Origin: Candidatus Gastranaerophilales bacterium
GTDB lineage: Bacteria > Cyanobacteriota > Vampirovibrionia > Gastranaerophilales > Gastranaerophilaceae
Assembly: GCA_016280955.1 (NCBI GenBank)
Contig: JAEEHV010000043.1
Coordinates: 1-64,000 of the forward strand
Direction: 5' to 3'
DNA length: 64,000 nt
Shown here: positions 1-64,000 of the stretch, in pieces
Position numbering within the stretch: position 1 is the first letter of the stretch
Layout: each line of letters opens with the position of its first letter
Notes under the pieces: model-generated
The model's database searches: none
What the model was told of the DNA's origin: nothing
Seen by the model: only the letters and a program-made list of their open reading frames with translations
Position numbers and translations under genes: made by a program

Positions 1-416
1 CTGAAAAAACTGTTAACGGTGAAACTGTTCCCGCTTACAAACTTCAGGAAAAAGTTACAGACAAAGGTACTTTTGAAAGCCTTGAAGAAGCAAGAAGAGA
101 CAAACTCGCTGCTGATTGTGCAGGTTTAACTGATGGTACAACTGCTGCATCTATGCTTAGCTACATTGATGATGTTATCAACACCATCTCTAATCGTGTA
201 ACAACTTTAGGTGCTGCTCAGAACAGAATTGAATCTGCAATTGAATCAATCGGTGTTCAGTCTGAAAACATTACATCTTCTCTGTCAACACTGAGAGATG
301 CTGATGTTGCTACTGAATCTTCCAACTACATCAAAGCTCAAATCTTACAACAAGCATCTGCAACATTGCTTGCTACAGCTAACCAAACTCCAAGTATTGC
401 CTTAAATTTACTGTAA
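1..416 (+). CDS. Flagellin, C-terminal part (5' end outside window)
   Basis: The frame is open from base 3. C-terminus ...TTLGAAQNRIESAIESIGVQSENITSSLSTLRDADVATESSNYIKAQILQQASATLLATANQ..., same as the downstream full-length flagellin. The track ORF 153..416 starts at an internal Met. Confidence 0.93.
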   Translation, partial: EKTVNGETVPAYKLQEKVTDKGTFESLEEARRDKLAADCAGLTDGTTAASMLSYIDDVINTISNRVTTLGAAQNRIESAIESIGVQSENITSSLSTLRDADVATESSNYIKAQILQQASATLLATANQTPSIALNLL

Positions 417-448
417 TTTTATAAAAATGCCAGAAAGGAGTAAATCAC

Positions 449-1363
449 ATGGCAATTACAATTAACACAAACCTATCATCAATGATTGTTCAGTCGAATT
501 TGCAGAAATCTACAAATCAGTTGAACACTGCGATTGAACGTATGACGACAGGTTACAAAATCAACCATGCTGCAGATAATGCCGCTGGTTACTCTATTGC
601 AAGGAACTGGGAAGCACAAATCAGTTCTCTGGACATTGCTGCAGACAATGCTGCAATGGGTGCAGATATGTTGTCTACTCTTGAAGACAACTATGCTCTT
701 ATCTCTTCTCACGTTCAACGTGTAAGAGATTTGACAGAACAGGCTGCTAACGGCACATATGGTGAACAGTCCAAAAAAGCAATTGAATCTGAAATTCAGG
801 CTAGATTGGAAGAAATCAACCGTATCGCACTAAACTGCGAATACAACGGCATTAAAATGATGGATGGTACTAATGCTACCGCTAAATCAATTCAGGTTGG
901 TATTGACGGTACTGCTGCAAAGAGCCAAATCACACTTTCTTCCGATTTGTTTGCTGATGCTAAAATATCTGCATTATTCAATGTAACCGGTGAAGGTGCA
1001 TATACACCTACAGGTGATGATGAAGCAGCAAAACTGGCTCAACTTGCAAAAGACTGTGCAGGTACAAGTACTGCTGAAACTCCGAAAAAACCGACACAAT
1101 TACTGGGAACTTTAGACAGAGTTATCAGCAGAATATCTGACCGTATCACCACATTAGGTGCTGCTCAGAACAGAATTGAGTCTGCAATTGAATCAATCGG
1201 TGTTCAGTCCGAAAACATTACATCTTCTCTGTCAACACTGAGAGATGCTGATGTTGCTACTGAATCTTCTAACTACATAAAGGCACAAATATTACAACAG
1301 GCTTCTGCAACACTGCTGGCAACAGCTAACCAGTCGCCAAGCATTGCTTTGAATTTATTGTAA
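449..1363 (+). CDS. Flagellin
   Basis: Canonical N-term (MAITINTNLSSMIVQSNLQKSTNQLNTAIERMTTGYKINHAADNAAGYSIA) and C-term flagellin domains. SD AGAAAGGAG upstream. Confidence 0.97.
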   Translation: MAITINTNLSSMIVQSNLQKSTNQLNTAIERMTTGYKINHAADNAAGYSIARNWEAQISSLDIAADNAAMGADMLSTLEDNYALISSHVQRVRDLTEQAANGTYGEQSKKAIESEIQARLEEINRIALNCEYNGIKMMDGTNATAKSIQVGIDGTAAKSQITLSSDLFADAKISALFNVTGEGAYTPTGDDEAAKLAQLAKDCAGTSTAETPKKPTQLLGTLDRVISRISDRITTLGAAQNRIESAIESIGVQSENITSSLSTLRDADVATESSNYIKAQILQQASATLLATANQSPSIALNLL

Positions 1364-1388
1364 AGATTCAAAAATATGCACTTACTCC

Positions 1389-1428
1389 AAAAAAGCAAGG
1401 ATACAAAAAATCCTTGCTTTTCTTTATA
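1389..1428. terminator. Bidirectional intrinsic terminator between flagellin and fliN
   Basis: Inverted repeat AAAAGCAAGGA(1391-1401)/TCCTTGCTTTT(1411-1421) between convergent genes. Confidence 0.8.
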
Positions 1429-1449
1429 CTTATTAATTTATAAAAAATA

Positions 1450-2010
1450 CTAATCTTCTCTTGCACCACCGTTAATTGTATTCAAACGTTTTACCGGATC
1501 GGTAATGTGAGTAATTCTCAAACCGAAGTTATCCTCAATAACAACAACTTCGCCAAATGCTATTAATTTTCCGTTTGCATAAAGTTCAACAGGCTCACCT
1601 GCCGCCTTATTCAGGGTTACAATAGAACCTTTTGTAAGTTCTAAAACCTTTTTAATCGGAAGATCTGTACGACCTAACTCAACCGATAATTGTAATTTGA
1701 CATCCAGCAATATATTAAGGTTTTGATTTTGCGGTCCTGCAACCTGATCCAAATCCTCAAAAGATGCAAATTGAACAGGTTGTACCATAATAGTATTTGG
1801 GTCCTGAGCTTCTTCCTGATGAGTTTCATCTTCAGTTTCGTGGCTTTCATTACCGGTTTCATCGTCAAAATCAGGAAAATTTGCAGGAGATACATCAACA
1901 TCAGGTGTATCATCCTTAGAATTATCAGCCGCACCGCCGGCAGCTAAATCATCTGCATCATCTTGCCCAGAAAGACCGGATTCATTAATATCATCATCGT
2001 CATCAAACAT
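1450..2010 (-). CDS. fliN: Flagellar motor switch protein FliN with acidic N-terminal extension
   Basis: C-term SpoA-type domain LDVKLQLSVELGRTDLPIKKVLELTKGSIVTLNKAAGEPVELYANGKLIAFGEVVVIEDNFGLRIT; next to fliM. Confidence 0.93.
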   Translation of the reverse strand: MFDDDDDINESGLSGQDDADDLAAGGAADNSKDDTPDVDVSPANFPDFDDETGNESHETEDETHQEEAQDPNTIMVQPVQFASFEDLDQVAGPQNQNLNILLDVKLQLSVELGRTDLPIKKVLELTKGSIVTLNKAAGEPVELYANGKLIAFGEVVVIEDNFGLRITHITDPVKRLNTINGGARED

Positions 2011-2021
2011 AACAAACCTCT

Positions 2022-2993
2022 CTAAAAATAATTCCTCAGGATTTCATGCATTTCATCATAAACATCCGTTATTTTAACACAAACTTGATTTTTTAATGTT
2101 CCGGGACGTGCAAAGAATTTCTTTTCACCATTCACCTTAACTATTAAATCATCTTCAATTTTATTATCTAACTTGATAATATCACCCTCTGCCAATTGCA
2201 GAAAATCATCAAGTGTAATGTTACAGGTTCCGAATTGAACTCTTAAATCCGCAAGTGACAAATTAAGTTTTGATATCATCTTCATACGTTCATCATTAGT
2301 CGCAACAAGACCTTTTGTTTGGAATATGTGCTGAGTGCTAAGGTGACCAAGTACGGATTCCAAAACCGGATAAGGGAAACACAAACTAAATAAGCCAAAA
2401 TGCTTACCGGAAATCTGAACTTCAAAAGTTAACAAAGCTACAATTTCACCTGCAGTTGCAACCTGTATTGACTGATAATTATCATCAAGGCTAATAAACT
2501 TACCTGTTACCGGAACAATTGTATTCCAGGCATCCTCTAACGAAGATATAATGGTATTAATAACTTTTTTAGCCAATGCTTTTTCAATATCAGTAAGTTC
2601 TCTTGACTGAGTATCTACGGAACCGATACCGCCAAGCATACGGTTTACTATACAAGATATAACCTCAAAGCTTATACCCAGTAATATTTGTCCTGATAAC
2701 GGTTCAAATTCAAATACACCTACACTTATTGGAGATGGCATGGAACGGACAAACTCCTCATAAGTGAGCTGGTCAACAGATACAATTTCTATTTCAACTC
2801 TCATACGCAGATAACCGCTAAGCACAAGAGATATTGCCTTGGAAAATTCTCTGTGAATATCTCTCAATGCCCTAAGGTTATCTTTTGAGAACTTATCAGG
2901 TCTTCTGAAATTATAAAGTTTATAACTCTTATGCTCCCCGTCATCTTCAAAAGATTCTGACTCTAATATATTGTCATTATCAGTTTCTGCCAT
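2022..2993 (-). CDS. fliM: Flagellar motor switch protein FliM
   Basis: FliM-type sequence (PDKFSKDNLRALRDIHREFSKAISLVLSGYLRMRVEIEIVSVDQLTYEEFVRSMPSP) plus C-terminal SpoA domain. Confidence 0.95.
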   Translation of the reverse strand: MAETDNDNILESESFEDDGEHKSYKLYNFRRPDKFSKDNLRALRDIHREFSKAISLVLSGYLRMRVEIEIVSVDQLTYEEFVRSMPSPISVGVFEFEPLSGQILLGISFEVISCIVNRMLGGIGSVDTQSRELTDIEKALAKKVINTIISSLEDAWNTIVPVTGKFISLDDNYQSIQVATAGEIVALLTFEVQISGKHFGLFSLCFPYPVLESVLGHLSTQHIFQTKGLVATNDERMKMISKLNLSLADLRVQFGTCNITLDDFLQLAEGDIIKLDNKIEDDLIVKVNGEKKFFARPGTLKNQVCVKITDVYDEMHEILRNYF

Positions 2994-2999
2994 GATTTC

Positions 3000-3602
3000 C
3001 TATTGAATAATAAATTGTCCGAAGCTTACCCTCAGAACTTCTCTTTCTCCACCCAAAATTGAATTAATATCATTTGCTATCTGTTCTTTTGAAAGTTCTT
3101 TTCCGGCAGCAGTAGCCAGTTCAGCAGATGTCTTACTGGAAAGATTTGTAATAACAGCATCTCTGATTGCAGGTTTATACTGATTCATCTCAGCTTGAAT
3201 TGCTGCCATAGGATCTGCTGCAGGAGCTGCTTCGCCATGACCGTGACCGCCGCCCTTTGCAGGTTCAGTTTCTGCAAAGTCAGTATCTTTTTTACTAACT
3301 TCTATTGCCACATTAACTTTCAAATACTTTTTAGCATTTTCATCACATAAATTCAGGATAAAATCTCCCAAATCCACAATTATACCTTTTTGAATTTCAT
3401 CATCATTACCGCTGTCTTCGGACATTTCCTCACTGTTCATCTGTAATGTGCTTATTTTCTGCGAAATTAAATTTTCCATAACAACGTAATTTACTGCCGC
3501 AAATACGACAAACATTATTACAATTGAAGCTATTGTCAAAATAAGGAACTTAGTAAATTCCTGATTTCTGTCGTTTACACCGCCTTGTTCATTCTCAGCC
3601 AT
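3000..3602 (-). CDS. fliL: Flagellar basal body-associated protein FliL
   Basis: Single N-terminal TM, then IVDLGDFILNLCDENAKKYLKVNVAIEVS; directly upstream of fliM. Confidence 0.85.
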   Translation of the reverse strand: MAENEQGGVNDRNQEFTKFLILTIASIVIMFVVFAAVNYVVMENLISQKISTLQMNSEEMSEDSGNDDEIQKGIIVDLGDFILNLCDENAKKYLKVNVAIEVSKKDTDFAETEPAKGGGHGHGEAAPAADPMAAIQAEMNQYKPAIRDAVITNLSSKTSAELATAAGKELSKEQIANDINSILGGEREVLRVSFGQFIIQ

Positions 3603-3719
3603 ATCACTCTCCGATTTTCTCTTCCCTGTGGATAATTATACATCAATACCCAATTATATTATAACAAGATTTTTTTATTTATGCCAGTAAAATCATCTTT
3701 TTAGATGGTATAAGTAAAA

Positions 3720-4100
3720 CTAGGCACGATAATAAATTTCTTTTGCGTGAAATTTATCATTCAAAGCCTTTTCTTCATTTTTAATATACTCATTCATGCC
3801 CATCATTGTTATAAGCGACAAACCGATTGCACCACTACATTGTACCAAAAATTTCTTCATCCAGCCATTAAGATTTTTTGTAAAACATGATGCACCTAAT
3901 ACACCTACCAGTATCGACATAAAATACATAATATTAGAATAAGTGCCCAAACGCTTTTCCTGTGCCTTAAGTTCTTCTGAAAAGACATGGGCACTACGTT
4001 CCGGAACTTTATAATATCTTGTATATCTGCCTTTGTTTTCGGAGTCTACCTGTACATACCCTTGTCCCAAAGGCTTTGTAATTTTGTTAGTGATTGACAT
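3720..4100 (-). CDS. Hypothetical membrane protein
   Basis: 126 aa ORF with two hydrophobic segments; no family recognised. Confidence 0.6.
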   Translation of the reverse strand: MSITNKITKPLGQGYVQVDSENKGRYTRYYKVPERSAHVFSEELKAQEKRLGTYSNIMYFMSILVGVLGASCFTKNLNGWMKKFLVQCSGAIGLSLITMMGMNEYIKNEEKALNDKFHAKEIYYRA

Positions 4101-4256
4101 ACAACACTCCTATCGTCAATAAAACAGCTGAAATGTTAAAATTGCCCATGCAAAAATAAATCTTAATAAAAATTTACAATTTACCGCATCATTTTAAAAA
4201 CTTTGTTTTTGGTATAATCGAATGGTTAAGAAAGAGAATACCCGCAAGGAGAAATT

Positions 4257-5720
4257 ATGTTGGATTTATTAAAGAAAAGTGCTTTAGAACAGGCAAAAGC
4301 GCTTAAAAATAAAGAAATTTCAGCTGTGGAATTAACAAAAGCTTCAATTGAAAGAATTAAGTCAGTTGATGAAAAACTCGGAGCATTTAATTCTTTAACA
4401 GAAGAAATTGCTCTTGATACAGCAAAAAAAGTAGATGAAAAAATTTCTAAAGGAGAAGAACTTCCGCTTTTGGCAGGTGTTCCGCTTGCATTAAAGGATA
4501 ATATGAACTTAATCGGTTCAAAAACAACCGCATCAAGCAAAATTTTGGAAAATTTTGTTTCGCCTTATAATGCTACCGCAACACAAAAACTGTTAAACAA
4601 CCTTATACCGATTGTCGGAAAAGCAAATCTGGATGAATTTGCAATGGGTTCTTCAAATGAAAATTCCGCATTCAAGAAAGTTCATAACCCTTGGAATCTG
4701 AATAAAGTTCCGGGTGGCTCATCCGGCGGTTCTGCCGCATCAGTTGCATCTTGTGAAGCAGCTCTTGCTCTCGGTTCTGATACAGGCGGAAGTATAAGAT
4801 TACCTGCAAGTTTTTGCGGTATTGTCGGAATGAAACCAACTTATGGTAAAGTTTCCAGATACGGACTTATTGCATTTGCATCTTCGCTTGACCAAATAGG
4901 TCCTTTTGCAAGAACGGTTGAAGATGCAGCAGCATTACTGGAGATTATTTCAGGGTATGACTACCATGACTCTACTTCTTTAAATCTGCCGGTTGAAAAT
5001 TACAGAACAAGCCTTAACAACGATATTAAAGGATTGAAAGTAGGTGTTGTAAAAGAACTCATCGGAGAAGGTCTTGCGGAAGATGTCTCAAAAGCTGTTC
5101 AAAATGCTATTGATACATATAAATCAATGGGAGCGGAAGTTATTGAAATATCTCTTCCTAATATTAAACACTCAATCGGAATTTATTATATTTTGGCAAC
5201 TGCTGAATGCAGTTCAAACCTTGCAAGATTTGACGGTGTTAAATACGGTTACAGAACAGGTGATGCAAAGAATTTACTTGAAATGTACTGCAAGACAAGA
5301 GCAGAAGGCTTCGGACCGGAAGTTAAACGCCGTATAATGCTCGGAACTTATGCATTAAGTTCAGGATACTACGATGCATACTACAAAAAAGCTTTACAAA
5401 TGAGAAGAGTTGTAAACGAAGATTTCTTAAATGCATTTAAACAGGTTGATGTTCTTATTGCACCTACTTGTCCTAATACAGCTTTTGATTTAGGTTCAAA
5501 AACAGAAGATCCGTTAGCAATGTATTTAACTGATATCGCAACAATCGGTGCTAACCTTGCAGGTATTCCGGCTATATCAATTCCGGCCGGCTTTGATAAA
5601 GACGGCATGCCTATCGGTTTACAAATCATGGCTCCGCAGCTTGCAGAAGCAAAATTGTTCAACTTTGCTTACAAATTTGAACAGGCACATGATTACTACA
5701 AGAAATTGGCTGATGTTTAG
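4257..5720 (+). CDS. gatA: Asp/Glu-tRNA amidotransferase subunit A
   Basis: Amidase signature GGSSGGSAASVASCEAALALGSDTGGSIRLPASFCGIVGMKPTYGKVSRYG. Confidence 0.97.
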   Translation: MLDLLKKSALEQAKALKNKEISAVELTKASIERIKSVDEKLGAFNSLTEEIALDTAKKVDEKISKGEELPLLAGVPLALKDNMNLIGSKTTASSKILENFVSPYNATATQKLLNNLIPIVGKANLDEFAMGSSNENSAFKKVHNPWNLNKVPGGSSGGSAASVASCEAALALGSDTGGSIRLPASFCGIVGMKPTYGKVSRYGLIAFASSLDQIGPFARTVEDAAALLEIISGYDYHDSTSLNLPVENYRTSLNNDIKGLKVGVVKELIGEGLAEDVSKAVQNAIDTYKSMGAEVIEISLPNIKHSIGIYYILATAECSSNLARFDGVKYGYRTGDAKNLLEMYCKTRAEGFGPEVKRRIMLGTYALSSGYYDAYYKKALQMRRVVNEDFLNAFKQVDVLIAPTCPNTAFDLGSKTEDPLAMYLTDIATIGANLAGIPAISIPAGFDKDGMPIGLQIMAPQLAEAKLFNFAYKFEQAHDYYKKLADV

Positions 5721-5742
5721 CCGATAAATAATCTTTTCAAAA

Positions 5743-5777
5743 AGAAAAAGCAGGCATTCCAAGTCTGCTTTTTTTTA
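5743..5777 (+). terminator. Intrinsic terminator after gatA
   Basis: AAAAAGCAGgcattccaagtCTGCTTTTTTTT. Confidence 0.8.
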
Positions 5778-5862
5778 ACTATATTTACAAAACTTAATTT
5801 TACCCAAAATAATAGCAAATTTTAGTTTTACGGGTTTTGAAATACAAAAAGGACGTTTAAAA

Positions 5863-7446
5863 GTGACAATAGAAAGCATTCAAAACATACAACCATCAGC
5901 AAATATTCAGTACTCTGAACCGAATTCAACAGAAGTAAAGTCAATACCTATAGCTGCAGACAAGAGTAAAGACATTATGGCAGCTTTGTTCGGACTTGCG
6001 GCAATAGGTGCAGGAGGAGTGGCTGTTTACAAACATAAGAGTGCAAAAAAAGCAATAGAAAAAGCTGAAAAAGAAGCACAACAAAAGATTAAAGAGGCTG
6101 AAGAAAAAGCAAAAAAAGCCGCAGAAGATGCAGAAAAGAAAATTAATGAGATACTTAACTCGCAGAAAAATGAAAAACCGGAAAACTTGCCGCCTGTAGT
6201 TGATGAAACTTCTGATAAAATTGCTGAAACTGCTGATACAGAATTTATAAATAATGACGAATATTTTAATGATACAAGATTACCGAGAGTTCTTGAGGGA
6301 GGTATCCTTGATACTGACCTTAAAGAAGTTGCATCATTTTTATACAATAAAGAACCGGACTATCCAGTAAATAATTTTAAAACTGCAAAATCATATTTAA
6401 AAAGCATAAAAAACTTTTTCTCAGGAATTTTTAAACGCAAGGCTCAAAGAAATCCTCAACCTGAATTAAATAAAAAATTAGAGCAACTTGAACAGGAACA
6501 AAAAACATTTATAGATTATCTTAACAAAATTTTCACAGAAAAAGCAAAAACAAGCCATGTTAAAGTGGATTTACCCGACAAAGAAACTTTTGAGAGAGAA
6601 TTAAAAGCCGCTATTGAAGAAAACAAAGACAAAGAAATAACAATTATTGATGTACTAAATGGTTTGTTTGAAAAATACCTGTCTAAAAAAATAAACCCGG
6701 TAAAAGAAGATATAAAAGCAGGTGCATCCGAACCGGATGAGGTAATTGATGAATTAACAGAAATATTTCCGCCGTTTATTAAACATCTCGAGGAAGGTTC
6801 AAACGGAATTATATTTATACCATCCAAATGCAAATCACTTGTTAAGCGCATAAAATCACTTTTCACAAGACCGCTTAAACCTACAAAAGAAGCTCAAGAT
6901 ATATATAACAAATTCAACAAAAAACTGGATGGCAAGTTTGATTTTGAATTTAGTATGCCAAAACCGATTACAAAACTTGAGCACGACAAAAATCAGGCAT
7001 TGTATGAATTAATGCATGTGCCCGAGCCGCAGCCATCAGATATTTTCAGAGGTATCGGGAATCTTATTCCAAAAGCTGAAAGCATGAGTGAAAAGGATTT
7101 ATTAACCGAATATAATGCTCTTCTATCTTTTATTAAAACTGCAGACACTAACGAACCTGCAACAAGAAGATTTTCTGAACTTACAGATGTAATTATCGGG
7201 AAAATGACTAATAAAGAACTTATTAAAGAATATAGAGCCCTTAAAAACATTAAACAAAATACACCCGAGCAGATACGGTTCAACAAAATAAAAGATGAAC
7301 TTTCTACTAAAAGAGGGTATGAATTTACGGGAAAAGACGGCAACCCTGTCCAAAGACAGACTGCCGGTTCAAGAGATACAAACAACCATAAACCGCCTAA
7401 AAAGAAAAACTGGCTGGAAAGTTTTATTTTGTGGCTGCTAAAATAA
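5863..7446 (+). CDS. Hypothetical protein: N-terminal TM plus Lys/Glu-rich coiled coil
   Basis: GTG start; TM DIMAALFGLAAIGAGGVAVYKH then KKAIEKAEKEAQQKIKEAEEKAKKAAEDAEKK; no family recognised. Confidence 0.75.
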   Translation: MTIESIQNIQPSANIQYSEPNSTEVKSIPIAADKSKDIMAALFGLAAIGAGGVAVYKHKSAKKAIEKAEKEAQQKIKEAEEKAKKAAEDAEKKINEILNSQKNEKPENLPPVVDETSDKIAETADTEFINNDEYFNDTRLPRVLEGGILDTDLKEVASFLYNKEPDYPVNNFKTAKSYLKSIKNFFSGIFKRKAQRNPQPELNKKLEQLEQEQKTFIDYLNKIFTEKAKTSHVKVDLPDKETFERELKAAIEENKDKEITIIDVLNGLFEKYLSKKINPVKEDIKAGASEPDEVIDELTEIFPPFIKHLEEGSNGIIFIPSKCKSLVKRIKSLFTRPLKPTKEAQDIYNKFNKKLDGKFDFEFSMPKPITKLEHDKNQALYELMHVPEPQPSDIFRGIGNLIPKAESMSEKDLLTEYNALLSFIKTADTNEPATRRFSELTDVIIGKMTNKELIKEYRALKNIKQNTPEQIRFNKIKDELSTKRGYEFTGKDGNPVQRQTAGSRDTNNHKPPKKKNWLESFILWLLK

Positions 7447-7487
7447 TTAATTTTTGCCTGTCAATAACTTCCTGATATAATCTAATT

Positions 7488-8501
7488 ATGGTTAATCTTG
7501 ATGAAAAATACATGAAAAAGTGTTTCAGTCTGGCTATAAAAGGCAAAGGTAAAACAACTCCGAATCCTATGGTTGGATGTGTCGTTCTTGATAAAAACGG
7601 TGATGTTATCTCAACCGGATATCATCACAAATACGGAGAAAATCACGCAGAACGTAATGCGTTACTAAAACTAAACAATAATCAAACCAAAGGCGGCACT
7701 CTTTATGTTAACCTTGAACCTTGCTCTCACTATGGGAAAACGCCACCATGTACGGATTTAATCATAGAATACGGAATAAAACGTGTTGTAATAGGAATGA
7801 AGGATATTAACCCCAAAGTTAACGGAATAAAACAACTTGAACAGGCAGGTATTGAAGTTACAACAGGGGTTTTGGAAGATGAAGCAAAATTTTTAAACCG
7901 TATTTTTATAAAAAATATGAAGGAAAAACTACCCTATGTTGTTCTTAAAACCGCAACAACACTGGATGGTAAAATTTCAACAAACAACGGCGATTCCAAA
8001 TGGATAACTTCGGAAGATGCAAGAGCAGAAGTTTATAAACTCAGAAAAGAATTTGATTGCATAATGACAAGCTCTAATACGGTAATTGCAGACAATCCAA
8101 AAATGGAACATAAGAACAAATGTATATTGGATACAAATTCAAGAGTTTCAACGGATTCAAAAATTTTTGAGCAGGGAGAAGTTTTTGTTGCAACAAGAAA
8201 GAACACTAAAGTGAATAAAAATGGTAAATTAGACATTAAATATGTGTTATCAGAGCTTTATAAAAAAGGGATTTATACGGTTTTTGTTGAGTGTGGCGGA
8301 ACATTAGCCGGCTCTATGTTAAAAGAAGGTCTGATTGATGAAATTTATCAGTTTATTGCACCGAAAATTCTGAACGATAACAACGGAAAAAGCTGTTTTG
8401 ACGGAGATAATATTGAAAAAATATCACAGGCAAAAAATCTGAAAATATACAAATCCAAAGCAATCGGGACTGACTTATTTATAAAGTATAAAGTTTTGTA
8501 A
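7488..8501 (+). CDS. ribD: Bifunctional pyrimidine deaminase/reductase in riboflavin biosynthesis
   Basis: Deaminase motif HAERNALL...GGTLYVNLEPCSHYGKTPPCTDLI, then reductase domain KTATTLDGKISTNNGDSKWITSEDAR. Confidence 0.95.
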   Translation: MVNLDEKYMKKCFSLAIKGKGKTTPNPMVGCVVLDKNGDVISTGYHHKYGENHAERNALLKLNNNQTKGGTLYVNLEPCSHYGKTPPCTDLIIEYGIKRVVIGMKDINPKVNGIKQLEQAGIEVTTGVLEDEAKFLNRIFIKNMKEKLPYVVLKTATTLDGKISTNNGDSKWITSEDARAEVYKLRKEFDCIMTSSNTVIADNPKMEHKNKCILDTNSRVSTDSKIFEQGEVFVATRKNTKVNKNGKLDIKYVLSELYKKGIYTVFVECGGTLAGSMLKEGLIDEIYQFIAPKILNDNNGKSCFDGDNIEKISQAKNLKIYKSKAIGTDLFIKYKVL

Positions 8502-8584
8502 CAAATCTCTAATGTTATGAAATCAAAGCCTTGTGGAATACTTTATATAAGTATAAGTAAGTACAACCATAAGGAGAGTATAGT

Positions 8585-9502
8585 ATGCATGTTGATGGCA
8601 ATAACGGAACAGAACAAGTTCAACAAAAACCAACAATAACTGAACAATTTGATAATCTGACAAAAGATGTAGGTCAGTCTAATTATCAATTGGCAAATAA
8701 TTTAGCCGGTTTAAATGAAACTGTTAATAATTTATCAAAAGATGTCAATAAAAAAATAACAGAATTTTTTAACAACGACGATAATCTAACAGATGCAAAC
8801 GGTAATGTTAAAGGAAAAATATCAACCGTTGAAAAATCTCAGTTAGAGACAATTAGTTCTTCTGCACAAAATTTATATTATACACTTCGTGGAAAAATGA
8901 ATAATTTGGGAAAAGATACAACGGAATTATTCAAAAAAATACAAGATAACCTGTTAAACATTATGAATAATACAAGAACTGCGAAAACAGGAGAAATGCC
9001 GGAAATAGAAACTGAAGATGAAGTTGTAAGCAGAAATCAAGCACAAGAACCTGATGATACAGATGCAAATAATAAACAAGCTGTTATGAACGAAACACAA
9101 TGGCTGGCATCCGTTTCAGATGATGTAAGAAATGCATATCTTAGAATCGTAAATCCTGAAAATTATCAAGGTCATGGCGGTCCCAGAGATGTTGCACAAA
9201 AATCACCTAACGGAAAAATCGGAGGCTTATTAGGCATCATTAGAGATTTTAAACTTAATCAGGCTCAAGTAAATTTCCTTAAGAGAGAAATCGAAATATA
9301 TAAAGAGCAGGCAAAACTAAACGGTTCTCAAGATAGTTCGGAGCAAAGTTACGATACACAATCAGATGAACAATTTGGTTCCAAATTTTACAAGACTCCG
9401 GGGAATGGTGAAAAATATTATCAAGCAATGACATCAGCAGCTCATGAAGAAAATGACAAATTTTACGAAGCAATGACAGGAAAAAAACCACCCAAAAAGT
9501 AG
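8585..9502 (+). CDS. Hypothetical protein
   Basis: 305 aa ORF with SD AAGGAGAG; hydrophilic; no family recognised. Confidence 0.7.
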   Translation: MHVDGNNGTEQVQQKPTITEQFDNLTKDVGQSNYQLANNLAGLNETVNNLSKDVNKKITEFFNNDDNLTDANGNVKGKISTVEKSQLETISSSAQNLYYTLRGKMNNLGKDTTELFKKIQDNLLNIMNNTRTAKTGEMPEIETEDEVVSRNQAQEPDDTDANNKQAVMNETQWLASVSDDVRNAYLRIVNPENYQGHGGPRDVAQKSPNGKIGGLLGIIRDFKLNQAQVNFLKREIEIYKEQAKLNGSQDSSEQSYDTQSDEQFGSKFYKTPGNGEKYYQAMTSAAHEENDKFYEAMTGKKPPKK

Positions 9503-9579
9503 AATACTATAACCAATAAAATTCTTTTATAGTCAGTTAAGTGTATTATTTTACACCACGAACTAAAAAGAAAAAATCC

Positions 9580-10524
9580 TTACTTATCCTTTAATTCAAT
9601 TTTTCTGACTCTTGTTTGGATATCTTCTATCAGTTTGCGGTTAATGGAGAGAAGTTCTCCCATTATGGCTATTATTACAAGCTGAACTGATGAAATCAGA
9701 ATTATTGATGAAAGAATCAGTGATTGGATGTGTCCGTTACCATTTCCCGTCAGATAAAAGTATAAAAACCTTCCGCCAAGTCCAAGCCCCATGATGCCTG
9801 CCAGTATGGCGAGAATCATAAAAAATCTGAACGGACGATAAATGATAAACATTCTGATTGTAGTTTTCATAGATTTAAAAATATAGTCAAAAATATTTTT
9901 AACAAGTCTTGATTTTCTTGTGTTGGGATTAACTCTTATCGGCACTGATGTTACACGTAAATCTTTTGCACCTGCCTGAACGAGAGTTTCCATTGTGTAT
10001 GTATAATTATCAAAAATATTTAAACGAAATGCAGCCTCTTTTGTAAAAGCTCTAAAACCGCTCGGTGCATCATCAACACGGGTTGAAGATAGCAGTCTTA
10101 AAACTGCTGAACCCAGTTTTTGAAGAAGTTTTTTTAATAAAGAAAAATCCTTAATAGAAAAAATATCTCTTGCACCTATTACAATATCAGCTTCATGATT
10201 TAGTATAGGTTTTACAAGGTTTTCGATATCTTTTGCACAATACTGATTATCGGCATCAGTGTTAACTATAATATCCGCTCCGAGTTTTAAACACTCCTGA
10301 AGTCCGGTACGGAAAGCATTTGCAAGACCTTTATTCGGCTTGATATTTATTACATTTGCACCCCAATCCATTGCAATCTGTTCTGTATTATCTGTTGAAC
10401 CGTCATTTATTACCAAAACTTCAAGAGCATCTATACCCTCAACAGTTTTCGGCAAATCATTGAGTGTGGTTAATAAGTTCTCTTCTTCGTTAAAACAAGG
10501 TATTTGAATAATAAGCTTTGTCAT
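9580..10524 (-). CDS. Family 2 glycosyltransferase (polyprenyl-phosphate sugar transferase type) with C-terminal TMs
   Basis: MTKLIIQIPCFNEEENLLTTLNDLPK...VLVINDGSTDNTEQIA...VNTDADNQY. Start trimmed from the track's 10674 to the Met before the GT-A core, which clears the divergent gene. Confidence 0.88.
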   Translation of the reverse strand: MTKLIIQIPCFNEEENLLTTLNDLPKTVEGIDALEVLVINDGSTDNTEQIAMDWGANVINIKPNKGLANAFRTGLQECLKLGADIIVNTDADNQYCAKDIENLVKPILNHEADIVIGARDIFSIKDFSLLKKLLQKLGSAVLRLLSSTRVDDAPSGFRAFTKEAAFRLNIFDNYTYTMETLVQAGAKDLRVTSVPIRVNPNTRKSRLVKNIFDYIFKSMKTTIRMFIIYRPFRFFMILAILAGIMGLGLGGRFLYFYLTGNGNGHIQSLILSSIILISSVQLVIIAIMGELLSINRKLIEDIQTRVRKIELKDK

Positions 10525-10570
10525 GTAAAATATTATATATAAAGTTTGGCTGTGGTGCAAGGGAGAGAAA

Positions 10571-12034
10571 ATGCCGTTTATAATTCTGCTGGGACTTGTA
10601 TTAAGATTAACATACATAATAAAACCTGAAGGTTTGTGGAATGACGAATATGTAAGCTGGATGATTGCAAACACTCCTTTTTTTGAAGGTTTTTGGAATG
10701 GAATTGTTAAACAATGTCACATGCCGTTATATTACTTGTATTTAAAACCTTTTTCGCACTGTTCCGATTTTATATTACGTCTGACATCAGTAATTCCGGG
10801 AGTTTTGGCAATTCCGGCAATGTATTTTGCCGGTAAAGAATATTCTAAAAAAACAGGCTATTTTGCTGCAATAGCCACTTCTGTTCTTTCTTTTGTCATA
10901 TATTATTCTCAGGAAGTCAGGTTTTATTCGCTTCTGTTCCTTTTATCTGCTCTGCTGTTACTGTTTACGATAAGAGCAATTAAAGAACCTTCAAAAAAGA
11001 ATCTGGTTATATTTAATATTTTAAGCATTACTGTTATTTTCACACATGTTTTAGGATTTATTTTTGTTTTCTTTAACTATTTGTATTTCATCTACAAACA
11101 AAAATTATTCTCTAAATGCTCCCGCAAACAAATTTTAACAGGGCTTTTATTAACAATTGCCGTATTGTTTATTTTATTTTATTTAGGCTCAAATATACTT
11201 TGGCAGAGGTCGTTTTCCCAATGGTGGGGAACGTTTGGTTACACAAATATTTTGTTTTTATTCAGTGATTTCTTTTCTCCGATTTTAACAAATAATATAA
11301 ATGCACAGCCTGTTTTCTTTTATAACAGCAACATCACATTCTGGCTGTTGATTCCGACGCTTATTGCAGTTTTCTGTATGATTTTTGGAATTAAAAATAA
11401 CAAAGGCTTCACTGCTGTTTCATTCTTAACCGTAATAACTCTTGCCATATTGGCAAAATTTGGCTTAATCGTATTTATCACAAAATATTCTATTGAAGTT
11501 CTTCCCGTTTTTATAATAATTATGGTGTGTGGTGCTGCACGACTTAAAAGAACGGGGCTGATTCTTTTTATTCTTTTTGTAACACTTCATTTATTATCTT
11601 TCTTTTCTCCATATTACGTTACTAAAATCATGAGGCACGAAGGGAATCGAATTGTTGGTGAAATACTTAACGCAAGAAAACCTCAGAATGCAATTTTTAC
11701 TTATTATGCACCGGATAGGTTTTTAAGATACACAGATTTAAACGGAATAAAAACTTATGACATTAGTAAAACATACCGCTTTAAATATGCCGAAAAACCC
11801 GAACAGATATTTGATGAAATTCCAAAAAACCAAACAGTTTCATTAATTATTCTGAATACGGTAAGTTTTTATCCTGAAGATGAAATAAACAATAATAAAG
11901 ATATTCCTGAAATGTTCAAAACATATTCTCATATAAAAAACAAACTGTATGACACAATAGAAAACAGGAATTATGGTATTTTGTACTCCGATAATATAGG
12001 CGGATGGACAGTTTTAACATTTAAAACAAAATAG
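10571..12034 (+). CDS. ArnT/PMT-type (GT39/GT83-like) membrane glycosyltransferase
   Basis: Multi-TM protein with LRLTYIIKPEGLWNDEYVSW (acidic first-loop motif) and YSQEVRFYSLLFLLSAL. Confidence 0.75.
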   Translation: MPFIILLGLVLRLTYIIKPEGLWNDEYVSWMIANTPFFEGFWNGIVKQCHMPLYYLYLKPFSHCSDFILRLTSVIPGVLAIPAMYFAGKEYSKKTGYFAAIATSVLSFVIYYSQEVRFYSLLFLLSALLLLFTIRAIKEPSKKNLVIFNILSITVIFTHVLGFIFVFFNYLYFIYKQKLFSKCSRKQILTGLLLTIAVLFILFYLGSNILWQRSFSQWWGTFGYTNILFLFSDFFSPILTNNINAQPVFFYNSNITFWLLIPTLIAVFCMIFGIKNNKGFTAVSFLTVITLAILAKFGLIVFITKYSIEVLPVFIIIMVCGAARLKRTGLILFILFVTLHLLSFFSPYYVTKIMRHEGNRIVGEILNARKPQNAIFTYYAPDRFLRYTDLNGIKTYDISKTYRFKYAEKPEQIFDEIPKNQTVSLIILNTVSFYPEDEINNNKDIPEMFKTYSHIKNKLYDTIENRNYGILYSDNIGGWTVLTFKTK

Positions 12035-12066
12035 AAAACCATAAATTTTTATACTAAAATTTTGTT

Positions 12067-13236
12067 ATGAACATTACTGTAAATCAAACAAAAAAAGCTA
12101 TAGTCTGGTTATGTGCTGCACACCTTGTATGCGATATATATACGGGCTTTTTAAACCCTATTATGCCGTTTATTGCATCAAAGCTGGGATTTTCGATGGC
12201 TGTTGCCGCAGTTATTATAAGTATTGCTCACATTTGTTCTTCCATGCTTCAGCCGCTTTTTGGTTTTTTTGCAGATAATATTATAAAAAGATTTTTTATA
12301 TTTTGGGGGTTAATACTTGTTTCGATATTTATTCCGCTTGCACCTAATGCACCAAATATACCTTTTCTCATACTTTTCATGGTACTCGGAAGTTTGGGCG
12401 GAAGTTTTTTTCACCCACAAGGCATAGGATTTGTAAATATTTTTTCCGGCAAAAATACTTCTGACAACATGGGAACTTTTATAAGCATGGGTTCGGTAGG
12501 TTTTGCTTTCGGACCTCTCGTAGCAGCACTTATTACACAAGTCATGGGGTTAGGAATGATATCCCGAACATCATTCGTCGGATTGATACTTGCAGCATCA
12601 ATGTTTTTGTTTGTGCCTAAACTTTCGGTTATTGAAAAGAAACCCGAACATAACAAATTTACCGAATCGTTTAAAGAAATATTCAGTTCTAATCAAATGA
12701 ATCTGCTTATGCTTGTTGCAATGATGAAATCTCTTGTTGCAAACAGCTGCGGTATCTTATTACCATTTTTGTGGAAAAATATGGGACATTCACCTTTCTA
12801 TATAGGATTTGCTCTGTTTTTATTCATATTTGCCGGAGCAATAGGTTCTTTTGTAAGTCCGAAAGTTGAAAGAAGATTCGGTTCTAAGCCGGTAATATAT
12901 TTTTCAATGTGTGCATCATTTCCGATGATGATTCTGTTTGCAATGACATATAAAACATTTCCTGTTCTTTCAATGATTTTATACGGAATAATAGGATTTA
13001 CAACAATGCTTGCACAGCCTGTTATCATGGTTTGGGCACAGAGAACACTGCCGAAATACAAAAGTATCGTTGCCGGATTTATTAACGGTTTTTGCTGGGG
13101 TACGGTCGCACTTTGTATGTCATTCCTTGGTGCCGTTGCTCAAAAATTCGGTATTATACAAGTTTTGGTGGTATTAAGCATGATTCCGATTTTTGCTTCG
13201 TTTAGTGTTAAAAGTTTAAACGAAAATTCACAGTAA
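12067..13236 (+). CDS. MFS transporter (fosmidomycin-resistance-like)
   Basis: About 12 TMs; DIYTGFLNPIMPFIASKLGFSM...SSMLQPLFGFFAD...GSFFHPQGIGFV resembles Fsr-type MFS. Confidence 0.8.
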   Translation: MNITVNQTKKAIVWLCAAHLVCDIYTGFLNPIMPFIASKLGFSMAVAAVIISIAHICSSMLQPLFGFFADNIIKRFFIFWGLILVSIFIPLAPNAPNIPFLILFMVLGSLGGSFFHPQGIGFVNIFSGKNTSDNMGTFISMGSVGFAFGPLVAALITQVMGLGMISRTSFVGLILAASMFLFVPKLSVIEKKPEHNKFTESFKEIFSSNQMNLLMLVAMMKSLVANSCGILLPFLWKNMGHSPFYIGFALFLFIFAGAIGSFVSPKVERRFGSKPVIYFSMCASFPMMILFAMTYKTFPVLSMILYGIIGFTTMLAQPVIMVWAQRTLPKYKSIVAGFINGFCWGTVALCMSFLGAVAQKFGIIQVLVVLSMIPIFASFSVKSLNENSQ

Positions 13237-13322
13237 GCAGCTTTTCTGTTTTTAATTTTACAGAATCTGTTTTACTTTAGCCCTATTTGTAATACAATAA
13301 AAGAAAACAGAGAGGTATAAAT

Positions 13323-15806
13323 ATGCAGGTTTCATTAAACTGGTTGAATGAATTAGTTGATTTAAAAGATATAAGTGTCGAACAGATTGCTCATGAGCTT
13401 ACTATGAGTGGTTTGGAGGTTGAAGAAATTGAGGAAGTAAAACCTCAGTTTACAAATATAATTACCGCAAGAATAGAAAAAATAGATGCACATCCAAATT
13501 CTGACAGATTACATTTGGTTACCGTTAATACGGGTAATGCATTAAAAACAGTCGTATGCGGCGGTCAAAATATTGCAGTAGGACAAATAATTCCTTATGC
13601 ATCAGTCGGAAGCAAAGTACTTGACAGAAAAACAGGCGAACAGTTTGAACTCACACCTGCAGTTATCAGAGGTGTTGAATCTCAGGGTATGCTCTGTTCT
13701 GATGATGAACTCGGCGTTGCTGACAGAAATTATCAGGAAGAAGACGGAATCTTAATTCTTAACAGAATATTTCCTAACGTCGGAATTGGTGTTGATGTAG
13801 AAAATGTTTTAGGTTTTGAAAAAGATTATATTTTACATACAGCTCCAACGGCAAACAGAGGTGATCAAATGTCTGTTATCGGTATTGCAAGAGAATTGAG
13901 TGCATTATTTGACAGACCTATGACAGCCCCTACCACTACCCTCCCCGGTGGAGAGGGAGAAACACCCGACTTTAAAGTCGAAATAAAAGATTATGATGTT
14001 TGTAAATATTATTCAATCGGTATTTTAAAAGGTATAAATATTAAATCCTCTCCTGATTGGATGCAAAAAAGATTAGTTGCATCAGGTATCAGAGCAATAA
14101 ATAATGTTGTTGATATTACAAACTACGTTATGTTAGAATATGGCACTCCGCTTCATGCATTTGATTATGATAAATTAAACGGTTATTTGTGCGTAAGACG
14201 TGCTGAAGAAGGCGAAAAAATTATCACTCTTGATGAAGTTGAAAGAACAATGACAAGAGATACAGTTGTTATAGCTACGGAAAAAGAAGCTGTCTGCCTT
14301 GGCGGTGTTTTTGGAGGACACAATTCGGAAATAGATGAAAACTCAAAAAATCTGGCTCTTGAAGCAGCATACTTCACAGCTCAATCCAACAGAAAAAGTT
14401 CAAGAAGTGTCGGTTATAAATCTGATGCATGCTCAAGATTTGAAAGAGGAATTGATATTAAAGCCGTCCACAAAGGTCTTATGAGAGCAGTCGAGCTTCT
14501 GATAAAATATGCGGATGCCAAATTTGAAGGCTATGTTGAAACAGGTGATGACAAACCGGAACCCGTTACCATAACTTTAAGATTCCCGCAAATAAAGAGA
14601 ATTTTGGGCTGTGACATAGATGCAGAAAAAGCATTAACAATATTGGAAAGACTGGGCTTCACAATACTGGGTAAAAACGAAGTTGCCTGCAGAGTTGAAG
14701 TTCCTTCGTTCCGTGCGGATGATGTAACAAGAGAAGTTGATTTGATTGAAGAAATTGCAAGAATTAACGGATACGACAAAATTACACCTACTTTACCGAA
14801 CAGAGCCGGTACGGCAGAAATATCATCGGCAGAAAGAGTTATTGAAAAAATTCACTCACTCATGAGAAGTGCAGGACTTAATGAACTTCAGACATCATCA
14901 CTTATCGGTGAGCCGTTATTAAAACAATTTAACATGACTTTTGATAAAGAAAAGGCTATATATGTTGAAAATCCGGCATCCGAAGATTGCACAATGTTAA
15001 GACAAACTCTTATGGCAAGTCTTTTAAATATTGTAAAATACAATTACGATAACGGACAAAAAGATTTTTGGGGCTATGAAATCGGAAGAAGTTACCTGAA
15101 AACAGGAGAAACTGACGAGAAAAATTCCGGTGTAAAAGAAACCTTAACCCTTGCCGGCATAATTACCGGTAATGTTCAAAACTCATTATGGCAGCCCTCA
15201 GGAGAAGTCGATTTCTACACAGTTAAAGGTATTGTAGACAAAGTTCTTGAAGAGTTAGGACTTTCAAAAAGAATAAAATATGCTCTGCTTGCAGATTCAC
15301 CTCTCGCAGATTCTCACGGCTGTTTACATCCATACAAAACTGCCGTATTAACTCTGCTTGGGAAACAACCGGCTGTTGTCGGATATTATGGCGAGGTTCA
15401 TCCTGAAGTCAGAAGTAAATTAAAACTCAATCAAAATGCATTTTTATTTAAACTTGATTTAAATATGATAATAGAAGCCTTTAACGAATCAGTACCCAGA
15501 TTCAAAAAATTACCGCAATTCCCTGAAGTTCAGAGAGATTTGGCTGTAATTATCCCTGAAAAAACTTCCTGGGATGAACTTGAAAAAATAATCAAAAAAG
15601 GAATCGCAAATAATATATTCAACGGATGCGAAGTTTTTGATGTTTATCAGGGAGAACACGTACAGGAAGGCTTTAAGTCAATGGCATTCAGAATAAAAAT
15701 GCAGGATGCAAATGCAACAATGACTGATGATATTATTGAAGCACAAATGGCAAATGTTCGTGCCACATTAAAAAAAGCTTTGCCTGAATTAAGTTTCAGA
15801 GAATAA
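13323..15806 (+). CDS. pheT: Phenylalanyl-tRNA synthetase beta subunit
   Basis: tRNA-binding domain, B3/B4, B5 and C-terminal FDX-ACB domain (FPEVQRDLAVIIPE). pheS is not adjacent. Confidence 0.97.
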   Translation: MQVSLNWLNELVDLKDISVEQIAHELTMSGLEVEEIEEVKPQFTNIITARIEKIDAHPNSDRLHLVTVNTGNALKTVVCGGQNIAVGQIIPYASVGSKVLDRKTGEQFELTPAVIRGVESQGMLCSDDELGVADRNYQEEDGILILNRIFPNVGIGVDVENVLGFEKDYILHTAPTANRGDQMSVIGIARELSALFDRPMTAPTTTLPGGEGETPDFKVEIKDYDVCKYYSIGILKGINIKSSPDWMQKRLVASGIRAINNVVDITNYVMLEYGTPLHAFDYDKLNGYLCVRRAEEGEKIITLDEVERTMTRDTVVIATEKEAVCLGGVFGGHNSEIDENSKNLALEAAYFTAQSNRKSSRSVGYKSDACSRFERGIDIKAVHKGLMRAVELLIKYADAKFEGYVETGDDKPEPVTITLRFPQIKRILGCDIDAEKALTILERLGFTILGKNEVACRVEVPSFRADDVTREVDLIEEIARINGYDKITPTLPNRAGTAEISSAERVIEKIHSLMRSAGLNELQTSSLIGEPLLKQFNMTFDKEKAIYVENPASEDCTMLRQTLMASLLNIVKYNYDNGQKDFWGYEIGRSYLKTGETDEKNSGVKETLTLAGIITGNVQNSLWQPSGEVDFYTVKGIVDKVLEELGLSKRIKYALLADSPLADSHGCLHPYKTAVLTLLGKQPAVVGYYGEVHPEVRSKLKLNQNAFLFKLDLNMIIEAFNESVPRFKKLPQFPEVQRDLAVIIPEKTSWDELEKIIKKGIANNIFNGCEVFDVYQGEHVQEGFKSMAFRIKMQDANATMTDDIIEAQMANVRATLKKALPELSFRE

Positions 15807-15858
15807 TATAATTTAAAGATTAATCATACTAATAATAATTTGGGAAGGATTTTTTACA

Positions 15859-16272
15859 ATGAATGTAAGAGCAATTAAAACTGCTGAATCTCAGAATGCA
15901 GTAAATGAAATAAAAATGATTACAAAAAGGGAAGTCGTTAATATTTCGACAAAGGTACCAAAAGAACTCGTTCAGATACGTATGTACATGCAATCGGATG
16001 AATATATTAAGGACACCAGAAACAGAATGTTTTATAACATCGTTAATGACATGATGAATTGCAGAGATAATATAGTAAACGAAATAAATGATATTAACAC
16101 AGTACTAAAAGGACAGGCTGTTCAGGGAATCAACGGTTTTTTGAGATTGCAAAAAGAAATTGCAAAAGATTTTAACATCAACTTTGATAATGAACCGACT
16201 ATTCATACAATGTTCCAAAGCAAATATAAACAACTCAAAGACTCTATCCATGAATTAGTAAATCATTATTAA
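15859..16272 (+). CDS. Hypothetical protein
   Basis: 137 aa ORF; no family recognised. Confidence 0.6.
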   Translation: MNVRAIKTAESQNAVNEIKMITKREVVNISTKVPKELVQIRMYMQSDEYIKDTRNRMFYNIVNDMMNCRDNIVNEINDINTVLKGQAVQGINGFLRLQKEIAKDFNINFDNEPTIHTMFQSKYKQLKDSIHELVNHY

Positions 16273-16287
16273 TAAAACAGGCAGCAT

Positions 16288-16893
16288 TTACAAAAACTGA
16301 TTGTGTTCCCGTTCCCACTTAACATCAGTTGTTTTACCATGTCCGGGATATATTTCTGTATCATCCGGTAATGTAAAAATTTTATTTTCGATGCTTTCTA
16401 CTATTTGGTCGAAATCACCGCCCTCAAGGTCGCATCTTCCTACTGACTCCCTGAAAATAGTATCGCCGGAAAACAGTTTTCCGTCTGCATAATAACAAAC
16501 TCCGCCCGGTGTATGTCCCGGAGTATGAATAACTTTAATCTCAGTTTCACCAAGCTTTATAATATCACCGTCATTAACATAGATATCTACATTTGGAATT
16601 GTTATATCAGGAATTCCAAACATCGGCAAATACTGATTTGCTTTTTTTAATTCGTTCAAATCAGCATTATGCATTACAATTTTGGCATTTGTTGGTCTTA
16701 TGCCTGCGACATGATCAAAATGACCGTGCGTTAAAAGAATGTACTTTAATTCCGCACCGATATCTTTTATTGTTTTTGCAATTTCAGTATCAACACTTGA
16801 ACAATCAACCAATGCAGCTTCTTTTGTTTTTTCATCAATAATAAGATAATTATTATTGTCTATTGGCGGTTCCCGAAAAATTTTTACAATCAT
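16288..16893 (-). CDS. MBL-fold hydrolase (glyoxalase II-like)
   Basis: LLTHGHFDHVAG, HTPGHTPGGVCYY, SGDTIFRESVGRCDLEGGD, YPGHGKTT. Start set to MIVKIF. Confidence 0.92.
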   Translation of the reverse strand: MIVKIFREPPIDNNNYLIIDEKTKEAALVDCSSVDTEIAKTIKDIGAELKYILLTHGHFDHVAGIRPTNAKIVMHNADLNELKKANQYLPMFGIPDITIPNVDIYVNDGDIIKLGETEIKVIHTPGHTPGGVCYYADGKLFSGDTIFRESVGRCDLEGGDFDQIVESIENKIFTLPDDTEIYPGHGKTTDVKWEREHNQFL

Positions 16894-16965
16894 AAATCTA
16901 TAATATCGCAAAAATTTGCTAATTCCAATTTATATATGATAGAATAAACAAAAAAGGGAGTTTAT

Positions 16966-17568
16966 ATGGATACAAAAGCATTGTTTAATATAGGATATGG
17001 GCTTTATGTTCTTACCGCAAATGAAGGAACTAAGGATAACGGATGTATTATTAATACCGTTATGCAGGTAACTTCAAATCCGCTGCAGGTTTCAATTACT
17101 GTTAACAAACAGAATTATACAACCGCTATGATTCAAAGAACAAAAAAGTTTAACGTTTCAATGCTAACAGAAAAAACAGATTTTGAAACTTTCAAACACT
17201 TCGGATATCAATCGGGAGCAACTTGTAATAAATTCGAAAATTATAATGACACAAAAAGAAGCCCTAACGGAGTATTATACTTAACAAAAAACACAAATGC
17301 ATTCCTTTCGGGTTATGTAAAACAGGAACTTGATTTGGGTTCGCATATATTGTTTATCGGACAGCTCGTTGCTGCGGAAGTTTTGAGTGAAGAACCAAGT
17401 GTAAGTTACGCATATTACCAAAAAAATATAAAACCAAAGCCGCAGGAAACTAAAAAATCAGGCTGGCGATGCAAAATATGCGGATATATATATGAAGGTG
17501 AAACATTACCTGATGATTATATCTGTCCTTTGTGCAAACACGGTGCCGTTGATTTTGAAAAAATATAA
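16966..17568 (+). CDS. Flavin reductase-like protein fused to rubredoxin (high-molecular-weight rubredoxin)
   Basis: N-term FMN-binding flavin reductase domain; C-term rubredoxin WRCKICGYIYEGETLPDDYICPLCKHGAVDFEKI. Confidence 0.92.
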   Translation: MDTKALFNIGYGLYVLTANEGTKDNGCIINTVMQVTSNPLQVSITVNKQNYTTAMIQRTKKFNVSMLTEKTDFETFKHFGYQSGATCNKFENYNDTKRSPNGVLYLTKNTNAFLSGYVKQELDLGSHILFIGQLVAAEVLSEEPSVSYAYYQKNIKPKPQETKKSGWRCKICGYIYEGETLPDDYICPLCKHGAVDFEKI

Positions 17569-17571
17569 TAA

Positions 17572-18063
17572 CTAATGAATTGTGTGTTTTATTTGAAGAT
17601 GTTTTTTTAATTTGGACGTTTCATCAGAAATACACTTTTCAACATACCTGTACGGTTTTTGCACTTCAAAAATTCCGACATTTACATTTTCATCCATTGC
17701 AATCAAAGCTTTAGGACTGATTAATTGTCTTTCTCTTTGAGTTGACTTTATAGTGTTTGATATCTGATCAACGGAATGTGTCAGTATGTAAGTGCTATTT
17801 GGGACTATACCCACACCAAGCGGAAATTTTTCATCTGAGCAATAAAAACACTGTTCCGCAATGACTTTACATTCATAAAAAAGTCTTTTTAATCCTTCGC
17901 CAAAAATTTCTCTGATATATGCAGAAGCCCCATTTTGCTCCATTTTTATCTGCCTGCCGAGATACAAACCTTCTCTGGTATAAAAATGCCAAACATTACC
18001 ATTTCGTTTGGGAATTGCTCTGTTTGCCGTTAAAATTGCTGCGATTGGTGATATCTTTGTCAT
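17572..18063 (-). CDS. Hypothetical protein
   Basis: 163 aa ORF immediately downstream of a similarly organised ORF. Confidence 0.6.
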   Translation of the reverse strand: MTKISPIAAILTANRAIPKRNGNVWHFYTREGLYLGRQIKMEQNGASAYIREIFGEGLKRLFYECKVIAEQCFYCSDEKFPLGVGIVPNSTYILTHSVDQISNTIKSTQRERQLISPKALIAMDENVNVGIFEVQKPYRYVEKCISDETSKLKKHLQIKHTIH

Positions 18064-18064
18064 T

Positions 18065-18619
18065 TTATTTTTCCTTTATAATCGGCTTTGTTTTATTTAT
18101 AGAATACTGCGGATAATACAAATGAGCTTTAAATTCATACCTGAATGGCTTATTTATCTTATATACAGGATAGTCCTCCGGAACATTATCCCCGAGTTTC
18201 TTTCTTTCAGCTTGAAGTTCTTCTGAATCTTTCAATTTTTCTATATACCTGTCAGATGCAAGCCCACGAGTAACAGTATCTTTTTGTATTGTATTATGCT
18301 CAAAATCTTTGATAGTTTTTTCAATTTCTATTTTAACCGGCATAAATCTGCGCTGCGGCAAAAAATATTTTACTAATTTTTCAATTATTATATTTTGCGA
18401 CAAAAATGGAATTTGCTCATCAGGTTTATACAAATCAATATTAATATATTTATACCCATGCAAAGTATTTTCGCCCTTCCTCAGAAGTCCCAACACTTGA
18501 TTTTCAGCATTTCTGAATTCTACATCACAAAATTCTGACGGGTTTTTGTATGCTTTAGCTTTATTTTCAATTAAATATTTTGCAACAGGCGAATGTTTGA
18601 TTGGCGATACACTTGGCAT
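18065..18619 (-). CDS. Hypothetical protein
   Basis: 184 aa ORF; 'xSPI' N-terminus and 'KPFRYE' motif resemble the neighbouring ORF. Confidence 0.6.
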   Translation of the reverse strand: MPSVSPIKHSPVAKYLIENKAKAYKNPSEFCDVEFRNAENQVLGLLRKGENTLHGYKYINIDLYKPDEQIPFLSQNIIIEKLVKYFLPQRRFMPVKIEIEKTIKDFEHNTIQKDTVTRGLASDRYIEKLKDSEELQAERKKLGDNVPEDYPVYKINKPFRYEFKAHLYYPQYSINKTKPIIKEK

Positions 18620-18630
18620 TTATATATATC

Positions 18631-19110
18631 CTATTTCGTTTCCGCTTTTTCTGCTGTCTTATTATTAGCATTAGAGTTTGATACCGGCTTTATGTCCTTT
18701 ATATCAACTCCCGGAATATTCATTTCTGAAAGGTTTTTAATTCTCAGTTCAGCTTCATGAGCTTTCATCATACTTTTTAAAAAAGCATCGTCCTTAATCT
18801 GCTTCTTCATATCTGCAAAAACAGACCTTAATTCTTCTTCACTCAGTCCTTCTGAAGATTTCATACAAACAACAAGTTTGTCTTTTCTGAATGTAAAATA
18901 TGAAGCGGCAATGATACCCCATAAAAGAATACCCTGAAAAATACCAATCTGCGGAATCTGAATCCAATGAGAAGCCGCAAAATTCCATAATTTCATACAG
19001 CTCCAGCCGGGAAACCACCCGAAACCTGCAGCAAAACAGCAGCCCATAAATACTAAATATAAAATTCCTCTGAAACCTTTAACCTGAATTATATTAATAT
19101 TTTTTTTCAT
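18631..19110 (-). CDS. Hypothetical membrane protein
   Basis: 159 aa, hydrophobic N-terminal half; tight operon spacing with ligA. Confidence 0.6.
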   Translation of the reverse strand: MKKNINIIQVKGFRGILYLVFMGCCFAAGFGWFPGWSCMKLWNFAASHWIQIPQIGIFQGILLWGIIAASYFTFRKDKLVVCMKSSEGLSEEELRSVFADMKKQIKDDAFLKSMMKAHEAELRIKNLSEMNIPGVDIKDIKPVSNSNANNKTAEKAETK

Positions 19111-19117
19111 ATTTAAC

Positions 19118-21112
<1,995 letters not shown>

Positions 21113-21154
21113 TTATCTGATTGATTGTTAAAACGAAATTCCGCCGTCCTGATT

Positions 21155-21403
21155 CTATATTACAACATTAAGCTTCTGTCTTGCATCCGCACTTTGTTTT
21201 ATTGCATTATTTTGCTCTGCAATTTCAGTTTCCAGCTTTTGCCTGACCTTTGCCGCCGAATTTATCCTTTGCATAATCAAATCAGGATTATAAATTTCCT
21301 TTGGATTCAAAATTCGCCTTTCCGCACACTCCATACAGCTTAATATTTGTGTCTGTACTACAGATTTGGACGGATATCCGTTATTTCTGATAACAAAAGC
21401 CAT
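21155..21403 (-). CDS. Hypothetical small protein
   Basis: 82 aa ORF with good operon context. Confidence 0.5.
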   Translation of the reverse strand: MAFVIRNNGYPSKSVVQTQILSCMECAERRILNPKEIYNPDLIMQRINSAAKVRQKLETEIAEQNNAIKQSADARQKLNVVI

Positions 21404-21418
21404 ACTAACTCCTTTTAA

Positions 21419-21640
21419 CTAAAAAATATTAAAAAACTGACTTCTGAAAGCAAGAGACTGCTCTGTTGTTAACAAAGCAGAATCGGACTTCTTATGATTT
21501 ACTTTATTCAGCTGCAGCAAATCCTGCATATCTTTTAAAATGTTCTCTCTTATAACTAATTTACCGGATTTATATACTCTGTTATGTACAGCCGGATTTG
21601 TTCTGACCATAACCTCTATTTTATTTACCATACGTGCCAT
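21419..21640 (-). CDS. Hypothetical small protein
   Basis: 73 aa ORF, close to the upstream O-antigen-ligase-like gene. Confidence 0.45.
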   Translation of the reverse strand: MARMVNKIEVMVRTNPAVHNRVYKSGKLVIRENILKDMQDLLQLNKVNHKKSDSALLTTEQSLAFRSQFFNIF

Positions 21641-21642
21641 AA

Positions 21643-22941
21643 TTATTCCCCATTATCTGTTATAACATTGATTATACCAATCAGAATCCAGAATGTAAAC
21701 TGAATTTGAGGTCTGAAAAATACGGTATCAACCATTCCATGTACCATAATACCAATCAAAGAAACTAATGCTGTTATAACAAAAATAACCTCCTTAGTTT
21801 TATTTGTGAATATATATTTTACAGCATTAATAATGTTTGCGGTTAAAAAACCTATAAAAAATATTAAAGCGAAAATCCCGCTTTCTACAGCAATTTCCAG
21901 ATAAATATTGTATGCACTCAGAGCATCAAAACCTGTTTTCATATATAAACCATATACTTCTCTGAAATTTTGGTTGCCGCAGCCTATACCTAAAAGCCAA
22001 TTATCTTTGAACATATTTATACAGGAGTGATATACATTAAATCTGAAAGAATTTGAACTGTCACCGCGCATAGCAAAAATAGAATAAATCCTTGCCCTTA
22101 ATGAAGAAACAGACATTACTATAAGCGATACCGCCAACACACAGAAACCGGCAACAGTAGCGAAAAGTTTTTGCAGCTTTGGCTGCAATAATTTGTATGT
22201 TATATAAACCAAAGCCGTAAACATAAAGAAAAATCCGATATATGCCCCTCTGCATCCGGTCAAAACAGTTGCGACAACAGACAAAATTCCGAATATAACT
22301 GAAAGAGGCAATAATTTTTTATTTATAAAAGGTAATGTAATAAATGACGGAATAATTGACAACATATATCCGCCGAAAAGATTTGGATTATATGGTTTTA
22401 AAGTCCCGTAAACCCTTGTCATTACATCTTCGGGATTCAGATTGGACATATCCTGCCACCCTGAAATTTCTTCTACGGCTCCGAAATTTTGTAAAAATGC
22501 AAAAACTGTTTCATAACAGGCACATAGTGCAAATGTCAAAAATATCCATTTTATAAATTGTTTATTATCTTTCAGAAAATGAACAACTGATATATAAAAC
22601 CCAAGATAAGTCAATGTTTTCATAAATCCCTTCATGCTCAGATAAAGGAATGATGAACCCGCAACACTTATTACGACAAATAAAAAATAAATCAGCAAAA
22701 TTTTTTCTGAAGTATTCAGCTCAAACTTTTCCCCTGATTTTGTCAAAAGTTTTATAATCGTCAATATTATTGCAAATAATGCAAAATATCCTATCACATC
22801 AGGTTGAGCAAATACAGAACTTAATATAACAAAAAAGATATTAATTCCGATTAACCAATCGATTTTTTGGAGTATAAAACTTCTGTCATAAACAGGTTTT
22901 ATAAATTTCTGAAAATTTTCCAATAAAATATTTATAAACAT
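21643..22941 (-). CDS. O-antigen ligase (WaaL-like) family membrane protein
   Basis: Multi-TM with NSFRFNVYHSCINMFKDNWLLGIGCGNQNFREVY...SAYNIYLEIAVESGIFALI, typical of the O-antigen ligase family. Confidence 0.88.
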   Translation of the reverse strand: MFINILLENFQKFIKPVYDRSFILQKIDWLIGINIFFVILSSVFAQPDVIGYFALFAIILTIIKLLTKSGEKFELNTSEKILLIYFLFVVISVAGSSFLYLSMKGFMKTLTYLGFYISVVHFLKDNKQFIKWIFLTFALCACYETVFAFLQNFGAVEEISGWQDMSNLNPEDVMTRVYGTLKPYNPNLFGGYMLSIIPSFITLPFINKKLLPLSVIFGILSVVATVLTGCRGAYIGFFFMFTALVYITYKLLQPKLQKLFATVAGFCVLAVSLIVMSVSSLRARIYSIFAMRGDSSNSFRFNVYHSCINMFKDNWLLGIGCGNQNFREVYGLYMKTGFDALSAYNIYLEIAVESGIFALIFFIGFLTANIINAVKYIFTNKTKEVIFVITALVSLIGIMVHGMVDTVFFRPQIQFTFWILIGIINVITDNGE

Positions 22942-22988
22942 AAAGTAATAATCTTTTTAATATAACCTATACTTATAACCGGTTAAAA

Positions 22989-23537
22989 TTATCCGACATT
23001 CGATGCTTCACCGGAATCATCAACTTTAACATCAGATATTACACGCACATCTGAGATTGTACCGTTGAATTTGTAATTTTCACCTTCTAGTGTAACAGGA
23101 AGTCCCATTTTAATTTTATTACCATCAACAACCGCACCGTCTTTTGTAATTTTTGCAACATCAGTAATTGTAACAACAGCATCAAAAATTGACGGTTGTG
23201 CCGGATCATTAACCAAAATATACTGTTTTTCACTCTTTGCTGATGCAACTGCAGTCTGACGGGGGGACGACACAACATCAAGCACTTTCAACTCTGAATA
23301 AGGAACATTCCTTATGGTTATAAAAGTTTTTGCTTCTGGTTCTATAGGGAATTTATCTCCTGTTACGGTAACACCTCTCAGAAATACCTGAAAAGTTATA
23401 GGCGATGTTGCTTCAATCTGTTTATCGGCAGTCTGACGAAAATGCTTCATTGTTGCAACACCAACAAACAATGCCGTAATAACACCTAAAATAATTATTA
23501 TATCAATAATATTCAGCTTATTAAAAATATTTTTCAT
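22989..23537 (-). CDS. DUF4330-like membrane-anchored protein
   Basis: NIFNKLNIIDIIIILGVITALFVGVA N-terminus and beta-rich remainder resemble cyanobacterial DUF4330 proteins. Confidence 0.65.
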   Translation of the reverse strand: MKNIFNKLNIIDIIIILGVITALFVGVATMKHFRQTADKQIEATSPITFQVFLRGVTVTGDKFPIEPEAKTFITIRNVPYSELKVLDVVSSPRQTAVASAKSEKQYILVNDPAQPSIFDAVVTITDVAKITKDGAVVDGNKIKMGLPVTLEGENYKFNGTISDVRVISDVKVDDSGEASNVG

Positions 23538-23548
23538 TAATATTACTC

Positions 23549-24568
23549 CTATTCAAAAACTTCAATATATTCGGGAACTTCTGAAAGTATTTCATCAATA
23601 TTTGTCGTAGCACATCCAAACTGCTTTATTACAATTCCTGCTGCAATATTACCGATTATAGCAGCATAAACAGGATTAGCACCTACAGCCAGTGCCAAAG
23701 TATAAGTAGCCGTAACTGTATCTCCCGCACCCGTTACATCAAATACTTTTGATTTATTAAATACGGGAATATGATAATACCTTCCCTCATCCGTAATAAC
23801 AACCATCCCTTCAGAACCACAGGTTATAAGCACAGCAGGAGCTTCTGTTTCTTTAATAAGCATACTGCCTGCCCTCAAATAATCTTCTTTGCTTTTTAAA
23901 TAAAAACCAACATGTTTTTGAGTATCCGGAAGATTCGGTGTCATAGAAGTAATTCCCTTATACCTGTATAAATCCTTTTGGGCATCTACTACAACAATTT
24001 TGCCGTTTTTCTCCGCTTCCTCAGTTACGGTTTGTATAACTGCATCAGTAAGAGTTCCCAAATGATAATCAGAAAGTACTATAGCATCGTATAACGGAAT
24101 TAATAGTCTGATTTTCTCAATAAGTTTTTGTTCTGTTTCCTTTGAGATGGGAGCACTTGTCTGTCTGTCTATTCGGACAATCTGCTGAGTTACTGACTGG
24201 GAACAAGAACCTGATATTCTTGTTTTTGTAATTGTTTCCCTGCTGCTGTCAACAACAAGGTTAGAACAATCAATACCGGCATCTTTAAATGCTTTTTTCA
24301 AATCCTCGCCCTGATAATCTTCGCCTATTATACCAATTACTGAAACTTTTTTGTTATTAATTTCAGAAACGTTATGCGCAGCATTTGATGCTCCGCCCAA
24401 TATATAATTTGTATGGGTGTGCCGTAATATAAGTACGGGAGCTTCACGGGAAATTCTTTCAGTATCTCCGTAAACCATCTCATCGAGTGCCAAATCACCT
24501 ATTACAAGGATTTTTGATTTATCTAGTTCTCTTATATATCCTTTAAGTTTACTTAAATCAATTTTCAT
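23549..24568 (-). CDS. D-glycero-beta-D-manno-heptose-7-phosphate kinase (RfaE1/HldE domain I)
   Basis: PfkB-family: VIGDLALDEMVYGDTERISREAPVLILRHTHTNYILGGASNAAHNVS...FDVTGAGDTVTATYTLAL. Confidence 0.92.
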   Translation of the reverse strand: MKIDLSKLKGYIRELDKSKILVIGDLALDEMVYGDTERISREAPVLILRHTHTNYILGGASNAAHNVSEINNKKVSVIGIIGEDYQGEDLKKAFKDAGIDCSNLVVDSSRETITKTRISGSCSQSVTQQIVRIDRQTSAPISKETEQKLIEKIRLLIPLYDAIVLSDYHLGTLTDAVIQTVTEEAEKNGKIVVVDAQKDLYRYKGITSMTPNLPDTQKHVGFYLKSKEDYLRAGSMLIKETEAPAVLITCGSEGMVVITDEGRYYHIPVFNKSKVFDVTGAGDTVTATYTLALAVGANPVYAAIIGNIAAGIVIKQFGCATTNIDEILSEVPEYIEVFE

Positions 24569-24644
24569 ATCATCTTCTCTTACGATTGCTTAACACTAAA
24601 TTCTAATATATAATATATTTATACTACAAAAAAAGAGAGTTTTC

Positions 24645-25556
24645 ATGGCTGGCGGTTTTAATAAAGGAAAAGATTCAATTGAAATAAGTGAATTAGCATC
24701 ACTTAACGATGAAATTACTGATGATTTTATCGATCAGCTTCATAATCAGCTAGCTGAAAGTATTGCTAATGAAAAAACCATTGCTACAATACCGCAGGTA
24801 AATCCCGATGATGATTCAACACTTTTTGAAGAACCTGCACCTCCTGTTCAGCCGGAGCAACCGGTTTCGGAAGAAATACCTGTATTAACGGAACAAACAG
24901 AAGAAACGGCAATTTCACAAAGCGAAGAAACACCGGCTGAAAAACCGGCAGAACAACCTGTTCAAAAAACTGAAGCAGCAGATGATAATGTAAAAAAAGA
25001 AGAGAAAAAAGTTAATAATACTTTTGATGATAACTTTATCAAAAAATATAAAGCAAAATTAAACAAAAAGAATAATCCAGCTACGGATTTAATTGATGAT
25101 TCATCCATAAAGTCTGCCGGCACAAATAATGACGGAGAACCAATTGAAAAATTATCAAACGGCAACATCTCAGAGAGAGCAGCATCTCAGGAACAAAAAG
25201 ACTACAATGCCAGTCTGGATTTCCTTGACGGCAAAGTTAAATATTCTAAATACGTAATATACATAGATCCGCAAAATGTGGACTTTATTGAAGGTTTAAC
25301 TGTAAAAGAAAGAAAGAATCTTATAAATAATATTTTGCACCAGCAGGACAGTATCGAACTTACAAAACACAGATTTAAACTACTCAGGACATTATTTATA
25401 CACTTTATGATTGCAATTATTGTATTTGCAATCTCAATGCCGCTTGTTTACTATCTGATAAATGCATCTTTAGAAGCTACAATAGACAACCACAGACGTT
25501 CACAATCTAATTGGCAGACATTGTATAAAGAACACGGTAAGATTCCTAAAAATTAA
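24645..25556 (+). CDS. Hypothetical protein: acidic Pro/Glu-rich region plus one C-terminal TM
   Basis: 303 aa; TM at FIHFMIAIIVFAISMPLVYYLI. Confidence 0.7.
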   Translation: MAGGFNKGKDSIEISELASLNDEITDDFIDQLHNQLAESIANEKTIATIPQVNPDDDSTLFEEPAPPVQPEQPVSEEIPVLTEQTEETAISQSEETPAEKPAEQPVQKTEAADDNVKKEEKKVNNTFDDNFIKKYKAKLNKKNNPATDLIDDSSIKSAGTNNDGEPIEKLSNGNISERAASQEQKDYNASLDFLDGKVKYSKYVIYIDPQNVDFIEGLTVKERKNLINNILHQQDSIELTKHRFKLLRTLFIHFMIAIIVFAISMPLVYYLINASLEATIDNHRRSQSNWQTLYKEHGKIPKN

Positions 25557-26344
25557 GCAGTCTCACGAACAGGAACTAATTCTTTATTTGCCGCTAATGA
25601 CGGAACGGCATTTTCACCGGATTCACCTGTTATTTTTTCATACACACAAAGTGCCAGTTTTCTTCCGCCTAGATAACCTGCAATTGATGATAAAATTAAT
25701 CCGAAACCCTTTGCAATTTTCGGAACATGCTTTAATGTCATGCCAAAGAACTTTTTAACTGCAAAATAATCTTTCATTGCATCTATACTGCTGCTTGCAT
25801 AAGGTAATTTCCTAATTAATGCTTCATGCTCATGGGTAATTAATTTACCGTTCTTTCTTTCATAAGTTGACATTCCTGCAAGACGTTTATATGCAGGTTC
25901 GGTTATGGCTAACATGCCGACAATTCCTGCACCTTCAACAAAACCTTCTTTTATGGGTTCATCGGATGTCAGAACTCTTAATCCGCTTGTGAATATAATA
26001 AACTCATTAACATAATCGCCGACAAATTTTAATGCTTTTAATAATTTACCGCCTGCCGTTTTTAAGAAACTTTCTGATGAAACAGATGCTGCTTTTTCCG
26101 CACCTGATGCTGCTTTAATACTTTCTTCCGCACTCATAAACATATTAGCCAGTTCAGGGGATGCTGCCTTGACAATATTTGCGGAACATTCAGCTGCTCT
26201 CTCTATTTGTCCTGATGCTACAACAGAATTCATAACAGTTTGTGCAGCATCATTTGCCTGACGTGCTCTGTCAAGTCTTCTTGCTGCAAAACCGCTGCTT
26301 GATATTACGGTTGGTAAAACTGCTGCTGTGAGTCCTGCTGACAT
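25553..26344 (-). CDS. Hypothetical protein
   Basis: 263 aa ORF of lineage-specific appearance; no family recognised. Confidence 0.65.
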   Translation of the reverse strand: MSAGLTAAVLPTVISSSGFAARRLDRARQANDAAQTVMNSVVASGQIERAAECSANIVKAASPELANMFMSAEESIKAASGAEKAASVSSESFLKTAGGKLLKALKFVGDYVNEFIIFTSGLRVLTSDEPIKEGFVEGAGIVGMLAITEPAYKRLAGMSTYERKNGKLITHEHEALIRKLPYASSSIDAMKDYFAVKKFFGMTLKHVPKIAKGFGLILSSIAGYLGGRKLALCVYEKITGESGENAVPSLAANKELVPVRETA

Positions 26345-26458
26345 AATAAATTACACCTTTACACACTAAAGTACTTTCATATATATAAAGTTCTTTTTAT
26401 GTATAAATTTGCGTTAATTATAATATTTCTTTACAAATCTTAATCAAACGGCATTATG

Positions 26459-27139
26459 TTACTTTTTCATATCAATCAATATTATCACTGTCTTTTTAAC
26501 TAACTGAACTGCCCATCTCAGAATAAGGAAGCCGCCTAAAATTCCTATAAAAGCATCCAAATAAATAACACCAAAATATTTTCCTATTAAAAGTGCTGCT
26601 ATTGCAAGTATCGAAGTCAGGGCATCTGCCATAATGTGATAATATGCTGCCATAAAATTGTAATCTTCATCTTTTTCACCATCATGGTCATGTTTACTAT
26701 CAAAATTCATAACCAAAATACAAACCACATTTACAACCAACCCAATCACAGCAACCAAAATTGCTTCGTCAAATTTTATATTAATCGGAGAGATTACCCT
26801 TTGTACAGCCTCATATATAATCCATACACCCGTAATGCCCAGAAACAAAGAACTTGTATATGCTGCCAAAGTCCCGATTTTGGTTGTTCCGTTCGGAAAA
26901 CTCGGAGAATCTTTAAATGCACGAATTAATATATATGCCGCATAAGTTAAGCCCAAAGCAAGAGCATGCGTACCCATGTGATAACCGTCAGCAAGTAAAG
27001 CCATTGAATGTGTAATATATCCGTATATAATTTCCGCAAACATTGTTATAACGGTTAATATTATTACAACCAGTGTCTTTTTTTCATTAGCATTTGTTAT
27101 TTCGTGTTCATGCTCGTGTGTCAAAACAAAACTCCGCAA
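26459..27139 (-). CDS. Cation diffusion facilitator (CDF) family transporter
   Basis: His-rich N-term HEHEHE; MALLADGYHMGTHALALGLTYAAY; ADALTSILAIAALLIGKYFGVIYLDAFIGILGGFLI. TTG start; an alternative TTG at 27124 has better SD spacing. Confidence 0.93.
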   Translation of the reverse strand: MRSFVLTHEHEHEITNANEKKTLVVIILTVITMFAEIIYGYITHSMALLADGYHMGTHALALGLTYAAYILIRAFKDSPSFPNGTTKIGTLAAYTSSLFLGITGVWIIYEAVQRVISPINIKFDEAILVAVIGLVVNVVCILVMNFDSKHDHDGEKDEDYNFMAAYYHIMADALTSILAIAALLIGKYFGVIYLDAFIGILGGFLILRWAVQLVKKTVIILIDMKK

Positions 27140-27149
27140 TTTTCATTAA

Positions 27150-28472
27150 CTATTTTACCGGAACATTAAATGTTCCTTCAAATGTTTTGTATTGTTTATC
27201 TTTATAAACATATACATCTATATAATACTGTTCAAGTTCTTTTTTCGTAAATATATTTTTCCCAAAACTGACATCTATGTCTTTTGAACTTCCGCCATTT
27301 GAATAAATAGGATTTTTTCTTGTTGCACACTGTACGGTGTAAACTTCTTTGTTATCATTTTTATGGCGAAGTATAAATTCCGCATGCAAACGATTTATAT
27401 CGTTAGACGAATTATTAATTAACGTAAATTTTGCATTCAGTTTGTATCTGAAAAATACTTTTTTAATATTGAAATTCTTAAGTTCTACATCAAGTTCATT
27501 TTTATACACAACTTTGTTATTTACGAATAAATCAACTGAATGAGCTCTGTATCTGTAATATTTAGACTTAACCGTATCACCCTGAATTTCCGCTATGTTT
27601 GATGCTTTCATCAAAGCTCTTATAAATACGTCATAATCAATATGCTGAGGCATTTTTTCAAGCAAATAATTGAAATAATCTACAGAAACTATAGGATCCA
27701 AATCCGCATATACAATTGCCATTTTATACTTAATCATGTCATTGTCCGGAGCATAAGTCCTTGCCTGTTTTAAATATTTTATTGCATCCGAATTATAACC
27801 GTTTGTAACCATAACATCCGCAGTATTCAAATATGCTTCGGATAGTCTTTTCTTTATTGAGTTATGAACATATTTATCACGCTTGGATAATTTTTCATAA
27901 TAATATTTAGCCTTTTCGTAAGCGGCAGCTGCTTTAACAAACTTGTTTTCAGCCATATATTTATCACCCATATTAATATAAATACGGGTTTTAAAATTAA
28001 CGACCTTAACGTTATTTGTATCAATTACGGAATCAATAATTTTCTGGGCATCATCAAACTTTTGCATTGTTATCAAAAGTCTTGCCAGTCTGTAATGAGC
28101 ATTATAATTATTTTCAGGAGCTTTATTGTATGCAAGGTAATATGCATATTCCGCTTTATAATAATCTTCGGCAGATTCGTAAAGATTTCCGACCTGCATA
28201 CAAATCTTAAAACTCTTGTTATGCAAAGATTTTGTTAAGTCAGACTGTGCAATTATTTTTTGTGCTAACTTTGCTTCCAGCTTTGTTCTGGCATGGGTTT
28301 TTGAAGCATAAATGTTCCGTACCATCTCACTTCTTGCGTGGAATGAGAGCAGCACAGTTATAATCGCAGCAGCGATAAATGTTATGCCTGCCGTCCGCAA
28401 GTAACCCGAGATTTCTTCCTGTAAAGATTTCTCTGTACGTGTATATTTGCCTTTTTTCTTTTCTTTAATCAT
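27150..28472 (-). CDS. TPR-repeat membrane-anchored protein
   Basis: N-term TM, then TPR-like repeats (YESAEDYYKAEYAYYLAYNKAPENNYNAHYRLARLL). Confidence 0.75.
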   Translation of the reverse strand: MIKEKKKGKYTRTEKSLQEEISGYLRTAGITFIAAAIITVLLSFHARSEMVRNIYASKTHARTKLEAKLAQKIIAQSDLTKSLHNKSFKICMQVGNLYESAEDYYKAEYAYYLAYNKAPENNYNAHYRLARLLITMQKFDDAQKIIDSVIDTNNVKVVNFKTRIYINMGDKYMAENKFVKAAAAYEKAKYYYEKLSKRDKYVHNSIKKRLSEAYLNTADVMVTNGYNSDAIKYLKQARTYAPDNDMIKYKMAIVYADLDPIVSVDYFNYLLEKMPQHIDYDVFIRALMKASNIAEIQGDTVKSKYYRYRAHSVDLFVNNKVVYKNELDVELKNFNIKKVFFRYKLNAKFTLINNSSNDINRLHAEFILRHKNDNKEVYTVQCATRKNPIYSNGGSSKDIDVSFGKNIFTKKELEQYYIDVYVYKDKQYKTFEGTFNVPVK

Positions 28473-29181
28473 TTAATTCCTGTAATGATATTGAATCCTG
28501 TCCTGTCATATCATTCAAATATTCATATATTTCATCAATAATTTTTTTATTGGCAACTTCTAATGACGATGTTACCTTTACCTTATCGGGATTTTCAATC
28601 AATTTCTTCGAAACAAAGTCCCTTACATCATCTGCTTTTGATGTCAAGTAATCATATATTTTTTTGGCATCACCCGAATCACAATAAACGGAAATTTTAA
28701 ATCTTTTAACCTGTTTAGCACTGGTAGGAAGAATTCGTCTTTCAAACATTCTGACCAATGTCAAAACCGCTATGCTTAATATTGTTGAAATAGCCGCAAC
28801 ATCATACATTCCGGCACCGCATGCCATACCGACACTTGCGGCAAGCCACAAGGTAGCTGCAGTGGTTAAACCAAAAACCATCGGACCATTTCTTAATACC
28901 GTACCGGCACCTATAAAACCGATACCTGTAACAATCTGAGCCGCAATTCTTGCCGTATCTCTGACACCGGTAGCCTGATCAATAATTACGTTATCACCTG
29001 ATGCAAATGTCGGGAAACCATATATAGACAAGATTGTAAAAACACATGCACCCAGGCAAACTAAAATATGTGTTCTCAAGCCTGCATACTTATTGGTAAG
29101 TTCTCTTTCCAGCCCCAAAGCAAATCCAAGAGCTGATGCCGCACATAATCTGATTAAGAAATCTATGTTTAACAGTTCCAT
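28465..29181 (-). CDS. MgtC/SapB family protein
   Basis: GFALGLERELTNKYAGLRTHILVCLGACVFTI...GIGFIGAGTVLRNG...GLTTAATLWLAASVGMACGAG. Confidence 0.95.
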   Translation of the reverse strand: MELLNIDFLIRLCAASALGFALGLERELTNKYAGLRTHILVCLGACVFTILSIYGFPTFASGDNVIIDQATGVRDTARIAAQIVTGIGFIGAGTVLRNGPMVFGLTTAATLWLAASVGMACGAGMYDVAAISTILSIAVLTLVRMFERRILPTSAKQVKRFKISVYCDSGDAKKIYDYLTSKADDVRDFVSKKLIENPDKVKVTSSLEVANKKIIDEIYEYLNDMTGQDSISLQELND

Positions 29182-29279
29182 TATATTCTCTCTCCTTTTA
29201 TATTAAATATACACTATAAAGCCCTAAAATACAACTTTTGGGGTAGTTACAAAAACATCCGCTTTTGTATAATACAGTT

Positions 29280-30311
29280 ATGAGTACAGAATTTACTACT
29301 ATTAAAGATGAACTTGAAGAAAGAGAATATGAAATTTTAAGTCCTTTTGCAACAAAGTGCAAAGAATCAGAAGGGCGAAAACGTGAGCGCAAAGAAAAAT
29401 TTGCCATAAGAACCGCTTTCCAAAGGGACAGGGATAAAATTCTTCATTCAAAATCATTCAGAAGATTAAAACACAAAACACAGGTTTTTCTGTCTCCGTA
29501 TAACGACCATTTCAGAACCAGATTAACCCACACTCTTGAAGTTTCTCAAATTGCAAGAACCATGGCAAGAGCTTTGCATCTCAACGAAGATTTGGTTGAA
29601 GCAATATCTCTGGGACATGATTTGGGGCATACAGCTTTCGGGCATTGTGGTGAAGCAACTTTAGACGAACTGCTTCCGAACGGATTTCATCATAACGTTC
29701 AATCGGTAAGAGTTGTAGAAGTATTAGAAGATATGAACCTTTGCAAGGAAACAGTTGACGGAATTTTAACACACACCTGGGGATATAAGCCAAAAACTCC
29801 GGAAGCGCAGATTGTTCAATATGCTGATAAAATTGCATACATAAATCATGATATAGAAGATTCAGTGCGTGCAGGCATAATGTCTGAAGCAGATTTACCC
29901 CATGACTGTGTAAAATATTTTTCTTCTAATCAGTCGGCAAGACTTGGAAAAATGATTACTGATGTTATAGTCAACTCAAAAGATAAACCGGTTGTATCAA
30001 TGTCCGAAGAAGGGTGGTTTTATGTTACAAAACTCAGAAGCTGGATGTTTGAGAATGTATATGTAAACCCAATCGCAAAAGCAGAAGAGAAAAAAGCAAA
30101 AAAAATAATAAAATCATTATATGAATATTATACGGAAACATTATCAAAGTATTATTCTGATGATGAATTACCGCAAATTGTAACCGATTATATTTCCGGA
30201 ATGACCGATCAGTATGCTATAAGAAGATACCTTGATTTATTCATTCCGAAGCCTCTTGCAGAAAACACAAATGATGATGATTTAATCAAAAAAGCGCTTG
30301 AGCGCAGATAA
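29280..30311 (+). CDS. dgt: dGTP triphosphohydrolase-like HD-domain protein
   Basis: FRRLKHKTQVFLSPYNDHFRTRLTHTLEVSQIARTMARALHLNEDLVEAISLGHDLGHTAFGHCGE. Start set to MSTEF. Confidence 0.95.
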   Translation: MSTEFTTIKDELEEREYEILSPFATKCKESEGRKRERKEKFAIRTAFQRDRDKILHSKSFRRLKHKTQVFLSPYNDHFRTRLTHTLEVSQIARTMARALHLNEDLVEAISLGHDLGHTAFGHCGEATLDELLPNGFHHNVQSVRVVEVLEDMNLCKETVDGILTHTWGYKPKTPEAQIVQYADKIAYINHDIEDSVRAGIMSEADLPHDCVKYFSSNQSARLGKMITDVIVNSKDKPVVSMSEEGWFYVTKLRSWMFENVYVNPIAKAEEKKAKKIIKSLYEYYTETLSKYYSDDELPQIVTDYISGMTDQYAIRRYLDLFIPKPLAENTNDDDLIKKALERR

Positions 30312-30344
30312 CATTATATAATTTATCATGATATAATCATTTCT

Positions 30345-31649
30345 ATGTATAGCCGTTTATTTTATCTTAAAGATATTCTAAAAATAGCATTTCCTATAAT
30401 TCTGGGGAATATAGGATTTATAATGATAGGTGTCGGTGATGTTATTGTTGCGGGCAGACACTCTACGGACACTCTGGCTGCAATAAGTATTGCAACAGCG
30501 GTAACAAATTCTATCATGATATTGGGAATAGGTATTATCGCAACAATTTCAGCTATTCTCTCAAATTACAGAGGCGAAGGCAAAAATGCGGAAGATTATT
30601 TTTATCCTTCCGTAAAATTTACTTTTATTTTATCTTTAATAGTCTGTATTGTAATTTTAGCCTTCATTCCGTTTATTGACAAACTCGGCTTTGAACAAAA
30701 CCTGATTCAAAAGATTAAGGATTACTTTTTTATAACAGCATTTGCATCATTTGGCGGATATTTTCACTGCATGGCAAAAGAATATTTGCAAGCCTTTGAA
30801 ATAGTAGTATTTCCGAATCTTTTAACAATTTTTTGTATTTTTCTGAATGTCGGACTTAATATTGTATTTGCATTTGGGTGCGGAATTATTCCGGAGATGG
30901 GAGCGAAAGGTCTTGCTCTTGCCAGCCTGATAACCAGATATTTTATGGCAATAGTCCTTATTATATATTGTTTTTGCAAATTTAATCTCAAATACAAAAC
31001 AACTGTTATAAATTACTATAAAGATTTACTCAAAGTCGGACTTCCGGCATCTCTTGCCATATTTGTTGAATTTGCCGGTTTTAATATAATTGCGATTATC
31101 ATGGGCAGAGTGTCAGGAATTTATGCTGCTGCACATAATTTAATTACAACTATGACAAGTGTTTCTTTCATGGTACCACTTGCCATATCAAATGCTGCAG
31201 CTGTAAAAGTCGGATATTCAAATGGTGCTGAATACTGGAATTCATTAAAAAAATACGCAAATACGGCAATCTTATCCAGTGTATCATTTATGTCTTTGTC
31301 TGCAATAATTATAGGAATTTTTGCAGAACCTATTATAAAACTGTTTACAAATGACATAAACTTAATTAATATATGTGTTCCAATCGCATACATTCTCTGT
31401 GCGTTTCAGGTATTTGACGGACTTCAGGTAGCACTTTCCGGTATATACAGAGGAATAAAGCAAACAAAAATTGTGATGATTTCAAACATAATATCTTACT
31501 GGCTGATTGCCTGTCCTTTAGGTTGTTTATTGGGACTGCACTTCAAACTTAACTTAATAGGTTTCTGGATAGCATTGTGTTTCTCTGCCATTATTTTATG
31601 CACAATAATGTACGCAAAATTAATCAGAATATTTAAAAAACTAAACTAA
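30345..31649 (+). CDS. MATE family efflux transporter
   Basis: 12-TM; FPIILGNIGFIMIGVGDVIVAGRHSTDTLAAISIA...NAAAVKVGYSNGA. Confidence 0.92.
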   Translation: MYSRLFYLKDILKIAFPIILGNIGFIMIGVGDVIVAGRHSTDTLAAISIATAVTNSIMILGIGIIATISAILSNYRGEGKNAEDYFYPSVKFTFILSLIVCIVILAFIPFIDKLGFEQNLIQKIKDYFFITAFASFGGYFHCMAKEYLQAFEIVVFPNLLTIFCIFLNVGLNIVFAFGCGIIPEMGAKGLALASLITRYFMAIVLIIYCFCKFNLKYKTTVINYYKDLLKVGLPASLAIFVEFAGFNIIAIIMGRVSGIYAAAHNLITTMTSVSFMVPLAISNAAAVKVGYSNGAEYWNSLKKYANTAILSSVSFMSLSAIIIGIFAEPIIKLFTNDINLINICVPIAYILCAFQVFDGLQVALSGIYRGIKQTKIVMISNIISYWLIACPLGCLLGLHFKLNLIGFWIALCFSAIILCTIMYAKLIRIFKKLN

Positions 31650-31655
31650 TTTCAT

Positions 31656-33542
31656 TTAATTTTGTGAATTTGCAGCTGAAGTCATTTTTGCGTGTGCTTT
31701 TCTCGTATTTGCATAAGTAAGCATCGGGATAAGAACACCGAGAATTATCGGTGATATCACAACTGTAGCCAGGAAGCCCGGAATAGAATTCAAGCCTCTT
31801 GCAACTTTGGCTATTGAACTTTGTTTTCCTACACCTGCATCACTCATAAGTTTCTTTATCAGTTCTTTGGTTGCTTCATTATCTTCAAGTTTTTCAAAGA
31901 ATGAGATAATCTTTTCATTCTTAACTTTAGCGGATTCTTTTGCTATAGATTCCAATGTAAAGTCTTTGTCTGTAAATATATCCTTAGCATTTGAAGACTT
32001 AGATAAAATCTTCTGTAAATCGCCGCCTTTATCATTAATGTATTTCATAAAGTTCATCATTTTAACTTTAGAATCAATACTTCCATACAATGCCTGTAAT
32101 TCACTGTTAGAAAGAAGTTTTAATTTACTGTATGGGTTAATCTTGTCAACAAAACGATTTCCGGCTCTGTTAGTTAATACAAAGCCTTGTTTTTTCTCGA
32201 TTGAACTTACAAACCACTTTTGAAGTATAGGAACGGTGTAAACAACCGCTAACGATGATATTGAATCTCTTAACAATATTTCGTTAATTTCAGACATATC
32301 ACGTTTGCCGTTTTCATCTATGTATGCACGGTTGTATGCTCTCAAACACCTTGGTGTTAATAAACCAAAGAGTGACAAGCAAGCCATTAAAGTAGGAGTG
32401 AAGTTAATTCCGTTATATTCAAATTCGTTTTTAACCCAATTCGGGAATTTTTCATGAATAAATTTACCTATCCTTGATATAATACCGTCAGAATTTATGC
32501 CCTTTCCTTTGAATGATATATTTTCCTGATTTTCAGCATTTTCAGAATTATCTGCCTTTATCTGCTTTTCTTCATTAGATTTAACCAAATGAGTAGCACC
32601 TGGGGCAACTTTATTGTATGCATATATCTTTGGAAGTATTGATAATCCTGTAAGAGTAGCTGCAACAGTACCTATATTGAAGAATAAACGTTTTGCAGCA
32701 AAGTTGTTGGTAATATTTTCTACGGCTGTTGCATCAATATCCTTGAAGTTCTTATTACGTTCAATTGCATCAGTACCAAAGTTTCTGATTGCTTTTATGA
32801 CATCATCAGCCTTGAATGTCTGAACATTTCCGTTAACATCTATTGAAAGTTTGTCAATATAATCAAGTTTAGATGATGTATTTATAAGCCGTTCATTTAA
32901 TCTTGATGTAATATTACCAAGAGCAGTATTTCTGATTTTACGTTTATTTCCGGTTACAAAAGTTTCAAATTCCTTTAAGATATATTCAATATGTTCTTTT
33001 GAATTCATATCATCAGGAATTGTATCCTTGTATATCTTTTCCCAAATCTGCTTGTTGAATTCTTTCTTGAATGCAGCTTTGTCATTTTTAATATTATTAC
33101 TGAATGCTGAAGAATTTATAAATCCTTTGAAAGTATCACCAATAGCTTTAATCAGTTTTGAATTTGTTGAAGCGGTTCTGCAGCCTTTACCGGTTAACCA
33201 AACCATAAACGGTGCAACAGCCATCATGAAAGGTCCTGTCAAACCTTCTCTGCCTAATACTTCAAGCCCTTCTTTTACGTTCCATTCACCGGTAACTTCT
33301 TTATCACGGTAAAAGCCGGTAACAACTCTGGGCAAAGTCATTCCCAATTCGTCCTGAATTATAAATGATAGAAAATAGCCCTGTTTTTCAATTCCCTGCA
33401 TTAAAGCACCGGAAAAACCCAATGCACCCATGCCCATGCCGGACTTGAAGGAAATGTTTTTATCATTCATATTTGAAGTTTTATGGGCATTATTCTGTAC
33501 GTTGTTAATTGATGCTATTTTCAAACTACAAATCCCTATCAT
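31656..33542 (-). CDS. Hypothetical membrane protein, lineage-specific type
   Basis: 628 aa; N-term ..ASINNVQNNAHKTSNMNDKNISFKSGMGMGALGFSGALMQGIEKQGYF; several TMs. Confidence 0.75.
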   Translation of the reverse strand: MIGICSLKIASINNVQNNAHKTSNMNDKNISFKSGMGMGALGFSGALMQGIEKQGYFLSFIIQDELGMTLPRVVTGFYRDKEVTGEWNVKEGLEVLGREGLTGPFMMAVAPFMVWLTGKGCRTASTNSKLIKAIGDTFKGFINSSAFSNNIKNDKAAFKKEFNKQIWEKIYKDTIPDDMNSKEHIEYILKEFETFVTGNKRKIRNTALGNITSRLNERLINTSSKLDYIDKLSIDVNGNVQTFKADDVIKAIRNFGTDAIERNKNFKDIDATAVENITNNFAAKRLFFNIGTVAATLTGLSILPKIYAYNKVAPGATHLVKSNEEKQIKADNSENAENQENISFKGKGINSDGIISRIGKFIHEKFPNWVKNEFEYNGINFTPTLMACLSLFGLLTPRCLRAYNRAYIDENGKRDMSEINEILLRDSISSLAVVYTVPILQKWFVSSIEKKQGFVLTNRAGNRFVDKINPYSKLKLLSNSELQALYGSIDSKVKMMNFMKYINDKGGDLQKILSKSSNAKDIFTDKDFTLESIAKESAKVKNEKIISFFEKLEDNEATKELIKKLMSDAGVGKQSSIAKVARGLNSIPGFLATVVISPIILGVLIPMLTYANTRKAHAKMTSAANSQN

Positions 33543-33681
33543 TCAACTAAGTGTAATCTGAACACTATTATACAAGGTAAATATTAGTTTAACAATAGAA
33601 AATATATACGTTTGTAATGAATGTTTACAATTAATTTCAGGCAAAAGTTTGAAATTGAATACATTGTTTCATTATTTTTGT

Positions 33682-33687
33682 TATAAT
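33682..33687 (+). promoter_or_regulatory. Putative -10 hexamer TATAAT upstream of the cobalamin riboswitch
   Basis: Exact TATAAT just before the leader; no good -35 at standard spacing. Confidence 0.45.
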
Positions 33688-33694
33688 GGAAAAA

Positions 33695-33880
33695 TAAATT
33701 TAATAGGGAAACCAAGGGTGAAAGTCCCTGACTGTGCCGCAGCCGTTAAAGCCGGAATACCTGAGATAGTGAAGTAAAAAGAGGAGTTTTACAGGCTTTT
33801 CATCTTCGTATCTTGCAGCCAAGCTTCGAGACAAAGTATTGGCTAAAGTGTTCTTCTGTTGCGGCAATTCGCAAGAGAGG
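33695..33880 (+). ncRNA. Cobalamin riboswitch (compact) and expression platform
   Basis: TTTAATAGGGAAACCAAGGGTGAAAGTCCCTGACTGTGCCGCAGCCGTTAAAGCCGGAATACCTGAG. Compare the remembered E. coli btuB leader TTAATAGGGAATCCAGTGCGAATCTGGAGCTGACGCGCAGCGGTAA...AGCCCGAAGACCTGCC. The GTAAAA/TTTTAC hairpin and GATA...TATC pairing follow the core. Confidence 0.88.
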
Positions 33881-33889
33881 AATTTTATT

Positions 33890-34552
33890 TTGGCAAATTC
33901 TGTTCAAAACTTAGGCACAAATAAAGCCGGAACCTGTCCGCATGGAGCAGCTTTTGGAGCATGCCCTATTTGTTCCGGAATGGGCGGCGGTTCAAGAATG
34001 GGCGAAAGACCTCAAAAAGCCGGTGAATGGTCCTATCATCACTGTGTTATGGTTGGAAATCTCATGAAAGCCAGAGAAGCCCGAACGGAAGCACATGAGC
34101 AAAACCTTCAGAAACATGCCGAAATGATTAAAGCATTTGAACAAAGTCTTATTAATACAGCAAACAAATTTGCAGACTTTGCAGCAAAAGTTCAAAACAA
34201 TATTATAATGAAGCCTGTCGCTTTGGTTATTAACAAACTAATTGTTCCGGCTCTGAGAGCATTTGCAAATATTCCAAATATAATAACAACAGTTAAAGAA
34301 AAGTTTATCGACATACAGGACAAACTCAATGCAATCTTTGGTGAAGCAAAAGCATTTGTTCAAAAGAAAATATCCGAGCTGGTCAGTATTGTAAAATCAA
34401 AATTTACAGACCTTTTTAAAATTTTTAAACGGAATAACACAAAAGACGATGAAACAAAAATTGATGAAGATAAAAAAATCTTCAGACTAAAAACTTTTCT
34501 TCAGAAAATTCTGAGAAAGGACAAAAAAGAAAAAAATGATTCAGAAAATTAA
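33890..34552 (+). CDS. Hypothetical protein with N-terminal Cys/His motif CPHGxxFGxCPxC, under cobalamin riboswitch control
   Basis: The track ORF starts at a TTG at 33839; TTG at 33890 follows the SD-like GAGAGG. LANSVQNLGTNKAGTCPHGAAFGACPICSGMGGGSRMGERPQKAGEWSYHHCVMVG. Confidence 0.75.
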   Translation: MANSVQNLGTNKAGTCPHGAAFGACPICSGMGGGSRMGERPQKAGEWSYHHCVMVGNLMKAREARTEAHEQNLQKHAEMIKAFEQSLINTANKFADFAAKVQNNIIMKPVALVINKLIVPALRAFANIPNIITTVKEKFIDIQDKLNAIFGEAKAFVQKKISELVSIVKSKFTDLFKIFKRNNTKDDETKIDEDKKIFRLKTFLQKILRKDKKEKNDSEN

Positions 34553-36038
34553 TCAGGATCTTGAAAGTACAAGACACCAAAAAAATATGACAAATACTCA
34601 AAAACGGAATGATTACTTTGTAAAAGAAGGAATTATAATCAATTCCTATGTCAAAGATCCCAATTTATCACTTGATGAAACATATGATTCACTTGTAATT
34701 TCAAAAAATCAAATAGCACTGCCTGAAAAACTAACGGAAAAAGATAAACCTTCTATAAATCCGCTTTACCCGATTTGTGCAATGACAGTCGGAGGAATGG
34801 GACTTATTGGCGGTTTTACGGCAATGATGAAAAAATTTTCCAAAGGCAAAATGGAATCTTCAAAAGAATATTTACTTCCGGGAATTACAAGAAACCATTG
34901 TATAAATGATGAAATTCACCAGAGTATTTTTTCTATGGTTCAGTCACCCAACAGAAAAACAATACTCGCATCAATTGGAGTAATAACTCTGGGAGCAATG
35001 GCTTTTGCAGGAAAAATATTTATCGACGGATTTAAAGAAATATGGGTAAAAAGTCAGGAAGCAAACATACAAAAAAATCTTCAGGAAAATCTTATTGCGG
35101 TTGAAACTCAGAGTTTTTCCGGCAAGCTTCAGATAATACGAAGTATGTTATCTTCAAAAGCAAAAATCTTTTCCGACGAACTGAACTTTAAGCAAAAGCA
35201 CCACAACAGTTATTCACCTCAGATGAAAGGTGCAAAAAACACATACAACGATACTAAAGAAATGTTTGCAATCGGAGCCCTGAGTGCAGTATCTATTTTA
35301 GGTTTGGGGTATTTTGCAGCCAAAAACATAAGAAAAAGTGATGAGTATATAAAAAACGGAATTAAAAATACAAAAAAAGGAATTGAACTGGTAATAGAAG
35401 AATTTAACAAAGGAAAACCTCTCAACAACCTGGAAGGACACAAAGGAGAACTTCTTTCAGGGAAAGATGCATACAAACTGCTTCTTGAAAATATGCTTGA
35501 ATCAGTATATGCAAAACCGGAAGAAATAGAACAAACCGTAAATAAACTAAAACTTACGGACACCGAAAAAAAAGAATTTATAAATCACCTGAAAGACACA
35601 ATGAATCAGGCAACCGAAAAAGTTAACCCTATGATGGGCGGTTCCGGCAGAAACAAAATCACATATTTTTCTCACGTCAATGATTATCTCTCATTTTTCT
35701 ATGACTGGCTAATGAATCCGAAAAACCCTCAATTTAAAAACCTGTTCTTCGGTATTGCCGGAATTTCAGCTCTTGCTTATGGTGGGAAAACCGCTTCTGA
35801 AGCAGTTAAAGAGGTTCAGGTAAAAAAATATTCCGCCGATATTGAATTAAATCTTCAAAGGCGGCTTGTTGCAACCGAACTAAGGAATTTCAAAGCTAAA
35901 AAGGATTCTGCAATAGAACCTTTGTGTACCGAATTTTTCAAACAAAAAGCAAACGGCAAATCGCCGGAAGAACTGAAAGTTATGGCAGATAATATTCTAT
36001 TTGAAATTAAAAACGGACCACCGTTTGTTTATTCATAA
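34536..36038 (+). CDS. Hypothetical multi-TM protein, second gene of the cobalamin-riboswitch operon
   Basis: 500 aa; ATG overlaps the upstream gene by 17 nt. Hydrophobic segments include PICAMTVGGMGLIGGFTAMM, TILASIGVITLGAMAFAGKIFIDGF and FAIGALSAVSILGLGYFAAK. Confidence 0.8.
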   Translation: MIQKINQDLESTRHQKNMTNTQKRNDYFVKEGIIINSYVKDPNLSLDETYDSLVISKNQIALPEKLTEKDKPSINPLYPICAMTVGGMGLIGGFTAMMKKFSKGKMESSKEYLLPGITRNHCINDEIHQSIFSMVQSPNRKTILASIGVITLGAMAFAGKIFIDGFKEIWVKSQEANIQKNLQENLIAVETQSFSGKLQIIRSMLSSKAKIFSDELNFKQKHHNSYSPQMKGAKNTYNDTKEMFAIGALSAVSILGLGYFAAKNIRKSDEYIKNGIKNTKKGIELVIEEFNKGKPLNNLEGHKGELLSGKDAYKLLLENMLESVYAKPEEIEQTVNKLKLTDTEKKEFINHLKDTMNQATEKVNPMMGGSGRNKITYFSHVNDYLSFFYDWLMNPKNPQFKNLFFGIAGISALAYGGKTASEAVKEVQVKKYSADIELNLQRRLVATELRNFKAKKDSAIEPLCTEFFKQKANGKSPEELKVMADNILFEIKNGPPFVYS

Positions 36039-36129
36039 TACTGTGTTTTTATTCGTTAATTAAAAAAAGATTAAGTTCGGGCGAAATCCGCAAATTTTGT
36101 ATTATTATTAGAATAAAAGGACAACAATT

Positions 36130-37164
36130 ATGAAATACAAAGATTATTATGAAATATTAGGAGTTTCACGCAGTGCTGATGCTGCTGAAATAAAATCCGC
36201 ATATAGAAAACTCGCAAGGAAATACCACCCTGACGTTAACAAAACAAAAGAAGCTGAAGAAAAATTTAAAGATATAAACGAAGCATACGAAGTTTTGTCT
36301 GATAAAAACAAACGTCAAAGATATGACAGCCTCGGTTCAAATTGGCAGGGCGGTGCCGATTACACTCCGCCTCCGGGATTTGAAAACTTTAGTTTTAACT
36401 TTAATCAGGGCGGAGCTCAAAGTTTTGACTTTGGCGGCAGCGGATTTTCCGATTTTTTCAGTTCTCTGTTCGGAGACATGATGGGCGGCGGAATGAACGG
36501 TCAAAGAGTTCATCAGGAATTTAGCGGATTTGACTTCGGAAATGCAGGACAAAGACGTGCTTCAGGTTCAAGAAAGACAACCCAAACAGCACAAAGTGCC
36601 GATTTGGATATTACAAAAACACTTAATGTTACCGCTAAAGAACTTTTTGACGGTAAGCCGATATCAGTAACATTTACTGATATTGAAAAATGTCGTGAAT
36701 GCCACGGTAACGGTTATTGTTCGCATTGCGGCGGAACCGGAATTGTGTCCGTACCAAAAACTGTAAAAGTAAAGTTACCGAAAGGCATTGAAGAAGGTAA
36801 AAAAATTCGCCTTAAAAATGAAGGTAAAGCAGATGCATACGGAAGAAAGGGCGATTTATATTTTATTGTTCATTTTAAAGACAGTGAATATGACTTTGAC
36901 GGTGCAAACATAACAAAAGACGTTGAACTGACACCGCCTGAAGCAGTTCTTGGATGCAGCAAAGATATTCAGACTTTGCACGGCAAAATAAACATTAAAA
37001 TCCCTGCCGGTGTTTCTTCCGGACAATCATTGCGCTTAAAACAACTTGGACTGCCAAATCAAAACGGATTTGGAGATTTAAACGCAAGAATTAAAATAGT
37101 TATACCTAAAAATCAGTCAAAGGAAATAATAGAACTTTATAAAAAAATATATGCTCTTCAATAA
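36130..37164 (+). CDS. DnaJ/CbpA-type J-domain protein with a reduced zinc finger
   Basis: J domain [33 protein letters not shown]; Gly-rich region; only CRECHGNG and CSHCGGTG; C-terminal substrate-binding domain. Confidence 0.93.
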
Positions 37165-37198
37165 TATGAACTTTGATTCTTAATACTTTTGTTTTTTC

Positions 37199-37245
37199 AA
37201 AACGGCACTTTTCAATGTCTGACATTGTATTAACGTGCCGTTTTT
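37199..37245 (+). terminator. Intrinsic terminator with nested hairpin
   Basis: Outer stem AAAACGGCAC/GTGCCGTTTT encloses the inner inverted repeat CAATGT-CTG-ACATTG; ends in T-run. Confidence 0.75.
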
Positions 37246-37331
37246 AGTACAGAAAATCATAATTGTAAATTTACATTAAAATTTGTTACTAAAATGGCAT
37301 GTTCATGATAATATTTGTCTGAGGGTACCTG

Positions 37332-40211
37332 ATGAAGATTATAGAAGTAAGAGATGGTTTTTTAAAATTTGAAGCTGATAAAAGCATTTACCTTTCGTCT
37401 TTTATCCACGTTAAAGGTATGGAAAAAGTTTATATAGCTCAGGTAATTAAACTCAATTCCTTCGGAGAGCAGTCTGTTGCTGTTGCAAAAATGCTCTTCC
37501 TGTTTGAAAATCAAGAATTAAAAGCTTATGATAAAACCGAGCCCCCAAAAGATTCTGTAATAAAAGATTTTACTTCGGAAATTCTCAGTAACTCAATAAG
37601 ATTCAAAGATCCGGTAATTATAGGAAAAACTGCCGATAATTCAAATAATATTACAATAGATGCATCCGCATTTAATAAAAAAATGATGATTTGTGCGGAC
37701 ACAAAAATTTCTAATAATATACTTGTAAGAAATTTTACAAAACAATTTCTAAATCTTCAGAAAAAGGTTATAATCATTGATACCCTTGGCATTTTAGACG
37801 GCAAAAAATATATTGCCGGTACAGATTTTAAACTGCCTCTTGATGAAATATCTTTGGACTTTTTATACGAATCCTGTCTGAGTGATGCGACAGAGGACAG
37901 TAAAAAAACAATTATTGAGCTTTTTAATGAACTCAAAGAATATTCCAAATCGGTTGAATTTGTTCCGTTTGATGTTCTTAAAAATATCGTAGATAATATG
38001 GTAGACAAAGAACATGTGTTCAAACTTCTTGTTCTGAAAAATAAACTTTCAAAATATTCATCTATGGGATATTTCGCATCAAAACAGGAAGAAGTTAATG
38101 TATTAAATAAAATTATAAATTCCAATACCGCAATTTTGGATATTTCAAAACTTGATACACTCTTCCAAAACCGTTACCTGACATATATTTTCAGCAAGTT
38201 AAGCAATCAGAATAACGTTCAGGTATTTCTTGAAGCTGCAAATACTGTATCAAAAGCAAATTTAAAAACAGCTCTGTCTGACAACAGTTTATCAACAACT
38301 TTCATCACACACTCAAAATTCAAATATCTTAATGATATGAAAAGCATGTTTGATAACTTCATTGTTGAACCCTCAATAACAATAAATGAAGCATTTAAAA
38401 TTTATGACAATTTCCTTAAGGGAATGAAAGGAAATAGTTGTCTTATTACAGGAGAAGCAACTAATTATATTCCGATAGTTATAAATGTTCAGCCAATTGA
38501 CGAAGTTCCCGAAATAATCAAAACAGACAACCCTCCGGTTATATACGAAAAAGGTGATATTGAACCGGTTGATGAACCTGAAGAAGCTAATGAAAGTACT
38601 GAGTCGGAAACCGTAACGGAAACAGAAGCAGAAATAGAGCAGGGAGATGAATTTGAACAAGAACCTGAACAAGAGCAGGAACCGGAGCTGGAATCTGAAC
38701 AGGATTACGAAATAATTGAGATTGATTCTGAAGATTCTGAGAATGAAGTAAAACCGCAGCCATCACAGGAAGAAATAATATCTTCTATTGATAAAAAATC
38801 GGAAGATGCTATAGCTAAAGTTGCCGAAAATCTTGAACAACCTGAAAATATTGAGTTGTTTAATAATGAAAGCGATGAAGAAAAAGAACCGGAAGAATAT
38901 TCACCTGATGATGAAACAGAAGATTTCAATACAGAAACAGATGATAACAATACAGAAACGGATGATTTTTCAGAAATAGACAAAACCGAAGATATCGATG
39001 ACATTGACGAAGACGATGACAATGATGACATATATGATACGGTAACAGATGAAGAGCTGGAATTTGAAGAATATAATCCTGCTCAGGATAATACAGAAGA
39101 ATTTATTACAGATGAAGATGCTGTATTTGATAAAGAATTGGAAATCGTAGAATATGATTCCGAACAAAATACTGATTATCAGGAAGAATTCGATAATACA
39201 AACTCCGAACAAATTATTGAATTTGACGAAAGCGAAAATTCGGATAATTTGGAAGATGAATTATCTGCCGATATCTCAGATGTAGAAACCGACGATAATA
39301 CATACACAGAAGAATTTGACGAGCTTGAAAATGAAATTTCTTCCGAAGAAGAGTATGGTGAAAATTTTGAAGAAGACATTGAACCTTCTCAACAAACAAA
39401 CGATGCCGATAATGAGCCGGAAGAACTTGAAACCGAAGAAGAAGCTTTAATCAATACTGATAATGAAAATCTTATTGAAATTGAAAACAGTGACTTAGAG
39501 TTGGATGATATTGATTCAGAAAATGATAATCTGGAACAACAAAAACTTGCACAAATAGAAGCTCAGTTTGAGCAGCCGACTGTTATGCCGGTAAGCAATT
39601 CCGCTGATGATGCTGATGATTTCAGTGAAATAGTCGAATTAGACCCTTCAGAGGCAGATGAAAACGATATCGTAATTGATATGAGCGAAAGCAGCGAATC
39701 TGACGTTGTTGATGAAGAAGTAGAAAGAAAGATAATGGAGGATGTAGACAAGGTCTACACAACTTTAAAGAATGACAACCAAGATAATACAGAAGCTGTC
39801 GAAGATGAATATTCGGAATCTGACCTTGATTTAATAGATGAACTTAACAGTGAAGATACAGAAATTTTAGAAGATGAAAGTTCTGCCGAAATTGAAGAAT
39901 TACCGGAGGGTGATGGAATTCTTGACGACAGAGCATCAAAAGAAAGTATTGAAGAATTTAACTCTGAAATTCTTGAGAAAAAAGATTCTACCACACCAAT
40001 AGTTCCTGTTTATGATGCAAGTATTCCTCAGGAAGACATTGTTATGAGCGATCCTATAGAACAGGGCGATAATGTTTATCACGCAAAATACGGTAACGGT
40101 GTTGTCGAAAAAATGATTAAATACGGAAATAAATCACTTTACTCCATTAATTTTGAAAATATCGGAAGAAGATTGCTCGATCCTACACTCACAGAGATTA
40201 AGAAACAATAA
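37332..40211 (+). CDS. HerA/FtsK-superfamily-like pseudo-ATPase, long acidic linker, UvrD/PcrA-type C-terminal Tudor-like domain
   Basis: HAS-barrel-like N-term; KVIIIDTLGI, NTAILDISKLDTLFQNRYLTYIFSKL and VQVFLEAANTV align with HerA landmarks, but no GxxxxGK[ST]. C-term QGDNVYHAKYGNGVVEKMIKYGNKSLYSINFENIGRRLLDPTLTEIKKQ. Confidence 0.7.
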   Translation: MKIIEVRDGFLKFEADKSIYLSSFIHVKGMEKVYIAQVIKLNSFGEQSVAVAKMLFLFENQELKAYDKTEPPKDSVIKDFTSEILSNSIRFKDPVIIGKTADNSNNITIDASAFNKKMMICADTKISNNILVRNFTKQFLNLQKKVIIIDTLGILDGKKYIAGTDFKLPLDEISLDFLYESCLSDATEDSKKTIIELFNELKEYSKSVEFVPFDVLKNIVDNMVDKEHVFKLLVLKNKLSKYSSMGYFASKQEEVNVLNKIINSNTAILDISKLDTLFQNRYLTYIFSKLSNQNNVQVFLEAANTVSKANLKTALSDNSLSTTFITHSKFKYLNDMKSMFDNFIVEPSITINEAFKIYDNFLKGMKGNSCLITGEATNYIPIVINVQPIDEVPEIIKTDNPPVIYEKGDIEPVDEPEEANESTESETVTETEAEIEQGDEFEQEPEQEQEPELESEQDYEIIEIDSEDSENEVKPQPSQEEIISSIDKKSEDAIAKVAENLEQPENIELFNNESDEEKEPEEYSPDDETEDFNTETDDNNTETDDFSEIDKTEDIDDIDEDDDNDDIYDTVTDEELEFEEYNPAQDNTEEFITDEDAVFDKELEIVEYDSEQNTDYQEEFDNTNSEQIIEFDESENSDNLEDELSADISDVETDDNTYTEEFDELENEISSEEEYGENFEEDIEPSQQTNDADNEPEELETEEEALINTDNENLIEIENSDLELDDIDSENDNLEQQKLAQIEAQFEQPTVMPVSNSADDADDFSEIVELDPSEADENDIVIDMSESSESDVVDEEVERKIMEDVDKVYTTLKNDNQDNTEAVEDEYSESDLDLIDELNSEDTEILEDESSAEIEELPEGDGILDDRASKESIEEFNSEILEKKDSTTPIVPVYDASIPQEDIVMSDPIEQGDNVYHAKYGNGVVEKMIKYGNKSLYSINFENIGRRLLDPTLTEIKKQ

Positions 40212-40293
40212 CATTAACTGTATAATATTTTTGTAGCAAAAAAAATTTTTACGTTTTTTGGAATAGACATAATAATTCCAAAAGAGGTAAATA

Positions 40294-41409
40294 ATGCAAA
40301 TTACTCCAATCAATCAGGATAATACAAACTTTAAAGCACTCCACGTTACAAAGCAAGCTCTGAAAGCAATGGGAACTTCACGCAGAGCATTACTCAAAAA
40401 TCCGATAATAAAAGAAGCTGCCGATAAGTATGAGGTAGTCGTCAAACCCGCCAAAACATCCAGAAAAGTAAACCAAAATGCTAAATACAAAGGGCTTCAA
40501 TATGCCGGTGTTGCTTTAACATTTTCAGGTTTTATATGTAGTGGTGCAACAGCAGCCTTTCTCCACGGAACAGGCAGTCTTTACGGTCTTATGGGCGGCA
40601 TTTTAAGTGCCATAATCGGTCCGTTTATGATTTTTGCACCCAATTTACATAGCGATTGGTGCGAAGAACACAATGCAATGCTGATTCAGGCAGGTGAAAA
40701 TTTTGAGAACGATAAATTGTCAGGTCTAAAAACTAAACAGTATGAAATAGACGAGAATCTCCCAAGCTTAACAGCTGAGATACATAAACAAATTATGGAA
40801 GCAAAAATAGATAAAACCGATACAGATAATCTGTTTACAGCAGAAAATTATTTGGAAATGCTTAATGGACTTGCTCCTGATAAAAACACTTTAAATAAAA
40901 AAATCAATGAACAAGGTGATACGATTTTAACACAGTTCTTTGACGTTGTTCCCGATAAAAACGGAACTGCTTACAAACAAATTGTCAATATCCTGAAGAA
41001 TATTAAAGATATAGATTACAACCAAAAAGGAGCATTGGGAGTTTCTTGTCTTGAAAAAATTATGAACTCGGAAAACACAGAAGTATTGCCGTTAGTTAAA
41101 GATTTTGAATTTAATTATACTCCCGAACTTGAATTTGCATTTGCAAATATTCAAAATAAAAAATTTAAAAAAGAAATTTTGAAATTAAATATAAAATTCA
41201 ATGATATTTTGAATGCAGTTAAAATAAAATCAGACGAAGCATTGATGAAGCTTGAACCGCAACTGGATTCACCATTATGTAACAGAAATAAACTGGCAAA
41301 AGATATAGAAAGAACACTAAAAGATATGGAAGATCCTGTGTATGAAAATTGGTTTAAAAGCACTTATCTGAAATATATGAACACGGGAACTACGAATTTA
41401 ATTGATTAA
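40294..41409 (+). CDS. Hypothetical protein, lineage-specific type
   Basis: 371 aa; N-term MQITPINQDNTNFKALHV; two TMs. Confidence 0.7.
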   Translation: MQITPINQDNTNFKALHVTKQALKAMGTSRRALLKNPIIKEAADKYEVVVKPAKTSRKVNQNAKYKGLQYAGVALTFSGFICSGATAAFLHGTGSLYGLMGGILSAIIGPFMIFAPNLHSDWCEEHNAMLIQAGENFENDKLSGLKTKQYEIDENLPSLTAEIHKQIMEAKIDKTDTDNLFTAENYLEMLNGLAPDKNTLNKKINEQGDTILTQFFDVVPDKNGTAYKQIVNILKNIKDIDYNQKGALGVSCLEKIMNSENTEVLPLVKDFEFNYTPELEFAFANIQNKKFKKEILKLNIKFNDILNAVKIKSDEALMKLEPQLDSPLCNRNKLAKDIERTLKDMEDPVYENWFKSTYLKYMNTGTTNLID

Positions 41410-41553
41410 AGAATAAATAAAGTCATTTGTTACAAATATACTTAACTCCGTATATTTATCACCACCCACTTGAAATATAAAAATCAGCATAATACAATAA
41501 AATAGGTCGAAATATAGAATCAAGTTTGGAATCTTGAAGAAAGAAGGTTAATA

Positions 41554-41754
41554 ATGAAAGACGGAATACATCCTGATTATAAGAAAACCGTTATTAAATG
41601 TGTATGCGGTAACGAAATTGAAACAGGTTCGGTTGTAGATAATCTTACAGTTGAAATTTGTTCAAACTGCCACCCGTTCTATACAGGTCAGCAAAAAATT
41701 CTTGACTCAGAAGGACGTGTTGAAAGATTCAAAAAACGTTACGGTCAAAAATAA
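41554..41754 (+). CDS. rpmE: 50S ribosomal protein L31 (zinc-binding form)
   Basis: [26 protein letters not shown]...[29 protein letters not shown]. Confidence 0.97.
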
Positions 41755-41770
41755 CGATTATAAAAGATTA

Positions 41771-41802
41771 AAAAAGCTGCTTCTTAAGAAGCAGTTTTTT
41801 TA
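41771..41802. terminator. Bidirectional intrinsic terminator between rpmE and the UDG gene
   Basis: AAAAAGCTGCTTCTTAAGAAGCAGTTTTTTT between convergent genes. Confidence 0.85.
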
Positions 41803-41803
41803 T

Positions 41804-42388
41804 TTACAACTTATCATATTCTCTTTTAATTTCCTGAATATCCTGCCACATAAGCCACTTTGGACTGCCTTTTTCTCGGGAGTCATTTCTCAGAAGATAA
41901 GAAGGATGAAAAATCGGCATAAGTTTTGCATCATGAACTATTTCACCGCCTTCGTACCATTTCCCCCTTATTTTTGTTATTCCGCCTACATTTCCTAAAA
42001 TAGACTGAACTGCAACATTTCCGCACAAAAGAATAATTTTCGGGTGAATTATATCAATCTGGGATTTCAAATATTCCCAGCAAGCTTCTTTTTCAGCAGG
42101 TTCAGGATTTCTGTTTTCAGGCGGTCTGCATTTTACTGTATTACAGATATAAACATCTCTTTTTCTTGTAAGTCCTACGGATTCAAAAATTCTGTCCAAA
42201 AGCTGTCCCGCTTTTCCGACAAAGGGCTTTCCTTCCTTATCTTCATAAAAGCCCGGAGCTTCACCGATAAGCATAAGTTTGGGGTTTGGAATACCATCCG
42301 AGAAAACAATATTATGCCTCGTTTCACCCAAAATACATTTGTGACAGTTTAAACAGTTTTTATAAACATTTTCCAGTTCTTCGTACAT
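41804..42388 (-). CDS. Uracil-DNA glycosylase, family 4-like (Fe-S)
   Basis: NCLNCHKCILGETRHNIVFSDGIPNPKLMLIGEAPGFYEDKEGKPFVGKAGQLLD...YICNTVKCRPPENRNPEPAE...HPSYLLR. Confidence 0.95.
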   Translation of the reverse strand: MYEELENVYKNCLNCHKCILGETRHNIVFSDGIPNPKLMLIGEAPGFYEDKEGKPFVGKAGQLLDRIFESVGLTRKRDVYICNTVKCRPPENRNPEPAEKEACWEYLKSQIDIIHPKIILLCGNVAVQSILGNVGGITKIRGKWYEGGEIVHDAKLMPIFHPSYLLRNDSREKGSPKWLMWQDIQEIKREYDKL

Positions 42389-42468
42389 ATAAGATATTAT
42401 ATCTCAAATAATATAAATGTTTTTAGTACTGCAAAATTATGGTATAATCAGAAAAGAAAGAGGTTTAT

Positions 42469-44766
42469 ATGTACGAATTCCCGTTTGAACTTGATGATTT
42501 TCAAAAAGAAGCTTGTGATTATATAACAGACGGAAAGAGTGTTGTCGTTTGTGCCCCGACAGGAGCAGGTAAAACAGTTATTGCACAGCATGCAATTCAT
42601 TGTGCTTTAGAAACAGGTAAACGGGTTTTTTACACAACACCCTTAAAGGCTCTTTCAAATCAAAAATTCAGCGATTTTTCAGAGCAATATGGTGCTGATA
42701 AAGTCGGTCTTCTGACCGGTGATACTTCTTTTAACCGTGATGCTCAGATTGTCGTTATGACTACGGAAGTTTTCAGAAACATGCTTTACGGCACAAATTT
42801 CGGTTCCGTAACAGATAACATGAAAGAGGTCCGGTATGTAATTTTAGACGAAGTTCATTACATGAATGACGAACAAAGAGGAACAGTTTGGGAAGAAAGT
42901 ATAATATACTGTCCAACAAATGTTCAGATTATTGCACTTTCTGCAACCGTTGCAAACGCTGATAAACTCACAGACTGGATTAATACAGTACATTCCAAAA
43001 CGGAACTCATTAATACTGATTTTCGTCCGGTTCCACTAAGGTTCTACTATTTTGATTCCTCTCAGCCGCATACAATTCTGCCTCTGTTGACACCGTCAGG
43101 TGCTTTAAATAAAAAAATCAAACCTGAAAAAAAACAATTCAGAAGGGGAAAACCTGTTTCAAAACGCAACACGGTAAAAGACGTTATAAGAGTTCTGCAC
43201 GATAAAGATATGCTCCCTGCAATATATTTTACTTTTTCAAGAAAAAAATGTGACGAGCAGATGGAACATTGTGCTGATTTATGTCTTGTTAGCCCAAAAG
43301 AACAGGAAGAAATCAGACAGATTATAGATGATTATATTGCAGAAAACCCTTATTTATACAAAAACAAACACATAGAATATTTGCTATTGGGAGTAGCCTC
43401 TCACCATGCCGGTTTACTTCCCGGGTGGAAAATTCTGGTTGAAAAACTTTTCCAAAAAGGTCTTATCAAAGTTGTATTTGCAACAGAAACACTTGCTGCC
43501 GGAATAAATATGCCGGCACGTTCTACCGTAATAAGTTCTATTAGCAAACGAACAGATTCCGGACACAGAACACTGACACCAAGTGAATTTTTACAAATGT
43601 CGGGACGTGCCGGAAGAAGAGGTATGGACGAAATAGGATATGTTACTATTGTAGGAACAGCTTTCCAAACTCCTGAAGAAGTAGCGGAACTTGTACTAAG
43701 TGATGCAAATCCGCTTGAAAGCAAATTTTCACCAAGTTATTCAATGGTTCTAAACCTTCTACAAAGATTTACGATAGAAGAAGCCAAAGAGCTTGTTCTT
43801 AAGAGCTTTGGCTATTTTTCATCAAATTCAAGGGTTGAGCCGCTGCTGAAACTACAAGCTGAAAATCAAAAATTAATTGATGAATGTAATTCTTTTAGCT
43901 GTTTCTGCAAACGTACTAATCAGGATTTACTGGATTACAATAAGGTAAGAGAGATTTACGTACAAAACCGCAGAACTTTTAAAGTTATCCAAAAGCAGGA
44001 AAAAAAGAAAAACAGACCGCTTAGCGAAGAAGCACAGGAATTTGGCAGACAGAATAAAATTATGCTTGATAAAATGCACGGCTACGAATGCGACACCTGT
44101 AAATTGTTTAAAAAACATATGAAAAGTATTGAGCTGCTAAACAGATATGAAGCAAAACAAAAACAGCTTACAAAAGAAATAGAAAAACAAAAAGATATAT
44201 TCTGGAACAGATTTTTGTCACATCGTGCAGTACTGGAAGAATACGGATATTTAAAAGATGATTACCCAAACGAACAGGGAATAATTATATCTCAGCTTCG
44301 CTCTGAAAATGAACTGTTTTTGGCACTGATAATATTTTCCGGATTACTGGAAGATTTGACACCTGCAGAATTAGCCTCTGTCATTTGCGCCATTACAACA
44401 GAAGATATGCGAGCTGACTTATATTCACAACTTCCATTCTCGCCAAACGTCAGAAAAAAATTAAACAAAATTAAAGATATTAAACGAGCATTAGAAAAGA
44501 AACAAAAAACATACGATGTTGAAGATCCGATGTATATAAACGGATTTTACTCACCTTTAATTGAGATGTGGGTAAACGGTGCAGAATGGGATTCAATAGT
44601 CGACGAAGTTGAGATGGGCGAAGGTGATATTGTCAGAACCTTTAAACGTGTAATAGACGTACTGCGGCAGTTGTGTACGATATCAGGTATTCCGGAGGCT
44701 TTGGCGTTTACTGCAAGAGAAGCAATAAACCTCATAAACAGAAGCCCGATTGATATTGATGGGTAA
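42469..44766 (+). CDS. SKI2-like DEAD/DExH-box RNA helicase
   Basis: APTGAGKTVIAQ, DEVHYMND, SATVANADKLTDWI, QMSGRAGRRGMDEIGY; Mtr4/Ski2-like C-terminal region. Confidence 0.93.
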   Translation: MYEFPFELDDFQKEACDYITDGKSVVVCAPTGAGKTVIAQHAIHCALETGKRVFYTTPLKALSNQKFSDFSEQYGADKVGLLTGDTSFNRDAQIVVMTTEVFRNMLYGTNFGSVTDNMKEVRYVILDEVHYMNDEQRGTVWEESIIYCPTNVQIIALSATVANADKLTDWINTVHSKTELINTDFRPVPLRFYYFDSSQPHTILPLLTPSGALNKKIKPEKKQFRRGKPVSKRNTVKDVIRVLHDKDMLPAIYFTFSRKKCDEQMEHCADLCLVSPKEQEEIRQIIDDYIAENPYLYKNKHIEYLLLGVASHHAGLLPGWKILVEKLFQKGLIKVVFATETLAAGINMPARSTVISSISKRTDSGHRTLTPSEFLQMSGRAGRRGMDEIGYVTIVGTAFQTPEEVAELVLSDANPLESKFSPSYSMVLNLLQRFTIEEAKELVLKSFGYFSSNSRVEPLLKLQAENQKLIDECNSFSCFCKRTNQDLLDYNKVREIYVQNRRTFKVIQKQEKKKNRPLSEEAQEFGRQNKIMLDKMHGYECDTCKLFKKHMKSIELLNRYEAKQKQLTKEIEKQKDIFWNRFLSHRAVLEEYGYLKDDYPNEQGIIISQLRSENELFLALIIFSGLLEDLTPAELASVICAITTEDMRADLYSQLPFSPNVRKKLNKIKDIKRALEKKQKTYDVEDPMYINGFYSPLIEMWVNGAEWDSIVDEVEMGEGDIVRTFKRVIDVLRQLCTISGIPEALAFTAREAINLINRSPIDIDG

Positions 44767-44840
44767 ATAATAAGAGTAATATTATAAATTTAGCAATTCC
44801 ATGCTATAATAGAGCAACAGATTAGGAAAAGGAGATATAA

Positions 44841-45176
44841 ATGAATACAGCAACTATCATCGGAAGAGCAGGGCAGGATGCCGAAATTAAATATTTTGAA
44901 TCAGGCAAAGTTAAAACAACATTTTCATTGGCAGTTAACCGTTATGATGCCAAAACAAAAACAGAAGTTCCTGATTGGTTTAATGTTGAAGTTTGGGATA
45001 AACAGGCAGAGTTTGCCGGTGAATATTTAAAAAAAGGCAGAGAAGTTGCTGTTGACGGAAGAATATCCATAAGCAAATGGACTGATCAGACCGGGGAAGA
45101 AAGAGAAAGATTTCTTATCGTTGCAAATCAAATCAGACTTTTGGGCTCAAAAAGAGATGCTCAGGAGCAAATATAA
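44841..45176 (+). CDS. ssb: Single-stranded DNA-binding protein (short, no acidic tail)
   Basis: MNTATIIGRAGQDAEIKYFESGKVKTTFSLAVNR...WFNVEVWDKQAEFAGEYLKKGREVAVDGRI. Confidence 0.93.
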   Translation: MNTATIIGRAGQDAEIKYFESGKVKTTFSLAVNRYDAKTKTEVPDWFNVEVWDKQAEFAGEYLKKGREVAVDGRISISKWTDQTGEERERFLIVANQIRLLGSKRDAQEQI

Positions 45177-45189
45177 GATTGGAATATAG

Positions 45190-46497
45190 ATGATTTTTAC
45201 AGACTTAGTTGGGATTATTGCAGATGATTTAACCGGAGCAAATGATACAGCTCTGCAGTTCCATAATCAGGGTGCAAAAACAAAGATTTTGCTGGATTCA
45301 GACTATACACCGGACAGAAAAGATTTAACAGAAGTTTGGGCTATTTCAAGCGAATCAAGAAACTGTAGTGCGGAAGAAGCTGTAAAACGGGTTACTGCCG
45401 TAGCAAACACTTTTATTAATAACTTTTCAATTGAATATTATTATAAAAAAATTGATTCTACACTCAGAGGCCATATTGCAACAGAAACACTTACACTGCT
45501 TGATATTCTTGAATACGATGCCGCGGTAATAATGCCGGCATTTCCTCAGGAAGGCAGAATAACAGTAGGCGGATATCATTTGTTAAAAGGGATTCCGATA
45601 GGCAGAACCGAAATAGCAATTGATCCGCACTCTCCTATATTGGAATCACATATACCCACACTGCTAAAATCACAACTTGACAATGAGCAAAAAGAACTTA
45701 TCGGAACTCTTGACCTGAAAACAATCATGAATGGAGCTGGTCCTATACTTATAAGGATAAATGAACTAATCAGAGAAGGCAAAAAACTTATTGTTGCTGA
45801 TTCAACCTCAATTACAGATATTGAACAAATTGCACTTGCCATAAAAAAATGCGATAAGAAAATATTACCGACAGGTACGGCAGCAGGAGCTCAGGTTCTC
45901 GGTAAGATATGGCTTGCCGACATAGAAAATCAGCCTGAAACAATTAAAATACCAAAATTACCGAAATTGATTATTTCAGGAACCGCAACACAAATTACGG
46001 CAGAGCAAATTACAAAACTTGAACAATCTGATGATTATGACAATGTAAACTTTATTCCGCTTGAAATCAGGGACATAGTTTGCGGTGTTGATGACGAACT
46101 TGTTTCAAGAGTTGTAACGAATCTTAAGAGCGGTGTAACGGTATGTATTCATACCTCTCACCTTATTACTAATTTTGACGGATTTTCTGACGATTCTCTG
46201 ACGGCAGAATTAACAAAAGAAAAACTTGCATCCATGATTACGGATTATCTTGCAGAACTAACAAAACAAATAGTGGGCGAGATTGAAGTTATGCTTATTA
46301 CACTTGGCGGAGAAACATCATACAAATGCTGTTCTCGTCTTGAATCAAAAATGCTTAGACTTATTGATGAAGTTTCACCGGCAATATCACTATGCTCAGA
46401 TGCTAACAATCAATGGATTGTAACAAAATCAGGTAATCTTGGCAAGAGTAAAACACTTATTGATATTCTTAATTATTTCGGATTTCATGAATGTTAA
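45190..46497 (+). CDS. Four-carbon acid sugar kinase family (DUF1537/OtnK-like)
   Basis: GIIADDLTGANDTALQF...AISSESRNCSAEEA...KKIDSTLRGHIATE...PAFPQEGRITVGGYHLLKGIPI. Confidence 0.9.
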   Translation: MIFTDLVGIIADDLTGANDTALQFHNQGAKTKILLDSDYTPDRKDLTEVWAISSESRNCSAEEAVKRVTAVANTFINNFSIEYYYKKIDSTLRGHIATETLTLLDILEYDAAVIMPAFPQEGRITVGGYHLLKGIPIGRTEIAIDPHSPILESHIPTLLKSQLDNEQKELIGTLDLKTIMNGAGPILIRINELIREGKKLIVADSTSITDIEQIALAIKKCDKKILPTGTAAGAQVLGKIWLADIENQPETIKIPKLPKLIISGTATQITAEQITKLEQSDDYDNVNFIPLEIRDIVCGVDDELVSRVVTNLKSGVTVCIHTSHLITNFDGFSDDSLTAELTKEKLASMITDYLAELTKQIVGEIEVMLITLGGETSYKCCSRLESKMLRLIDEVSPAISLCSDANNQWIVTKSGNLGKSKTLIDILNYFGFHEC

Positions 46498-48197
46498 AAT
46501 TTTCTAAAAAAAACATTTGCATATATGCTCTTTTATTGGTGTTTTTAACATTTCTGACTATTAATAATTATTACGAAAGAATAGGCGAACAGACAATAAA
46601 AGATGTAATATCGCCGGTTGAATTTTCATTTGAAAACGGTGAAATTTACAAAATTGAAAATTGCCAAATTTTTGATGCCGGATACACACAAAATAATAAA
46701 ATCCTTGCCGAAAAACTTAAAATAACTGAAGATGAAGCATTTATTCTCGGTAATTTGGGAATGTATTTTACCAAAAACATATTGCTAAACAGAAAAGTTC
46801 ATCCTCAGGAAAATGATTTAATATATAACAAATTTTCATACAGTACCAGACTGGAAAACTCACCTTTCTGTATTAAAGATGGTACTCCCGCAAATCCGAA
46901 TGCATTTCAGAAACAAATCGAATACGTTAAAAAGAGTAACTACGTCATTATTGATTTGGATACGGATAAATCATATAAATTGTCCGAGGAAAATCTTAAA
47001 AATATTAAAAACTTTGTCTTAATAAGAAAAGGCAATATAAAAACAAATACCGTAAATAATAAACAAGAAACAATATCAAATAATTCAAAATACCCTCATT
47101 CCGTAACATCAGAAAATATTAAGCTCATAGTCTCTGATTTTACCTCTAAAACTATGCCTGACAGAAATTGTTCTTCGGACATTTGCAGAGAAATTTTATC
47201 CAATATAAATAAATCAAAAACTTCAATCGACATTGCAATATATGGTTATTCTTCGACTCCGGTAATTGAAGAAGCCCTGAAAAATGCTGTTGCAAGAGGT
47301 GTTAAAATAAGACTGATTTATGATATTGATTCACAGGGAAATAATATTTATCCTGATACCGGAATTTTAACAAAATTAATTTCCGAAATAAAAAACGACA
47401 GCAACTCAAAAGAAGTCAACAATACTATGCATGATAAATTTTACATTTTCGACAGCAAAATTGTCATAACAGGCTCCGCAAACCTTTCGCATACGGATAT
47501 GTCAGGGTACAATTCTAACATAATTGCAGTTATAAACTCGGAAAAAACGGCAAAGTTTTTTGAGGATGAATTTAATCAGATGTTTAGCGGTAAATTCCAC
47601 AATGACAAAATATCCATACCGAATAAAACAGACACAAACATAGAAGTATTCTTTTCACCGCAGGATAAGCCCATAACAAACCGCGTGCTCAGATTAATAC
47701 AGGATTCCAAACAATATATCTACATTCCTGCTTTTGTTATTACCGAAAAAAGAATAACTTCGGAATTAATTAAAGCAAAAAACAGGGGAGTTGATGTAAA
47801 AGTTATAACCGATGCCCTTAATGCTTCAACACAACATTCAAAACATAAAGAACTTCGTGCAGCAAATATTAGTGTAAAAGCAGAAAACTATGCCGGTAAA
47901 ATGCACTCAAAATCAATGATAATTGATGATACGTATGTTGTTTTAGGCTCAATGAATTTTTCTAACAGCGGAGAAAATAAAAACGACGAAAATGTTATTG
48001 TGCTGAAGGATACAAAAGCTGCAAAATTTTATCGTGAATTTTTTGAATACCAATGGAATAAAATACCTGATAAGTGGCTAAAATATACCCCCAGAGCCGA
48101 AGGTAAAGATTCAATCGGCTCATGCTCAGACGGAATCGACAACAACTATGACGGAAAAACAGATAAAGATGATACTGCCTGCAAGCGAAAAAATTAA
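46491..48197 (+). CDS. Secreted/membrane-anchored phospholipase D-like protein with two HKD motifs
   Basis: N-term signal/TM; HDKFYIFDSKIVITGSANLS and HSKSMIIDDTYVVLGSMNFSNSGENKNDEN; C-term CSDGIDNNYDGKTDKDDTAC. Confidence 0.88.
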   Translation: MLKFSKKNICIYALLLVFLTFLTINNYYERIGEQTIKDVISPVEFSFENGEIYKIENCQIFDAGYTQNNKILAEKLKITEDEAFILGNLGMYFTKNILLNRKVHPQENDLIYNKFSYSTRLENSPFCIKDGTPANPNAFQKQIEYVKKSNYVIIDLDTDKSYKLSEENLKNIKNFVLIRKGNIKTNTVNNKQETISNNSKYPHSVTSENIKLIVSDFTSKTMPDRNCSSDICREILSNINKSKTSIDIAIYGYSSTPVIEEALKNAVARGVKIRLIYDIDSQGNNIYPDTGILTKLISEIKNDSNSKEVNNTMHDKFYIFDSKIVITGSANLSHTDMSGYNSNIIAVINSEKTAKFFEDEFNQMFSGKFHNDKISIPNKTDTNIEVFFSPQDKPITNRVLRLIQDSKQYIYIPAFVITEKRITSELIKAKNRGVDVKVITDALNASTQHSKHKELRAANISVKAENYAGKMHSKSMIIDDTYVVLGSMNFSNSGENKNDENVIVLKDTKAAKFYREFFEYQWNKIPDKWLKYTPRAEGKDSIGSCSDGIDNNYDGKTDKDDTACKRKN

Positions 48198-48742
48198 CGT
48201 TTAAAAGCTCCCCAAGCACGAATAAAACCTTTTTCGTACTTTATCAGATAGTATCCGCCTTCTTTTACATAATCAATTGTTGCTTCCATGTGTTCATATT
48301 CCTGCGGCGGCGTTGCTCCTGTTACGGTATATTTTTTATTAATAATTTCCTGCATTTTATCTTTCCGCTTTTTCTTTGCCCTTGCCCGTTTTTCATCTTT
48401 TGTAAGTTCTTTTTTTGAAGCATACAATTTTCTGACTTCACTTTTGTTTTCTTCAAGTTTAAACACAGGAACAATCGCCCTTAGTTCTTTTGATTCTATC
48501 AGGTACAAAAATTCCCTGTCATCAGAGAGTGCAAGCTGATAATATCCGGGAGCTATAAAATTTCCGTTATGGTCAGGTATATAGTCAGGAATCAGCAGTG
48601 GCGGCTGCTCGTCTGTCGGTATGGAATATCTGTATATACTGCCCTGATGAACCGTTAATCCTGACGGTATAACAGGATATGGTGCAGCCGGTGCCAAATA
48701 ATCTATATCTCTGAGGGCTGGTGTAACAATTCCGTCTATCAT
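48194..48742 (-). CDS. Hypothetical protein, translationally coupled to rnpA
   Basis: 182 aa; 4-nt overlap with the rnpA stop; basic Lys/Arg-rich middle (KKELTKDEKRARAKKKRKDK). Confidence 0.7.
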   Translation of the reverse strand: MIDGIVTPALRDIDYLAPAAPYPVIPSGLTVHQGSIYRYSIPTDEQPPLLIPDYIPDHNGNFIAPGYYQLALSDDREFLYLIESKELRAIVPVFKLEENKSEVRKLYASKKELTKDEKRARAKKKRKDKMQEIINKKYTVTGATPPQEYEHMEATIDYVKEGGYYLIKYEKGFIRAWGAFKR

Positions 48743-49083
48743 ATTTTATAAACCAACTTTCTTATAGCTTCATCTACAAATTTAAAATCTTTATCAATCA
48801 GTTTGGAAGAAGCAACAAATATAAGAGAAATGTATTTATCGGACACAGAACCTTCTTTAATTAAGAGTCTGTAGCTTTCCCGCATAAGCCGCTTAATTCT
48901 GTTTCGTTTTACTGCCCTTTTATGAATTTTTTTACTCACAACAAAACCTACTTTTGTCGGATAGTCATTATTCTTATTTTTACCGACAAACATTGTTATT
49001 CCGTCTTTATGGACAGCTTTACCTGTTTTATATGTAGCAGTGTAAGCAGAACGTTTTTTTAGCCTGTATTCCTTTGGTAACAT
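48739..49083 (-). CDS. rnpA: Ribonuclease P protein component
   Basis: MLPKEYRLKKRSAYTATYKTGK...KVGFVVSKKIHKRAVKRNRIKRLMRESYRL. Confidence 0.96.
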   Translation of the reverse strand: MLPKEYRLKKRSAYTATYKTGKAVHKDGITMFVGKNKNNDYPTKVGFVVSKKIHKRAVKRNRIKRLMRESYRLLIKEGSVSDKYISLIFVASSKLIDKDFKFVDEAIRKLVYKI

Positions 49084-49207
49084 ACAAACATCATACTATA
49101 AGAAAAATACTCATGTAAATAAATGTAACAATTTCTAAAAATCAACCGTATTTCTCTAAAGTTTTTATGAAAAAAACCGATATATCAACTGTAAGGAGAA
49201 TTAAATA

Positions 49208-49786
49208 ATGTCAGAAGATTTTGAAATAGATAAGGATTCTCAAGGGGAACAAGAAAATGAGTCAGGGACTCAGGAACGAAAAGTTATTGACGAAGCTAAT
49301 TATAAAGTCAGAGCACCCCGGGAAAACGGACCTACTGCTGTCGGCAGAGGCGGAGATCCTTTATTCAGACGTATTCGTGCTACAAAAGAACAGCTAATTG
49401 AACTTATGGAAGAAACTCAGACTGTTCAGGATTGGGTTCAGAGAGAAACCAGTAATAATGTAGCTTTAAGTTGTCTTGAAAATGAAGATTTAAAAGAAAT
49501 TTACTTTGCTATTAAAGACGGTTTCGGTGAATACGGAAGAATTTCACTGATGGGCTATAAAACTCCTTATGGTGTAGAAATACCAAGATTAAAAATATAT
49601 GATAAAAACGGTGAAGTAATAGAAGTTTTAACCGGACCTATGGCGATTGATGAACTTAACAGAAGGGCTGTTGCTTACAAAAATACACAAAAGGGCTATG
49701 AAGCACTGCCAATTGAAGGAAATGAACCGCAGGATGAATGTGTAATTGGCGATTATAGCGGTAATCCTGATGATTACGTTAATTAG
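49208..49786 (+). CDS. Hypothetical protein
   Basis: 192 aa ORF with SD TAAGGAGAA; no family recognised. Confidence 0.7.
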   Translation: MSEDFEIDKDSQGEQENESGTQERKVIDEANYKVRAPRENGPTAVGRGGDPLFRRIRATKEQLIELMEETQTVQDWVQRETSNNVALSCLENEDLKEIYFAIKDGFGEYGRISLMGYKTPYGVEIPRLKIYDKNGEVIEVLTGPMAIDELNRRAVAYKNTQKGYEALPIEGNEPQDECVIGDYSGNPDDYVN

Positions 49787-52736
49787 AATTCTTTTTCAAT
49801 ACGATTCCGTTCATTTTACAAAATGACATAAGAACATTTAATTCGTCTTTAATTATTTTTGCAAGATGCTGATGCTCTGCTACTATCGGAACACTCTTGC
49901 TTGACTGAAACATCTTTAATGCCTGTTTTATATATACACCACGCATTGTAGATTTTGGCAATGCCAATTCCTGATAATATTTTGCATAAGCCAGATAATC
50001 TTTTACCAAAAGTTCCTGCATATCATATTTTTTAGCCATTGAGATAGATTTTTCAATATACACTTTTGCTGATTCAAAGTCTTGTTTTGCAATATATATT
50101 TCACCGATTAATTTATTAAACAAAGTAATAAAATAATAATTATTTATGTTCGGACTCTGTGCAATATCCAGAGCCTTTGCCGCAATATCCAATGAAAACT
50201 GCGTTCCTTTTGTAACAAGTTTTATACCGGCTATCAAATACCAGGACATTAAAACACCTGTAGCAATCTTTTCTTTTGCAAAATAACCGACCTGTTCGTC
50301 AAGAATTTCCAATGCTTTTTTATTTTCATTTTTATCTTTTAAAATTTTGGCGAGCAGAGTTTTTAGTATATTTTTCGTAAAATTATCATTTGCATTGTTT
50401 GCATAAGCAACAACATTGAATAAATCAGAGGTTAAATTGTCATATTCGTTTTTACTGAATTTGTTTAATACATCAATAAAATTCCACCTTGATATAATAT
50501 CCGCATCCATACTGTAAAGTGAAAATTCTTTCAGCACATCGCCAAGTATTTTTTCTGATACATTTATATCGCCTTTTACGGTATTTGCAAATGCGAGAGC
50601 CAAATGAACTTTGCAAAGAATCTTGTTATCAGTCATCTTATTTCTTTCAATAATGCTGAAAATCTGATTAATAACCTCAAACATTTTATTGTCACCCTGG
50701 AAAGTCAGTGCCTCAGCCAAATCAAAATATAAATCAAGCCAAATATCAAACAAATTATCCGCATCTATAACCGGCTGGTTTTTACCCTTTATAAGATACT
50801 TTTGTATAACCGGAAGTGTGTCATTTTCAACTGTTACGATTGCCTGACCGTAATTACCCAGACAAACAAGCGGTCTTACCGTTCGTGATTTAACCAAAGC
50901 TCTTTCCAGCTCCATTTCTTCAGGGATTTTTGCAAGTACACTTTCCGCACACTCAATCGCACCCCAATAATTTCCTTTTTTCATAGAAACCGAAGCAAGA
51001 TAACCCAGCAAATCAATATGCTCATATTCCTCGTTTTCATCCAACATCATTATAGCATTTTGCAAATACTCAAAAGATGCATCATAATCAATTGGTTCCA
51101 GTAATTTTCCTACCCTTGTGTATATATTTTTCTTTATTTTCTGGAACATAGGACTTGTCTTTTTCTCTATGAGCTTTAATGCCTGCTTCTGAGATATAAT
51201 ATACAAACTGATATCTCCAATATAAGAAGCCTGTTTCATTAGCATTGTCCAGATATTAAAAGACTGGTCATTATTATTAAGTTTCTGAACAATATATCCT
51301 AAAAGAGCAATCGAAGATTGTCTGTATCTGTTGATAATTTCATAAAGCCTGTTAATTATTTCTTCAAAATCATCATCATTTTTTACAATAGCAACTATCG
51401 TTTTCCAAATTGTCTGACTTTTAAATTCAAAAGCAAGATTATTAATCTGATTTATATAACCTCTGCTGACAAGAACTTCAAGGATACGTTCAAATTCCTG
51501 ATGAGAATTGTCATCAAAGTTTTCAAGCATTGCAGGATAAAATTTTGAACCTAAAACAGACATTGCACAAAGCACTCTGTAGGCATATACATCTTCCTGC
51601 CGCAAAATTTTCAGCCTGGTTTCTATCATAGACTCCACAGAATCATAAAAAGAATGCTTGAGCCCCAAACGTTTTATATCCTTGTATAACATTACCATTT
51701 GCTCAACAATAGCAGGATTGCCGGCCGCAATTTTTGTAATGAGTTTAACATAATCATCACTAATATCTACATCCCTGAACTGAGAAACCAAAGCTTTTAT
51801 CTGATTATCAGTAAATGGTGCAATTACCAAATCTGTATAATTTGCTTCAGATAACAAAGGAGAAGATACCAAACCCATGCCGGGTTTTGTATCTCTGGAA
51901 AGTATTATAAATTTACATCTCTGCAAAACATAATCATCACTCAGCAAATTATTTAAAAAGTCCAAAGACATTCCGTCAATATTCTCAAAACTGTCTATTA
52001 CAAATATTGTTTTGATTTTTTCAACAATTGTTAAAACAACTTTTTTCAGTATGACAAACATTTTTGCTTTATTTTTGTATATGTTTTCATACTTATCAAC
52101 ATTTTCAGGATAAAGAAAATTCAGCAGATCAAGAATTTCATCATTTGAAAGATTAGGAAAATCTTGTTTAAAAAATTTCATTGAATTTTTTTTAAGCTGC
52201 AAAGTATCCGGACAAAAATTATTTATATTGAAAAAAGTAAGAAATAAATCCTGAAAATATCCGAATGGAGAAAGCTGTGATACTTGTGTACAATTTCCGA
52301 TGAGCCAAACGAGCTTTGCATTTTTCAAATCGTTCATTACATAGCGGACAATGAGGTTTTTTCCTGAACCGCTGTCACCGCATAAAGTTATTACATTTGT
52401 ATCAACATCTTTTATTGAATCAATCAGTGAGGATTTAACTTTCTGCTGGGAATGTGCATCTGCAGAATATTCAAGCATATTAGCTTTGCGTCTGGCAGTA
52501 TTTTCAATTTCAGCAAATTCCAGACCGCATTTTCTGCAAAATTTTGCATCCGGAAAATTGGCTGCACCACAATCCGAACAAATTCTCAACAGCACTTTAT
52601 GACAATTTGAACATTCAACAGAATTTATAGGATTAACAAAACCACAGTCTTTACAAACAGAAGCAACCTTGGTTCCGCATTTCGTACACCTTAAAGCATT
52701 ATCATCAACCTTTGTTTTACATTTGGGACAAATCAT
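49779..52736 (-). CDS. STAND/AAA_16-type ATPase with three N-terminal zinc ribbons and C-terminal TPR-like repeats
   Basis: CPKCKTKVDDNALRCTKC, CKDCGFVNPINSVECSNC, CSDCGAANFPDAKFCRKC; Walker A GDSGSGKN; Walker B-like TIFVIDSFENID; long helical-repeat C-terminus. Confidence 0.82.
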   Translation of the reverse strand: MICPKCKTKVDDNALRCTKCGTKVASVCKDCGFVNPINSVECSNCHKVLLRICSDCGAANFPDAKFCRKCGLEFAEIENTARRKANMLEYSADAHSQQKVKSSLIDSIKDVDTNVITLCGDSGSGKNLIVRYVMNDLKNAKLVWLIGNCTQVSQLSPFGYFQDLFLTFFNINNFCPDTLQLKKNSMKFFKQDFPNLSNDEILDLLNFLYPENVDKYENIYKNKAKMFVILKKVVLTIVEKIKTIFVIDSFENIDGMSLDFLNNLLSDDYVLQRCKFIILSRDTKPGMGLVSSPLLSEANYTDLVIAPFTDNQIKALVSQFRDVDISDDYVKLITKIAAGNPAIVEQMVMLYKDIKRLGLKHSFYDSVESMIETRLKILRQEDVYAYRVLCAMSVLGSKFYPAMLENFDDNSHQEFERILEVLVSRGYINQINNLAFEFKSQTIWKTIVAIVKNDDDFEEIINRLYEIINRYRQSSIALLGYIVQKLNNNDQSFNIWTMLMKQASYIGDISLYIISQKQALKLIEKKTSPMFQKIKKNIYTRVGKLLEPIDYDASFEYLQNAIMMLDENEEYEHIDLLGYLASVSMKKGNYWGAIECAESVLAKIPEEMELERALVKSRTVRPLVCLGNYGQAIVTVENDTLPVIQKYLIKGKNQPVIDADNLFDIWLDLYFDLAEALTFQGDNKMFEVINQIFSIIERNKMTDNKILCKVHLALAFANTVKGDINVSEKILGDVLKEFSLYSMDADIISRWNFIDVLNKFSKNEYDNLTSDLFNVVAYANNANDNFTKNILKTLLAKILKDKNENKKALEILDEQVGYFAKEKIATGVLMSWYLIAGIKLVTKGTQFSLDIAAKALDIAQSPNINNYYFITLFNKLIGEIYIAKQDFESAKVYIEKSISMAKKYDMQELLVKDYLAYAKYYQELALPKSTMRGVYIKQALKMFQSSKSVPIVAEHQHLAKIIKDELNVLMSFCKMNGIVLKKNSN

Positions 52737-52748
52737 GCAGTTAACCCT

Positions 52749-54800
52749 TTAGAATACATCCACCAACAAATTCAATGCAGACAGTACATCCGCTTTTTCC
52801 ATACCTAATTCTTTTGATATATCGTCAAGCGACATATTTTTCTTATATTTTAATTCAAAAATATTTAATATATTTAACTCAGCATGCTCTTTATGTAAAT
52901 CAAGAATTTTTTCTGATAAACAGCTCTGTTCAATATCATTATCAAATTTTTCTTTTGTTTCATAAGCAAAAACAGAATAATTAAGTGGCTTGAAGTGTTC
53001 TTCAGTTTCATGCGGCACCGTTTCTGCTGCAACAGGAATATCATCACTAACAAGTCCGATTACTTCTTCTGTACTGTGTCTGAAAGCCGGTTCAGAAGTA
53101 TTTTCAATCAAAGCCGAATCATCACTCGGTTCATAAGGAATCTCATCACTACTTGAATTAGCATGACCGATTGAGAAATCATCCTCTGTTTCGCTTAATT
53201 CTATATCACCGTCTTCCATTAACATTTCATCATTTTCAGCAGGAAAACCCAATTCCAATTCATCACTGTCAGTTTCCAACATATCATCTTCAGATACTTG
53301 CGGATGAATATCAAAATCTTCATTTTCATTAAAGACATCACCGCTAAATTCCTGCTCTTCCTGAATTGTTTCATCTTCGGTTAATTCATCTGTTTGAACT
53401 TCAAATAATTCTTCATTACCGGTTTCTTCAGAAAGTTCTGCCCCAAATTCATCATCTTCACTTGAATCAGAAACCATTTCTTCAGTATCGCTTTGCTCTG
53501 TACCCTCTGATACAATATCTTCCTCTTTATCATTATCAGCTTCAGTTTCCAAAGAATCATCTTCTTCTGCAAGCTCTGATAATACATCGTCAGAATCATC
53601 CAATGTATTTGAATTATATTCTACATCCTCTGTTTCTTCCGGGATCGAAACTACAACATCTTCGTTCTGTTCGGAAATATCCGAATTATCATCAAAGCTG
53701 AATGATTCCATCATATCGCTGTTATCATCCTGTAAATCAGAACTTTGTTCAGGAACTGCATCACCTAAATCAACCGCATCCATATCAGCAGAAATAACCG
53801 GTTCGTATTCTGTTGTTACAGTTTCCGAATCCTCAGCATCCGTAAATTCAACTTCATCCATCAAAGTACCATTAACCTCTGATTCAAAAGTTTCCTGAAC
53901 ATCATCCGTCAAATCAAAAGAATCCATTGTTGTTTCATCTGTATCAAGATATACATCTTTTTCTTCTTCAGATATAACTGTGTCTGAATCCTGAAGTTCT
54001 ACAACATCTTCTGTAATTTCAGTTTCTGTTTCCTCAAAAGAATCATTAATTTCTGAACTACCATCTGTATCAAGTAAAGAGCCTTCATTGGAAACTTCCC
54101 CAATATCGAACTCAGATATTTCATCAGCTATGGGTTCGGAATCGGATTCACTTAAAGCAAAATCATCCTCACCATCAGGCTGAGCACTATCTGTTGCAAC
54201 CTCATTTTCAACAGAAACTTCTTCTTCGGGTAATAATATTTCTTCTTTTTCTGCTTCAAGAATTTCGGTATCCGTAGTATCTTCCTGCTCAGATATAGAA
54301 TCCGAAGCTATTGAGTTTATCATATTATCGACATAAACTGAATTTGCTCTTTCTATTTCTATTTTTTCTTCTGTGTTATTATTTGTAACCACAGCTTCTT
54401 TTACTTCTTCAGTACCGGATGTTAAATCAAAAACATGAGGTGATGTAATTTTCGGTCCCCCGATATTAATGCCACTCCCAAAATCATTGTCTTCAGAAGT
54501 TTTTATGCTTTGCGGCGGCAATTCTTTAGGTGTTTCATCATTGAGTGCTGTTGCTACTGTCGGAGATGCAGTTGCTCTTTTAATATTATGCTTCTTGGAT
54601 ATTGTAATAATAGATGTTAAAACAATTTTATCTAAATACTTTTCAATAACCGACTCATTTTGTATCGAGTTTATTATAATTTCGGCATGTGAATAAACAT
54701 CGTCAATAATCTCCTCAACTATTGATTCACAGCCCGGAAATTTTCTGTTACTTTTTACTAATCGTTCTATCAAATTGTAATATTTGTTATTCGTATCCAT
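52749..54800 (-). CDS. Acidic low-complexity protein with C-terminal sigma-region-4-like HTH
   Basis: About 500 aa Asp/Glu/Ser-rich; C-term ELNILNIFELKYKKNMSLDDISKELGMEKADVLSALNLLVDVF. Confidence 0.7.
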   Translation of the reverse strand: MDTNNKYYNLIERLVKSNRKFPGCESIVEEIIDDVYSHAEIIINSIQNESVIEKYLDKIVLTSIITISKKHNIKRATASPTVATALNDETPKELPPQSIKTSEDNDFGSGINIGGPKITSPHVFDLTSGTEEVKEAVVTNNNTEEKIEIERANSVYVDNMINSIASDSISEQEDTTDTEILEAEKEEILLPEEEVSVENEVATDSAQPDGEDDFALSESDSEPIADEISEFDIGEVSNEGSLLDTDGSSEINDSFEETETEITEDVVELQDSDTVISEEEKDVYLDTDETTMDSFDLTDDVQETFESEVNGTLMDEVEFTDAEDSETVTTEYEPVISADMDAVDLGDAVPEQSSDLQDDNSDMMESFSFDDNSDISEQNEDVVVSIPEETEDVEYNSNTLDDSDDVLSELAEEDDSLETEADNDKEEDIVSEGTEQSDTEEMVSDSSEDDEFGAELSEETGNEELFEVQTDELTEDETIQEEQEFSGDVFNENEDFDIHPQVSEDDMLETDSDELELGFPAENDEMLMEDGDIELSETEDDFSIGHANSSSDEIPYEPSDDSALIENTSEPAFRHSTEEVIGLVSDDIPVAAETVPHETEEHFKPLNYSVFAYETKEKFDNDIEQSCLSEKILDLHKEHAELNILNIFELKYKKNMSLDDISKELGMEKADVLSALNLLVDVF

Positions 54801-54817
54801 TAAAACTCTCTTCTATA

Positions 54818-56476
54818 TTATAAATGTATTATCAATACCGGATTACCTTTAAGCTTTGCAAAAGAATCCGTGTTTACACTCAAGTTCATGTTTAATGCAG
54901 ATTTAACCGTTTCAATAATCACATTGTCAACAATTTTTTCACCACTGGAAGCTTGAATTCCTACAAATACAAACTTACCTGATGTCGGGTCAAAAGAAAT
55001 CTCTACTGCAATTCTGTTAGATATTGGCGGCTTATTTAACAACAGCAAATCAGTCTTAAGATTTAGCTGAATAACCTTTCCAAGTTTAACCAAATACCTC
55101 TTTGCAGCAGTATTTGAAACATATCCGGAAGGTACTTCCCAATCAACTTTAAGATTTGAAACCAAAACGGAAGCATCTAAATTACGTTCTATTGCAGGTA
55201 TTGCGACCGAATTACCCATTTCTTTATTCGCTTGAACTGTTTTATTTTCGACAGTTTCGACAGGCATTGCAACTTCTTTTTCCGCCGCAGCACCTGCTTT
55301 GTTATTTGCGTTTTGAGAAGAGTCATAATCATCTGTTATTTCTGACTCCTGAACGGTTTCAATTTCTTCAGGAAGTGGTGACTGAGAGTTGTTATACCAC
55401 CAAAATACACCTGCTCCAATACCGGCAACTGCAAGTAAAAATACTATTAACCCGATTATACCGACAGCTTTTGATTGACCGGAAGCTGAAGAAGAACCGT
55501 CTTTATTAAACAGAGTATCGATTTGTTCAGAATTTTCTTCATCTTCATATATTGAAGTTTCGGATTGTTCCTGACCGTCAGCATTATAATTTGGAGTTGT
55601 TTCCGTCATATACTCAAGGTCGTTTAACAAACTGCTGTCAGAATCTTGTGTTTCAGCATCACCTTTTCCGTCAGCAGAACCCTCATCAAGTGCATCATAC
55701 AAACCATCTATATCATCATTTAAATCAGTTCCCTCAGCAGCAGAATCCTGTGATTCAGAATTTGAACTTTCCGCATCGTTATCCGGCATAACCTGTGCAT
55801 CTTCAGCAGGTTCGTCGACTTGCGGCAGATTTACGGATATCATATTGTATAATGATTTTGCTTTTATAATTTTGTGCAGTTTTTCTCTGGCAGATTTTGA
55901 ATTTAACAATTCTGCTATAACCTGATATTTATCATCATATTTACCGTCTGCAAATTCAAATAAAATTTCATCATTTATGCCGTTATCTTCTTCCTCATAA
56001 TTTATATAAGGGCTGATATTATCAAAAGAAACAAGTTCTTTTTCGTTTACATGATAAAATCCGTTATCACTTTGTGAATGTCTGACGTTGTTTGGACGTA
56101 TAAAGCCTGTAACCGATGCAGATGTGAGTTCCGGCGATATTTTGACAAACATATATGCAAGCGGTTTTAGCCCTTTTTCAAAATGAATTTGCGGCACACC
56201 AATCTCTTCGCTTGTAAAATAGATACGAACATCCACATAACAACCGTTTATATATAAATCGGTAACCTCTGCATCATCAAGTAGATACAAAAATTTGTAT
56301 ATTCCGGATTTATCATCGGCAGTAAACTCGGAAGATTGAAAATATTTTGCAGCAACTTTTACTGCAAGAGCATTTGCCACAGCCTTATTTTTCAATTCCG
56401 TATTATCTATAGAGTCACACAACTCTTGAACAGCATCCAAATCAGCTTGATTTATAGTTATTAAGTCCGTATTCAC
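54818..56476 (-). CDS. DUF1822-like N-terminal domain, acidic linker, single TM and TonB-C-like C-terminal domain
   Basis: N-term ..NALAVKVAAKYFQSSEF...VTDLYINGCYVDVRIYFTSEEIGVPQIHFEKGLKPLAYMFVKISPELTSASVTGFIRP; TM VGIIGLIVFLLAVAGIGAGVFWW; C-term VEISFDPTSGKFVFVGIQASSGEKIVDNVIIETVKSAL..LKGNPVLIIHL. Confidence 0.65.
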   Translation of the reverse strand: MNTDLITINQADLDAVQELCDSIDNTELKNKAVANALAVKVAAKYFQSSEFTADDKSGIYKFLYLLDDAEVTDLYINGCYVDVRIYFTSEEIGVPQIHFEKGLKPLAYMFVKISPELTSASVTGFIRPNNVRHSQSDNGFYHVNEKELVSFDNISPYINYEEEDNGINDEILFEFADGKYDDKYQVIAELLNSKSAREKLHKIIKAKSLYNMISVNLPQVDEPAEDAQVMPDNDAESSNSESQDSAAEGTDLNDDIDGLYDALDEGSADGKGDAETQDSDSSLLNDLEYMTETTPNYNADGQEQSETSIYEDEENSEQIDTLFNKDGSSSASGQSKAVGIIGLIVFLLAVAGIGAGVFWWYNNSQSPLPEEIETVQESEITDDYDSSQNANNKAGAAAEKEVAMPVETVENKTVQANKEMGNSVAIPAIERNLDASVLVSNLKVDWEVPSGYVSNTAAKRYLVKLGKVIQLNLKTDLLLLNKPPISNRIAVEISFDPTSGKFVFVGIQASSGEKIVDNVIIETVKSALNMNLSVNTDSFAKLKGNPVLIIHL

Positions 56477-56672
56477 CTAACACTCTCCCATACCTTTCCC
56501 AATCATAGCACAATATGTCAAAAAAATCTACAAGAGCATAATATTTACTAAATACAAACTTAGTTTTGACAAAAACAAATCGATTATTAAACTATATAGA
56601 GGATGTTAATAAAATCCCGTTAAAGATTTTTAAATTAATTCCGTAAGAAACAGTGAAAGGATAATTTTAACA

Positions 56673-57323
56673 ATGTTTTCATCCATGCTGCAAAATTTAT
56701 TGGCATCATCAGGGCAGACAAATGCCATGCAAAGAGCTGTACAAATGAATCAGTACATAAATAAATACTCTGATAACTGGGTTCCTGTAACAAATAACAC
56801 ACCGGCAAAAGAAACTGCTTCCGTACAGTCATTTGATAAAGTCCTAAAAAACAGTGCCTCGGTAAAATTTGGTGATTTAATAACCAAACCCTCAACAAAG
56901 GTCAGTGCAAATATATATTCCGCACAGGCAAACAATGTGTCACCCGCAAAACAAAAAATTCTTAATATTATATCTGACACATGCAAAAGACACGGTGTAG
57001 ACGAAAAATTGGTAAAAGCTCTTGTAAAACAGGAATCTGGTTTTAATCCGAATGCAAAATCTAAAGTCGGCGCAATGGGACTTATGCAACTCATGCCGGG
57101 CACGGCAAGAGGGCTTGGTGTTACAAACCCGATGGATCCTGAACAAAATGTTGAAGGCGGTGTTAAATATCTCAAATCCATGCTAAATAAATATAACGGT
57201 AATATAATACTTGCCCTTGCGGCATATAATGCAGGTCCCAATGCAGTAGATAAATATGACGGGGTTCCGCCATATAAAGAAACTCAAAATTATGTCAAGT
57301 CAATTCTGGCATCATATCTGTAA
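56673..57323 (+). CDS. Lytic transglycosylase (SLT domain)
   Basis: [86 protein letters not shown]. Confidence 0.96.
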
Positions 57324-57341
57324 ATAAGCAATTTTAATATT

Positions 57342-57376
57342 AAAAAACCACCCTTGTTCAATCGGGTGGTTTTTTA
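57342..57376 (+). terminator. Intrinsic terminator after the SLT gene
   Basis: AAAAAACCACCCttgttcaatcGGGTGGTTTTTT. Confidence 0.9.
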
Positions 57377-57472
57377 AATGCAAAAAAAAAGCACATACCG
57401 TGCTTTACTAATATATTTTAGAGAAAGAGAGAAATATAAATCTTTTTATACTTTATTAATAACTGACAAAAC

Positions 57473-57598
57473 TTATGAATTAATCATTCTGTCCAGTTCA
57501 TAAACTTTTAATACGATAGTATCAAGCTGCTCTTTAAACCATAAAGCAAACATGCCTACCTGTTCGCGAAAGCTGTAACATCCCGGCCACATATACAT
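57473..57598 (-). CDS. 41-aa small protein of unknown function (below the ORF-track length cut-off)
   Basis: MYMWPGCYSFREQVGMFALWFKEQLDTIVLKVYELDRMINS; strong SD AGAAAGGAG (as in the flagellin gene) upstream; preceded by a sigma-28-type promoter. Confidence 0.75.
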   Translation of the reverse strand: MYMWPGCYSFREQVGMFALWFKEQLDTIVLKVYELDRMINS

Positions 57599-57636
57599 AA
57601 TTTGTACTCCTTTCTGTTAACCTTCTTACAATTTCT

Positions 57637-57663
57637 ATATCGGCATAATTTTCAAAAACTTTA
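57637..57663 (-). promoter_or_regulatory. Sigma-28 (FliA)-type promoter
   Basis: On the minus strand TAAAGTTT-N11(TTGAAAATTAT)-GCCGATAT: 15/16 to TAAAGTTT-N11-GCCGATAA. Confidence 0.85.
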
Positions 57664-57769
57664 ATTAAAAACCGCATTTTGTTACAAAAATTTACAAATT
57701 ATTTAAAAACAGCCAATTAAAAAAAGTAAAAAGACTTTATTATTTAGTTGTTGAACTGTCGGCTCCTGT

Positions 57770-58156
57770 TTATGCCGCAAATATATTTTTGAGATTCTTG
57801 TCAATTACGTAGTCACATAATTCACCTGTGTAAGAATCTTCTTCATCGCCGTCTTTGTTGGAAGTAAAATCATCCCACAGTTCGCCCAAAACATATTTCT
57901 TTTTCTTATCCTCAGCACGGCTTCTGAGATAATTCATTGTTTCTCTGAGTGAATTGTGCAAACTAATCTGAGCTGAAGTACTAAAAATAACAAAAGCAGA
58001 AGATGCCGGGTAATTTTTTGCTGCAAAGACAGTACCTGAAGAAGCTTCTTCAGCTTTTTCCGTATTCACAGCATTTGTCCGGAGAGTACTTTTTGCCATA
58101 CTTTCCGAAAATTCACGATTTTGAAAACCCATTGATGTTGATACATTGATACCCAT
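57770..58156 (-). CDS. Hypothetical 128-aa protein, predicted FliA regulon member
   Basis: MGINVSTSMGFQNREFSESMAKSTLRTNAVN...; downstream of an exact sigma-28 consensus promoter. Confidence 0.75.
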   Translation of the reverse strand: MGINVSTSMGFQNREFSESMAKSTLRTNAVNTEKAEEASSGTVFAAKNYPASSAFVIFSTSAQISLHNSLRETMNYLRSRAEDKKKKYVLGELWDDFTSNKDGDEEDSYTGELCDYVIDKNLKNIFAA

Positions 58157-58245
58157 AGTCAGATCCCTTTTCGTGCGGCATCCCTATTACCGCTTCCTTT
58201 TTAATTTTCCGGCTCCTTGTCGCTTTGTTTTCCCTTGTACTATTG

Positions 58246-58272
58246 TTATCGGCACATTTACCCAAAACTTTA
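58246..58272 (-). promoter_or_regulatory. Sigma-28 (FliA)-type promoter
   Basis: On the minus strand TAAAGTTT-N11(TGGGTAAATGT)-GCCGATAA: 16/16 match with the exact 11-nt spacer. Confidence 0.93.
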
Positions 58273-58381
58273 ATTTTTATAACATTTTTCTTAAAAATTG
58301 TTACAAATCTTTACATTACAGCTGATAGTATGTTTTAAGGCGATATTTATAGTATTATTAAGAAAGAATTGGGAGGATTTA

Positions 58382-59197
58382 ATGTCGGTTGTTTTGGAGC
58401 AAAAGCAGGGATTAATTGCAGGAGATGGTCTTTTACCGGTAAAGATGGCTCAGTATGCAAAAGAAAACGGATTTGATGTTGTTGCAATTTCATTATCTGA
58501 TGATAACTGCAAACAATTAAAGAAATTCTGCTCAAAGGTTTATTCTTTTTGTCCGGGAGAAGCTCTCAAAATTGAACAGACACTAAAGGAAGAAAACATT
58601 AAGCAGTTAACGTTTTTAGGTAAAGTCAGTAAAACAATAATACTTAAACGTCCCAAATTTGATTCAAAGGCTGTTGATTTTATTAAGAAAGCCGTAAGGT
58701 TAAACGATGACAAAGTTATGCTCATGCTTATTGAAGAGCTTGAAAATATCGGAATTACAATTTTAGATCAAACATTATTTATAAAAAATCTTATGATTCC
58801 TTCAGGCATACTTGGCAAAGTACAACCGACACAAGAGCAGGTGGATGATGTTAATTACGGATACTGGCTTGCAAAAGAGACAGGGAAGCTTGATATCGGA
58901 CAATCTGTTGTAATTAAAGATAAAATGATAATGGCTGTTGAAGCAATTGAAGGTACGGATAATTGTATCAAAAGAGGATGCAAAATAGCCAAAAAGAATT
59001 CGCGTATTATAAAAGTTGCAAAACCGTCACAGGATAAAAGATTTGATATTCCTGCAATAGGGCTGAAAACATTAAAAACAATGCATAAATATAAAGCTGA
59101 TTTAATTGCTGTTGAAGCCGGCGAAACAATCATTGTTGACAAAGAAGATGTTATAAAATACGCAGATAAGCATGGCATTGTCGTTATGGCAGTGTAA
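58382..59197 (+). CDS. lpxI: UDP-2,3-diacylglucosamine diphosphatase LpxI
   Basis: GLIAGDGLLPVKMAQYAKENGFDVVAISL...MAVEAIEGTDNCIKRG...GLKTLKTMHKYKADLIAVEAGETIIVDKE; followed by lpxB. Start set to MSVVLEQ. Confidence 0.92.
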   Translation: MSVVLEQKQGLIAGDGLLPVKMAQYAKENGFDVVAISLSDDNCKQLKKFCSKVYSFCPGEALKIEQTLKEENIKQLTFLGKVSKTIILKRPKFDSKAVDFIKKAVRLNDDKVMLMLIEELENIGITILDQTLFIKNLMIPSGILGKVQPTQEQVDDVNYGYWLAKETGKLDIGQSVVIKDKMIMAVEAIEGTDNCIKRGCKIAKKNSRIIKVAKPSQDKRFDIPAIGLKTLKTMHKYKADLIAVEAGETIIVDKEDVIKYADKHGIVVMAV

Positions 59198-59257
59198 TCC
59201 TGATGGTTCATTATCAATAATCTGCGACAGAGGTCTTAATTATACTTGAGAGGAGTT

Positions 59258-60379
59258 ATGAAAAAAGTTTTTATTATAACCGGAGAATACTCAGGTGATA
59301 TGCACGGCAGTAAAGTTGCCGAATTGCTAAAAAAAGAACTTCCGGACATTGTTATTGAAGGAATCGGAGGTGAAAACCTCAAAAATGCCGGAGTTAAATT
59401 ATTTTGCGACCACACAAAAATGGCAGGATTCGGGTTGAGTTTTGAAATGATTGTTAACCACCTTATGCTTGAAAAAAAAGTTGCAGATTACCTTCTTAAT
59501 GAATTTAAGCCTGACTTGGTCTTATGTATAGATTACGGTACCTTTAATTTAAGAGTTGCAAAAAGATTAAAAGGACACGGAATAAAAGTATTTCATTACA
59601 TACCTCCTCAGGTATGGGCAAGCAGAAAATGGCGGATTAAAGGTATTAAAAAATTTGTTGACAAAGTGCTTTGCATATTTCCGTTTGAAGAAGATATGTA
59701 CAAAGAGTACGGAATAGATGTTCATTACTGCGGTCATCCTCTTATAAAGCAGCTGCAGAATAAAGCAGACCGGACAGAGTTTTTTAATAAACACGGGCTT
59801 GATACAAAACGGCCGCTTGTATCCGTATTTCCCGGTTCAAGGCCGCTTGAACTGAAATTTTTGGCAAAAACATTAATTGAAGGGGCAAAACAATTACAGA
59901 AAAAACATCCTGAATTGCAATTCTGCATATCGCATGCCCCAAGTCTCAGTGATAATGTATTTGATAAATATGTAAAAGATACTGATTTTAAAATCATAAA
60001 AGGAGAAAATCAGGCTCTGCTAAGTGTGTCTGATTCATTAATACTTGCATCAGGTACCGTTGCACTGGAAGCAGCCCTGTACAAGGTCCCAATGATAATC
60101 GGTTACCGCGGCCCATGGATTTTATATTTAGCTTACTTAATGTTCAGATGTATAAAACAGGTATCTCTGCCTAATATTGTTACAGGTGAAGATATTGTTC
60201 CCGAACTTATACAGGCAAAATTTACAAAACACAATATCTGTTATGAAACTGAACGTTTGCTCTACGACAAGAAATACAGGGCAGAAGTTATTGAAAAACT
60301 TGAACATGTAAAGAACAAGCTTTCCGATAAATACTCTGCACAAGAAGTTGCAAATTGCATTGTCGATGCTTTAAAATAG
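59258..60379 (+). CDS. lpxB: Lipid-A-disaccharide synthase
   Basis: GEYSGDMHGSKVAELLKKELPDIVIEGIGGENLKNAG...YIPPQVWASRKWRIKGIKKFVDKVLCIFPFEEDMYKEYGIDVHYCGHPL. Confidence 0.96.
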   Translation: MKKVFIITGEYSGDMHGSKVAELLKKELPDIVIEGIGGENLKNAGVKLFCDHTKMAGFGLSFEMIVNHLMLEKKVADYLLNEFKPDLVLCIDYGTFNLRVAKRLKGHGIKVFHYIPPQVWASRKWRIKGIKKFVDKVLCIFPFEEDMYKEYGIDVHYCGHPLIKQLQNKADRTEFFNKHGLDTKRPLVSVFPGSRPLELKFLAKTLIEGAKQLQKKHPELQFCISHAPSLSDNVFDKYVKDTDFKIIKGENQALLSVSDSLILASGTVALEAALYKVPMIIGYRGPWILYLAYLMFRCIKQVSLPNIVTGEDIVPELIQAKFTKHNICYETERLLYDKKYRAEVIEKLEHVKNKLSDKYSAQEVANCIVDALK

Positions 60380-60381
60380 CA

Positions 60382-61296
60382 TTAAACAGATACAACGACC
60401 TGCCCGACAACTTTTCCTGCAATCGTCTTAATTCTGTTGTCATATTTTATCTGTCCCCATCCTGTACGGTTAATAATATCAAACAGGGCAAACCTGCGGG
60501 CTTCATACGAACAATCGTTAATCTTTATGATAAAAGCATTCATCTCCTGAACGTTAAGCACAACACATAAACCGCCGGCACCGACTTTTGCTATCAAATT
60601 TTTTGTTTTCTGAATAATTTCCGTATCGGTTCTGTTTTCTCCACCGAAAATATAAGGATTGGCTTTTATTGCAGAAAGTATTTGAGGATACTTCAATAAA
60701 TTTACAAAACCTTTTGCAATATTTTTTAGAGGCATACTTAATATTGGAACTCCGCATCCGTCTGTTGTCATCGGATATTTTTCCGGATCTTCCACACCGC
60801 ACATTTCATTAATTTTTTCTTTTATGGCAACCTGCAAAGGATGGTCAGGCTCGAAATATGACTCAGTGTTCCAGCCTTTTTTTATGCATATAGCAAGGTA
60901 ACCAAGATGTTTTCCGGAACAATTATTATGCAACGGAGAGGGGTTATCACCACGCACAATCATTTTATTTTGCATAGACATTGATAACGGGGCATGAACT
61001 CCGCACTTTAAATCATTTTCATCGATTTTGAATTTCTTCATGATGCTTCTGGCAACCTTCAAATGGCAGTCTTCACCTGCATGAGAGCCGCAGCAAAGTG
61101 CAAATTCTTCCGGTAATAAATCTATGTCATAATCAACAAGCAGGGTTGCCTGCAAAGGTTTTGCACAAGAACGCATAAAATACGGGGAAGTCATTTTATC
61201 ATCAGACTTTAAACCGTTAATCGGATTTAGTGATACATAATAACCCTCGTGAAATTCCTCAATTAATCCATCTCTTATGTAATCAACTTTTATCAT
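60382..61296 (-). CDS. Asparaginase, type II (COG4448-like)
   Basis: SCAKPLQATLLVDYDIDLLPEEFALCCGSHAGEDCHLKVARSIMKK...HNNCSGKHLGYLA...TDGCGVPI. Confidence 0.9.
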   Translation of the reverse strand: MIKVDYIRDGLIEEFHEGYYVSLNPINGLKSDDKMTSPYFMRSCAKPLQATLLVDYDIDLLPEEFALCCGSHAGEDCHLKVARSIMKKFKIDENDLKCGVHAPLSMSMQNKMIVRGDNPSPLHNNCSGKHLGYLAICIKKGWNTESYFEPDHPLQVAIKEKINEMCGVEDPEKYPMTTDGCGVPILSMPLKNIAKGFVNLLKYPQILSAIKANPYIFGGENRTDTEIIQKTKNLIAKVGAGGLCVVLNVQEMNAFIIKINDCSYEARRFALFDIINRTGWGQIKYDNRIKTIAGKVVGQVVVSV

Positions 61297-62057
61297 GATT
61301 CTTTGACTTCCGTCTGCTTATGGTCTTTAATGTATGTTAACACAGCATCCAGTTTTTGACGCATAATCTCATTTTCTTCTTTCAAACGAGTATTTTCTAC
61401 ACGAATATCATAGTTTTCACGTTCCAGAGCTATGTTTGGCATTTCTTTGGGATTTAGAGAAAAGCGTTTACCGGATTCTTCCTTCATAAAAATAATACTT
61501 TTAACATCAATTTCTTTTACAAATCCCATTTGAACCATCAATTCAGCAATAAATACATGCTTTCCGGAATTTTTTATTTCCTGCTGCTTGTTTAAAACTT
61601 CATCAAGCTGTTCTATTGTCATTTTCCCGGCACGAATCAGATATTCACCGGTTCTGTATTTTCCTGCAATAAAACCTGCAATTGCACTTACTATATCAGG
61701 AACTTCTTTTGAAAATAAATGAGAAGTTCTGCAAAACGTAAATGCTTTAGATACTTCCTCTAGAGATAAATTATTTTCTATTGCAATCTCAATTAATGAC
61801 ATTCCTTTTGAGCAACTGTTAAGAAATGAATATATGCTTTCATCATATCGTGATTCCTTCGTAAGAAGTTCATTTTGTCCTTTATCAGACAAAACCGGTT
61901 TATATATATGGAACAATTCACCCTCTTTAACATCCAAAAACTCATTACTCATATATGTTTTCAAATCGTTAGACAAATTAACAAATATGGTTTGTTTAAT
62001 CCATAGCGGGTATGAAATCATTTTCTCCATATAATCAATAAATAAACCTTTGCTCAT
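61293..62057 (-). CDS. Hypothetical protein with MshEN/GspE-N-like segment and C-terminal coiled coil
   Basis: GEYLIRAGKMTIEQLDEVLNKQQEIKNSGKHVFIAELMVQMGFVKEIDVKSIIF, then NIALERENYDIRVENTRLKEENEIMRQKL. Confidence 0.65.
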   Translation of the reverse strand: MSKGLFIDYMEKMISYPLWIKQTIFVNLSNDLKTYMSNEFLDVKEGELFHIYKPVLSDKGQNELLTKESRYDESIYSFLNSCSKGMSLIEIAIENNLSLEEVSKAFTFCRTSHLFSKEVPDIVSAIAGFIAGKYRTGEYLIRAGKMTIEQLDEVLNKQQEIKNSGKHVFIAELMVQMGFVKEIDVKSIIFMKEESGKRFSLNPKEMPNIALERENYDIRVENTRLKEENEIMRQKLDAVLTYIKDHKQTEVKES

Positions 62058-62147
62058 AAATTCCCCTTCTTTTATATGATGTACATATTTGAATTATATC
62101 ATAATATAGTAAATAAGTTTACTTTGTAAAGGAAGGTTTATAATTAT

Positions 62148-62594
62148 ATGGGAATGGACGGGTTTTCAATTGCGAATACCGGCATTGTGCAGGATAAGAC
62201 ATCTGCTGAAATGAGCAGCAGAGTTGAACAATCTATAGCTGCAGATCCTACAAATTCAAGCCAGCAAGTTCAGGAAGCGGCAACAAACCGGAGAGTTAAC
62301 GAAAAAGAAGAAAACGAAGAAGAAAATCAAAAACGAAAAAACCAGCAAAACGACACTTTTCAAGACGGATACGTTGAAGAAAAACAAGAAGATACTGAAT
62401 CTGAAATACATGTTGAAGATTTTGAAAACCCAGATAAAAATTTTTATGTTAAACTAAATGTAAAAGATGATATAATAGAATTATATGATAGTTCATCCGA
62501 CAGATTGGTAGAAACAATTTCCGGCGCTGAACTGGGAGAACTTGTTCAGAAACTGAACATAGCCTCCGGCATATTTGTTAACAAAAAGGTTTAA
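62148..62594 (+). CDS. FlaG-like flagellar protein
   Basis: C-term KNFYVKLNVKDDIIELYDSSSDRLVETISGAELGELVQKLNIASGIFVNKKV; followed by fliS. Confidence 0.8.
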   Translation: MGMDGFSIANTGIVQDKTSAEMSSRVEQSIAADPTNSSQQVQEAATNRRVNEKEENEEENQKRKNQQNDTFQDGYVEEKQEDTESEIHVEDFENPDKNFYVKLNVKDDIIELYDSSSDRLVETISGAELGELVQKLNIASGIFVNKKV

Positions 62595-62598
62595 AAGC

Positions 62599-63141
62599 AT
62601 GCCACCGGGAAATCCTTACGCAAAATACATAAAACAATATCAGGCAAATAACATTAACACCGCAACTCCGGAAAAGTTAATGATAATGTTGTTTGATGCT
62701 GCAATTCAATTTTTGCAAAAAGCTAAAACATCTATTGCAGAAAAAAACTTTCAGGAACGCACAACCAACATTGACGGTGCCAGAAAAATTATAAGAGAAC
62801 TTATGAGAACAATTGATTTGGAAAACGGAAATGACGTTTCAAAACAACTGTTCAAATTATATAACCGCATGGCAATGAATCTTATAAAAGCAAATGTCCA
62901 AAGGGATACCGGTAAAATTGATGAAGTTATTAATGACCTTTCAAATATAAGATGGGGCTTCCAAAAAGCTATTGAAATACAAAGTGGTGTTACGACTATA
63001 GAACAGGCTATGCAGGATCAAACAATGCAGGAGATGGCAATTCAACCGGGTACAATGCCTGAACAAGCAGCTCCGCAAGCAGACATAACTACCGCAGAAA
63101 ATAAACTTACAGCTGAAAATGGAGATAATAATGCAGGATGA
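62599..63141 (+). CDS. fliS: Flagellar export chaperone FliS
   Basis: NPYAKYIKQYQANNINTATPEKLMIMLFDAAIQFLQKAKTSI...GARKIIRELMRTIDLENGNDVSKQLFKLYNRM. Start set to MPPGNPY. Confidence 0.93.
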   Translation: MPPGNPYAKYIKQYQANNINTATPEKLMIMLFDAAIQFLQKAKTSIAEKNFQERTTNIDGARKIIRELMRTIDLENGNDVSKQLFKLYNRMAMNLIKANVQRDTGKIDEVINDLSNIRWGFQKAIEIQSGVTTIEQAMQDQTMQEMAIQPGTMPEQAAPQADITTAENKLTAENGDNNAG

Positions 63142-63508
63142 ACAGCAGTTTGAACAACTGATGATGCAATACCGACAGCTCAAAAACAGAGCTATGGATA
63201 TTTCTCGTTTAATTGACGGTGAAGATTATGATAGTGCAATAACACTCATTAAAACCCGAGAAGAAATTTTTATCAGCTGCAAATGTATAAGAAGATATCT
63301 TGAACTTACCCCTGAACAAGAACAAGAAATGAATACACTTCTGGACGAGATTAAAGTCATAGAACAAGAAAATATGAGTAAACTTGAAAAAAGCATGAGT
63401 GATGTTCAGGCAGAGCTTTTGATAACTCAAAAATCACAAAAAATTAATAATGCATACCGTAACAGAGATGAAAATGAATCGGGAAGCATGGTAAACTTAA
63501 AGGAATAA
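63131..63508 (+). CDS. FliT-like small helical protein
   Basis: Position after fliS with 11-nt overlap; helical QFEQLMMQYRQLKNRAMDISRLIDGEDYDSAITLIKTREEI. Start set to MQDEQQ. Confidence 0.6.
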   Translation: MQDEQQFEQLMMQYRQLKNRAMDISRLIDGEDYDSAITLIKTREEIFISCKCIRRYLELTPEQEQEMNTLLDEIKVIEQENMSKLEKSMSDVQAELLITQKSQKINNAYRNRDENESGSMVNLKE

Positions 63509-63626
63509 TAACATATATACCCCGTTTTGACAGTTTTACATGCCAGAAACAGCGGCTACAATTTGTCTTGCAAAAATTTATGTGCCTAACATACAGTAAT
63601 ATCAATATTTTTTCAAAAATTAATAC

Positions 63627-63654
63627 TTGCATTCTTTTAATTATCGTATATAAT
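63627..63654 (+). promoter_or_regulatory. Sigma-70-type promoter of the HU gene
   Basis: TTGCAT-N16-TATAAT upstream of SD AAGAAAGGAG and the HU start. Confidence 0.65.
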
Positions 63655-63687
63655 ACCTCATGTAATACTTAAGAAAGGAGTTTTATA

Positions 63688-63966
63688 ATGAACAAAGAAG
63701 AATTAGTTGCAGAAATCGCAAAAAAATCAAAAGTTACCCTTAAAGAAGCAAATGAAATTTTATCAGCTTTAATTGAAACAGTTGAAAAAACAGTTTCTAA
63801 AGGTAAAAAGGTTACTTTGGTAGGTTTTGGTACTTGGGAACCTCGTAAGAGAGCTGCCAGAAATGGCAGAAATCCTCAAACAGGCAAAGCTATCAAGATT
63901 CCTGCTAAGACTGTTCCGGTATTTTCTGCAGGTAAAAAATTCAAAGAAGTTGTTAACGGCAAATAA
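63688..63966 (+). CDS. HU family DNA-binding protein
   Basis: MNKEELVAEIAKKSKVTLKEANEILSALIETVEKTVSKGKKVTLVGFGTWEPRKRAARNGRNPQTGKAIKIPAKTVPVFSAGKKFKEVV. Confidence 0.98.
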   Translation: MNKEELVAEIAKKSKVTLKEANEILSALIETVEKTVSKGKKVTLVGFGTWEPRKRAARNGRNPQTGKAIKIPAKTVPVFSAGKKFKEVVNGK

Positions 63967-64000
63967 TTAACGGCTTAAGTATAATTTTGCGGCGGTTCAA

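Follow-up and report, generated by a model that had tools for sequence, protein, structure and literature searches.

A single-copy protein of Gastranaerophilales combines a HerA-like domain lacking the Walker A motif, a long acidic linker and a PcrA/UvrD-type Tudor domain

An open reading frame on the plus strand of a Gastranaerophilales genome (37332-40211, ATG start) was found to encode a 959-aa protein in which a HerA-like domain without a Walker A motif is connected by an acidic linker to a Tudor domain of the PcrA/UvrD type. The protein probably has no enzymatic role and serves instead as a genome-maintenance adaptor. According to the explanation that was considered best, although its probability was put at only about 0.42, it would be a non-catalytic adaptor with a UvrB-directed Tudor tether, linking excision repair to places where recombination or fork processing occurs. 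The features of the gene are given below; positions are those of the window, that is, the whole 64,000-nucleotide stretch of DNA analysed.

37332-40211, plus strand: whole gene, encoding the pseudo-HerA domain, the acidic linker and the Tudor domain (959 aa)
37332-37571, plus strand: N-terminal beta domain resembling a HAS-barrel, about residues 1-80 with an approximate boundary (strands spanning residues 2-79 in the AlphaFold2 model; Foldseek match of the whole domain to HerA)
37572-38501, plus strand: RecA-like HerA core with a helical insertion and without a P-loop, about residues 81-390 (profile, alignment, AlphaFold2, Foldseek, Pfam)
37683-37718, plus strand: residues 118-129, MMICADTKISNN, where the Walker A loop has been lost (placed by alignments and by the match to the HerA profile)
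37779-37781, plus strand: D150, an invariant residue corresponding to the aspartate of the DxxGEY strand in HerA
38517-40058, plus strand: acidic low-complexity linker, residues 396-909, net charge -185 (composition)
38766-38822, plus strand: short linker motif, residues 479-497, genus consensus EEEIIANIEEKSEDVI (conservation)
39621-39686, plus strand: short linker motif, residues 764-785, DEIVELDPDEADENDI (conservation)
39717-39776, plus strand: short linker motif, residues 796-815, DLDKQIVEDVDKVFTTRKDD (conservation)
39807-39857, plus strand: short linker motif, residues 826-842, ISDSDLDFIDELN, with the similar TEDDLNFIEDVN in other genera (conservation)
39993-40037, plus strand: TPIVPVYDADIP motif ahead of the Tudor domain, residues 888-902 (conservation)
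40059-40208, plus strand: PcrA/UvrD-type Tudor domain, residues 910-959, with H917, Y920, F941, R946 and L948 (Pfam, alignment, profile, structure)

Chance was ruled out for the reading frame, the missing P-loop, the acidic linker and the Tudor match. The protein has only one match in its own genome of 2.78 Mb, and the reading frames of the gene in relatives are open, without stops. No Pfam or NCBIfam family spanned the protein in full when these collections were searched, and no description of it was found in a literature search. A viral origin was also considered; the search gave no viral relatives for the Tudor region. PADLOC models gave only weak, scattered matches, and assignment to a defence system was rejected.

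The distribution of the protein was determined with the Tudor alignment, which found homologues in genome contigs, whereas a single-sequence query gave no match. Exactly one copy was present in 190 of the 193 genomes of the order sampled; the remaining three (G149, G298 and G304) gave no match, owing to either loss or an assembly gap. In addition to UvrD, another Tudor protein is encoded in three families of the class that lie outside the order (f9, f14 and f15). The proteins of this second lineage have the layout of the window protein and an N-terminus related to its own (hhalign E=5.5e-6 for f9); they are more divergent, and their linkers measure some 150 to 1660 aa. In the genomes sampled elsewhere in the phylum, there is mostly a single, UvrD-sized Tudor protein. 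Family f18 (G335, G344, G353), which lies outside both lineages, gave two or three Tudor matches per genome.

The fold of the N-terminal domain was studied by several methods. The AlphaFold2 model of residues 1-390, a single chain like the other models in this analysis, had a mean pLDDT of 92.6 and a pTM of 0.89. The 50 Foldseek matches listed for it in the PDB were almost throughout chains of HerA or HerA complexes, and the best of them was HerA (E=2.9e-16, TM 0.68 on the query), such E-values being informative on fold and not on function. Profile A1, built from 26 relatives, matched Sulfolobus solfataricus HerA (4d2i) with E=3.3e-7 and another HerA with E=0.006. The Pfam family DUF87, which corresponds to the HerA central domain, matched 9 of the 26 A1 members (best E=2.2e-9), one of which scored above the Pfam cut-off in a genome search. 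Because profile, Pfam, AlphaFold2 and Foldseek agreed, the HerA fold of residues 1-390 is well established; both the HAS-barrel and the RecA-like fold that mark HerA/DUF87 proteins are present. A HerA-like N-terminus had already been claimed in a preliminary description of the sequence, and this claim was confirmed.

The GxxxxGK[ST] loop had been described as missing, and indeed it was absent from the window protein and from all 130 sequences aligned; an orthologue with an intact Walker A was sought among these sequences, and none was found. Inspection by eye of the HerA-like region in the divergent f9, f14 and f15 sequences revealed no Walker A either. The 'IGKT' at residue 98, which the preliminary description had placed at the P-loop position, sits on the preceding strand, where it is aligned with HerA 'IRIGSLIGKNVEVKL'; the true position is occupied by MMICADTKISNN. 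The proposal that KVIIIDTLGI is the HerA aspartate strand was upheld, since D150 of 'IIDTLG', the Asp of DxxGEY in HerA, was found in 130 of 130 aligned sequences. The strand VQVFLEAANTV had been put forward as Walker B. Of 100 distinct sequences, 53 had E and 7 had D in the column of E301 (VFLEAAN), the proposed Walker B glutamate, and judging from these sequences Walker B is not conserved in the family.

The K154A mutation in the P-loop of HerA was reported to abolish nucleotide binding and to perturb binding of dsDNA (PMC5715905). Because Walker A is gone and HerA K154A loses nucleotide binding, ATP-driven work by the 959-aa protein is very unlikely, and ATP-driven DNA translocation by the pseudo-HerA domain in particular would be unlikely judging from its motifs. 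A locus in one genome of the order (L165, G035:C205) encodes an intact HerA-type ATPase with the P-loop GNTGSGKS. It was considered as a close relative and rejected, the hhalign match being only partial (E=0.00045).

Loss of the P-loop was not accompanied by decay. For the pairs that could be estimated, dN/dS of the pseudo-HerA domain was 0.02-0.12 and that of the linker was higher, 0.14-0.39, these rates, like the counts, being drawn largely from draft metagenome assemblies. The domain is under strong purifying selection and therefore has a function. A pseudogene was ruled out by these rates together with the open frames in relatives.

The linker of the window protein comprises 514 aa, of which 39% are D/E and 4% are K/R, in agreement with the very acidic low-complexity region described previously. 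In 76 relatives, the median values were 36% D/E and 3% K/R, and the linkers of the second lineage are net negative too. This strong, family-wide acidity with almost no K/R would suit a DNA mimic or decoy, in which the linker would cover the surfaces with which nucleoid or repair proteins bind DNA, and the folded ends would do no more than position it. However, the linkers of three second-lineage proteins are proline-rich and contain just 15-16% D/E, and the most conserved parts of the 959-aa protein are its folded ends rather than the linker. Moreover, short motifs are kept in the linker within the genus, for example SDSDLDFIDELN and TPIVPVYDADIP, with related forms in other genera, as would be expected of a docking tether. 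A role as a DNA mimic is considered very unlikely.

The C-terminal tail had been likened to the Tudor-like domain of UvrD/PcrA, and this likeness was borne out. Although the Pfam model PcrA_UvrD_tudor (PF21196) matched the tail alone below the Pfam cut-off (E=0.0019), a profile of the tail matched UvrD/PcrA Tudor structures with E=9.4e-8. Matches in a structure search with the Tudor model included 7egt, the UvrD Tudor domain with UvrB, and 7egs, a Tudor domain with the RNA polymerase lobe. In PcrA, each of the substitutions H681A, W684A, K712A and L714A severely reduced RNA polymerase binding (PMC5397179). The PcrA residues H681, W684, K712 and L714, read off the alignments (PcrA PDB sequence and alignment A2), correspond to H917, Y920, R946 and L948. 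In A2, the His and Leu are invariant, an invariant Tyr replaces the Trp, and a nearly invariant Arg replaces the Lys; in the second lineage, the position of R946 is occupied by Lys in the f9 proteins. The tail is a PcrA/UvrD-type Tudor domain that includes the residues of the binding face. No helicase domain, and hence no SF1 helicase core, was detected in the protein by Pfam; its N-terminus is HerA-like instead. The CarD/TRCF RID model (PF02559) scored 12.3 bits against a cut-off of 23 (E=0.19). The window genome also encodes a second Tudor protein, which is UvrD-sized.

The likely partner of the Tudor domain was considered next to the known PcrA interactions. The PcrA Tudor domain binds a TGE hairpin in the SI1 insert of RpoB, and UvrB has the same motif (PMC8318588). 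The SI1 insert was absent from the RpoB of eight genomes of the lineage: in the comparison with TIGR02013, about 75 model positions were skipped, with almost no residues between, and a TGE motif was not observed in this region. The UvrB of the window genome contains IDHLTGEIL, and TGE or TGD was found in 11 of 13 UvrB proteins, the site not being reached in the other two (L248 and L258). Since RpoB lacks SI1 and UvrB has the motif, UvrB is favoured over RNA polymerase and, as a best guess from these sequences, may be the likeliest Tudor partner. Against this link it should be counted that the TGE motif is widespread in UvrB. As a separate observation, the DNA form of the TGE motif was far commoner than its reversed control in the window genome (G000) and seven relatives, with 9 versus 0 occurrences in the former.

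The same data bear on a role as an RNA polymerase adaptor, in which the Tudor domain would bind the polymerase elsewhere than at the SI1 hairpin, and the tether would hold the dead HerA domain close to complexes engaged in transcription. The Tudor domain retains the residues on which polymerase binding by PcrA depends, and its fold resembles the domains of Mfd and CarD that bind the beta1 region of RpoB (PMC5397179). However, the eight RpoB proteins are without SI1 and the match to the CarD/TRCF RID is weak, and this role is regarded as unlikely. Of the transcription-repair scaffold that had been suggested earlier, the combination of dead HerA domain, tether and Tudor domain stood, whereas RNA polymerase as its target was not supported in the form put forward.

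The genes surrounding the loci were examined. Both RarA and ComM function in recombination of DNA or in the processing of forks. The rarA gene (identified by MgsA_C) lies head-to-head with the gene in families f9 and f15, and in the window genus 11 loci have it close by. Among 18 loci of families f2-f7, comM/yifB is divergent from the gene in 11. Because of these neighbours, it is proposed that the adaptor may tie excision repair to recombination or fork-processing sites. Counting against a repair reading, the neighbours vary by lineage, and adjacent repair genes need not imply a role in repair.

In the window, dnaJ adjoins the gene upstream; it is not conserved beside the gene and was rejected as a conserved partner. 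The DnaJ-like protein (36130-37164) has DnaJ and DnaJ_C domains, an apparently shortened zinc-finger region and a score below the NCBIfam DnaJ cut-off. Farther upstream, the proteins encoded at 33839-34552 and 34536-36038 had no NCBIfam match, and the latter had no Pfam match above the cut-off. In eight loci of the order's other families (L034, L037-L040, L045, L048 and L049), a protein of about 150 aa without a Pfam match is encoded immediately upstream on the same strand.

By analogy with HerA proteins, which act with such partners as NurA, SIR2 and DUF4297, the dead HerA domain could be a docking platform for some enzyme. Complexes of HerA with enzymes were among the Foldseek matches listed, and the upstream protein of about 150 aa could be such a partner. 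However, no conserved nuclease neighbour was found in the neighbourhoods examined, and the PADLOC matches also speak against a platform of this kind, which is judged quite unlikely.

In the other genera of the family, all 20 loci have nadD-yqeK immediately upstream of the gene and in the same orientation, which could point to a process unrelated to DNA, such as NAD metabolism via a nadD-yqeK operon. However, neither the window genus nor families f2-f7 nor the second lineage showed this arrangement, and both folded domains derive from DNA-processing proteins, which makes such a process highly improbable.

For the adaptor directed at UvrB, the following course of events may be envisaged. The dead HerA domain, alone or as a ring, would serve as a structural platform holding a partner or DNA without ATP. 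The tether would let the Tudor domain reach and capture proteins with a TGE hairpin, most likely UvrB, in competition with UvrD or alongside it. A bolder proposal, which is considered unlikely, is that a DNA-translocase ring has been turned into a passive, ATP-free clamp or platform whose Tudor tether recruits repair factors, making the protein a lineage-wide core factor of genome maintenance with no described counterpart.

It is unusual for a near-universal, single-copy and strongly constrained protein to combine a dead DNA motor with a docking domain taken from a repair helicase. The protein offers a clean test of the role of the HerA fold without ATP. It also tests the function of the PcrA/UvrD Tudor domain in a lineage whose RNA polymerase is without the known docking insert.

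Comparison with known systems shows both likenesses and differences. The hexameric DNA translocase HerA (4d2i; DUF87, PF01935) and the 959-aa protein have in common the HAS-barrel, the RecA-like core and the Asp of DxxGEY, but the latter lacks Walker A and a conserved Walker B, and has an acidic linker and a Tudor domain. The RNA-polymerase-binding Tudor-like domains of Mfd (TRCF) and CarD are similar small beta-barrels; their sequence match is weak (E=0.19), whereas the UvrD/PcrA Tudor domains match far better. Unlike PcrA and UvrD, the 959-aa protein has no helicase domains. With the C-terminal Tudor domains of these helicases (5dma, 6yi2, 7egs, 7egt and 9dqs), it shares the fold and the face formed by His, aromatic, basic and Leu residues, and in both cases a disordered linker precedes the Tudor domain.

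Follow-up and report, generated by a model that had tools for sequence, protein, structure and literature searches.

A small protein gene with its own sigma-28 promoter represents a seemingly unannotated family in Gastranaerophilales with and without flagellin

The window analysed here is a 64,000 nt stretch of contig JAEEHV010000043.1 from a Candidatus Gastranaerophilales genome (GCA_016280955.1), and the features mapped below between 57388 and 58272 lie on its minus strand. Translation of the 41-codon ORF reported at 57598..57473 yields exactly the 41 aa small protein given for it in the preliminary description, MYMWPGCYSFREQVGMFALWFKEQLDTIVLKVYELDRMINS, with the stop codon included in 57473..57598. 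The Shine-Dalgarno sequence AGAAAGGAG (57607..57615) is, as had also been reported, identical to the string preceding the flagellin ATG at 449. It is preceded by a leader element, AAGGTTAAC (57616..57624), and by a sigma-28 (FliA-type) promoter, TAAAGTTT-N11-GCCGATAT, at 57637..57663. This promoter had been scored as a 15/16 match; it is present and conserved, but the match is exact (16/16). A hairpin at 57388..57406, of 8 pairs with 3 of them GC, is followed by a T run and resembles an intrinsic terminator. With this hairpin in place the 41 aa gene looks monocistronic, and a solitary transcript of approximately 240 nt would be expected.

Six-frame searches recovered orthologues of the 41 aa gene from 32 of the 33 other genomes searched in the same genus. 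The single congener without one, G012, is represented by a genome that is 80% complete. Across 53 distinct genus-type sequences the entropies at codon positions 1, 2 and 3 are 0.64, 0.20 and 1.13 bits, and the median pairwise dN/dS (904 pairs) is approximately 0.17, a ratio that is approximate because synonymous divergence is high. A GGAG-type Shine-Dalgarno sequence is almost universal in the orthologues. On this comparative sequence evidence, we conclude that the ORF is a genuine small protein gene under purifying selection, and the checks by homology and dN/dS suggested in the preliminary description were both passed. The surroundings of the gene are less constant. Its commonest neighbours are an amidase gene or an unknown 645 aa gene in the same genus and a receiver-domain protein or ClpB gene in other genera. 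As no neighbour is shared order-wide, and none ties the gene to sigma-28 or export genes, synteny was rejected as a functional clue.

The sigma-28 box is retained with the gene. At up to 2 of 15 mismatches it was found in all 53 distinct genus-type upstream regions and in 0.1% of shuffled ones, placing the promoter far above chance, and the spacer is 11 bases in 52 of the 53 from this flagellated genus. Comparison of loci L076-L102 with the genus-type set revealed a slightly different form in the flagellin-negative genomes, where TAAAGTTT-N12-NCCGATA was present at up to 2 of 14 mismatches in 24/28 small-gene upstream regions (0.9% of shuffles), with a 12 base spacer in 23 of the 24. The first base of the -10 box is G in the flagellated genus and mostly A in the flagellin-negative genera. 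The window contains 4 sigma-28 sites at up to 3 mismatches (1.4 expected), and the whole assembly has 34 at up to 1 mismatch and 64 at up to 2. As a reversed-pattern control returned only 9 at up to 2 mismatches, a sizeable sigma-28 regulon appears to be real in the source genome, which encodes a FliA-type sigma factor (TIGR02479, best E 4.1e-69). A box of the TAAAGTTT-N11-GCCGATAA type at a transcription-competent distance, kept in orthologues, is best explained if the 41 aa gene belongs to the FliA/sigma-28 regulon of Gastranaerophilales.

The leader includes a GGTTA(G) motif, between the start site and the Shine-Dalgarno sequence, that recurs in the leaders of the 41 aa gene and is enriched in both clades: of 53 genus-type leaders 14 contain GGTTA, against 3.4 expected from shuffling, and of 48 leaders from other genera 28 do, against 3.1. 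A palindrome, TACAT-N-ATGTA, lies past the -10 box in some congeners. As a looser TGTA stretch is also present at other sigma-28 starts of the genome, it was dropped as a candidate operator.

The preliminary description placed a second sigma-28 promoter within about 0.6 kb, and one is indeed present 609 bp upstream, at 58246..58272 (TAAAGTTT-N11-GCCGATAA, 1 mismatch). It precedes a 128 aa gene (57770..58156) for which a perfect TAAAGTTT-N11-GCCGATA box was found at 9/9 orthologous loci read, including its own. This gene was recovered from 21 of the 24 other congeners searched and from none of the 17 genomes searched in other genera. In congeners it is found at other loci, and it is a neighbour of the 41 aa gene, not a conserved partner. 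Where both genes could be placed, they are on different contigs (for example, C2 and C1 in G019; C11 and C4 in G005) or approximately 16 kb apart (G009). As the 128 aa gene is genus-restricted and located elsewhere in relatives, its adjacency to the 41 aa gene in the window is incidental. The compact class-3 flagellar island proposed for the pair is therefore unsupported, the 41 aa gene also having no positive link to flagellin (see below). The broader idea of a set of sigma-28 small proteins was right in kind, but the set is dispersed and is not limited to flagellated cells.

One further member of that set, a 51 aa sigma-28 small protein (MLKKI..SPS.N....EFILRGA+KRR), was found in 178/196 genomes of the order. 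In the source genome it is encoded at C51:1405-1557 on the minus strand, and at this and nine other loci read, which include flagellin-negative genomes, a sigma-28 box with 0-2 mismatches was present in 10/10. Other short sigma-28-linked candidates, with lengths of 48-50, 60-75 and 119 aa, were also found repeatedly. Those of 48-50 and 119 aa in flagellin-negative genomes (five loci) have in common a C-terminal motif resembling D-[MV]-TLP-[IL]-Q-x-[LM]-FD-[DE]-[VM]-[MI]-N-[FY]-V. The products of many sigma-28-linked genes of the source genome (at ten loci) are long proteins whose N-termini are polar and which match Pfam poorly or not at all; these are possible type III export substrates.

When a consensus of the 41 aa protein was used as the query and weak matches were dropped, the family was found in 119 of 196 Gastranaerophilales genomes. 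Its members are solitary, usually single-copy, 37-50 aa proteins in which W-[PA]-G-x-Y-x-F is followed by one amphipathic helix, and W, G, Y, F, E and K positions are invariant or near-invariant in the alignment. When they were read, the weak matches from other families of the order turned out to be genuine. Each has W-x-G-x-Y-x-F, or in G006 and G016 a close variant of it, and a sigma-28 box lies upstream of most of these loci. A class-wide profile search returned no credible match outside the order, the one in G306 (E 0.035) being judged to be chance. Profile searches of 44 genomes that were negative in the first queries were still negative; a match at E 0.0025 among them sits inside a 693-residue frame and was also taken as chance. 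Searches of Pfam, NCBIfam and PHROGs returned neither a match passing a curated cut-off nor one shared consistently by the members. A profile search of the PDB returned generic coiled coils only and no credible family match, and Foldseek with the predicted helix returned nothing. This order-wide small-protein family is seemingly unannotated.

The distribution of the family was compared with that of flagellar genes. Flagellin_N was found in 75/196 genomes, where the flagellin-negative class is defined by one Pfam model applied to draft genomes. The small gene was carried by 78/121 genomes without a flagellin match and by 41/75 with one (odds ratio 0.66, p = 0.18 by Fisher test), so that 78 of the 119 genomes carrying it are without detectable flagellin, and its presence does not follow flagellin as that of a flagellar class-3 gene would. 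A FliA/WhiG sigma factor scored over the cut-off in 192/196 genomes and FlhA in 196/196, and the flagellin-negative genomes with the small gene retain both. As the family is missing from approximately 39% of genomes that retain FliA and FlhA, the small protein cannot be an obligatory component of the sigma-28/type III export programme.

The FlhA proteins fall into two score classes. One, at approximately 850-890 bits, was found in nearly every flagellin-bearing genome. The other, near 710-736 bits, is the class of the flagellin-negative genomes, but many genomes with flagellin have it too, including the source genome. In the two genomes where its context was read, the source (C81:24000-43000) and the flagellin-negative G060 (C1:437000-456000), the second FlhA is encoded in a fliE, fliF, unknown, fliH, flhA operon. 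This operon is predicted to encode a flagellum-like type III export apparatus that is separate from the flagellum. According to Soo et al. 2014 (PMC4040986), the flagellar genes retained by most Gastranaerophilales are only a partial set, insufficient to build a flagellum. Our literature search found no discussion of a sigma-28 regulon in Gastranaerophilales.

The 41 aa protein was modelled as a single helix spanning residues 5-40, with pLDDT above 90 over residues 11-40. Hydrophobic positions follow 3-4 heptad spacing with conserved charged positions between them, a pattern that suggests self-association, and the fixed aromatic N-terminus could be where a partner docks. Residues 22-41 gave weak PDB sequence matches to trimeric coiled coils (E 0.05-1) that are suggestive only. 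Neither a signal peptide nor a transmembrane stretch was apparent by eye. A single predicted helix would in itself say little about function.

As most carriers are without flagellin, the small protein probably serves the sigma-28/type III export programme and not the flagellum itself. The explanation we favour, tentatively and with somewhat less than even confidence, is that it acts as a helical, self-associating cytoplasmic adaptor or regulator of this programme, a biochemical role that we infer. It would be made when sigma-28 is active, and the single helix, remaining in the cytoplasm, may self-associate as a coiled coil. The N-terminal W-[PA]-G-x-Y-x-F cap could then dock on a partner belonging to the programme, for which the sigma factor, the export gate or ATPase complex, and an export substrate are candidates. 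The protein would be an adaptor or regulator and no part of a flagellar filament. The family is a marker of a sigma-28 regulon that persists where flagellin has been lost, and it points to what FliA and a flagellum-like export apparatus may be doing in gut relatives of Cyanobacteria that are not motile. Sigma-28 small proteins are easily overlooked in draft genomes and are omitted from annotation, and the family offers a small group of genes for experimental work.

The axial and needle subunits known so far are about 80 aa or more in length. A different proposal, that the small protein is exported by the flagellum-like type III apparatus or forms a minor structural part of it, as a secreted single helix that polymerises like an axial component, would fit a solitary gene with its own strong promoter and Shine-Dalgarno sequence, the heptads of the amphipathic helix, and the presence of an export locus in both the source genome and flagellin-negative G060. 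However, proteins of 37-50 aa are far below the size of such subunits, the N-terminus is a fixed aromatic motif where export substrates usually have a polar, disordered one, and many FlhA-bearing genomes have no family member. We consider this proposal unlikely, though worth keeping in mind.

The class-3 flagellar island of the preliminary description would make the small protein a flagellar class-3 accessory, such as a motor, chemotaxis or filament factor. The sigma-28 control of the gene in a flagellated genus is consistent with this, as is its conserved position beside a flagellin gene in a few congeners (four loci). But in addition to the majority of carriers that have no flagellin match, 34 flagellin-bearing genomes were without the small gene in the first search, and the 23 of these that were re-tested by profile were still negative. 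A role as a class-3 accessory is therefore rather improbable.

The order has a FliA/WhiG factor almost throughout, but FlgM was over the Pfam cut-off in 0/196 genomes, while three known control genomes passed. FlgM was also rejected as the resident anti-sigma factor among 13 sub-threshold matches, since, of the three that were opened, one was a 402 aa ORF and the others were copies of a mobile-element segment that carries a recombinase. With no FlgM over the cut-off, an unrecognised anti-sigma factor could exist in the order, and the small protein is one candidate for an anti-sigma or feedback factor for FliA in FlgM's place; its gene is sigma-28-controlled, as FlgM partly is in enterics. Nonetheless, a protein as short and divergent as FlgM may simply escape detection, no FlgM chain was among the PDB matches up to E 10, and the family is absent from approximately 39% of FliA-bearing genomes, the 51 aa protein being the better-distributed candidate. 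We regard this role as very doubtful.

That the ORF is incidental to a sigma-28-dependent small RNA, of a kind known in E. coli (PMC10578931) and compatible with a predicted transcript of this length ending in its own terminator-like hairpin, can be set aside as extremely improbable given the strong protein-level selection, the conservation of start, Shine-Dalgarno sequence and length, and a 3' UTR that folds no better than shuffles (z -0.7).

A more far-reaching reading concerns the order as a whole. Gastranaerophilales would then have a FliA-type sigma-28 regulon that is uncoupled from flagella and serves the second flagellum-derived type III export apparatus, with order-specific small proteins of the W-x-G-x-Y-x-F and 51 aa families regulating it in place of FlgM. 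This is a speculative scenario to which we assign a low probability.

Several known systems resemble the 41 aa protein in part. The anti-sigma-28 factor FlgM (PF04316) is likewise small, sigma-28-linked and usually present in one copy. However, FlgM is approximately 100 aa, exported and co-operonic in many bacteria, and the 41 aa protein matched neither PF04316 nor any solved FlgM chain. WXG100 (ESAT-6-like) proteins also combine a W-x-G motif with helix, but they are hairpins of approximately 100 aa with the motif in the turn, whereas W-x-G in the 41 aa protein is N-terminal and precedes one helix. At 41 aa, with one predicted helix and no Pfam match, it falls outside WXG100. The flagellar export chaperones FliS, FliT and FlgN are helical bundles of more than 100 aa with no sequence match to the 41 aa protein. 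They are small, helical and cytoplasmic, as proposed for the protein described here, and work with FlhA (PMC8527033). The flagellar co-expressed determinants (Feds) of Campylobacter jejuni are, according to a passage in PMC6196472 that cites Barrero-Tobon and Hendrixson 2012, non-structural sigma-28-regulon proteins with no direct part in flagellar assembly, and in this they parallel the role proposed here. C. jejuni is flagellated, however, whereas the Gastranaerophilales family persists without flagellin, and to the extent that family libraries show, the Feds have no sequence relationship to it.

Follow-up and report, generated by a model that had tools for sequence, protein, structure and literature searches.

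In cyanobacteria, HLR1 is the box of the response regulator RpaB (PMC9241938); its consensus is KTTACAWW-N2-KTTACAWW, and RpaB activates from boxes placed at about -45 to -66 and represses where the box overlaps the start site (PMC13421787). Melainabacteria retain rpaA, rpaB and nblS without photosynthesis, and another function has been guessed for these genes (PMC3787301; PMC4040986; PMC5877343). Class-3 promoters of the E. coli FliA (sigma-28) type, in turn, consist of two elements with an 11-nt spacer and serve targets such as fliD. Here we describe promoters from Candidatus Gastranaerophilales, a non-photosynthetic gut relative of cyanobacteria, that resemble both systems. They have the two elements, the spacer and the kind of target of the E. 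coli type but, unlike those promoters, most carry an HLR1-type box phased upstream of the core, and many of their targets are unknown proteins encoded outside flagellar operons. With the RpaB/HLR1 regulon of photosynthetic cyanobacteria they share the identical 18-bp consensus (as its reverse complement), the upstream placement of the box and the presence of an RpaB orthologue; the targets, however, are of the sigma-28 flagellar type, in a gut lineage, and are not photosystem genes. Among the papers listed in the literature searched, mostly outside subscription, we found none that names FliA together with RpaB or HLR1.

The window, that is, the whole stretch of 64,000 nucleotides that was analysed, was the subject of an earlier note, which proposed that an exact sigma-28 promoter drives the gene for a 128-aa protein. 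The features of this locus are:

57770 to 58156, minus strand: 128-aa ORFan gene with an ATG start, conserved in the genus and, as remote homologues, present in 7 further genera of its family
58246 to 58272, minus strand: sigma-28 (FliA) promoter core TAAAGTTT-N11-GCCGATAA, upstream of the 128-aa gene and conserved at its orthologues
58300 to 58317, minus strand: HLR1-type (RpaB) box AATGTAAAGATTTGTAAC, which fits WWTGTAAM-NN-WWTGTAAM without a mismatch and is separated by 27 nt from the sigma-28 core downstream

The minus-strand sequence at 58272..58246, TAAAGTTTTGGGTAAATGTGCCGATAA, is made up of TAAAGTTT, an 11-nt spacer and GCCGATAA, and agrees with the sigma-28 consensus at 16 of 16 positions, just as the earlier note had it. 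It is the single exact match within the 64-kb window and was found in 0 of 100 dinucleotide shuffles; moreover, the distance to the start of the ORF (58156..57770), put at about 90 nt, is 89 nt. A recognizable sigma-28 site precedes all 28 same-genus orthologues and 45 of 46 named orthologues, two sets that overlap in part because public species genomes feed both; the remaining promoter (L150) is cut off by the end of its contig. Among the remote homologues the sigma-28 versions range from exact to degenerate, the degenerate ones being weak evidence when taken alone. Thus, the core stands above chance and is conserved upstream of orthologues, as expected of a sigma-28 class-3 promoter, and the proposal of a conserved, dedicated promoter of this type is supported. 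The absence of the sigma-28 pair upstream of orthologues, which was to count against the proposal, was looked for, and the pair is conserved together with the gene instead, so that the proposal survives on its own terms. What had been overlooked is the HLR1-type box: judged from sequence, the promoter is a composite of HLR1 and sigma-28 elements, and the box is its more surprising part. Our main reading, to which we assign a probability of about 0.68, is that the 128-aa gene is a late, class-3 type gene of the flagellar regulon, with a composite promoter under joint control of sigma-28 and RpaB and, more tentatively, with an accessory or exported product.

The 128-aa ORF has orthologues in 28 of the 33 same-genus genomes, with identities of 31-53% and in-frame indels, and is therefore a real gene. 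A profile search (E<1e-3) detected homologues in 14 genomes that belong to 7 further genera of this family, and a search of genome contigs with a profile of the closer members detected 46 loci; with the window protein as the sole query, the search of genome contigs found nothing. Nearly all of the named orthologues belong to uncultured gut bacteria or to MAGs whose titles read Candidatus Gastranaerophilales, Melainabacteria or Cyanobacteria; two titled Acinetobacter are taken as mislabelled bins. The larger alignment shows no variation at M1, Q63, L77, G91, W94 and a C-terminal N-I-F-x-A. Every same-genus genome searched has a flagellin gene, whether or not it has the 128-aa gene; two near-complete genomes of the genus, G016 and G178, lack the 128-aa gene, and the presence of flagellin in G016, for example, indicates that it is not essential for flagella, but accessory. 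The window also encodes lpxI and lpxB, but in a search for conserved neighbours these adjoin the 128-aa gene in the nearest relatives only, so that function cannot be deduced from an operon partner. Directly 3' of the stop codon, 28 of 46 relatives have a CU-rich, anti-Shine-Dalgarno-like stretch (mostly UCUCCUC, and invariant in the 12 aligned), against a background of 3%, followed by a hairpin with a covarying stem (see for example L131:6406-6475 and L142:4029-4098). Possibly, the stretch and hairpin form a terminator or a 3'UTR small RNA; both are absent in the species of the window.

Searches of Pfam, NCBIfam, PHROGs and PDB sequences with the 128-aa protein gave weak and inconsistent hits, none of which survived scrutiny, in agreement with the earlier view that it belongs to no known family; the FlaF and FliW HMMs, suggested at the same time, gave no match to the ORF. 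The sole PDB sequence hit, a short one to a V-ATPase helix, is not believed to reflect kinship. Structure models are helical and of low confidence (pLDDT of 58.8 and 62.5), which would be expected of partner-dependent folding and of a shallow alignment alike, and does not discriminate between them. By eye, there is no hydrophobic N-terminal stretch and no evident signal peptide. The gene shares its control with fliD, the gene for the filament cap, and our preferred guess, though a tentative one, is that its product is an accessory or exported protein co-expressed with the flagellum. Fed-like genes are sigma-28 dependent. The title of a study on the Fed-like system, cited in PMC9856085, speaks of non-flagellar genes that are co-expressed with flagellar genes, and the 128-aa gene, with its sigma-28 promoter, would work alike; there is, however, no sequence relation seen between the two, and for the 128-aa protein export is a candidate property. 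Close behind this guess, and somewhat more doubtful, we rank a cytoplasmic regulator of motility or export, such as an adaptor or chaperone partner, that is not itself exported. Such a role would suit a small, helical protein whose ends (MGxN... and ...NIFAA) and core helix are highly conserved, and regulated turnover is possible in view of the -FAA end, loosely like the -LAA end of the tmRNA tag; that the ...NIFAA end is itself a degradation tag akin to the tmRNA tag (...ARLAA) is unsupported. On the other hand, the protein has no homology to regulator or chaperone families, and the weak similarity that NCBIfam searches gave between some members and response regulators of the RpaB/YycF type vanishes on profile comparison (probability of 0.2%), which leaves chance similarity between helices.

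The sigma-28 promoter of the 128-aa gene is one of many. In its 15-position form, TAAAGTTT-N11-GCCGATA, the pattern has 26 sites in the whole genome versus 0 for the reversed pattern, and sigma-28 sites are found in 58 of 58 same-genus genomes searched, where the reversed controls total 4 matches. One exact site precedes fliD. The site counts relative to the controls, together with the fliD target, point to a genuine sigma-28 regulon, made up mostly of ORFans: among the targets checked with Pfam, FliD was recognized, L075 (G000:C58:72379), a target with both sigma-28 and HLR1 elements, matched calpain-like cysteine proteases weakly and short of the cut-off (PF00648, E=0.00085), and the others had no convincing family.

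Most orthologues and regulon sites have TGTAAA-N4-TGTAAC, which is HLR1 in reverse complement, ahead of the core. Exact 16-bp core boxes number 96 in the genome versus 4 for reversed controls; 15 of the 26 sigma-28 sites have such a box at a distance of 60 nt or less, in the same orientation in all 15 cases, with gaps of 16-17 nt (12 cases) or 27-28 nt (3 cases, including the gap of 27 at the 128-aa gene). Even assuming a 10-fold local enrichment near promoters, the binomial P for these phased boxes is about 1e-19. When up to 2 mismatches in the 18-mer are allowed, a box is found within 90 bp at 20 of the 26 sites of this genome and, in three other genomes, at 38 of 39 sigma-28 sites (shuffle mean 1.3 each); no box was found within 90 bp at the remaining 6 sites of this genome, and at 11 of the 26 the box departs from the published RpaB consensus at no position. 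The gaps between box and core cluster at 6-7, 16-18 and 27-28 nt, in steps of about one helical turn, which places the predicted HLR1 box on one face of the helix upstream of the sigma-28 core. Likewise, all 46 orthologue promoters, the one in the window included, have a box (3 mismatches or fewer) at gaps of 7, 16-17 or 27-28 nt, versus 8 of 46 in shuffles. Across the order, the composite TGTAA-N17-28-TAAAG-N14-15-GCCGATA is found in 152 of 196 genomes and in 36 of 45 genera (reversed control 0). Most of the genomes are MAGs, and counts made across the genus overstate the number of separate events because related sequences are not independent. The within-genome tests of the regulon (20 of 26 sites; 15 phased cases) are free of this kinship problem. 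Both the 128-aa gene and the greater part of the sigma-28 regulon conserve the composite arrangement, as predicted from the two motifs. L128 (G000:C58:15341) differs: its promoter, the single flagellin promoter at which a sigma-28-like site was seen, lacks the HLR1 box that most of the regulon has.

HLR1 boxes also occur beyond the sigma-28 promoters. About 15 of the other loci read have the box ahead of degenerate sigma-28 cores, at a gap of 17. At least 13 boxes precede, at a similar distance, a different promoter-like pattern, TGAAAT...ATACTTTATATATA (L231, L238, L244, L245, L251, L256, L260, L262, L265, L272, L273, L274 and L278).

Two other composite promoters and several flagellar genes lie in the window:

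57473 to 57598, minus strand: 41-aa ORF MYMWPGCYSFREQV..., found in 54 of 58 same-genus genomes
57638 to 57663, minus strand: second exact sigma-28 core, upstream of the 41-aa ORF and about 600 nt downstream of the first core
57681 to 57698, minus strand: HLR1-type box TTTGTAAATTTTTGTAAC, free of mismatches and separated by 17 nt from the second sigma-28 core downstream
49112 to 49182, plus strand: third composite, an HLR1-type box (1 mismatch) and a near-consensus sigma-28 core, TAAAG...ACCGATA, with a gap of 17
49208 to 49786: 192-aa ORF without a Pfam match, downstream of the third composite
62575 to 63141: FliS, next to weak matches to FliT and FlaG
449 to 1363, plus strand: complete flagellin

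The genomes with the 41-aa ORF include 37 of the 37 of high quality, with identities of up to 79%, and the composite promoter, with a gap of 17, is present at 8 of 8 loci checked; the ORF likely encodes an unannotated small protein of the flagellar regulon. The statement that no flagellar gene is adjacent holds for the 128-aa ORF, which none adjoins, but the window does contain FliS and flagellin. A Flagellin_C fragment at the start of the window (153-416, plus strand) precedes the complete flagellin, forming a tandem.

The genome encodes an RpaB orthologue (G000 C7:5498-6214) with a score of 355 bits versus the NCBIfam cut-off of 330 and with intact receiver and winged-helix domains; no other protein of this genome exceeds that curated cut-off. 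Since the box at 58300-58317 matches the 18-bp consensus with 0 mismatches, and the regulator is encoded in the same genome, we infer that the 128-aa gene is an RpaB/HLR1 target, an attribution drawn from the identity of the motif and the presence of the regulator. WalR/YycF and related regulators, however, read TGTAA repeats similar to HLR1, and OmpR-family paralogues (200-206 bits) are also encoded, at G000 C28:48349 and C36:25008. Thus, another response regulator of the OmpR family, with the same 10-bp repeat, could bind the box in place of RpaB; we consider this unlikely in view of the 11 sites of this genome that match the RpaB consensus perfectly and of the standing of RpaB alone above the curated cut-off. 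It also seems improbable, to a similar degree, that RpaB turns late flagellar genes off, through repression or mere poising of these promoters. RpaB does repress from boxes that overlap the start site (PMC13421787), and six sigma-28 sites have no box inside 90 bp; the boxes, however, precede the core, most of them within or beside the reported activating zone, and their 10-bp phasing is typical of activators. Relative to inferred starts, the gap-17 boxes would lie at about -52 to -69 and that of the 128-aa gene, one helical turn farther from the core than most, at about -62 to -79, the published activating zone being -45 to -66. Under joint control by sigma-28 and RpaB, the sigma-28 RNA polymerase would read the core after completion of the hook, while an NblS-like kinase would phosphorylate RpaB, which would then bind HLR1 and activate through contact with the polymerase. 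Expression would in that case require both flagellar completion and a second signal.

That the 128-aa protein is a diverged FlgM anti-sigma-28 factor, an option raised in the earlier note, is very improbable: its size, sigma-28 promoter and disorder (FlgM, too, is a small protein of the sigma-28 system, poorly ordered alone), a faintly FlgM-like C-terminal pattern (GELxxFxID...NIF) and the lack of any gene above the FlgM cut-off in the relatives speak for it, but no homology to FlgM was detected, with no match to Pfam FlgM (PF04316) even at E<=10 among 29 family members and no signal on profile comparison with the FlgM-like family of the order, which has a separate gene in this genome, and the 128-aa gene is missing from some flagellin-bearing genomes. 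The divergent FlgM-like family (G000:C4:25064-25321, minus strand, L313), followed by a TPR-like protein and present in most relatives, is itself a weak FlgM match and a candidate for the FlgM of the order.

Melainabacteria keep RpaB and NblS without photosynthesis, and the promoters in which a phased HLR1 box is joined to a sigma-28 core provide a concrete candidate function for them. The composite promoter defines a regulon by sequence alone, and this regulon includes a new protein family and the conserved 41-aa protein. More speculatively, RpaB may co-regulate the sigma-28 regulon through phased HLR1 boxes in flagellated non-photosynthetic relatives of cyanobacteria, and its control of surface structures could predate its role in photosynthesis. 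If so, the sigma-28 regulon of RpaB would consist of late flagellar genes and of proteins co-expressed with them, and the control of photosynthesis by RpaB would have been added later, in the photosynthetic line.
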